Source of the DNA: Williamsia sp. 1135
GTDB taxonomy: Bacteria > Actinomycetota > Actinomycetes > Mycobacteriales > Mycobacteriaceae
Assembly (NCBI RefSeq): GCF_002095395.1
Contig: NZ_MJEI01000060.1
Span: 1-37,587, forward strand
Reading direction: 5' to 3'
DNA: 37,587 bases
Part shown: positions 1-37,587 of the stretch, piece by piece
Layout: each line of letters begins with the position of its first letter
How positions within the stretch are numbered: position 1 is the first letter of the stretch
Made by a program: the position numbers and the translations under genes
The notes under the pieces: model-generated
Databases searched by the model: none
What the model was told of the DNA's origin: nothing
The model's input: only the letters and a program-made list of their open reading frames with translations

Positions 1-1074
1 GGCGGCTTGGTCTTGGGCGTAGAGGTCGGCGTATTCGGCTTCGGCGCGTAGGTCGTGGTCGTTCCAGAGGGGTTGGGATTGTTCGTACTCGTTGCGCATC
101 GGGCGCTGTTTGGTTTCGGGGCGTTCGGCGATGTCGCGGACATGTTCGGCGGAGATGATGCCGTGCCCTTGCAGGTAGCCGGGGTGGTCGGCGTCGCCGT
201 TGACCGTTGCTTGGTCAGCGATGACGTGCAGGACCAGTTTCATATCGACGCCCGAGACCATCGTGTCTGCGGGCCATGTCCAGATGCTGGCTGTGCAGGG
301 ATGTTTGGGGTCTTTGGGGCACTCGCAGCTGAACTCGCGTCCCATCACCGTCGCGAAGAGGGCATCGGCCATTCGTTCGGCTTTGCGACGCGGATCGGCG
401 TTGCACACCGACATCGCCAATTTCTCCAGGCGTTGCATGATGAGGTTGTTGGTCTCGGCGGATCCGACGGCGTCGAGCGCTGACATCCCGTCGCCGATGT
501 TGTTGTTCCACACCCCACGACGTTTCTTGGCCTCTGTGCGGTTCTCCCTTACCAGGTCGGGGTCGCGGAGCATGATCATCGCATCGACCATGTCCCGGAT
601 CCGGTTGGTCGACCAGGATCCCCGGCGGCGTAGTTGGGCGGCGATGTCACGGTCGATATCGGCCATGTGCTCGGAGCCCTCGATCAGATCGGTGCGGGAG
701 ACGATCTGCGCGATGTGGTGGGCGGCGACGTGCCCTTCTTTCAGCAGTTGTTTGACGTGCGGGAGCCGGTCGCGCAGGGCCAGGGCTCGGGTCAGGTAGT
801 GCTCGGCGCCTTGCTGGGTGATCTGCTGCGCCGCGGCCAGTTGCGCGGCGCAGACACTGAACGGGTCGACCGCCCGTAGCGCCACCGGGGTGTCCTCTAG
901 GGGTGCGACGACCAGTTTGTGTAGTTGGGCGGCGCTGTCGTAGCGGACCCATTCGAAGTAGCTTTGCGCGGCGACCGACCGCTCGCAGTTGCGGAGCAAC
1001 TCGTTGGGCCGCAGCCAGTTCGCGGGGCCGATACCGGCCACCCGCTGTACGTCGTAATCCCCACCCTCGAACAT
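1..1074 (-). CDS. DUF222 / 13E12-repeat family protein, 3' part beyond window
   Basis: The minus-strand frame from an ATG at 1074 stays open for 358 codons to the left edge, so the C-terminus is missing. The protein reads MFEGGDYDVQRVAGIGP at the start. It then has a helical region typical of DUF222 proteins, and near residues 225-237 a Cys-containing stretch (FSCECPKDPKHPC) that may bind metal. Known members of this actinobacterial family carry a C-terminal HNH nuclease domain, which would lie outside this window. Copies are often numerous and recombine with each other. No good Shine-Dalgarno is visible before the ATG. The biological role is unknown; a selfish or mobile-DNA role is often suspected. 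I am confident of the family but not of the start or function. Confidence 0.8.
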   Translation of the reverse strand, partial: MFEGGDYDVQRVAGIGPANWLRPNELLRNCERSVAAQSYFEWVRYDSAAQLHKLVVAPLEDTPVALRAVDPFSVCAAQLAAAQQITQQGAEHYLTRALALRDRLPHVKQLLKEGHVAAHHIAQIVSRTDLIEGSEHMADIDRDIAAQLRRRGSWSTNRIRDMVDAMIMLRDPDLVRENRTEAKKRRGVWNNNIGDGMSALDAVGSAETNNLIMQRLEKLAMSVCNADPRRKAERMADALFATVMGREFSCECPKDPKHPCTASIWTWPADTMVSGVDMKLVLHVIADQATVNGDADHPGYLQGHGIISAEHVRDIAERPETKQRPMRNEYEQSQPLWNDHDLRAEAEYADLYAQDQAA

Positions 1075-1170
1075 ATGAGCGACTATGCCAGAGGGGTACG
1101 ACAGTGCGCTGAAGAGCCGCGACGGAGCGAGTTGACGTCGCTCCGGCGCACCAGAAGGTGGTGCGAGACC

Positions 1171-1380
1171 TCAGCTGTCCAGCACGTGCTGAACGGCTTC
1201 GGCGGTGATGTCACCGTCGACCACATGGATGCGCTCACCCTCGTGAGAACCATTGACCCAATCGCCAGAGGTCTTCCAGTCGATGATCTTGCCGTCGTTG
1301 TCGAAGGCGATCGCGGTGTAGTCGGAGTGCTCTTCGGCGAACGCGGCGATACGGGTGGCGGTCGAACTCGGTTCGGTCAT
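1171..1380 (-). CDS. Small conserved-looking hypothetical protein (69 aa)
   Basis: A 69-residue acidic protein starting MTEPSSTATRIAAF. It has no signal peptide or membrane segment. The composition is that of a small folded soluble protein, with the stretch TAIAFDNDGKIIDW looking like a beta hairpin. I do not recognise a family. The ATG at 1380 was chosen because the longer frame upstream runs through a palindromic repeat (1410-1475). A weak -10-like TACTCG lies 7 nt before the ATG, compatible with a leaderless start. It lies downstream of greA on the same strand but is separated from it by the hairpin element, so it is probably its own unit. Confidence 0.6.
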   Translation of the reverse strand: MTEPSSTATRIAAFAEEHSDYTAIAFDNDGKIIDWKTSGDWVNGSHEGERIHVVDGDITAEAVQHVLDS

Positions 1381-1409
1381 GGTCACGCGAGTACCCAACG
1401 ACCTTGAAA

Positions 1410-1475
1410 CCAAAAATGGTGGCTTCTGGCGAACCCGACCTGCGGGTTCAGTCGCCAAAAGCCACCAAAATGGGG
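1410..1475. repeat. Palindromic intergenic repeat, copy A
   Basis: The outer arms TGGTGGCTTCTGGCGA and TCGCCAAAAGCCACCA are inverted copies with one mismatch. An inner stem AACCCG/CGGGTT has loop ACCTG. The element fills the gap between the greA stop and the next gene. It shares the core GGTGGCTTYTGGYGARCCCG with the inverted copy at 22985-23049, so this is a dispersed family and not a chance hairpin. It could act as a greA terminator or be a small non-autonomous mobile element. Confidence 0.8.
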
Positions 1476-1477
1476 TT

Positions 1478-1972
1478 TTACGTGTGGTACGGCTCCGCGC
1501 TGACCAAGGTCACGGACACGGTGGCCCCACTGGGCACGGTGTACTTGCGGGTGTCACCGATCTTGGCGTCGATGAGCGAACCACCGAGCGGCGACTTCGG
1601 GGAGTAGACCTCGAGCTTTTCATCCGACGAACCCTGTTCTCGGGTTGCGATCAGGAAGGTCTCGGTGTCTGACTCGTCGCCGTCGTAGTAGACCTTGACC
1701 ACGGACCCGGGCAATGCAACGCCCGACTGAGTGGGGGTCTCGCCAACCTTGGCGGTGTTGAGCAGCTCCTGGAGTTGACGGATGCGGGCCTCTTGCTGGC
1801 CCTGCTCGTCACGGGCAGCGTGGTAGCCACCGTTCTCCTTGAGGTCGCCCTCTTCGCGGCGCTCGTTGATCTCGGCAGCAATCACCGGACGATTCGCGAT
1901 GAGAGCGTCGAGCTCCTCTTTGAGCCGATCATGGGACTCCTGGGTAAGCCAGGTCACCTCGGTGTCGGTCAT
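1478..1972 (-). CDS. greA: Transcription elongation factor GreA
   Basis: GreA binds the secondary channel of RNA polymerase and stimulates cleavage of backtracked RNA. The protein has the N-terminal coiled coil (about residues 8-80) with the conserved tip [20 protein letters not shown], which carries the acidic residues that act at the polymerase active site. A C-terminal FKBP-like domain (about 85-164) includes [19 protein letters not shown]. Length (164 aa) is normal. The ATG at 1972 is preferred to an in-frame GTG at 1981 because AGAGGGAG (1981-1988) sits 8 nt before it and overlaps the GTG. Mycobacterial GreA starts at the same place. The palindromic repeat follows the stop codon immediately. 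Confidence 0.95.
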
Positions 1973-2068
1973 GCTCGTCACTCCCTCTCGTTAAATACAG
2001 CAACACGGCCCCTCTCGGGACCGTGTATCAGCCAAGAGTACCAGCACAGATGGACGGTTCTCGAATTC

Positions 2069-2842
2069 TTATCTAATTGTGCCCGCAGTTTCGAGTGCGG
2101 AACCGTAGGTGGGCTCGCGTTTCTTGAGCCAACCGACGAACAGATAGGTCAGCGGCATGATCGCCACCTCGACCAGTGTTTTCCACACAAATCCGATGAT
2201 CGTGTAGTTCACGAAATCCGACCAGGTCGAAATGCCCAGTGCGGTAGCGGCAATGGAACAGAAAACCAGGGTGTCGAAGAACTCGCCGACGACGGTCGAC
2301 CCCAGCAGACGGGCCCAGAGGTGTTTTTCTCCGGACCGTTCCTTCATTGTGACGAGAACCCAAGAATTGAGGAACTCGCCCACGATGTATCCGGCCAAAC
2401 CTGCGGCCAGGAACTGGGGGACGACGCCGGCGACGGTCTTGAACGACTCCTGCCCGTCGTAGAAGTCGGCTGCGGGCAGGTGGATGGTCAGCCAGAAGCA
2501 CAGTGAGGCGATGAGCAGGACGAAGAACCCGGCGAGGATCGTGCGCCGCATCGCCTTGAAGCCGTAGACCTCACTGATCACGTCACCGAGGACGTATGCG
2601 AGGGGGAAGAGGTAGAACGCGCCGTCGGTGACCAGACCGTCCATGGACAGCGGTCCGAGGTCGACGTGGAGATCGGGGAACAGCACCACGCCCTTGGTGC
2701 CGGTGATGTTGCTGATCATCATCACGCCGACGAAGAGCGCGACGAGCATCGGAAAGTAGTAGCTGGTGATGGTGGCGAACGCCGGACCCGGTCCCTTGGC
2801 GGTGGACGGGTCCGGCTGCCCAGACTGTGTTGTTGGTGTCAT
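2069..2842 (-). CDS. Queuosine-precursor (YhhQ/Vut_1) family transporter
   Basis: A 257-residue multi-pass membrane protein with about six hydrophobic segments. Family signatures include VGVMMISNITGTKGV near the first helix, FPLAYVLGDVISEVYGF in the second or third, and LAGYIVGEFLNSWVL and VGEFFDTLVFCSIA further on. Known members import queuosine precursors (preQ0/preQ1) in E. coli and relatives. Here the substrate is inferred from family only; no tgt or other queuosine gene is present in the window. It lies 19 bp after the lipoprotein gene and about 96 bp before greA on the same strand, so co-transcription with the lipoprotein is plausible. No strong Shine-Dalgarno precedes the ATG. Confidence 0.85.
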   Translation of the reverse strand: MTPTTQSGQPDPSTAKGPGPAFATITSYYFPMLVALFVGVMMISNITGTKGVVLFPDLHVDLGPLSMDGLVTDGAFYLFPLAYVLGDVISEVYGFKAMRRTILAGFFVLLIASLCFWLTIHLPAADFYDGQESFKTVAGVVPQFLAAGLAGYIVGEFLNSWVLVTMKERSGEKHLWARLLGSTVVGEFFDTLVFCSIAATALGISTWSDFVNYTIIGFVWKTLVEVAIMPLTYLFVGWLKKREPTYGSALETAGTIR

Positions 2843-2861
2843 GGGTGCCGATTATGGGCGA

Positions 2862-3479
2862 TCAGCAGTCGCCTCGGGTGACCGCCTCCGGCAGCTCGCC
2901 GAGCATGTCGACACCGGAGCCGTTCCAGTGATAGCTCACGTATGCCTCACCCTGCGGGTCGGCGTTGGCCTCATCGCCCACGAGGTAGCGGTACCGGACG
3001 TCGATTCGGTCATCGGTGGTGGCGGCCACGGTCTGGTAGCTCAGGTTGCAGGAAGTTCCGGTGCCGAGGAACTCGCCGTCGTGGAAGAGCAGCAGCTGGT
3101 ACGGGGACGACACGGTGCCTCCCTCGGTGTCCAAGGTCACGTACGTGAGCGAGGCACATGTGTTCACATTGCTCTCCCCTTCGACCCAGCCGACTCCGGG
3201 CATCGGGGGCGCGATCTGCGCGATCGCGGAATCGATCGTCACCGTGTCCACGTCACACGTGGCACTGCTCAACGGACTGGCGGCGGGGCTGTTCGTCGTC
3301 GGTGGTGGCGACGTGATCGTGGTGGCGACGACGTCGGTTTCGGTCAGTGTGGTGGTCACCGGGAATGAGTTGCCTTCGTCAGCGGCGCCGCACCCTGTCA
3401 CGCTCGCCGCAGCGATCGACGCGGCGAATACGGTCATGCAGATTCGTGTCGAAAAGGTAGAACTCGCAATGGTTTTCAT
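2862..3479 (-). CDS. LppP/LprE-like lipoprotein
   Basis: A 205-residue secreted lipoprotein. It has a basic and hydrophobic N-terminus followed by a lipobox (ASVTGC) placing the lipid-modified cysteine at residue 30. A Thr/Pro/Ser-rich linker (about 42-70) follows, then a globular domain with several cysteines. The segment GVGWVEGESNVNTCASLTYV and the C-terminal EAYVSYHWNGSGVDML resemble the mycobacterial LppP/LprE lipoprotein family (assignment from memory). Function in that family is unclear; a cell-envelope location is expected. The start is supported by GAAAGGA about 9 nt before the ATG. The C-terminus ends in a further cysteine. Confidence 0.75.
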   Translation of the reverse strand: MKTIASSTFSTRICMTVFAASIAAASVTGCGAADEGNSFPVTTTLTETDVVATTITSPPPTTNSPAASPLSSATCDVDTVTIDSAIAQIAPPMPGVGWVEGESNVNTCASLTYVTLDTEGGTVSSPYQLLLFHDGEFLGTGTSCNLSYQTVAATTDDRIDVRYRYLVGDEANADPQGEAYVSYHWNGSGVDMLGELPEAVTRGDC

Positions 3480-3647
3480 CGAGAAGATCCTTTCGTTGCC
3501 GACCCACTACCACCGTCGCAAGGGACGGCTGAATAGTTAGTCACAGAAAGGTGTCGAACGGGTGAGGCGCGAGACATTGCAGGTCACGGCCGGGGGAGCG
3601 GAGCACGGTGTCCGCCATTCGGTTGACGGTTGATCGGGACTACCGGG

Positions 3648-4076
3648 TCACGGCGCGACGAGGTAGTCCGGCACCGACTCGCTGCAGCCGTAGACCTCGC
3701 CGACGGCCGGCGCAGCCGAGGTGCGGACGAGTGACGACAATGACAGTTGCGTCTGGCTCGATGCCGGAATGTAGACCTCACGTCGACCCGTCTCGGAGCC
3801 GTCTTTCGAGCGGGCTCGCAAGACGCAGGTCGCCGGTTTGCTCGGGTCCTTGCGGTTCACCGTGAACTTCACCTCGACCGTGGAGCTGTCGATGATCAGG
3901 TATCCGCTGGCCTCACCCGAGATGTCAGGGTCGGAAAAGCGCTGGTAGCCGAGCCAGGCGAGCAAAACCCCGGCTGCCACCACCAACGTCGTGAGCACCA
4001 CGAACCAGCGTCGGCGGGATCGTGGCGACCGTTCTGTGGGGTAGCGCCCCTGCGGGAGGCTGCGAGCGCTGGTCAT
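3648..4076 (-). CDS. DUF4307 single-pass membrane protein
   Basis: A 142-residue protein with a basic cytoplasmic N-terminus (PRSRRRW). One membrane helix follows at about residues 25-45 (WFVVLTTLVVAAGVLLAWLG), then an extracytoplasmic beta-rich domain containing SSTVEVKFTVNRKDP and ATCVLRARSKDGSETGRREV. This matches the DUF4307 family, whose mycobacterial member sits beside mca in the same divergent arrangement. Function is unknown. The ATG at 4076 is preferred because TAGGTA (4084-4089 on the minus strand) is 7 nt upstream, suggesting a leaderless transcript. The open frame upstream of it reads through the mca promoter and start region. Confidence 0.82.
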   Translation of the reverse strand: MTSARSLPQGRYPTERSPRSRRRWFVVLTTLVVAAGVLLAWLGYQRFSDPDISGEASGYLIIDSSTVEVKFTVNRKDPSKPATCVLRARSKDGSETGRREVYIPASSQTQLSLSSLVRTSAAPAVGEVYGCSESVPDYLVAP

Positions 4077-4083
4077 GGGTTCA

Positions 4084-4089
4084 TACCTA
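4084..4089 (-). promoter_or_regulatory. -10-like hexamer for a leaderless DUF4307 mRNA
   Basis: TAGGTA on the minus strand ends 7 nt before the ATG at 4076. That would place the transcription start at or next to the start codon. Confidence 0.5.
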
Positions 4090-4185
4090 CCATGTAGGGA
4101 GAACCTGGAGGACCGGTGAGGGCGGGTCGCACGTTCGGTGGGAGTATTGAAGCCGATGACCGGCACTGTGAAGGTGAGGAAACGC

Positions 4186-5076
4186 GTGGGTGGACTACGG
4201 CTCATGGCGGTGCATGCGCACCCCGACGACGAGTCCAGCAAGGGCGCGGCCACGATGGCCAAGTACGCCGCCGATGGTCACGACGTCTTGGTGGTGACTC
4301 TCACCGGCGGTGAACGGGGCGACATCCTGAACCCGGCGATGGATCTGCCGGGGATCAAGGACCGGATGCCCGAGGTCCGCCGCGAGGAGATGGCCAAGGC
4401 CGCTGCAGCGCTCGGTGTGGAGCAGATGTGGCTCGGTTTCGTCGACTCCGGGCTTCCCGAGGGCGACCCGCTGCCCCCGCTGCCGGAAGGTTCGTTCGCC
4501 ACCGTGCCGCTCGAGGTCTCGACCGAGGCCCTGGTCCGCGTTGTCCGCGACTTCAAGCCGCACGTGATGATCACCTACGACGAACTCGGTGGCTACCCGC
4601 ATCCCGATCACATCCGTGACCATGAGGTCTCGATGGCGGCCTACGAGGCCGCGGGCGATCCGGAGCAATTCCCTGACGCGGGCGACCCGTGGACGGTGTC
4701 GAAGATCTACTACACCCACGGTTTCATCCGCGACCGCATGGTGCTGTTCTCCGACGAGTACGCGAAGATCGGTAAGGAGAGCCCGTTCGCGGAATGGCTC
4801 TCGAAATGGGATCCCGAGCGTGGAAACCTGATGGGCCGGGTCACCACCCAGGTGACCTGCGGTGATTTTTTCCCGCAGCGTGACGAAGCGCTGCGGTCCC
4901 ATGCGACGCAGATCGATCCGAACGGCGTTTTCTTCGCCGTGCCCATGGAGTGGCAGCAAAGGCTCTGGCCCACGGAGGAATTCGAGCTCGCGAAGACGCG
5001 GGTGAAGACCGCGATTCCGGAGACCGATCTGTTCGCGGGTATCGACGCGGCGATCGCGGCGGGGGCGTCAGAATGA
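4186..5076 (+). CDS. mca: Mycothiol S-conjugate amidase
   Basis: A zinc amidase of the LmbE/PIG-L fold. It cleaves mycothiol S-conjugates to a mercapturic acid and GlcN-Ins, detoxifying electrophiles and drugs in the cytoplasm. Metal-binding motif AHPDDE (residues 11-16) and the second motif [12 protein letters not shown] are intact. The C-terminal [15 protein letters not shown] and WPTEEFELA match mycobacterial Mca closely, separating it from the deacetylase MshB. The GTG at 4186 has GGTGAGGA 5 nt upstream and gives the same N-terminal length as mycobacterial Mca; an ATG at 4156 is a possible alternative. The stop overlaps the next gene (ATGA), so translation is probably coupled. Confidence 0.95.
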
Positions 5077-5295
5077 CCACCACCCTGGCGGCGGCCCATC
5101 TGACGGACGTTCTCGCCAAGACGGAGGGGCCCGAGTTCGGCAAGGCCTCACCCATGGGACTGCTCGTGGTGCTGCTGCTGTTGGCGGGAACCGTCTTCTT
5201 GATTTGGTCGATGAACCGGCACCTCCGGGGACTTCCGAAGAAGTTCGACTGGGACAACCCGGAGGCCGATCAGGCCGCCGACGACGGGACCGACG

Positions 5296-5324
<29 letters not shown>
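5073..5324 (+). CDS. Small single-pass membrane protein downstream of mca
   Basis: An 83-residue protein with one clear hydrophobic segment (about residues 28-46, [20 protein letters not shown]). A basic/aromatic stretch [15 protein letters not shown] follows, then an acidic, Gln-rich tail. It starts inside the mca stop codon (ATGA overlap) and its end overlaps the next gene by 29 bp. The three genes therefore look like one operon. A similar small protein occupies this position in mycobacteria. Function is unknown; a membrane anchor or partner for the following DUF255 protein is only a guess from context. Confidence 0.8.
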
Positions 5325-7335
<2,011 letters not shown>

Positions 7336-8539
7336 TCCATGGCCCAATCGATCTCGTCGATCGTGATGACGATCGGCGGAGCGAATCGCAGGGTGGAGCC
7401 GTGGGTGTCCTTGACCAGAACGCCGCGCTGAGCGAGTTTCTTGCACAGGTCCTTGCCCGAACCGAGGGTCGGGTCCACGTCGACCCCTGCCCAGAGTCCC
7501 AGTCCGCGCACGGCGGTCACCCCGCTGCCGACCATCGCGGCGAGCCTGCCGTGCAGATGTGCGCCCATGACGGTTGCGCGATCTTGCCAGTAGCCGGTGC
7601 CCAGCATGCTCACGACCGTCGAACCGACGGCGGCAGCAAGGGGATTGCCGCCGAAGGTGGAACCGTGTTCGCCGGGCGCCAAGACGCCGAGTACATCGCT
7701 GTTGCCGACCACGGCAGACACCGGGAGCACGCCGCCGCCGAGCGCCTTGCCAAGGGTGTGCAGGTCCGGCACCACTCCCCAGTGATCTGAGGCGAACGTC
7801 TTGCCCGTTCGACCCAGACCCGACTGGATCTCGTCGCAGATCATCAGGACCTCTGCAGCAGTGCACAGGTCTCGCACCCTGGGAAGGTAGTCCGCAGGTG
7901 GCACGACCACCCCGGCTTCACCCTGGATCGGTTCGATCAGTACCGCGACCGTGGTGTCATCGATGGCGGCGGCCATGGCGTCGACGTCACCGAATGGGAC
8001 GATCCGGAAGCCCGGTGTGAACGGACCGAAACCGCGGCGTGCCGTCTCGTCGTCGGAGAAGCTGACGATGGTGGTGGTGCGACCGTGAAAGTTTCCCGCG
8101 GCCACCACGATCGAGGCCTGATCGGTAGGTACGCCTTTGACGTCTGTACCCCACTTGCGGGCCACCTTGATCGCGGACTCGACGGCTTCGGCTCCGGTGT
8201 TCATCGGCAGCACCATGTCTTTACCGCACAGTGCCGCCAGGTCGCGGCAGAACGGTCCGAGGCGGTCGGAGTGGAAAGCTCTGCTGGTCAACGTCAACCG
8301 GCTCAGTTGGTCGGTCACCGCGGCGACGATCTCGGTGTTCCGATGTCCGAAATTGACCGCGGAGTACCCCGCCAGGGCGTCGAGGTAGCGATTGCCTTCG
8401 ACGTCGGTGATCCACACGCCCTCGGCGGTGGCCGCCACGACGGGTAGAGGCGAATAGTTGTGCGCGGCATGATCATCGACCATGGCGATGTGCTCGCCCG
8501 AACTGAAGACCGGTCCGACGGCGCTGGTGAGGTCGATGC

Positions 8540-9397
8540 TCATGATGGTGTTCCTGTCCTGCGTAGTTCGAGAGTGCAACATTTGACTCCGCCGCCGCCC
8601 TTGAGGAGTTCGGACAGGTCGACCTCGATGACGGAGAACCCGGCCCCGGCGATGGCGGCGGCCAACTGCGGTGCCGCGTCGGTCATCACGACATGGTGGC
8701 CGTCGGATACGAGGTTGAGTCCGAGCACGGCGGCATCGGAATCGGACGCGATGACGGCATCGGGATAGAGCGTGGCCAAGGTGTCCTGAGCAGCTGCCGA
8801 GAATGCGGCAGGGTGGTAGGCGATGGTCTGGTCGTCGAGGACTGCGATCACGGTGTCGAGGTGGTAGTAGCGCGGATCGACGAGTTCGAGGCTCACGACC
8901 GGCATCCCGGTGAGCCGCTGAACCTGTTCGTGCGCACCGTGGTCGGTGCGGAAACCGGTGCCGGCCAGGATTCTGTCACCGACGACGAGAAAGTCGCCCT
9001 CACCCTCGTTGATGCCGTCGAGGTGATGGACCGGGCCGACCCCGGCACCCGCCAGCCACGCCGCGTACACGGGACCCTCCGCCCGGCGTTCGTCATGCCG
9101 GAACCGGGCGGCGATCGCGACGCCACCGGCGACGAGGCCGCCGTTGGCGGCGTAGACCATGTCGGGGAGGCCGGGCTGTGCAGGCACGAGGTCAACGGTG
9201 TGCCCGAGGTCGAGATAAGTGCGCCGGAGACTGTTCCACTGCGCGACCGCCAACGAGGTGTCGACCGGGATCGCCGGATCCATCCACGGGTTGATGCAGT
9301 AGCTGACCTCGAAGTGTGTCGGGATGGTCATGGCATAAGCGCGCGGTCGGGAGATTCGTTCGCGCGAATGGAGGGGAGCGAGGTCGGTGATGGTCAC
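8540..9397 (-). CDS. Dimethylargininase / arginine-dihydrolase-like amidinohydrolase
   Basis: A member of the guanidino-group-modifying (pentein) superfamily, about 285 residues. The motif PGLPDMVYAANGG (about 76-88) lies where DDAH and arginine deiminase carry an acidic residue. The catalytic His lies in PRYYHLDTVIAVLDD, and the C-terminal nucleophile in GGGGVKCCTLEL (Cys273 or 274). It is usually annotated as dimethylargininase. Coupling to rocD suggests the product may be ornithine directly from arginine, or citrulline from methylarginines. The start is uncertain: GTG 9397 has -10-like TACGAT 6 nt upstream. ATG 9421 and ATG 9331 are alternatives. Mycobacterium tuberculosis has the same ddaH-like/rocD/AsnC arrangement. 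Confidence 0.82.
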   Translation of the reverse strand: MTITDLAPLHSRERISRPRAYAMTIPTHFEVSYCINPWMDPAIPVDTSLAVAQWNSLRRTYLDLGHTVDLVPAQPGLPDMVYAANGGLVAGGVAIAARFRHDERRAEGPVYAAWLAGAGVGPVHHLDGINEGEGDFLVVGDRILAGTGFRTDHGAHEQVQRLTGMPVVSLELVDPRYYHLDTVIAVLDDQTIAYHPAAFSAAAQDTLATLYPDAVIASDSDAAVLGLNLVSDGHHVVMTDAAPQLAAAIAGAGFSVIEVDLSELLKGGGGVKCCTLELRRTGTPS

Positions 9398-9403
9398 AGG
9401 TTG

Positions 9404-9409
9404 ATCGTA
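9404..9409 (-). promoter_or_regulatory. -10-like hexamer before ddaH-like gene
   Basis: TACGAT on the minus strand ends 6 nt before the GTG at 9397, suggesting a leaderless transcript for the ddaH-rocD pair. The 9410-9530 interval up to the divergent Lrp/AsnC gene should contain that regulator's sites; I could not define one with confidence. Confidence 0.4.
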
Positions 9410-9530
9410 TGAAGGGCCCATAGCGCAATCAATCGTCGGACATTGCGTCTACACCCGGTATCTGTTGTGTCTTCTGGCAGAATAGTGGAATCCGTTGCGT
9501 GGCGCGGATGAAACACTCAGGAGGGTGGTC

Positions 9531-9977
9531 ATGGCGGCGCTCGACGAACTCGACGAGGCAATTCTGGCGTGCCTGACGCGCGACGCGCGGCAGACGTACG
9601 CGCAGATAGGCGAGCAGGTCCGGCTGTCGGCGCCTGCCGTGAAACGACGCGTCGACCGCCTCGTCTCTTCAGGCGTCATCCGAGGCTTCACTGTCGTGAC
9701 GGATCCGGCGGCGCTCAAGTGGACGACGGAGGCGTATGTGCAGGTCTTCTGCCGGGGGACCATCGCTCCGGACATCCTCGCGCGCTCCTGGGAACACATC
9801 ACCGAAGTCGTCAGTGCAGCGACGGTCACCGGCCAGGCCGACGCCATCCTGCGGGTGGTGGCGCGGGATGTGCAACACCTCGAGGCGGCGCTCGAGCGCA
9901 TTCGGGCCGCCGAGACCGTCGACCACTCTGAGAGCATCATCGTGCTCTCCCGGGTCATCGACCGGGGCCAGCCGTGA
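9531..9977 (+). CDS. Lrp/AsnC family transcriptional regulator
   Basis: A 148-residue regulator. The N-terminal winged helix-turn-helix (about 3-52, LDELDEAILACLTRDARQTY and LSAPAVKRRVDRLVSSGVI) is followed by a RAM ligand-binding domain (about 66-140, with VTGQADAILRVVARD). The GQAD turn is the position where many family members bind an amino acid at the dimer interface. The ATG at 9531 is preceded by AGGAGGG (9519-9525), an excellent ribosome-binding site; an upstream ATG at 9495 has none. It is divergent from the ddaH-rocD pair, so it most likely senses arginine or ornithine and controls that operon. That is inference from arrangement. Confidence 0.92.
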   Translation: MAALDELDEAILACLTRDARQTYAQIGEQVRLSAPAVKRRVDRLVSSGVIRGFTVVTDPAALKWTTEAYVQVFCRGTIAPDILARSWEHITEVVSAATVTGQADAILRVVARDVQHLEAALERIRAAETVDHSESIIVLSRVIDRGQP

Positions 9978-10033
9978 GGGCTCCGACGTGCGGGACAACG
10001 CGAGGGGGAATTCCGGTTGCGGCGCGGTCGTGC

Positions 10034-10039
10034 TAGATT
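10034..10039 (+). promoter_or_regulatory. -10 element of the aroG leader transcript
   Basis: TAGATT ends 7 nt before the GTG at 10047. This predicts transcription starting at or beside that GTG, so the leader peptide would be translated from a leaderless mRNA. A weak -35-like TTCCGG lies 17 nt upstream. Confidence 0.55.
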
Positions 10040-10046
10040 AGCCGAC

Positions 10047-10121
10047 GTGAACAACCGCGCACGTGCCTATTGGCGCTTTATCGAGGCTCCGGGTGGAGCC
10101 GCCGATACAGCGCTACGCTGA
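10047..10121 (+). CDS. Putative aroG leader peptide (24 aa, contains YWRF)
   Basis: A short frame, GTG to TGA, encoding VNNRARAYWRFIEAPGGAAD followed by TALR. All three aromatic residues lie together: Tyr8, Trp9 and Phe11 (codons at 10068-10079). It sits directly upstream of a DAHP synthase gene and is followed by an intrinsic terminator. This is the layout of a ribosome-mediated attenuation leader. A comparable leader (aroR) has been described before the DAHP synthase gene of Corynebacterium glutamicum. Stalling at these codons when aromatic amino acids or their charged tRNAs are scarce would favour read-through into aroG. Translation is not proven; it rests on codon content, promoter position and context. 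Confidence 0.7.
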   Translation: MNNRARAYWRFIEAPGGAADTALR

Positions 10122-10179
10122 CGCGCAATAACACCCGGAGCCCCGAGCAGTGACCGATAGCGGTCGCTGCTTTTTCTTT
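10085..10179 (+). terminator. Attenuator structures before aroG: alternative hairpins and intrinsic terminator
   Basis: The terminator stem is AGCAGTGACCG (10146-10156), loop ATAG, CGGTCGCTGCT (10161-10171): 11 pairs with one G-U. A TTTTTCTTT run ends at 10179. Upstream, GGCTCCGGGTG (10085-10095) has two exclusive partners. It can fold locally with GGAGCC (10095-10100) or pair perfectly over 11 bp with CACCCGGAGCC (10132-10142), just 5' of the terminator. The first segment lies right after the Tyr-Trp-Arg-Phe codons. I do not see a strong antiterminator that directly invades the terminator arm, so the exact switching scheme is open. Confidence 0.7.
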
Positions 10180-10236
10180 GTCAGGGCGCCCGGACGACCG
10201 TGTTGAGGTGCCCGCCGAATCAGGAAGGCACACAAC

Positions 10237-11301
10237 ATGAGCAACGAACAGGGAATCCTGTCCGGACCCCAGACCTCCGACCGTCGTATCCGGTCGTTCC
10301 GCGAGATCCCGTCGCCCGACACCGTGCGTTCGGAACTGCCGCTGACCGCCCGTCGCGCTGAGGTGGTTCAGCGTGACCGCGACGAGATCGCCGCCATCCT
10401 CGCCGGCCGCGACGACCGGTTGCTGGTCATCGTGGGGCCGTGCTCCGTTCACGATCCGATCGCCGCCCTCGATTACGCCCGTCGCCTCGCGCCGATCGCC
10501 ACCGAGCACGCTGATCGTCTGAAGATCGTGATGCGGGTCTACTTCGAGAAGCCGCGCACCACGGTCGGTTGGAAGGGTCTGATCAACGACCCTGGCATGG
10601 ATGGCAGCTTCGACGTCGAACGTGGCCTGCGCGTGGCTCGTTCGCTGCTGCTCGACATCATCGACCTCGGGCTGCCCGTCGGTTGTGAGTTCCTCGAACC
10701 CACGAGCCCGCAGTACATCGCCGATGCAGTGGCGTGGGGCGCAATCGGCGCCCGCACCACCGAATCCCAGGTGCATCGGCAGCTCGCCTCGGGTCTGTCG
10801 ATGCCCATCGGCTTCAAGAACGGCACCGACGGAAACATCCAGGTCGCCACCGACGGTGTGAAAGCTGCAGCGGCTGAACACGTCTTCTTCGGTGTCGACG
10901 ATTTCGGCCGGGGTGCGATCGTCGAGACCGCGGGCAACACCGACTGCCACATCATCTTGCGTGGTGGCACAGGCGGCCCGAACTTCGACGCCGCATCGAT
11001 CGAGGGTGCCCTCGCCTCGCTCGCCAAGGCGGGTCTTCCCGAACTGTTGATGATCGATTGCTCTCACGCCAACTCTGGCAAAGACCATGTCCGGCAGGCC
11101 GGGGTCGCCACGGAGATCGCCGCTATGATCGCCGACGGTCAGCAGGGGATCAGCGGTGTCATGCTCGAGAGCTTCCTTGTCGCCGGTGCCCAGTCGACCG
11201 AGGCCACTCCGCTCACCTACGGCCAGTCGGTCACCGACAAGTGCATGGATTGGGATGCCACCCTCGACGTGATCGGAGCCCTCTCGGCAGCCAAGCGCTG
11301 A
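10237..11301 (+). CDS. Class I 3-deoxy-7-phosphoheptulonate (DAHP) synthase
   Basis: A 354-residue DAHP synthase of the E. coli AroF/G/H type. It condenses PEP and erythrose 4-phosphate in the first step of the shikimate pathway. Signatures are LLVIVGPCSVHDP (about 67-79), MRVYFEKPRTTVGWKGLINDP, IGARTTESQVHR, GFKNGTDG, ILRGG and DCSHANSGKDH, which include the PEP- and metal-binding residues. This is not the class II enzyme known as AroG in M. tuberculosis. The ATG has AGGAAGG 8 nt upstream. Expression is probably controlled by the leader peptide and terminator at 10047-10179. Feedback specificity (Phe, Tyr or Trp) cannot be read from the sequence here. Confidence 0.95.
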   Translation: MSNEQGILSGPQTSDRRIRSFREIPSPDTVRSELPLTARRAEVVQRDRDEIAAILAGRDDRLLVIVGPCSVHDPIAALDYARRLAPIATEHADRLKIVMRVYFEKPRTTVGWKGLINDPGMDGSFDVERGLRVARSLLLDIIDLGLPVGCEFLEPTSPQYIADAVAWGAIGARTTESQVHRQLASGLSMPIGFKNGTDGNIQVATDGVKAAAAEHVFFGVDDFGRGAIVETAGNTDCHIILRGGTGGPNFDAASIEGALASLAKAGLPELLMIDCSHANSGKDHVRQAGVATEIAAMIADGQQGISGVMLESFLVAGAQSTEATPLTYGQSVTDKCMDWDATLDVIGALSAAKR

Positions 11302-11502
11302 AGGCACGACGGCGACGGGCTCAGATGACACGAGCGAGGGAGCGAAGCGACCGATGGGAGTGTCCGCAGCCGGCCGCGCGTGTTCTGGACTGACGAGGAG
11401 CGAGCGAAGCGATGCGATCGAGGAGGGAAGAACACGCGCTCAAAGGCCGAAGCTGCCGCGAGCGGAGCGAGCCAAACCGGCACCGCAGCCAGACCGGCAC
11501 CG
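11302..11502. repeat. Intergenic stretch with GAGCGAAGCGA repeats and an 11-bp inverted repeat
   Basis: This gap lies between convergent aroG and trhA. Perfect inverted arms GCGCGTGTTCT (11376-11386) and AGAACACGCGC (11429-11439) enclose GAGCGAGCGAAGCGA. A variant, GAGGGAGCGAAGCGA, lies just upstream, and a further GAGCGGAGCGAG follows. The arms could fold into a long hairpin acting as a bidirectional terminator. The purine-rich repeat looks like a dispersed intergenic element of this lineage. I see no convincing gene here. Confidence 0.5.
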
Positions 11503-12174
11503 CTATTCGAACAGGACGAGCCAGACGGCTATGTAGTGCACCAGCGCGGCGATGACGGTGCAGGCATGGAAGAACTCGTGGTGGCCGAAGGTGGTTGGCC
11601 ACGGGTCGGGCCAGCGGGTGGCGTAGAGGATGCCGCCGATCGTGTAGAACAGGCCGCCGATCGCCAGGAGCACGACCACGGCCGTCCCGACGGAGTCGAT
11701 CAGCGCTGGTATCACAGCCACGATCGTCCAGCCGAGAAGTATGTAGAGGGGAACCCCGAGCCAGCGCGGGGACCCGGGCCAGAGCACTTTCAGGGTGACT
11801 CCGGCCAGCGCTCCAGACCAGACGATGATCAACACGATCACCTGTTCCGGCGGCTCCAGGCCCATCACACAGAAGGGGGTATAGCTGCCGGCGATGAACA
11901 CGAAGATCATCGAATGGTCGGCGCGCTTCATCCAGGTCCTGGCGACGTCGGAGGTCCAGTCGACGCGGTGGTAGGTGGCGCTCACGCCGAACACACCACA
12001 CACGGTGAGTGCATATATTCCGCAGGCCAGGGCCGCCATGGGCCCGACCAGCGCCCAGGCGACCGTGCCCAGCACAAGGCCGGTGAGGATGGCCACGAAC
12101 CCGGCGTACAGATGAATCCATCCGCGCATCCGAGGCTTGAGTTCGGCCAGCAGTGCCAGTTCAGATTCGACCAC
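11503..12174 (-). CDS. trhA: Hemolysin III / TrhA (PAQR) family membrane protein
   Basis: A 223-residue protein with seven predicted membrane helices, normal for the PAQR/hemolysin III family. Family residues are visible: SATYHRVDWTSDVARTWMKRADHSMIF near helices 2-3 and FGHHEFFHACTVIAALVHY near the end, carrying the conserved His/Asp/Ser set thought to bind a metal. Function in bacteria is unclear, with membrane homeostasis suggested for TrhA. The GTG at 12174 is the best start. A 12-bp palindrome (12179-12190) lies 4 bp upstream, shared with the divergent prenyl synthase gene. The mycobacterial orthologue is at the same position. Confidence 0.9.
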   Translation of the reverse strand: MVESELALLAELKPRMRGWIHLYAGFVAILTGLVLGTVAWALVGPMAALACGIYALTVCGVFGVSATYHRVDWTSDVARTWMKRADHSMIFVFIAGSYTPFCVMGLEPPEQVIVLIIVWSGALAGVTLKVLWPGSPRWLGVPLYILLGWTIVAVIPALIDSVGTAVVVLLAIGGLFYTIGGILYATRWPDPWPTTFGHHEFFHACTVIAALVHYIAVWLVLFE

Positions 12175-12178
12175 AACT

Positions 12179-12190
12179 TACGGTACCGTA
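12179..12190. promoter_or_regulatory. Perfect 12-bp palindrome in the trhA / Z-FPP synthase divergent promoter
   Basis: TACGGTACCGTA is self-complementary over all 12 bases. It sits between two divergent starts only 58 bp apart, so a bound dimer could affect both promoters. No regulator is identified. Confidence 0.4.
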
Positions 12191-12219
12191 GGTTTCGGTC
12201 CTGCGACACGGGCGCCGCG

Positions 12220-12225
12220 TAAGGT
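12220..12225 (+). promoter_or_regulatory. -10-like hexamer before Z-FPP synthase
   Basis: TAAGGT ends exactly 7 nt before the GTG at 12233, consistent with a leaderless transcript. Confidence 0.5.
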
Positions 12226-12232
12226 GTAGCGG

Positions 12233-13015
12233 GTGAAGCTGATTCCCGACACCATGCGCGGACCCATGTACCGGGTCTACGAACGTCGGCTGACGCATTA
12301 TCTGGACCCGTCGAGATATCCGCGGCACATCGCCATCATCTGTGACGGAAATCGTAGGTGGGCCCGGGCGGCGGGATTCGAGAACGTCAACCACGGTCAT
12401 CGTGTCGGTGCGCAGAAGATCGCCGAGGTGCTGAGTTGGTGCAGTGAACTGGGTATCGAGACCGTGACGGTCTATCTGCTCTCCACGGAGAACCTGAGCC
12501 GTGACTCCGAAGAACTGGGCGCGCTCCTGGAGATCGTTCCCGACATCGTCGAGGAGATCTCCGCGCCGGGACAGCCCTGGCGGGTGAACATCGTCGGGGC
12601 GCTCGACCAGTTGCCCGATCAGGTCTCGGCGCGGCTCAAGGCGGCGCAGCAACAGTCCTCCGGACGCACGGGACCCAACGTGAACGTGGCGGTCGGCTAC
12701 GGTGGACGGCAGGAGATCGTCGACTCGGTCCGATCGTTGCTCGCCGACCGGATCGCTGCCGGTGATTCGCCCGATGAACTCGTCGACGCGGTGACCGTGG
12801 AGGCCATCGACCAGAATCTCTACACCCGCGGACAGCCCGACCCCGACCTCGTCATCAGAACGTCAGGCGAGCAACGGCTTTCGGGCTTCCTGCTCTGGCA
12901 GAGTGCCTATTCGGAGATCTGGTTCACAGACGCCTATTGGCCGGCATTTCGGCGCGTCGACTTTCTACGCGCATTGCGCGACTACGCCGCTCGTAGCCGG
13001 CGCTTCGGTAAGTGA
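12233..13015 (+). CDS. Short-chain (2Z,6E)-type cis-prenyltransferase
   Basis: A 260-residue cis-prenyltransferase of the UPP synthase family. It retains the catalytic motif HIAIICDGNRRWAR (about 32-45, Asp38), LSTENLSR (about 83-90) and the substrate-binding RTSGEQRLSGFLLWQSAYSE. The sequence is closest to mycobacterial Rv1086, which makes (2Z,6E)-farnesyl diphosphate from GPP and IPP. That product is the primer for the decaprenyl phosphate used in cell-wall synthesis. Chain length cannot be confirmed from sequence alone; a longer-chain UPP synthase is the alternative. The GTG at 12233 lacks a Shine-Dalgarno but has a -10-like TAAGGT 7 nt upstream. Confidence 0.9.
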   Translation: MKLIPDTMRGPMYRVYERRLTHYLDPSRYPRHIAIICDGNRRWARAAGFENVNHGHRVGAQKIAEVLSWCSELGIETVTVYLLSTENLSRDSEELGALLEIVPDIVEEISAPGQPWRVNIVGALDQLPDQVSARLKAAQQQSSGRTGPNVNVAVGYGGRQEIVDSVRSLLADRIAAGDSPDELVDAVTVEAIDQNLYTRGQPDPDLVIRTSGEQRLSGFLLWQSAYSEIWFTDAYWPAFRRVDFLRALRDYAARSRRFGK

Positions 13016-13025
13016 TCGTCCCGCG

Positions 13026-13958
13026 TCAGATCTTGCGCAGCCGCACCCGATTGATCGCGTGATCGGCGTCTTTGCGCAGCACGAGCGTGGCGCGAGGGCG
13101 GGTGGGGAGGATGTTCTCCACCAAATTGGGCCGGTTGATGCCGTTCCAGATGTCTCGGGCGGCCAGCGTCGCCTGGTCGTCGGTCAGGGACGAATAGTGG
13201 TGGAAATGTGATTGCGGGTCTGCGAAAGCCGTTGTGCGCATCGCCAAGAAGCGGGTGATGTACCAATCTTCGATGTCTTCGATCCTGGCGTCGACGTAGA
13301 TCGAGAAGTCGAACAGATCCGACACCATGAGCCTGGAGCCGGTCTGAAGTACGTTGAGACCCTCGACGATCAAGATGTCGGGTTGTTGGACATGATGTTT
13401 GGTGCCGCGGACGATGTCGTAGGACACATGGGAGTACACCGGCGCCGAGACGTCTCGTGCCCCCGACTTGACCTCTGTGACGAAGCGCAGCAACGCCCTG
13501 CGATCGTAGGATTCGGGAAACCCCTTGCGGTGCATGATGCCCCGGCGCTCGAGTTCGACCGTTGGATAAAGGAAACCGTCAGTGGTGACGAGGTCGACCT
13601 TGGGGTGACTCTCCCAGCGCGCGAGTAGGGCCTGCAGCACGCGTGCCGTGGTCGATTTGCCGACCGCGACGCTGCCCGCCACGCCGATGATGAACGGCAC
13701 CTGTCTTTCGGGTTGTCGTTCCCCGAGAAAGGTCGAGGTCGCAGCGAACAACCGCTGCCGCGCGGCCACCTGGAGGTGGATCAGACGGGACAGCGGTAGA
13801 TAGACGTCCGCGACCTCGGTGAGGTCGATCTGCTCTCCGAGACCGCGCAATTCCCGGAGTTCACCTTCGGTCAGCACCATGGGCATCGACTGGCGCAGAC
13901 CACGCCACTGCCTGCGGTCGAGTTCGATGTACGGGCTCGGCTCGGTTATCCGTGACAT
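13026..13958 (-). CDS. coaA: Pantothenate kinase, type I
   Basis: A 310-residue bacterial type I PanK, which phosphorylates pantothenate in the first step of CoA synthesis. The P-loop [12 protein letters not shown] is at about 92-103. [37 protein letters not shown] and [12 protein letters not shown] follow in family order, and the C-terminal [17 protein letters not shown] is characteristic. The ATG at 13958 gives a normal-length protein ([20 protein letters not shown]); longer frames upstream run into the divergent DUF885 gene. It converges with the prenyl synthase with only 10 bp between stop codons. Classical feedback inhibition is by CoA; nothing unusual is seen here. Confidence 0.95.
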
Positions 13959-14055
13959 GTCAACATTCGATCCGTGCGGCCCCTGGCATGCGTTCAGTGT
14001 TGCGAACGGGTCTTGACGAGGAAACGTCGGGGTGGTTTCGGTAGCGTTTACGCCC

Positions 14056-15264
14056 ATGAACACCTCCGCGCTCGTCGAGCAGTATCTGCGACTCGGATTG
14101 GCCTTCGACCGCCTTGAACCCGGGTTCGTCGATGCCTTCACGGGGGACCCGTCGCTACGGCGAGAGATCGAGAACGCGCCGGCACCCGATCCGAGAGCGC
14201 TTGCCCGGCAGGCGGCTTGGTTGCGCACCGAACTCCCGGGTGCAGGACTGGACAAGACACGGACGGAGTTCATCGATTCGGCGCTCACGGCACTCGAATG
14301 TTCGGCCCGCAAGTTCGCCGGCGACGACATCGGATTCGTAGACGAGGTCCGCAGCTACTTCGACGACGTCGACATCGAGATGGGTGACCCCGAGCTCTAC
14401 CGGCAGTCTCACGCCGACCTCGATGCCTTGCTCCCGGGTACCGGCGACCTCGCGGTCAGATACGCCGCCCACCGCCGGTCCGAGGAGATCCCGCGCGAGA
14501 AGATCGCAGACGCCGTGTCCGCGTTCAGCGGAGCGCTACGCGAGAAGGTCCGCGGCACGTACCCGCTTCCCGATGCCGAGGTCGTCGAGTTCGAGGTGGT
14601 CTCGGACAAGCCGTGGTCGGGGTTCAACTACTACCTCGGCGACTACCGATCGCGGGTCGCGATCAACGGCGATCTCACGCAGTACATGTCGTCGTTGCCC
14701 CACCTGATCGCACACGAGGCGTACCCGGGCCATCACACCGAACACTGCCGAAAAGAACAATTCCTGGTCGGTGCCGGCCAGCACGAACAGTCGATCTTTC
14801 TGGTGAACACGCCCCAGTGCCTGATGGCTGAAGGACTCGCGGACCACGCGCTTGTGGCCGCCATCGGACCGGACTGGGGCACCTGGGCGCAAGAGATCTA
14901 CGCCGACCTCGGACTGCGATTCGACGGGCAGCGCGCCGAGGCGATCAGCGCAGCAACGGGTGGACTGCTCGGGGTCCGGCAGGATGCCGCGCTGTTGCTG
15001 CACGATCGGGGCGGGGATCAGGACTCGGTGGCCGCGTACCTGCGGACGTGGCTGCTCGCGACCGACGAACGAGCTCGGCAGATGCTCCGGTTCCTGTCGT
15101 CGCCGCTATGGCGCGCGTACATCAGCACATACGTCGAGGGGTACCGGTTGCTGGGCACATGGCTGGATGTTGCACCCGCAGCCGATCGCCTCGGCCGGTT
15201 CGGTCGATTACTCGACGAGCCGTTGACCCCCGCGGCGCTACGGGCCGAGCTGGCAGGGGATTAA
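14056..15264 (+). CDS. DUF885 family putative metallopeptidase
   Basis: A 402-residue protein with [11 protein letters not shown] (starting near residue 220), an HExxxxH-type zinc motif. A downstream glutamate in [10 protein letters not shown] may be the third ligand, as in gluzincin-like enzymes. The N-terminal half is helical and acidic. DUF885 proteins are thought to be peptidases or hydrolases, but the substrate here is unknown. There is no signal peptide, so it is probably cytoplasmic. The ATG at 14056 is favoured over a GTG at 14032 because TAGCGT lies 8 nt before it. It is divergent from coaA and stops 71 bp before glyA, so co-transcription with glyA is possible. Confidence 0.85.
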
Positions 15265-15335
15265 CCCAGGCCCCGGCAGGTCTCCTACACTGGCGGGTGC
15301 CGAATCTACCGCGCCGCGAGCGTCTAAGGAGACAC

Positions 15336-16634
15336 ATGACCGACGTCAACACCGCATCCCTGGCTGAGCTGGACCCGGATGTGGCGGCCGCGATGAACGG
15401 GGAGTTGACTCGGCAACGCGACACCCTCGAGATGATCGCCTCCGAGAACTTCGTGCCTCGAGCAGTGCTGCAGGCCCAGGGCAGTGTCCTGACCAACAAG
15501 TACGCCGAGGGTTACCCCGGACGCCGCTACTACGGCGGCTGCGAATACGTCGACGTCGTCGAGGACATCGCCCGCAACCGCGCCAAGGACCTCTTCGGCG
15601 CCGAGTTCGCCAATGTGCAGCCTCATTCGGGTGCACAGGCGAATGCAGCGGTGCTGGCCGCACTGATGGAGCCGGGGGAGACGCTGCTCGGTCTGGACCT
15701 GGCACACGGTGGTCACCTGACTCACGGCATGCGGCTCAACTTCTCGGGCAAGCTCTACGAGAACGCGTTTTACGGCGTCAGCAAAGAAGACTTCCGCGTC
15801 GATATGGACGATGTCCGCAAGATCGCCCTCGACGCCAAGCCGAAGGTCATCGTCGCCGGCTGGTCGGCCTACCCGCGCACGTTGGACTTCGAGGCCTTCC
15901 GTTCCATCGCGGACGAGGTCGGCGCGCACCTGTGGGTTGACATGGCGCACTTCGCCGGACTGGTCGCCGCGGGCCTGCACCCCTCGCCCGTGCCCTACGC
16001 GGATGTGGTCTCGACGACCGTTCACAAGACCCTCGGTGGACCCCGCTCCGGGCTGATCCTGGCCAAGAAGGAGTGGGCCAAGAAGCTCAACTCGGCCGTG
16101 TTCCCCGGTCAGCAGGGCGGCCCACTCATGCACGTGATCGCCGCCAAGGCCGTGGCGCTCAAGATCGCCGGTTCCGAAGACTTCAAAGAGCGTCAGCAGC
16201 GCACCCTCGACGGTGCTCGCATCCTGGCCGAGCGCCTGGGCGGCGAAGACGTCGCCGGAGCCGGTGTCTCGGTCCTGACCGGTGGTACCGACGTGCACCT
16301 GGTGCTGGTCGACCTGCGCAACAGTGAACTCGACGGCCAGCAGGGTGAAGACCTGCTCCACCAGGTGGGCATCACCGTCAACCGCAACGCGGTGCCCTTC
16401 GACCCGCGTCCGCCGATGGTCACCTCGGGTCTGCGTATCGGTACGCCCGCGCTGGCCACCCGCGGCTTCGGCGAGGAGCAGTTCCGTGAGGTCGCCGACA
16501 TCATCGGCACCGCGCTGGCTGCGGGACAGTCCGCGGACGTGTCGGCGCTGCGGGCCCGGGTCTCGCAGCTGGCGCTCGACTTCCCGCTGTACGAGGGCCT
16601 CGAGCAGTGGGGTTTGCTCAGCACCCAGCAGTAG
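15336..16634 (+). CDS. glyA: Serine hydroxymethyltransferase
   Basis: A 432-residue PLP enzyme that interconverts serine and glycine with tetrahydrofolate, supplying one-carbon units. Conserved parts include [21 protein letters not shown] (split across about 31-51), [43 protein letters not shown] and the PLP lysine Lys231 in [14 protein letters not shown]. The start ATG has AAGGAGAC just upstream. It lies between the DUF885 gene and the DesA2-like gene, as glyA does next to desA2 in mycobacteria. No glycine riboswitch is apparent in the 71 bp upstream. Confidence 0.97.
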
Positions 16635-16674
16635 CGGGTTTCACATATGCGAGGACGACCTCTACGCTGTCCGG

Positions 16675-17538
16675 GTGAATGATCTGACCCAGGACGAGTT
16701 GCTCTACGCCTTGGAAAAGGCGATCCCGGAAATCATGGAAGACCACTACGCGGCAGCGTCGCCGTGGAATCCGCATGATTGGGTGCCGTGGACCGAAGGA
16801 CGCAACTTCGCATTCCTGGGCGGCGAGGACTTCGATCCCGACCAGCCACGGCCGCTGCCGGAGGACGTGACGTCGGCCTTGCTCGCGCTGCTGCTGACCA
16901 AGGACAACATGCCGTCCTATCACCGGCTGATGGCGCAGAAAGCCTCTATCTTCGGTGCCTGGCAGGAAGTCATCGGCTCCTGGACAGCCGAAGACAACCG
17001 GCACGCCATCGCGCTGCGCGACTACCTGGTGGTCTCGCGGCTCATGGATCCTGAGGCCGCCGAGACTCTGCGTCTGCATCACATGACCAAGGGCAAGCTC
17101 CAGACCCCGCGTTCGCTCACCGACTACCAGATCCTGGACGTCCTGGCGTTGCTGGCGGTTCACGAACTGCAGTGCGTCGCCTTCGAGGAAAAGCTCATCG
17201 CCGAGTCCGACAGTGAGGTGCTCGAAGGCATCGTCAGCAGGATCCTGCACGACGACCGCGTGCAGGCGAAGACATTCACCGCCTTCATCAACGCCGGGAT
17301 CGACGCCAACATCACCGAAGCCCTCAAGTCGGTCGTCAAGGCAGTGGCCGAACTGGAACTGATTGGTGCCGACGTCGACAACTTCGGTGAACTGGACGCG
17401 ATCGCCAAGTTCAACGCCGACGCCACGGGGTTCGTCGCGCGCTCGTTGGTAGCGGACCTCAAACTCCAGAGCCTCGACGGTCTCGACGAGGCAAGCGAAG
17501 CTGCGCGCCGGCGAGTGCTGTCGGCCGCAGGCCTGTAG
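16675..17538 (+). CDS. DesA2-like acyl-ACP desaturase homologue with altered di-iron ligands
   Basis: A 287-residue all-helical protein of the soluble ferritin-like acyl-ACP desaturase family. NFAFLGGEDFDPDQP (about 44-58), LLTKDNMPSYHRL, WTAEDNRHAIALRDYLVVSR (about 103-122) and IGADVDNF align with mycobacterial DesA2, which occupies this position after glyA. Ligand positions are altered: the first ExxH reads DNRH (Asp107, His110), and the second, normally ExRH, reads DRVQ (Asp194, Gln197); Glu164 is kept. A complete di-iron centre is therefore doubtful, and it may have lost desaturase activity. The GTG at 16675 is 40 nt after glyA with a -10-like TACGCT 6 nt before it. Confidence 0.85.
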   Translation: MNDLTQDELLYALEKAIPEIMEDHYAAASPWNPHDWVPWTEGRNFAFLGGEDFDPDQPRPLPEDVTSALLALLLTKDNMPSYHRLMAQKASIFGAWQEVIGSWTAEDNRHAIALRDYLVVSRLMDPEAAETLRLHHMTKGKLQTPRSLTDYQILDVLALLAVHELQCVAFEEKLIAESDSEVLEGIVSRILHDDRVQAKTFTAFINAGIDANITEALKSVVKAVAELELIGADVDNFGELDAIAKFNADATGFVARSLVADLKLQSLDGLDEASEAARRRVLSAAGL

Positions 17539-17541
17539 AAC

Positions 17542-18219
17542 TCAGCTCCCGGAGGACGCCGCGACGGATGCCACCGTCGCGGCAGTGATCGCAGCTGTCG
17601 CCGCGGCGATGGCATCGGCGACCGCCTTCGCCGCCCAGTCGCCCTCCGCGATCGCCTTCGCACGCTTCTTGAGTTCTCGCCGGGGAACCTCGTCGGTGTC
17701 GACCGCCATATGCGCGCGGTTGATGCTCGAGAGCAGGGCGATCAGTCCACCGGTCCTGTCGTCGGGCGGGTTGCCGTGCACGAGGACCGCGGTGATGTCG
17801 CGGCGTAGGTCGAGCTTGTGGCTGCGATTCACCGCAGGCCAGGTGGTGTGGGGAAACGCCCCCAGGATGCGGTCGGATCGGCGTTCGACGAAGCTCATCT
17901 TGGCCAGACGTGTACCGAGTTCGTCCTTGAGTCCCTTTCCGAGACGACCGAGCAGGCTCTGAGCAGGACGCTCCTTCTCCGCGACGATGCCGACGGCGCG
18001 GCGCAAGACGGGGTCGGTGGCGGCCTCCGCCCGCGCGACCCTGACCTTGGCCGCGGTCCACCTGCTCGGCTTCTCTCCGATGCCGATCGCTTCGATGAGA
18101 GCGAGTTCCATCAGGATTGCCCCGCCGAGAACCGTGGGCACCGGCACAGATGCGGGGGTCGTGCCCTTCTCGTCGTCGAGCAGCAGCAATAGCAGGTCTT
18201 CGGCGATGAGGGTGCTCAT
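17542..18219 (-). CDS. GPP34 (GOLPH3-like) family protein
   Basis: A 225-residue protein of the GPP34 family, whose eukaryotic members GOLPH3/Vps74 bind phosphatidylinositol 4-phosphate. Features are the N-terminal IAEDLLLLLLDDEKG, LGGAILMELALIEAIGIGEK, a central AEKERPAQSLLGRLGKGLK, and ERRSDRILGAFPHTTWP. The C-terminal 50 residues are an Ala-rich helix (ADAIAAATAAITAATVASVA). Actinobacteria often encode several copies with unknown function; a membrane-binding role is inferred. The ATG at 18219 is preferred over one six codons upstream by the fit of MSTLIAEDLLLLLL to the family. It converges with the DesA2-like gene, 3 bp between stops. Confidence 0.85.
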   Translation of the reverse strand: MSTLIAEDLLLLLLDDEKGTTPASVPVPTVLGGAILMELALIEAIGIGEKPSRWTAAKVRVARAEAATDPVLRRAVGIVAEKERPAQSLLGRLGKGLKDELGTRLAKMSFVERRSDRILGAFPHTTWPAVNRSHKLDLRRDITAVLVHGNPPDDRTGGLIALLSSINRAHMAVDTDEVPRRELKKRAKAIAEGDWAAKAVADAIAAATAAITAATVASVAASSGS

Positions 18220-18536
18220 ACAGTCCGACGATAGCAACCCGGAACGGGGTGCAAATGGCCGCAGAAATACCGCCCGTTGCCAAGTCGAACAGTTAACCGA
18301 TTATTCACGGACACGCGCCGCTTCCGTCCTGCCGACACGCCGTAGTCGGCGTACTTTGACGAGTGACGGGCCGCGGGGAAGTGGTTCGTCCGGGAGGTTC
18401 AATCGTTGACTTGCTCACGTGAGTGCGAGAGGACCGGCCCCGGTCCTTGTGGAGGCGGCAGCTCTGCCGACTTCACCGGAACCGACCGGTCCAGCAACAC
18501 CAGCCTGTGTGGTGCCACCAGGCCTAGGAGCCTTTC
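18220..18536. promoter_or_regulatory. Divergent intergenic region with a structured phoH2 leader
   Basis: A 317-bp gap between GPP34 and phoH2. The phoH2-proximal half holds CTCACGTGAG (18414-18423), hairpin arms AGGACCGG/CCGGTCCT (18430-18447) and CGGCAG/CTGCCG (18456-18469). The ribosome-binding site AGGAG (18526-18530) lies 6 nt before the phoH2 GTG. A GTG frame at 18419-18667 overlaps the phoH2 start in another frame and could be a PhoAT-like upstream ORF, but coding support is weak. The GPP34-proximal half shows nothing I can name. Confidence 0.4.
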
Positions 18537-19844
18537 GTGACTACAAGCGATGCTCGTACCTACGTCCTCGACACGTCTGTATTGTTGTCCGATCCTTGGG
18601 CGGCAACACGTTTCGCCGAACACCACGTGATCCTCCCGTTGGTGGTCATCGGAGAACTCGAGGGTAAACGTCACCACCACGAACTCGGCTGGTTCGCTCG
18701 GGAAGCGTTGCGGATGCTCGACGATCTGCGCTTGGAGCACGGTCGGCTCGATCAAGAGATCCCCATCGGGGATGCTGGTGGAACGGTTCAGGTCGAGCTC
18801 AATCACACGGACCCGTCGGTACTGCCCGCAGGTTTTCGCACCGACACCAACGATGCACGAATCCTCGCCTGTGCGTTGAACCTTCGTGCCGAGGGCAAAG
18901 ACGTTGTCCTGGTGTCCAAGGACACGCCGCTGCGTATCAAAGCCGGCGCGGTCGGGCTGGCCGCCGACGAGTACCACGCCCAGGACGTGGTGACCTCGGG
19001 CTGGTCCGGTATGGCGGAGCTCGAATGTGATTCCTCAACCATCGACACGCTGTTCGCCGAAGGGGTCGTCGATGTCGACGGGGCGCGGGACATGCCCTGC
19101 CACACCGGAATCCGGCTGCTCGGTGGCGGATCCAGTGCGCTCGGCCGAGTCAACCCACAGAAGCAGGTGCAACTCGTGCGGGGTGACCGTGAGGTGTTCG
19201 GACTGCGGGGTCGCAGTGCTGAACAGCGAGTGGCGCTCGACCTGCTCCTCGACGACAGCGTCGGCATCGTGTCCATGGGTGGCAAAGCCGGTACCGGCAA
19301 GTCGGCGCTGGCCTTGTGCGCCGGTCTCGAGGCGGTCCTCGAACGACGGACGCAGCGCAAGGTCGTGGTGTTCCGGCCACTGTATGCCGTTGGCGGACAA
19401 GAGCTCGGCTACCTTCCGGGCAGTGAGTCCGAGAAGATGGGTCCCTGGGCCCAAGCGGTGTTCGACACCCTCGAAGGGCTGGCCTCGACAGAAGTGATCG
19501 AAGAAGTGCTCAGCCGCGGCATGCTGGAAGTGTTGCCTCTGACCCATATTCGTGGTCGGTCGCTGCATGATTCGTTTGTCATCGTCGACGAGGCGCAGTC
19601 GCTCGAGCGCAACGTCTTGCTGACGGTGTTGTCGCGCTTGGGATCCGGGTCGAGGGTGGTCCTCACGCACGATGTCGCGCAGCGGGACAACCTCCGGGTC
19701 GGACGTCACGACGGTGTCGCGGCGGTCATCGAAAAGCTCAAGGGACACCCGCTTTTCGCGCATGTGACGCTCACGCGTAGCGAGCGTTCGCCGATCGCGG
19801 CGCTCGTCACCGAGATGCTGGAGGAATTCGCGCCGGGGGCGTAA
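18537..19844 (+). CDS. phoH2: PhoH2: PIN domain fused to PhoH-type ATPase
   Basis: A 435-residue fusion. The N-terminal PIN ribonuclease domain (about 5-150) has acidic residues Asp12 (VLDTSVLL), Glu40 (VIGELEGKR), Asp103-Asp106 ([13 protein letters not shown]) and Asp129 (VSKDTPLR). The C-terminal PhoH P-loop ATPase (about 210-430) has Walker [10 protein letters not shown] (about 248-256) and Walker [12 protein letters not shown]. Known mycobacterial PhoH2 couples sequence-specific RNase to ATP-dependent RNA unwinding and can be toxic, with an upstream PhoAT antitoxin reported. The GTG at 18537 has AGGAG 6 nt upstream. It converges with the kinase gene (27 bp gap). Confidence 0.93.
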
Positions 19845-19871
19845 GAGTTCGAGCCTCAGGGCGCGTCGAGA

Positions 19872-21467
19872 TCAGCAGTCCGCAGGCCAGATGGGAACAT
19901 TCGGATCGCTGACGGTGTCGAGGACCTTGCCGTACCGGTCAGGGTAGCCGGGCAGCGCACTGCAGACGGACGATTTTCCCTGTCCGACAACCACATAGGC
20001 CGCGTAGATCAGATTTCCTTGATCGTCGACGGGTCGCAAAGAAGGACACGAACGGTCGGTCCGCAGGTACTGTGCGCCCGGGTTCCTCTGCAGCGCAGCG
20101 GCGATCACGTCGCGATTGGTCGCGGGATCGGTCGCGTTCTCCACGATGACGATGCCGCTCCCGTCGCAGGCCGGAGTGCTGATGGGCGTGGCCAGTCCGA
20201 GGTCGGCGGGATTGGGTGCTGGTGCCGGCAGTGAACTGGTGGGCGGCGTGGCTGCCGTCGGGGCCGGCGCGGGCGCCTGGCTCAGTGGCAATTCCTCGAT
20301 GACACCGGGGCCGATCGAACCCGGCGCGGGCGTCTGCGGGGTCGAGACTGATCGCGCTGCGTTCTGATCGGACTCGCCGTCCTTCGGCCAGAACACCACG
20401 CCCGCGATGACTCCCAGTGCGATCACTGTGATGAGTGCGAGCAGGCCGACGATCGGCGGTGTCCGGGAAGGTCGATCCGAGGCCGGTGGACCCGCTCGAA
20501 ACACCGGTGGAGGAGTTGGTGGCGGCGTCGCGGCGAACTGGGTCGGGGTGTCCTCCTGCGAAGGCGACGCCGAGCTCGTGCTCGGCCGAGCGGTGGGGAG
20601 CCCGAGCAGGGTCGGGGCGTGGGGCGGGTGGTCGCTTTTTGTTGGGTCCGGTTCAGGCGTCAGTGACACCGGTTGTACCGGGGGTAGATCCAACGCAGCG
20701 GCGAGCTCGTTCGCGAACTGGGCGCAACTCTGTTGTCGCTGCTCCGGGTCCGCTGCGAGAGCACGGTTGATGACCTGTGCCGCGGCGGGAGGTAGGTCGC
20801 GGCCGAGGCCGGGCGGTGCGCCGGTCAAGAGTGCTCCGGCGGTGGCGCCGAGGGCGTAGATGTCCGCGCGCGCATTCACGGGTTGCCCGCGGAGTTGCTC
20901 CGGTGCTGCGTAAGCAAGGGTTCCGACGGCCAGGCCGGTCTGGGTGATGTCGCCGACGTCACCGAGGGATCGTGCGATCCCGAAGTCGGTCAACATCACT
21001 CGATGTGGGGTGGCCTCGGTGAGCATGATGTTGCCCGGCTTCACGTCGCGGTGGAGCAAACCCTGGCCGTGTGCGTAGTCGAGTGCGGACGCCACCTCGG
21101 TGACGATCTGCAACGCCAGATCCGGTCGGACACCCTTGGGGTAGACCGCCAGCAGTTCGGCGGCGTCGGTACCGGGCACGAAGTCCATGCTGATCCAGAG
21201 GCGGCCCTCGTATTCGCCGCGATCGTGTACCGAGACGATGTTGGGGTGCCAGAGCTTCGCCGAGAGGTCGGCTTCGCGGACGAAGCGCCGACGGTAGTCG
21301 TCGTCGGACGTGGCGCTCGACCCGGGAAGGGACGCCGGCAGGATCTTGAGCGCATCCGAGCGGGGGAGGCGCGGATGCTGTGCCAGATAGACCTCACCCA
21401 TACCCCCGGCGCCGAGCTGGCGTTCGATTCGATAGCCGGCAAAGACGCTGCCCGGAGCGAGCGGCAT
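19872..21467 (-). CDS. Transmembrane Ser/Thr protein kinase (PknF/PknJ-like)
   Basis: A 531-residue receptor-type kinase. The kinase domain (about 11-270) has the Gly-rich loop LGAGGMGEVY, Lys41 in ALKIL, catalytic HRDVKPGN (Asp141) and DFG (Asp161). The activation loop contains TQTGLAVGT (about 175-183), the usual autophosphorylation region, and then AYAAPEQ. A Pro/Thr-rich juxtamembrane linker (about 262-337) follows, then one membrane helix (about 338-360), a Pro/Ala stalk, and an extracytoplasmic C-terminal domain with four cysteines that could form two disulfides. No PASTA repeats are seen, so it is not PknB. Ligand and substrates are unknown. It is divergent from the L,D-transpeptidase gene. 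Confidence 0.93.
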   Translation of the reverse strand: MPLAPGSVFAGYRIERQLGAGGMGEVYLAQHPRLPRSDALKILPASLPGSSATSDDDYRRRFVREADLSAKLWHPNIVSVHDRGEYEGRLWISMDFVPGTDAAELLAVYPKGVRPDLALQIVTEVASALDYAHGQGLLHRDVKPGNIMLTEATPHRVMLTDFGIARSLGDVGDITQTGLAVGTLAYAAPEQLRGQPVNARADIYALGATAGALLTGAPPGLGRDLPPAAAQVINRALAADPEQRQQSCAQFANELAAALDLPPVQPVSLTPEPDPTKSDHPPHAPTLLGLPTARPSTSSASPSQEDTPTQFAATPPPTPPPVFRAGPPASDRPSRTPPIVGLLALITVIALGVIAGVVFWPKDGESDQNAARSVSTPQTPAPGSIGPGVIEELPLSQAPAPAPTAATPPTSSLPAPAPNPADLGLATPISTPACDGSGIVIVENATDPATNRDVIAAALQRNPGAQYLRTDRSCPSLRPVDDQGNLIYAAYVVVGQGKSSVCSALPGYPDRYGKVLDTVSDPNVPIWPADC

Positions 21468-21606
21468 GAAAGACCCCCGAAACTAGTGGAATATGCCAGC
21501 AGTGGAGTGACGTGCGTGACAGGCCCCGCTGGCCTTGATCAGAATAGTGCAGCACTGTGACCGCTCCGATACGTAGTACGGCTTACGGCGCTGACATAAT
21601 CTCCTG

Positions 21607-22284
21607 GTGCTGAAGTTGTCTATGAGACGTATGTGGCTGATGTTTGCAATGGCCGCTCTTGTCTGTGCCGCGACCGTGTTGGTCGCCCCTGCCCCCGCCC
21701 GCGCCGATGTCACGTCGCCGTCGTCGTTCCCGACCTCGACGCAGATGATCACTGTGACCGCCGAATCGGTCTCGGACACCACCGCGACGCTGACCGCTTG
21801 GGAGCGCGACGAATCCGGTGAGTGGACCAGCGTGATCGGACCCACCGAGGCTTACCTCGGATCCGAGGGACTCGGGGTACCGCGCGACAACGTCTGGCGG
21901 ACACCGATGGGTACATTCGCGCTGGATCAGGCCTTCGGCAACCAACCGAACCCGGGCACGAAGATGTCGTACTTCCAGGCCGACGATCAGGACTGGTGGG
22001 ACGCACTACCGGGATCGCCGACCTACAACAGCCACGTCCGCCAGGCGGAGAATCCCGGCGGCGACAGCGAACACATCCTGTCGACCGGTGAGATCTACGA
22101 CTACGTCGTGAACATCGCCCACAACCCGCAACGCGTCGCCGGCTACGCCGCGGGGATCTTCCTGCACGTCAGCAACGGGGAACCGACCTGGGGATGCGTC
22201 GCCATCGACCGCGACGTCATGCGCGAGGTCGTCCAGTGGCTCGACCCCGCCCGCCAACCGGTCATCAGCATCGGCCTTGCTTAG
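21607..22284 (+). CDS. Secreted L,D-transpeptidase (YkuD-fold)
   Basis: A 225-residue exported protein with a signal peptide (RRMWLMFAMAALVCAATVLV, probable cut after ARA at residue 33). The catalytic motif HVSNGEPTWGCVAI carries His187 and Cys197, the HxxN...GC pattern of YkuD domains, and TPMGTFAL is the usual substrate-loop sequence. Such enzymes make 3-3 peptidoglycan crosslinks or attach proteins; some family members are only loosely related, so the exact reaction is uncertain. The GTG at 21607 has -10-like CATAAT (21595-21600) 6 nt before it, and an ATG at 21622 is an alternative. Ends 10 bp from the convergent PIG-L gene. Confidence 0.85.
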   Translation: MLKLSMRRMWLMFAMAALVCAATVLVAPAPARADVTSPSSFPTSTQMITVTAESVSDTTATLTAWERDESGEWTSVIGPTEAYLGSEGLGVPRDNVWRTPMGTFALDQAFGNQPNPGTKMSYFQADDQDWWDALPGSPTYNSHVRQAENPGGDSEHILSTGEIYDYVVNIAHNPQRVAGYAAGIFLHVSNGEPTWGCVAIDRDVMREVVQWLDPARQPVISIGLA

Positions 22285-22294
22285 CCCAAACCCA

Positions 22295-22972
22295 TCATCG
22301 GGTGCGGCGCTTGAGGTCGAAAGTCACCACCCGCTGGTTGTCGTAGTCCTCGCGGGCTGCGGTGACCGTCTCGACCTGAGCGCGGGCCTGCTCGACGACG
22401 GGTGTGGCCGGATCAAGTACTGACAGGTACTGCGCGTGTGCCGCAAGTGATTTCACCGCGACGCCGACGAAGTCCCCGACCTCCTCGACATGTGTGACGT
22501 CCGGGCTGTTCTCGAACAGCCATCGGGGTTTGTCCTCGAGGGCGTCGTAGGCCTGCAGCACCGCGGCGGCGAACTCGATGTGGTCGGACTGATTGAGGTA
22601 CTCCGGACCCCATCCAGGCCCGCCGTAGATCGAGATGATGACCTGAGGCTGCACGCGCGTGATGGCCTCGGTGATTGCGGCACGGAGTTCGGGTGTGTTC
22701 TGGATGGCCGAATCGGGGAAGTCCCAGAACTCGATCGACTCGACACCGACGATCCGGGCTGATTCGCGTTGTTCGATCTCGCGCGCCGGCCCGGCCTCGG
22801 CGGGCGCCATGCCCTCGATGCCGGCTTCGCCGCGGGAGGCCAGCACGTAGACCACGGATTTGCCGGCCGTCGACCACTTCGCGACCGCCGCCGCGACCGC
22901 GTACTCGGGGTCATCCGGGTGCGGCATCAGGACCAGCGCGGTCTGCCAGTCGGTCGGAAACGGGAACAGCAC
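22295..22972 (-). CDS. PIG-L (LmbE-like) zinc deacetylase family protein
   Basis: A 225-residue protein of the same fold as Mca/MshB but a different subfamily. The metal motif PHPDD (about residues 17-21, LVLMPHPDDPEYAV), SRGEAGIEGM and NQSDHIEFAAAVLQAYD (second histidine) are intact. It probably N-deacetylates a sugar-containing small molecule; the substrate is unknown. The GTG at 22972 is chosen because the longer frame (to 23011) begins inside the palindromic repeat, encoding the unlikely N-terminus MLTGSHQNRYRGA. It follows fumC on the same strand with the hairpin element between them. Confidence 0.82.
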   Translation of the reverse strand: MLFPFPTDWQTALVLMPHPDDPEYAVAAAVAKWSTAGKSVVYVLASRGEAGIEGMAPAEAGPAREIEQRESARIVGVESIEFWDFPDSAIQNTPELRAAITEAITRVQPQVIISIYGGPGWGPEYLNQSDHIEFAAAVLQAYDALEDKPRWLFENSPDVTHVEEVGDFVGVAVKSLAAHAQYLSVLDPATPVVEQARAQVETVTAAREDYDNQRVVTFDLKRRTR

Positions 22973-22984
22973 CGCCCCACGATA

Positions 22985-23049
22985 CCGATTTTGGTGGCTT
23001 CCGGTGAGCAAAAGCCCAGGTCGGGCTCACCAAAAGCCACCAAAATCGG
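22985..23049. repeat. Palindromic intergenic repeat, copy B
   Basis: Arms CCGATTTTGGTGGCTT and AAGCCACCAAAATCGG are perfect inverted copies. After a two-base mismatch (CC against AA), GGTGAGC/GCTCACC continues the stem around an irregular loop. Read on the minus strand, the inner part GGTGGCTTTTGGTGAGCCCG matches copy A (1410-1475) in the opposite orientation. It sits just after the fumC stop, where it could end the fumC transcript. Confidence 0.8.
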
Positions 23050-23059
23050 GGAGTCCGGG

Positions 23060-24460
23060 TTACCGCTCTCGGTCGAGGTTGGCCATCTTCAGGACGTCGA
23101 GGCGCTTGTCGAGTTCGTCCTCGGAGAGCTTCTCGCCGATCAGGCCGCGATCGAGCACGGTCTGGCGGATGGTCTTCTTCTCCTTGAGGGCCTGCTTGGC
23201 GACGGCCGCAGCTTCCTCGTAACCGATCGCGCTGTTGAGCGGGGTGACGATCGACGGGGACGATTCGGCAAGCTCCTTGAGATGCTCCTCGTTGGCGACG
23301 AGCCCGGAGATGCACCGGTCGGCGAACAGCCGAGACACGTTGGCCAGCAGCTTGGCCGACTCCAGCACGTTGCGCGCCATCATCGGGATGTAGACGTTCA
23401 GTTCGAACGCTCCGTTGCCGCCGCCCCACGTGACGGCCGCGTCGTTACCGATGACCTGCGCGGCGACCTGAGTAACCGCCTCGGGGAGAACCGGGTTGAC
23501 CTTGCCGGGCATGATCGACGATCCGGGCTGCAGGTCGGGTAGCTGGATCTCGCCCAGACCAGTCAGCGGGCCTGACCCCATCCAGCGGACGTCGTTCGCG
23601 ATCTTCGTCAGCGACACCGCGACGGTTTTGAGCGCGCCGGACAGTTCGACCAGTCCGTCGCGAGCGGCCTGCGCCTCGAAGTTGTCCTTGGCCAGAGCGA
23701 GTTGCTCGACACCGGTCAGCTTGATCAGCTCGGCGACGACCTTGGTACCGAACCCGCCTGGGGCGTTGAGACCGGTACCGACGGCCGTGCCGCCGATCGG
23801 CAGTTCGCCGACACGGGGGAGGGTCGCGGTGACGCGCTCGACGCCGGCCTCGATCTGACGGGCGTAGCCACCGAACTCCTGGCCGAGGGTCACGGGGACT
23901 GCATCCATCAGGTGGGTGCGGCCCGACTTCACGACCGTGCGCCACTCGGTGGCCTTCTCTGCCAGCGCCTTCTGCAGGTGCTCGAGCGCCGGGATCAGAT
24001 CGGTGACCGCTGCCTCGGTGGCCGCCACATGGGTGGCCGTGGGGAAGGTGTCGTTCGACGACTGCGACATGTTGACGTGATCGTTGGGGTGCACCTCGAT
24101 CCCGGCGGCCTTGGCCACCGAGGCGATGACCTCATTGGCGTTCATGTTGGAGCTGGTGCCAGAGCCGGTCTGGAACACGTCGATCGGGAACTGGTCGTCG
24201 TGCTTGCCATCGGCGATCTCGGTGGCGGCGGCGATGATCGCATCGGCCTTCTCTGCGTCGAGCAACCCGAGGTCCTTGTTGACCTGGGCACACGCAGCCT
24301 TCAGCAGACCCATCGCCCGGATCTGCGTCTTCTCGAGCGGCCGGTGGCTGATCGGGAAGTTCTCCACGGCACGCTGCGTCTGGGCGCGCCACAGGGCGTC
24401 GATCGGCACCCGGACCTCGCCCATGGTGTCGTGCTCGATGCGATAGGCCTGCTCACTCAA
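23060..24460 (-). CDS. fumC: Fumarate hydratase, class II
   Basis: A 466-residue iron-independent fumarase (TCA cycle, fumarate to malate). Signatures are [18 protein letters not shown] (about 104-121), [36 protein letters not shown], and the superfamily loop [12 protein letters not shown] containing the catalytic serine. The start is a TTG at 24460, which begins two bases after the class I fumarase stop trinucleotide and is preceded by AAGGAG, itself inside the end of the upstream gene. Translation is therefore likely coupled. M. tuberculosis has this class II enzyme here; the upstream class I enzyme is an addition. Confidence 0.95.
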
Positions 24461-24463
24461 TGT

Positions 24464-26164
<1,701 letters not shown>

Positions 26165-26171
26165 GCGCTGC

Positions 26172-26177
26172 ATCGTA
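26172..26177 (-). promoter_or_regulatory. -10-like hexamer before class I fumarase
   Basis: TACGAT on the minus strand is 7 nt before the GTG at 26164. Its presence suggests a promoter for the two fumarases separate from glpX. Confidence 0.4.
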
Positions 26178-26265
26178 TCGCTGCGATTGGCAGTGCCTTC
26201 GCCAGGCGTCGGTCGCACTGACTTCGGTGGCACTGATTGAAATGGTCAGTCCTGGAAGCTGGGCT

Positions 26266-27273
26266 TCAGTCCTGAAAAGTGTTCGCGGCGATCTCGGCGA
26301 CCTTCTGGCGGGTGTGGCGGCCCTCGATGTTCCGGATGGTGCCGGACCGCGAGCGCATGACGAGCGAACGGGTCGTCGCACCGTTTGCGCGGTAGCTGAC
26401 GCCGCGGAGCATGTCTCCGTTGGTGACACCGGTGGCGCAGAAGAACATGTTTTCACCGCTGACGAGGTCTTCGGTCTTGAGAACCCGGTCGAGATCGTGC
26501 CCGGCGTCGAGGGCCTTCTGCTTCTCGGCGGCATTGCGCGGCCAGAGCTTGCCCTGGATCTCGCCGCCCATGCACTTCATCGCCACCGCGGTGATGATGC
26601 CCTCGGGGGTGCCGCCGATGCCCATGAGCATGTCGACGGAGCTTTCCTCCTGTGCCGCCGCGATGGCGCCGGCGACGTCGCCGTCGGAGATCAGCCGGAC
26701 TTTGGCGCCGGCGGCCCGGATCTCGCCGATCAGGCCCTCGTGGCGTTCGCGATCGAGGACGACAACGGTGAGATCGGCGACCTCGATGCCTTTGGCGTTG
26801 GCCACAGCCTGCACGTTGAACTCGACCGACGCGTTGATGTCGATGACTCCGGCGGCCTCGGGCCCGACGGCGATCTTCTCCATGTAGAAGACGGCCGACG
26901 GGTCGTACATGGTCCCGCGCTCGGACACCGCGAGCACCGCGATGGAGTTCGGACGGCCCTCGGCCATCAAGGTGGTGCCGTCGACCGGATCGACGGCCAC
27001 ATCGACCTCGGGTCCTTCGCCGTTGCCGACCTCTTCGCCGTTGAACAGCATCGGCGCCTCGTCTTTTTCGCCTTCGCCGATCACGACGACGCCGCGCATC
27101 GACACGGTGGAGAGCAGTTGCCTCATCGCGTCGACCGCGGCCCCGTCGCCGCCGTTCTTGTCGCCTTTGCCGACCCAGCGGCCCGCCGCGAGGGCAGCGG
27201 CCTCGGTGACCCGCACGAGCTCCATCGCCAAGTTACGGTCGGGAGCCTCGAACTGGGGGGTATCGGCTGACAT
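26266..27273 (-). CDS. glpX: Class II fructose-1,6-bisphosphatase
   Basis: A 335-residue GlpX-type FBPase, the main gluconeogenic enzyme in mycobacteria. Metal- and substrate-binding motifs are [18 protein letters not shown] (about 69-86), [15 protein letters not shown] (about 95-109), DRERHEGLI and [13 protein letters not shown]. The start ATG is preceded by AGGAGG at a good distance. It is upstream of both fumarases on the same strand (about 90 bp gap), placing gluconeogenesis and TCA genes together. In mycobacteria glpX also lies next to fum. Two TCAGTCCTG copies, 20 bp apart, flank the stop codon. Confidence 0.95.
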
Positions 27274-27326
27274 GGAGGGCCTCCTGAAATCGCGGCGAAA
27301 GGGTTGAGGCCATCCTTTCATGCCCG

Positions 27327-29138
27327 TTATTGCAGGTGGTGCACCGGTGCCTGGCCGTAGACGTTCACGTTCATCCCGGCTTCGCGTGCCTTGAGTTGGA
27401 GCGAGAGGTACCGCGAGTAGTGCCGCGACTGGTGCAGATTGCCGCCGTGGAACCACAGGTTCTGCTGGGCGGTGGGTTTCCACATGTTGCGCAACTCGCC
27501 CTCCCACGGTCCCGGGTCCTTCGTGGTGCCCGATCCCAGGCCCCAGCACTTACCGACCTTGTCGGCGACCTCCTGCGAGATCAACTTCGCTGCCCAGCCG
27601 TTCATCGAGCCGTAGCCGGTGGCGAGGACGATCAGATCCGCTTCGAGTTCGGTGCCATCGGACAGCACCACCGAATGCGGTTTGATCTCGGTGATGTGCG
27701 CCGGTGCCTTGAGCTTCACCTTGCCGTCGGCGATGAGTTCGGACGCACCGACATCGATGTAGTAGCCCGAACCGCGGCGCAGGTACTTCAGGAACAGTCC
27801 CGAGTCGTCGTCGCCGAAATCGAGCATGAAGCCGGCGGCCTCGAGCTTGTCGTAGAACTCCTTGTCTTGCTCGCGGATGGTGTTCCACGCCGGGATCTGG
27901 AAATCGGCGAGCAGGCCGTAGGGGATCGATCCGAAGATCAGGTCGGCCGTCTCGTGGTCGATACCGTTCTCCAGTGCCTCCTCCGAGTACAGCGGTCCCA
28001 GCACCTCGCGCATCAGCGACTCCGACTTCACGATGTGTGTCGTCGAGCGCTGGATCATCGTGACGTCGGCGCCGTTCTCCCAGAGGTCACCGCAGATGTC
28101 GTGGGCGGAGTTGTTGGCTCCGAGCACCACGGCCTTCTTGCCCGCGTACTTGCCGCCGCCGGGGTGCTGTGAGGAGTGGACGAGGTCGCCGGTGAAGGTG
28201 TCGGCGCCGGGGATCTCCGGGATGTTGGGGATGCCGGACATCCCCGTGGCGAGCACCAGTTGCGTCGGGGTCAAGGTCAGCTTCTCGCCGTCCCGCTCGA
28301 CCTCGACGGTCCACTGCTGGGTCGCCTCGTCGAACGTGGCGTCGGTGCAGGTGGTGCTGCTCCAGTAGTCGAGTTCCATGATCTTGACGTAACTCTCGAG
28401 CCAGTCGCCCATCTTGTCCTTGGGCGTGAACACGGGCCAGTCATCGGGGAACGGCAGGTACGGCATGTGGTCGTACCAGACCGGATCATGAAGTGACAGT
28501 GAGTAATAGCGTCCTCGCCACTCGTCGCCGGGCTTCGGGTGCTTGTCGATGACGAGGGTCGAGACACCGAGTCGGCGCAGACGTGCCGCCAGACCGATGC
28601 CGCCCTGGCCGCCGCCGACGATCAGCGTGTACGGCTGGGTCGTGATGCCGAGGGTCTCGTTCTGCTCGGCCCGTCGATCGAGCCAGTTCTTGCGGCCCGG
28701 GACCACGCCGTGTTCGGCGCCCTTGATGCGCCGGCTGCGCTTGTTCTCCGGAAACTCCAACAGCTCCTGCGCGGACGTCAGGAACGTCCAGCATTTGCCG
28801 TCGCGCAGGCGCATCAGGCCCTTGCCTCGCAACACGGGGGTCGTGAAGGTGTACCAGGCGGTGGTGACGCCGTCGTCTTCCGTCGCCTCACCCTCGAGCT
28901 GAAAGTTGCCCGGAGCCGAGGTCGGCAGGGTTGCGGCGAGCATGGCGGCGAGGTCGTCCTTGCCCTCGGCGGTGGTGAGGTTCCAGCTCAGTGCCACCAG
29001 ATCGCGCCAGTAGCAGTCGTCGACGAACAGATCGGTGACGGCGCCGACCTCGCCGGTCTGCTGGGCATGCGCAAGCGCCTGCTCCAGGTCGGTGAGAAAG
29101 GCCCGTGCCGTCTGGGTGGGTGAGACGGTGGTGGTCAT
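27327..29138 (-). CDS. NTF2-like domain fused to FMO-type flavin monooxygenase
   Basis: A 603-residue fusion. Residues about 5-125 look like an NTF2/SnoaL-type domain ([40 protein letters not shown]). Then comes a flavin monooxygenase with FAD motif [10 protein letters not shown] (about 173-182), [11 protein letters not shown] resembling the FMO fingerprint, NADPH motif [13 protein letters not shown] (about 337-349), and [10 protein letters not shown] near the end. It probably oxygenates an organic substrate with NADPH and O2, possibly as a Baeyer-Villiger enzyme. The substrate is unknown. The ATG at 29138 has AAGGAG 6 nt upstream. It lies 84 bp downstream of a GAF-domain regulator, with direct repeats in the gap. 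Confidence 0.88.
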
Positions 29139-29177
29139 GGTCAACTCCTTCGCGTGAGGTGGATCACACCTGACGGT

Positions 29178-29220
29178 AGAAGGGTCCCAGACCATGGAGA
29201 AGGGTTGCAGGGAGTTGCAG
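29178..29220 (-). promoter_or_regulatory. Candidate operator before the monooxygenase: paired direct repeats
   Basis: AGAAGGGT occurs at 29178-29185 and 29198-29205, exactly 20 bp apart. GTTGCAG occurs at 29204-29210 and 29214-29220, exactly 10 bp apart (plus-strand reading). These whole-helical-turn spacings place repeats on one DNA face, as expected for a regulator site. The adjacent GAF/winged-helix protein is the obvious candidate binder. Confidence 0.45.
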
Positions 29221-29222
29221 AA

Positions 29223-30398
29223 CTAGCGGCACGACGCCGGCACCGTCAGCCGGTAGGGCCGCGGGGCGAGCAGAGGGCCGAGTGAGCGCCGGATCCGGGA
29301 TACCTCGGCCCGTACGGTCACGGTGTGATCGCCGCCTCCGTAGAGCTTCGTCGACAGCTCCCTGGCGCTCAGGCCCGCGGGGTGTGCGGCGACGATGCGA
29401 AGCAGGTCGAACTGCCGGCGCGTCAACGGATGCGTCGCCTGTTCGCGGTCATCGAACGAGACCAGTGCGCAGGGTGGTTCGGCCTGCAGGATGAGCGAGG
29501 TCGCACTGCGGGTGGCACGCCGCAGTTGCCACAGGTCGCCGACCGGTTGGGCGTCGAAGTGCCCGAGGCTGGGAATCCACACCGTGCCCGACGCCAGACC
29601 GCCGGGGATGAACAGCCGATCGCTGACCGCGATACCCCGGGTGGCGATCACCCAGCCGTTGCCGTCGACCACCAGGGAATCGGCACCGGGTGGCCCGAGC
29701 AAGCCCGACGCTGCGTCGCTGCGACTGCGCAGACCGTCCTGATGGATCATCCGGAGTTCGGCGTTGACCGCGTCGAGGGTCGAGCAGACCAGGGACAGCG
29801 TGTGCGGGTGTGCGGTGCGTAGGCCGCCCGAGAGGGTGATGGCCCCGAGGACGGACTCGTCGCGAGGATCGATGATCGGGGCCCCGGTACACACCCAGCT
29901 GTGATGGCTCGGGTGCGAGTGTTCGGAACCGAAGATCTGCACCGGGGACCGGTCGGCCATCGCGGTTCCGAGAGCGTTGGTGCCGACGGCCTTCTCGGTC
30001 CACGACGCGCCCTCTACGAAACCGAGGTTCTCCGACCGTTTGCGTACGTTCGGCGGACCGGCGACCCACAGCACCACCCCGTCGCTGTCGCACAGGACGA
30101 GTTCGGTGGCGGTGTCGGTGCAACTGGTCAGCAAGCGTTCGCGCAGGGCGGCCGACGCGTGGTTCAGCAGTGGATCGGCGTCGCGGCGAAGCGCGACCTC
30201 GTCGGCTGGGCGATAGTCGGCCCCGCGATACTGCGCCGGCTGACGTTGCCAGGACCGGGCGACCTCTTCGCGAACACCGGAGGGCACGGCGCCGGTCGAC
30301 GACCACTGCTCGAACAGCGAGTCCAGATGACGCAAATGGACTCGAGGATCCTGGTCGATACGCAGCGCGCTCGACGGTCGGGTCAGCGGTGGCGGCAC
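29223..30398 (-). CDS. GAF-domain transcriptional regulator with C-terminal winged helix
   Basis: A 391-residue regulator. The N-terminal part (about 25-190) resembles AcoR/DhaR sensor regions, with VARSWQR, LVLCDSDGVVLWVAGP, GASWTEKAVGTNALGTAMADRSP (split over about 130-152), and a HPSHHSWVCTGAPI segment typical of that GAF subfamily. There is no AAA+ sigma-54 interaction domain. Instead residues about 320-391 (PLTRRQFDLLRIVAAHPAGLSARELS, TVRAEVSRIRRSLG) look like an OmpR-type winged helix. It is probably an effector-sensing regulator of the neighbouring monooxygenase. The GTG at 30398 has CGGAGA 6-7 nt upstream. The inducer is unknown. Confidence 0.82.
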   Translation of the reverse strand: MPPPLTRPSSALRIDQDPRVHLRHLDSLFEQWSSTGAVPSGVREEVARSWQRQPAQYRGADYRPADEVALRRDADPLLNHASAALRERLLTSCTDTATELVLCDSDGVVLWVAGPPNVRKRSENLGFVEGASWTEKAVGTNALGTAMADRSPVQIFGSEHSHPSHHSWVCTGAPIIDPRDESVLGAITLSGGLRTAHPHTLSLVCSTLDAVNAELRMIHQDGLRSRSDAASGLLGPPGADSLVVDGNGWVIATRGIAVSDRLFIPGGLASGTVWIPSLGHFDAQPVGDLWQLRRATRSATSLILQAEPPCALVSFDDREQATHPLTRRQFDLLRIVAAHPAGLSARELSTKLYGGGDHTVTVRAEVSRIRRSLGPLLAPRPYRLTVPASCR

Positions 30399-30455
30399 AC
30401 GGTTCTCCGGAGCTCGAAGGGTCTCCGCAATCGTACGTGAGGCACGTCACAACAG

Positions 30456-30489
30456 ACGGACCCCCTCGGCCGCGGCCGAGGGGGTCCGT
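30456..30489. terminator. 34-nt perfect palindrome, probable mmpL terminator
   Basis: ACGGACCCCCTCGGCCG is followed immediately by its exact reverse complement. The resulting GC-rich hairpin lies 15 bp after the mmpL stop codon and before the GAF regulator start. Read on the minus strand it is followed by CTGTTGTG, only moderately T-rich. It should insulate the regulator from mmpL transcription. Confidence 0.75.
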
Positions 30490-30504
30490 TGTTCGCGGAG
30501 TCGA

Positions 30505-32757
30505 TCAGCTGGTGGCGTCTGCCTTTGCCGCCAACGGCTTCCCATCGGGCGCGACGGTGTCGTCGATCGGGATCTCCCGAATCGAAGCACCCTCGATGTC
30601 GACGTTCGGCACGATCTTGTCGAGCCACCCGGGCATCCACCAGGCCTTGTCACCCATGAGTGCGATGACCGCAGGAACCACGATCATCCGGATGATGAAG
30701 GCGTCGAAGAACACGGCCGCCGCGAGGGCGAAGCCCATCATCTTCGAGGTGGTGTCGGGCGCCAACATGAACGACGCGAACACCGAGATCATGATGACCG
30801 CTGCGGAGGCGACGACGCGGGCGCCGTGTTTGTAGCCGACCAGCACCGCCTCTTTCGCCGACAGGCCGTGCACGTATTCCTCGCGCATTCGGGTCACCAG
30901 GAAGACCTGATAATCCATCGCCAGTCCGAACACCACGCCGATCATGAAGATCGGCAGGAACGAGATGATCGGTTGCGTGTGGGTGATCAGGCCGAAGATC
31001 CCCTCCTGGAAGATTGCAACGGTCGCACCGAAGGTCGCGCAGATCGAGAAGATGAACCCGATCGTCGCCGTCAGCGGCACCAGGATCGACCGGAACACCA
31101 CCATCAGGATGATGAAGGCAAGACCGACCACCAGGATCAGATAGGGGATCAGAGCCGAGCTCAGTTTCGCCGAGATGTCCGACATGATGGCCGTCTGGCC
31201 GCCGACATTGAGGGTCGCCCCGTCGGATTCGGCGGTCGACGAGTAGTCACGGATCTGTTCCATCAACTCGTGGGTCTGCTCGCCGCTCGGCGACTGTTGC
31301 GGCGTCACCGAGATCAGGGCAGCGGTGGCCCCCTCTTGCGAGTTCGCCTGGTCCGGACCGTTGCCGATCCAGATCAGCTGGTCTGGGTTCGCGACATTGG
31401 ACAGGGTCTTGATGTGATCGATCGTCTCCGTCGCGACCGTGGCGACGTCGCCGCCCTCTTTCTCGTTCAAGACCACGAGCAACTGCCCGTTGACACCTTC
31501 GCCGAATCCCCGTTTGAGGAGTTCGGTCGCCGGCACCTCGGCGTCGGACGAGAAGGACAGCCCCAGCTCCAGCTTGGTCATCGGGGTGGCGATGATGGCG
31601 AGGAATGCCAGCCCCACCAGCGCGACCGGCAGTGGGTACTTGACGAGGAACTTCGCGGTTCGCTGTCCGTTGGACACCTGGCTCTCGGGCTCGTCGCCGT
31701 GTCGCAGACCCTTGATCCGCGGCGAGAACGCAAACCTGCCGAACGCACCGAGCAGAGCCGGGATGAGCGTGATGGCTCCCAGGACCGCGATGACGACCGC
31801 GAGTCCGGCGCCCGCACCCATCTGCGAGACGAACGGGATGCCCACGACTGCCAGCGCGACGACCGCTATGACAACCGTCAGGCCGGCGAAGACCACGGCC
31901 GTTCCCGCGGTGCCGACGGCGCGTCCGGCCGCGGCCTCACGCGTGCCGCCCAGATTCAGCTCCGTGCGGTACCGGGAGACGATGAAGAGGGCGTAGTCGA
32001 TCGAGACGGCGATGCCGAGCATCGTGATGATGCCGGTCGCACTCTCGTTCATGTTGAAGATTCCGGCCCCGAGCGTGACGAGATTGATGCTGATCAGTAC
32101 ACCCAGGATGCCGGTGATGATCGGGATGAACGCGGCGACCAGTGCTGCGAATGCGACGATCATCACCACGAACGCGACGACGAAGCCGAGCATCTCGGCC
32201 GTTCCGCCCTGTGCCTGCACCTGCATGAGCGAACCCGTACCGCGGACGTCGAGTCCACCGGTCCGGAATTCCTTCATGATGTCCTCGAACTGTTCCTTGT
32301 CGTCGATCGTCAGATCTTCGACGTTGATGTTCTGCTGGACCTGGATGAGGCCGACCTGGCCGTTGTCACCGAGTACCGAGGCGGCGATCGCCGGATCGGC
32401 GGCGGCCACGGTGACCGGGTTGACGATGGTCTCGGGTTCGAAGATGTCGGGCAGCGTCTTGAGTTTCGCGACGAGCCCGTCGATGTCGTCGGTGTGAGCC
32501 GCCAGCCCGTCGCTCGCGGCGATGAGAACAGAGGTCGATGCCTCCATCTGCCGCTCGTTGACCGCGCTGAAGTCCTTCTCCATGATCGACATCGCTTTGT
32601 CCGAGTCGGTACCCGGGAGTTCGAAATCTTTGGAGAACTTGGGGTTGAATGCGGCGACCAACGCGATCACCAGAGCACCGAGCAGCAACCAGCTGACGAT
32701 CACCCACCACTTGTGTCGAAAAGAGAACCGTCCCAGCCGATACAAGAACATTGCCAT
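30505..32757 (-). CDS. MMPL-family RND transporter
   Basis: A 750-residue membrane protein with two MMPL halves, each with an extracytoplasmic loop after the first helix followed by a helix bundle (12 helices expected). Visible elements include FRHKWWVIVSWLLLGALVIAL (first helix, about 13-33), ITMLGIAVSIDYALFIVSRYR (about 244-264) and the second-half counterpart IGVVFGLAMDYQVFLVTRMREEY, each carrying the Asp-Tyr pair used for proton coupling. Mycobacterial homologues export lipids or siderophores; the short size suggests an MmpL3/YdfJ-like general type and the substrate is not predictable. ATG 32757 or 32751 may be used. An operator-like inverted repeat lies just upstream. Confidence 0.92.
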   Translation of the reverse strand: MAMFLYRLGRFSFRHKWWVIVSWLLLGALVIALVAAFNPKFSKDFELPGTDSDKAMSIMEKDFSAVNERQMEASTSVLIAASDGLAAHTDDIDGLVAKLKTLPDIFEPETIVNPVTVAAADPAIAASVLGDNGQVGLIQVQQNINVEDLTIDDKEQFEDIMKEFRTGGLDVRGTGSLMQVQAQGGTAEMLGFVVAFVVMIVAFAALVAAFIPIITGILGVLISINLVTLGAGIFNMNESATGIITMLGIAVSIDYALFIVSRYRTELNLGGTREAAAGRAVGTAGTAVVFAGLTVVIAVVALAVVGIPFVSQMGAGAGLAVVIAVLGAITLIPALLGAFGRFAFSPRIKGLRHGDEPESQVSNGQRTAKFLVKYPLPVALVGLAFLAIIATPMTKLELGLSFSSDAEVPATELLKRGFGEGVNGQLLVVLNEKEGGDVATVATETIDHIKTLSNVANPDQLIWIGNGPDQANSQEGATAALISVTPQQSPSGEQTHELMEQIRDYSSTAESDGATLNVGGQTAIMSDISAKLSSALIPYLILVVGLAFIILMVVFRSILVPLTATIGFIFSICATFGATVAIFQEGIFGLITHTQPIISFLPIFMIGVVFGLAMDYQVFLVTRMREEYVHGLSAKEAVLVGYKHGARVVASAAVIMISVFASFMLAPDTTSKMMGFALAAAVFFDAFIIRMIVVPAVIALMGDKAWWMPGWLDKIVPNVDIEGASIREIPIDDTVAPDGKPLAAKADATS

Positions 32758-32779
32758 AGGAAGGAAGCTTATAGGGACC

Positions 32780-32797
32780 TGAGGACATCAGTCCTCA
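32780..32797. promoter_or_regulatory. Inverted repeat upstream of mmpL (candidate operator)
   Basis: TGAGGAC and GTCCTCA are perfect 7-bp inverted arms around ATCA. On the minus strand the site lies just upstream of TATAAG (about 32768-32773), a plausible mmpL -10. A bound repressor would block the promoter. No regulator gene is adjacent. Confidence 0.5.
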
Positions 32798-32828
32798 CCC
32801 AATAGGTGGATATTGAGCGACGAAAGTA

Positions 32829-33431
32829 CTACTTGGTGGGGAGCACCTGTGGTCCGGTGCCGCGGCCCGGCAGGGGCGAAGCGGCCAGGGTGGCCGTCGC
32901 GAGCGTCTGGAAGTCCTCTTCCTTGCCCTTGTTCGACATCAGGCCGATGCGCACGTCTCCCAGATCGGTGACCCAGACCGTTCGTCCGCCGTCCGGCTTG
33001 GCGTAGACGACCCAATTGGATCCTCCGACCTCACGGGTGCCCGCCCCGAGCAGACGCTCGTCTCCGGCGAGTGAGCCGAGCAGAGAGTCCTCGGTCGCGT
33101 CGGTCTGGCTGAGCTGGATGTACACGCCGTTGGACGTGATGTAACCGGAGTTCGACACCGAGGTGTTCTCGAGTGCGGTCGTGGTGCCGCTGTTCGGCTT
33201 CCAGTCGTTCGGGGTGGCGGGGAGCCGGATGGGGAAGGCGAGGCTCCTGGCGTCGGCCTTGAGCCCGCTGTCGATGTCGTACGCCGGGACCTTGTCGTCA
33301 CCTGAACCGCCCGAGAGACCGACCGAGCAGTTGCCCGACACCATCGCCACGAACACGCACAGCAACAACAAGGGGATCAACGACCAGATCATGTCCTTGT
33401 TGTTGTTCAGGATGCGAGGTTTAGCGGCCAC
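32829..33431 (-). CDS. DUF4245 membrane-anchored protein
   Basis: A 200-residue protein. A short basic N-terminus (AAKPRILNNNKD) leads into one membrane helix (about 15-33, IWSLIPLLLLCVFVAMVSG). An extracytoplasmic domain follows with the DUF4245-type sequences FPIRLPATPNDWKPNSG, VYIQLSQTDATEDSLL and GRTVWVTDLGDVRIGLM. Function is unknown; mycobacteria keep an orthologue next to glpX. The GTG at 33431 is chosen over one at 33464 because AATACT (33439-33444, minus strand) lies 7 nt before it and the resulting N-terminus fits the family. It lies between xseB and mmpL on the same strand. Confidence 0.85.
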   Translation of the reverse strand: MAAKPRILNNNKDMIWSLIPLLLLCVFVAMVSGNCSVGLSGGSGDDKVPAYDIDSGLKADARSLAFPIRLPATPNDWKPNSGTTTALENTSVSNSGYITSNGVYIQLSQTDATEDSLLGSLAGDERLLGAGTREVGGSNWVVYAKPDGGRTVWVTDLGDVRIGLMSNKGKEEDFQTLATATLAASPLPGRGTGPQVLPTK

Positions 33432-33503
33432 GCTTTCGAGTATTGCAGGACGTGCCGCAGCCACATAAACGCGCGGATAGGGAGAGAGTGCGCAGGGACC
33501 CGA

Positions 33504-33779
33504 TCAGTTCTCTTCGTCGAAGTCTTCGTCGTCGCCGAGGTCGCCATCTGGATCGTCGCTGCCGAGCACGGACTCGATACGTTTGCGCGCGCCTTCGAGG
33601 TGTTCCTCACAGCGCCGCGAGAGGGCCTCGCCGCGCTCCCACATCTCTAGCGATGCATCGAGGTCGAGGCCACCCTGCTCGAGGGTTCGCACCACGACGA
33701 TCAACTCATCGCGCGCTTCTTCGTATCCCAGTTCGGCGATCGGCGTGGGGTCGTCGTCCGCAGGCTTCTTCGGTGGCAC
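33504..33779 (-). CDS. xseB: Exodeoxyribonuclease VII small subunit
   Basis: A 91-residue helical protein. The family core [38 protein letters not shown] spans about residues 16-53 and is followed by [15 protein letters not shown]. Several copies wrap around one XseA subunit to make exonuclease VII, which degrades single-stranded DNA to oligonucleotides. The very acidic C-terminal tail ([17 protein letters not shown]) is longer than in E. coli but common in actinobacteria. The GTG at 33779 has GGAGGAAA 6-8 nt upstream. It lies 29 bp downstream of xseA, in the same operon. Confidence 0.95.
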
Positions 33780-33808
33780 GTTTTCTTTCCTCCAAGCATC
33801 GGCTCACA

Positions 33809-35053
33809 TCAACTCTTTTTTTCCACGCCCATGACGGCGGCCCTGGTTGCGCCGTCGGCGACCCGAACCCGCAGTTGACTGCCGATCGGCATGTCGTGCA
33901 CCGAGTTCACCACGTGGGGCTGCTCGTCGCTGCTGCTCGCCGCTCCCGGGACGCGCTGCACGACCGCGTACCCGCGGGCCAGGGTCTGCGCGGGGCCGAG
34001 GGTCGCAAGACGCGCGGCCAGGTGGTCGACGCGTTGTTCCTCACTCCCGACGCACCGGACGACGTCACGCCGGATGTCCCGGGTTGCGCGCTCGATCTCG
34101 TCGACCCGGTCGTCGATCATCCGAAACGGCCGGGCCAGCACTGGTCTGCCGCGCAGAGAATCGAGACCGCGAACCTGTGTGGTCACCCAATTTCGAAGTG
34201 CACCAGCACTTCTGGCTCGCAATTCTCTGATCTGAGAGAGTTCGGCGATCACGTCCGGGACCACGCGCTTGGCCGCGTCGGTCGGCGTTGCCGCGCGCAG
34301 GTCGGCGACCAGGTCGAGCAACGGGGAATCGGGTTCGTGTCCGATGGCGCTGACCACCGCCGTCGTCGCCTTGGCCACAGCCCGGCACAGTGCCTCGTCG
34401 GAGAACGGCAGTAGGTCTTCGACGCTGCCTCCGCCGCGGGCCAGGATGATCACATCGACACGTGGGTCCGCATCCAGTTCGGCAAGGTGCCCGAGGATTT
34501 GCGGGACCGCCGCCGGCCCCTGGACCGGAGCATTCCGGACCTCGAATCGAACTGCGGGCCAGCGGGACCGAGCCACCGAGATGATGTCGCGTTCGGCGGC
34601 GCTGGCGCGGCCGGTGATGAGGCCGACGGTCCCGGGCAAGAACGGCAGCGGCCGCTTGCGGGCAGTGTCGAACAATCCCTCGGCGGCGAGTAGTTGACGC
34701 AGGCGCTCGATGCGAGCGAGGAGTTCACCGATGCCGACCGGCCGGATCTCGGTGACCCGCAGTGACACGGTCCCGCGTCCGGTGTAGAACACCGGCCGAC
34801 CGAGCATCACCACACGTGCGCCCTCCGTGAGGGGGACCTGCGCGCGGGTCAGCAGGTCGGGGCTGCAGGTGACCTGGATCGAGATGTCGGCAGCCGGGTC
34901 GCGCAGCGTCAAAAACGCCGTCCGTGTTCCGGGACGGCGATTTATCTGGGTCAGTTGACCCTCGACCCAGACCTGCCCGAGCTTGTGGAGCCACTCGGCG
35001 ATCTTCGTGTTGATGGTGCGGACAGGCCACGCTGATTCGGGCGTATTGCTCAC
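33809..35053 (-). CDS. xseA: Exodeoxyribonuclease VII large subunit
   Basis: A 414-residue catalytic subunit. The N-terminal OB-fold (about 10-105, [13 protein letters not shown] and [15 protein letters not shown]) binds single-stranded DNA. The catalytic core (about 125-330) includes [45 protein letters not shown], and [30 protein letters not shown] coiled-coil region follows ([18 protein letters not shown]), where XseB binds. The GTG at 35053 gives a normal-length protein starting [18 protein letters not shown]. It lies 9 bp after the upstream lipid-droplet-type gene and 29 bp before xseB. Confidence 0.96.
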
Positions 35054-35062
35054 GCGGGCAGG

Positions 35063-35707
35063 CTACTTGGTCGCAGCCGTCACGCGATTGTCGAGCATGG
35101 TGAGGAATGGTGCCCGCGCTCGATTGCCCTTCTCGTACTCGGCCAGTTCTTTGAGCTCTGACAGCCCGACGCCCCGCAATTTCGCCCGCAGCTGCGCCAG
35201 GGTGAGTGTGTCGTAATCGAGCATGACGACGATTTCCGGGGAGTTCTTCGCGGATCGTCGGGTGGCGACAGGCGCGTCACTCTCGATGTCGGGTGTCGAG
35301 CTGTACAGCGCGAATCGTCCGGTGCCTGCGGGTGCGGCGGTGGCCTCGGGGTCGTCGTCGGCGGTCTCGGGCTTCTCGTCCGCCGATGTCACGGTCGTCG
35401 TTGCCGGGGTGATCGGAGCGGCGGGAACCGTGGGCGGGCTGTCATCGTTGCCCTCGAAGTCGTCGTCCTCATCGAAAGTCGCCCACTCGGGCTCCTCTTC
35501 GGCCCGGCCGAGCAGGGATTCGAAGATGTCGTCCCCTTTGATCGCCATTTCGGCGATGCCCTGCTGAAATCGCATCACTGCCTGCAGCGTCTGACTGACC
35601 GCACTCATCGGCAATGTGATGGCGGTGGTGGGCAGTTTTCGCGTCTCTTCCAGCACGGTTACAACTACCCCGGCGGCGACCCTGGCGGCATAAGGTGGTC
35701 GAATCAT
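35063..35707 (-). CDS. Lipid-droplet-associated family protein (Rv1109c-like)
   Basis: A 214-residue protein. The N-terminal amphipathic/hydrophobic region (PPYAARVAAGVVVTVLEETRKLPTT, about 3-27) leads to LPMSAVSQTLQAVMRFQQGIAEMAIKGDDI. An acidic, Pro/Thr-rich low-complexity middle (about 70-135) follows, then a C-terminal SAP-like helical unit (LDYDTLTLAQLRAKLRGVGLSELKELAEYEKGNRARAPFLTML). Mycobacterial and rhodococcal relatives in this position are annotated as lipid-droplet proteins; function here is by analogy. The ATG at 35707 is preferred to one 12 codons upstream. It is divergent from ispH and is first in a probable operon with xseA-xseB. Confidence 0.78.
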   Translation of the reverse strand: MIRPPYAARVAAGVVVTVLEETRKLPTTAITLPMSAVSQTLQAVMRFQQGIAEMAIKGDDIFESLLGRAEEEPEWATFDEDDDFEGNDDSPPTVPAAPITPATTTVTSADEKPETADDDPEATAAPAGTGRFALYSSTPDIESDAPVATRRSAKNSPEIVVMLDYDTLTLAQLRAKLRGVGLSELKELAEYEKGNRARAPFLTMLDNRVTAATK

Positions 35708-35763
35708 GCCAATACTGTGCCTCATGCCACCGGTGGTGACCACCAGTAGGGTCGTATTGCCCG

Positions 35764-35769
35764 TAGGCT
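35764..35769 (+). promoter_or_regulatory. -10-like hexamer before ispH
   Basis: TAGGCT ends 7 nt before the ispH ATG at 35777, consistent with a leaderless transcript. Confidence 0.5.
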
Positions 35770-35776
35770 GAACACC

Positions 35777-36745
35777 ATGAGTTCGGCCGAGAACAGCCCA
35801 TCAGTCAAGACAATCCTGCTCGCAGAGCCGCGCGGTTACTGCGCCGGCGTCGATCGTGCGGTGGAAACCGTGGAAAAAGCCCTGGAGAAGCATGGTGCTC
35901 CGGTGTACGTCCGTAAGGAGATCGTGCATAACCGCCATGTCGTGGAGACACTGACTGATCGCGGTGCGGTCTTCGTCGACGAGACCGATGAGGTGCCTGA
36001 AGGTGCCCTGGTGGTCTTTTCCGCCCACGGTGTGTCCCCGGCGGTCCACGACTCCGCTGCCAGTCGCAATCTGCGCACCATCGACGCCACCTGCCCCTTG
36101 GTCACCAAGGTCCACCAGGAGGCGAAGCGGTTCGCTCGCGACGACTACGACATCCTGCTCATCGGTCACGAGGGCCACGAGGAGGTCGAGGGCACCGCAG
36201 GCGAGGCGCCTGAGCACGTGCAGCTCGTCGACGGTCCAGAGAGCGTCGACGGCGTCACCGTGCGCGACGAGTCGAAGGTGATCTGGCTGTCGCAGACCAC
36301 ACTGTCCGTCGACGAGACCATGCAGACCGTCTCGCGTCTGCGCGAGAAGTTTCCGCTGCTCAACGATCCGCCCAGCGACGACATCTGTTACGCCACCCAG
36401 AACCGCCAGGTCGCGGTCAAGGCCATGGCTCCCAAGTGCGACCTCGTGATCGTGGTCGGTTCGCAGAACTCGTCGAACTCGGTCCGATTGGTCGAGGTCG
36501 CCCTGCAGGCCGGCGCGAAGGCCTCGTATCTCATCGACTACGCCCGGGAAATGGATCTCGCCTGGCTCGAGGGTGTGCAGACCGTCGGTGTCACCTCCGG
36601 TGCCTCGGTGCCCGAGGTTCTGGTGCGCGGTGTGCTCGAGGTCTTGCAGGCGAACGGCTTCGACGGAGTCGAGAAGGTGACCACCGCGGAGGAGACGTTG
36701 ACGTTCGCGTTGCCGCGCGAGTTGCGTCCGGCGCGCGCCACCTAG
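35777..36745 (+). CDS. ispH: 4-hydroxy-3-methylbut-2-enyl diphosphate reductase
   Basis: A 322-residue [4Fe-4S] enzyme (LytB/IspH) making IPP and DMAPP in the last step of the MEP pathway. The three cluster cysteines are Cys22 ([12 protein letters not shown]), Cys106 ([11 protein letters not shown]) and Cys204 ([11 protein letters not shown]). [18 protein letters not shown] and [16 protein letters not shown] are typical active-site segments. Length is normal. The ATG at 35777 has no Shine-Dalgarno but a well-placed -10-like TAGGCT. It supplies the isoprenoid precursors used by the cis-prenyltransferase at 12.2 kb. The IS3-type element begins about 40-50 bp after the stop. Confidence 0.97.
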
Positions 36746-36787
36746 CCGCACCCACCGTTTTCCCACCGCCCACCGGTTACCCGGTAG

Positions 36788-37587
36788 TTGTCAACCTGTC
36801 TAAGACAGGGCTGGTTCTTTTCGTGGTTTGGCCGGTTTGATGTTGATGCCGGCGATTGTGGGTGGTGCTTGTCGTTGTGGTGGCTTCCTGAACCTTTCGG
36901 GGTGCTTGTTGTAGTTGTCGAGGCGGTGTTGGTGTCGTTGGTCGGCGACATCGTCTGCGGTGCCGGTGTGCACTTGCTCGGGGGTGTAGTGGTTGAGCCC
37001 GCTGTGGCGGTGCTCGGTGGCGTAGTTGTGCAGGAACTGTGCGGTCCAGGCGCGGGCGTGCTCGATGCTGTCGAACTTCTCAGGGCAGGACAGGTCGTAT
37101 TTGATGGTCTTGAACAACGATTCGGAGAACGGGTTGTCGTTGCTGACCCGGGGCGGCGAACGTGAGTTGATCACCCCTCGTTTTTTGAGGGCCGTGATCA
37201 GCTTGTGCGAACGCATGACCGCCCCGTTGTCGGAGTGCAGCACCGTCGGCGGACCGTGCTCGGTGATAGCGGTGGTGAACATGTCAATCGCGTCGGGTTT
37301 GTTCTCGGTGTATTCGATGCGCCAGCACACCGGGTAGCGAGAGAACACATCGATCGCGAGGTAGAGCTTGTAGCGGTCGTCGTTGGTCGGGCCGTGCAGG
37401 TCGGTGATGTCCCACGACCACAGCTGACCTGGTCCGGTGGCATGAATGACCGGTCTGGAGCGCGTGTTGGTACCTGGGCTGCTGTGATGGCCGCGGCGGC
37501 GGTCGCCGACAAGTCCGTGGCGTTCGGCGATTCGGTAGACCGTGCGCGGTGAACAACCGATCTCCTGATTGTCGAGTCCACGCCAAT
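36788..37587 (-). mobile_element. IS3-family insertion sequence, truncated by the window edge
   Basis: The region downstream of ispH holds the 3' part of an IS3-type transposase gene. A possible terminal inverted repeat begins near TTGTCAACCTGTCTAAGACA (36788-36807), just after the transposase stop. The other end is beyond the window, so the repeat and any target duplication cannot be confirmed. Confidence 0.65.
36800..37587 (-). CDS. IS3-family transposase OrfB, 5' end beyond window
   Basis: The minus-strand frame is open from the right edge (WRGLDNQEIGCSPRTVYRIA) to a TAG at 36800, about 262 codons. The helix-turn-helix-like beginning is followed by the rve/DDE integrase core. The catalytic acids are in QLWSWDITDLHG (first Asp), VLHSDNGAVM (second Asp) and NDNPFSESLFKTIKYD (Glu), so the active site looks intact. 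The C-terminal LNHYTPEQVHTGTADDVADQR is typical of actinobacterial IS3 OrfB proteins. The upstream OrfA and start lie outside the window. No frameshift is seen in the visible part. Confidence 0.9.
   Translation of the reverse strand, partial: WRGLDNQEIGCSPRTVYRIAERHGLVGDRRRGHHSSPGTNTRSRPVIHATGPGQLWSWDITDLHGPTNDDRYKLYLAIDVFSRYPVCWRIEYTENKPDAIDMFTTAITEHGPPTVLHSDNGAVMRSHKLITALKKRGVINSRSPPRVSNDNPFSESLFKTIKYDLSCPEKFDSIEHARAWTAQFLHNYATEHRHSGLNHYTPEQVHTGTADDVADQRHQHRLDNYNKHPERFRKPPQRQAPPTIAGINIKPAKPRKEPALS

Follow-up and report, generated by a model that had tools for sequence, protein, structure and literature searches.

The class I DAHP synthase gene aroG of Williamsia sp. 1135 (genome of 5.98 Mb in 107 contigs) is preceded by a short open reading frame (ORF) with clustered aromatic codons, the arrangement of an aroR-type leader. 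The type case is aroR of Corynebacterium glutamicum, described as a leader attenuator of aroF (Neshat et al. 2014, via PMC11802643, PMC4046766 and PMC7356990). The features of the Williamsia locus are given below; "the window" denotes the whole stretch of 37,587 nt that was analysed, and all coordinates are positions within it.

10034..10039, + strand: -10 promoter element TAGATT, 7 nt upstream of the leader start codon, read from the sequence
10047..10121, + strand: leader ORF of 24 codons, MNNRARAYWRFIEAPGGAADTALR, from GTG (10047-10049) to TGA (10119-10121)
10068..10079, + strand: control codons Tyr8-Trp9-Arg10-Phe11 (Tyr 10068-70, Trp 10071-73, Arg 10074-76, Phe 10077-79), read from the sequence
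10071..10115, + strand: hairpin P12, predicted by folding (10071-10077/10109-10115, 10079-10083/10103-10107, 10085-10090/10095-10100)
10085..10095, + strand: strand 1, the switching strand, GGCTCCGGGTG, read from the sequence
10132..10142, + strand: strand 3, CACCCGGAGCC, which can pair with strand 1 (antiterminator helix 1:3) and with D
10145..10172, + strand: terminator hairpin T, arms 10145-10155/10162-10172, 11 bp with a G-U at the base
10171..10179, + strand: U-tract TTTTTCTTT, whose first two bases also close the terminator stem
10184..10193, + strand: element D, GGGCGCCCGG, complementary to CCGG (10135-10138) plus GCCC (10140-10143), with an internal loop
10222..10228, + strand: Shine-Dalgarno sequence AGGAAGG of aroG, read from the sequence
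10237..11301, + strand: class I DAHP synthase gene aroG (PF00793 DAHP_synth_1, E 2.6e-87)

The nearest named relative of the DAHP synthase is that of Williamsia soli (98% identity; Gordonia, 83%), and a type II DAHP synthase is encoded elsewhere in the same genome. Just 5′ of the leader lies a gene for an Lrp/AsnC-type regulator (9525-9977, + strand), from which an arginine deiminase/DDAH-like gene (8540-9421) diverges. Farther off, Rfam RF01781 (ASdes TB sRNA) matches at 16993-17060 on the - strand with 54.6 bits, and a transposase-like ORF is seen by eye at 36800-37348 (- strand), near the contig end. No Rfam covariance model matches the leader region (9990-10260) at E values up to 5.

A preliminary description of this region listed the -10-like hexamer 7 nt before a GTG, the 24-codon leader with Tyr-Trp-Arg-Phe (YWRF), the 11-bp terminator and the T-run, all of which we find in place. 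It also gave strand 1 two pairings. Both are present, with GGAGCC (10095-10100) in a local hairpin or with strand 3 over 11 bp, but the local hairpin is larger than noted (10071-10090 with 10095-10115). This hairpin, P12, spans the region from the Trp codon to near the stop codon and includes control codons Trp9 and Phe11. One further part, element D, was missing from that inventory.

Conservation of the leader

The region is matched in all nine genomes of the genus that were searched, the window's own included, at 83-100% identity, and the leader ORF is found in all nine as well as in related aligned leaders. Of 401 family genomes, 119 contain a 25-nt core pattern, TAYTGGCGNTTNNNNNNGGCTCCGG, as do 13 of 31 genera, and the backward control pattern gives 0 matches in the 401; the core pattern is narrower than the leader family as a whole. 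DAHP synthase matches were obtained in 323 of the 401 family genomes (78 were without a match), and a class-level search matched 53 of 246 genomes. The loci compared below were picked for having the leader or the enzyme, and therefore give no estimate of leader frequency.

Leaders were identified in a set of 134 loci with a finder that tolerated a gap of 0-9 nt from strand 3 to the terminator; 124 loci passed. The loci not accepted (L022, L166-L168, L170-L172, L222, L223, L225) include several that carry a leader by eye; an earlier automatic helix search, which took wrong leaders in some loci (e.g. L016, L031, L034, L166), was dropped. Some genomes are represented twice, which makes nine of the 124 loci repeats and leaves 115 distinct leaders; four of the 26 genus labels first used probably duplicate a genus and were merged, giving 22. 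Repeats are still contained in the D energies and exchange ranks, the Shine-Dalgarno masking, the 26-label D offsets, the stall folds, the U-tract correlation, the Rhodococcus-type D-site comparison (11 loci) and an earlier D permutation run.

Ninety of the 115 distinct leaders encode YWRF, and the remainder have other clusters or too short an upstream sequence. In all 90, which are related sequences and hence not 90 independent cases, a TANNNT box lies 6-8 nt 5′ of an in-frame start codon (74 GTG, 16 ATG), at exactly 7 nt in 83. Out-of-frame starts in the same stretches have this spacing in 3 of 151 cases. (Before removal of repeated loci, the counts were 99 of 99 and 3 of 161.) The leader is thus probably translated in leaderless fashion, as was first proposed from the Williamsia sequence, and the -10 spacing points to a transcription start at or near the GTG. 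Streptomyces lividans is reported to have leaderless leader peptides, not all of which come with a clear terminator (PMC8079986).

Other aromatic clusters precede the same enzyme family at named Arthrobacter, Microbacterium, Streptomyces, Rhodococcus, Nocardia, Amycolatopsis and several proteobacterial loci, and at Micromonosporaceae-like and Corynebacterium-like loci assigned by likeness. The clusters differ between lineages but remain aromatic (YWRF, RYPYF, WYAYF, RFYF, YFWF, YFWYF). Scans for leader candidates before DAHP synthase genes gave none in some loci, e.g. L018, L026 and L028. That the aromatic residues are kept while codons and adjacent RNA change argues for a translated sensor. 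Conservation of the RNA itself is extreme, which would also be expected of a structured leader that acts without attenuation, e.g. as a stability element or protein binding site. We consider this very improbable, given that the aromatic codons persist while the surrounding RNA differs between lineages and that attenuation is the reported function of C. glutamicum aroR (PMC11802643).

The aroR residues are reported as Phe-Tyr-Phe, and the operon rises under Phe limitation (PMC11802643); the Williamsia leader has Tyr-Trp-Arg-Phe instead, a comparison in which the C. glutamicum side comes from citing papers. In both systems, the DAHP synthase gene is preceded by the coding sequence of a leader peptide in which aromatic residues cluster. 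Moreover, L219-L221, three of the five loci of genus label g3 (Corynebacterium by likeness), have Phe-Tyr-Phe leaders and share strand 1, strand 3 and the abutting terminator; L222 and L223 are the two that were not accepted. This shared layout supports the kinship with aroR suggested earlier, and the two leaders are probably orthologous.

Two other known systems are comparable at the level of published descriptions. The LEU element of actinobacterial leuA is likewise a conserved leader that may adopt an alternative or pseudoknotted structure, but serves another gene and another amino acid (PMC1262725). For aroF of Acholeplasma, uORFC-13-1 is described as a short ORF with Phe codons followed by a terminator and a DAHP synthase gene; it belongs to another phylum and has a ribosome binding site (PMC8632094). 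The 2005 survey of Actinobacteria, as far as its text was available, reports phenylalanine and tyrosine operons without conserved RNA structures (PMC1262725), and the main text of the 2010 attenuator survey makes no mention of aroG, aroF or DAHP (PMC2965389). Titles and abstract openings of the literature, a body that does not include the original aroR description, gave no report of the leader outside Corynebacterium, of its wide distribution, of the abutting layout or of D; the novelty of the distribution, layout and D is accordingly provisional.

In addition, L124 and L125 (genus label g4) contain a second match to the 25-nt pattern, at position 1501 immediately 5′ of greA, with a terminator-like hairpin and a T-run after it; this match may be chance or a borrowed leader. 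Proteobacterial loci such as L030, L055, L062 and L086 combine an aromatic leader (SYFWYFSYDSS in L030, AFYFWFSVPGG in L062) with an antiterminator that overlaps the terminator and a strong U-tract, again 5′ of a gene of this DAHP synthase family.

RNA structure and the sense of the proposed switch

Compensatory changes were scored in an alignment of 55 sequences, with 500 shuffles and slid-structure controls. With P12 plus the terminator imposed, 93.6% of cells are paired (at most 50.5% for slid versions) and seven pairs are changed on both sides; the observed covariation score was reached by none of the 500 shuffles, and a weaker measure, that of further pair types, by 32. With helix 1:3 plus the terminator, 96.3% of cells are paired (slid, at most 45.3%), eight pairs are changed on both sides, and 6 of 500 shuffles reached the further pair types seen. 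Element by element, two-sided changes number five in the terminator (of nine pairs tested), three in helix 1:3 (of 11) and two in P12. At its loop end, helix 1:3 has two pairs that are not formed in 13 and 15 of the 55 rows. Conservation of the YWRF codons and of the terminator in relatives was a test set in advance, and both are conserved. Judged from sequence, then, this is a conserved attenuator-like leader, a view founded on the sequence itself, its conservation, the compensatory changes, the spacing of its parts and the co-variation of D described below.

How the parts would be switched is less obvious. In the trp and phe attenuators of E. coli, the antiterminator takes an arm of the terminator. 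The Williamsia leader resembles these in its leader codons, its alternative hairpins, its terminator with U-tract (10145-10179) and an upstream hairpin that excludes the antiterminator, P12 and helix 1:3 having strand 1 in common. It differs in its apparently leaderless start, in the addition of D and in that the antiterminator ends 2 nt short of the terminator and shares no arm with it. The gap between strand 3 and the terminator is 0-5 nt throughout the 115 distinct leaders (0 nt in 8, 1 in 53, 2 in 29, 3 in 16, 4 in 7 and 5 in 2), and a helix 1:3 lengthened by 3 bp would reach no farther than the second nucleotide of the terminator stem. When the naked window RNA is folded to 10179, helix 1:3 and the terminator form together, each with P 1.00, and the terminator keeps P 1.00 in all five states folded to this point. 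As every fold through T contains both, base pairing cannot by itself provide a switch; a classical contest in which antiterminator and terminator exclude each other is rejected on this ground, in keeping with the early suspicion of non-classical switching. A second antiterminator, formed by the 3′ end of the leader with a terminator arm (CGCTG/CAGTG), was considered by eye and set aside as too weak at 5 bp.

In relatives, the equivalent helix does reach into the terminator, overlapping its arm by at least 4 nt in 11 of 14 loci of the Rhodococcus/Nocardia/Amycolatopsis type and, among Proteobacteria, in 29 of 34 (two of the 34 gave no result); these counts are approximate, as the groups were chosen by eye and the terminator looks wrong in L048, L218 and a few proteobacterial loci (e.g. 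L044, L059, L085, L089). Since the helix takes the terminator arm in most such relatives, antitermination is the reading that they share with the Williamsia leader. An antiterminator helix that abuts the terminator and does not overlap it is, as far as the literature covered here indicates, apparently a new feature.

Our favored reading, with a probability of about 0.6, is an aroR-type attenuator with a leaderless start, in which the ribosome controls transcription; comparison with relatives supports the ribosome-mediated attenuation first proposed. Transcription would begin at or near the leader GTG, as the -10 spacing suggests, and a ribosome would load immediately. With aromatic tRNAs charged, this ribosome may reach the stop codon and sit between strands 1 and 3, or else leave, whereupon P12 would lock strand 1; folding predicts that P12 holds strand 1 on the ribosome-free leader. 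In either case, the terminator would form and aroG would not be transcribed. With Tyr-tRNA or Trp-tRNA in short supply, the ribosome would wait at codon 8 or 9 and keep P12 open, its front edge just clearing strand 1 (by folding with an assumed footprint), so that strand 1 could pair with strand 3. The resulting helix would stop 2 nt from the terminator stem and leave the terminator arm free. We infer that a stable helix at the base of the stem hinders closing of the hairpin inside RNA polymerase. If helix abutment indeed stops a terminator, this would be a mode of antitermination that searches for shared arms would miss. Several observations count against the favored reading: helix 1:3 and T form together in the folds, a masked stop-codon ribosome still lets helix 1:3 form, the naked window fold favors helix 1:3, several genera have poor U-tracts (g4, for instance, has CCGCCATTT; that of the window is good), and the aromatic codon kept at 5 nt from strand 1 has little effect in the stall model.

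Which amino acids would be sensed depends on spacing. In the window, and in 97 of 99 leaders, the distance from the end of the codon to strand 1 is 14 nt for Tyr, 11 nt for Trp and 5 nt for Phe, and the Phe spacing of 5 nt is kept in 88 of the 90 distinct YWRF leaders. We modeled stalls in 16 genus labels with an assumed footprint whose front edge lies 12 nt 3′ of the first A-site base. A Tyr or Trp stall gives a probability of helix 1:3, P(1:3), of 1.00 in all 16 labels. A Phe stall gives 0.00-0.06, a value that is partly built in because the single scored base pair lies under the mask; ribosome-free label means range from 0.00 to 1.00. In the window, a Phe11 ribosome masks the 5′ half of strand 1, and a 5-bp helix remnant (10091-10095/10132-10136) still forms. 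In a further set of 18 loci, the last aromatic codon always leaves a 5-nt spacer to strand 1 (L197 belongs both to this set and to the 90 YWRF leaders), and the three-pair average of P(1:3) at a Phe11-type stall is 0.32-0.33 at a footprint of 11 and 0.00 at 13-14. Codons at 11-17 nt (23 nt in one case) free strand 1 at all footprints from 11 to 14 in these loci, and those at 8 nt give 0.32-1.00.

The geometry thus predicts that a stall at Tyr8 or Trp9 frees strand 1 and that one at Phe11 covers its first half; a wait at Phe11 would allow little read-through. The idea that one leader senses Tyr, Trp and Phe jointly holds in this model for Tyr and Trp (P 1.00), and is doubtful for all three because the Phe11 ribosome leaves only the 5-bp remnant. 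Fixed control-codon spacing would, if this is correct, predict which amino acid is sensed. In Corynebacterium-like leaders, Phe, Tyr and Phe lie 11, 8 and 5 nt from strand 1, which fits the reported induction of C. glutamicum aroF by Phe limitation and not by Tyr limitation (PMC11802643).

The Corynebacterium-like spacing also fits a switch of the opposite sense. Helix 1:3 may stack on the terminator and strengthen it, in which case a ribosome at the last aromatic codon would cover strand 1 and weaken termination, and the codon 5 nt before strand 1 would be the sensor. This would give a use to the fixed 5-nt position, where a Phe11 stall covers the start of strand 1, and would accord with the narrow range of the gap between strand 3 and T. 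It would also accord with folds in which a masked stop-codon ribosome still yields helix 1:3 (label means 0.24-1.00), a result that we set aside because the model ignores the body of the ribosome. Under reverse polarity, however, the first aromatic codons at 11-17 nt would have no use, and most Rhodococcus-type and proteobacterial helices take the terminator arm and can be antiterminators only. We think that this alternative is unlikely and retain the antitermination reading.

Co-variation of element D with strand 3

Just past the terminator, strand 3 has a second partner. Pairing of strand 3 with D exceeds that of dinucleotide shuffles with z 2.29 and 2.33 at offsets of 0 and 8 nt past the terminator, and z is above 1 in 20 and 21 of 22 genus labels, respectively; at offsets of 20-80 nt, it falls from 0.35 to -0.33, and the picture with 26 labels is similar. 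The native pairing averages -19.06 kcal/mol; shuffling weakens it to -13.63, and exchanging partners between genera to -16.74. Shuffle p values are at or below 0.05 in 43 of 68 distinct strand-3 types, and 28 of the 68 rank in the best fifth against exchanged D partners; fewer types stand out in this comparison because strand 3 is alike across many genera. When one leader is drawn per label (22 genus labels), none of 20,000 permutations matches the observed co-variation of strand 3 and D in any of three draws, and the earlier run gave the same outcome. In some lineages, strands 1, 3 and D change jointly, as in L189 and L190 (GGGA/UCCC/GGGA). The window's own match is modest (shuffle p 0.05, swap rank 0.38), and L221 (g3, Corynebacterium-like) lacks a convincing D (-6.4 kcal/mol, p 0.42). 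The D site of 11 Rhodococcus-type loci fits strand 1 or the 3′ arm of T (z 2.06 and 1.98, offset 12), and not strand 3.

In either type of lineage, the site is predicted to oppose helix 1:3 once polymerase has passed, and D, lying beyond the terminator, would compete with strand 1 for strand 3 in read-through RNA. The role of the putative element can be framed as a three-partner switch across Actinobacteria, in which strand 3 pairs with leader strand 1 or with its co-varying copy D, antitermination proceeds by abutment, and read-through mRNA is controlled a second time. We offer this fuller scheme tentatively. If the leader is the attenuator proposed above, control of DAHP synthase by aromatic attenuation, so far studied in one organism, would reach across much of the Actinobacteria, and D would be a concrete candidate element at a control point of industrial aromatic amino acid production.

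It is also conceivable that the terminator is not the main output. Strand 3 might choose strand 1 under starvation and D when the cell is fed, the 3-T-D structure then acting on aroG mRNA through translation, Rho or decay. The conservation and co-variation of D fit this idea, as do the many genera with weak U-tracts and the Rhodococcus-type sites that oppose helix 1:3. If D stood in for a weak U-tract, its strength should track U-tract weakness, but the correlation is weak (rho -0.31, p 0.13, 26 labels) and such substitution is not supported; the window, moreover, has a good U-tract. Nor is access to the Shine-Dalgarno sequence changed consistently when strand 3 is masked: it goes up in 7 and down in 3 of 19 labels (mean +0.016), with loose start calls, a start codon having been assigned in 68 of 124 leaders and several starts being apparently wrong. 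We judge such an output to be improbable, and attenuation at the terminator remains our preferred reading. A translation switch acting through D, a strand E (10207-10213) and the Shine-Dalgarno sequence looks attractive by eye in several genera but drew no consistent support from the strand-3 masking; given the loose start calls, this falls short of disproof. As a separate observation, GGTGCCC at 10207-10213 can pair with D or with GGCAC (10227-10231) beside the aroG Shine-Dalgarno sequence, and similar pairs are seen by eye in several genera.
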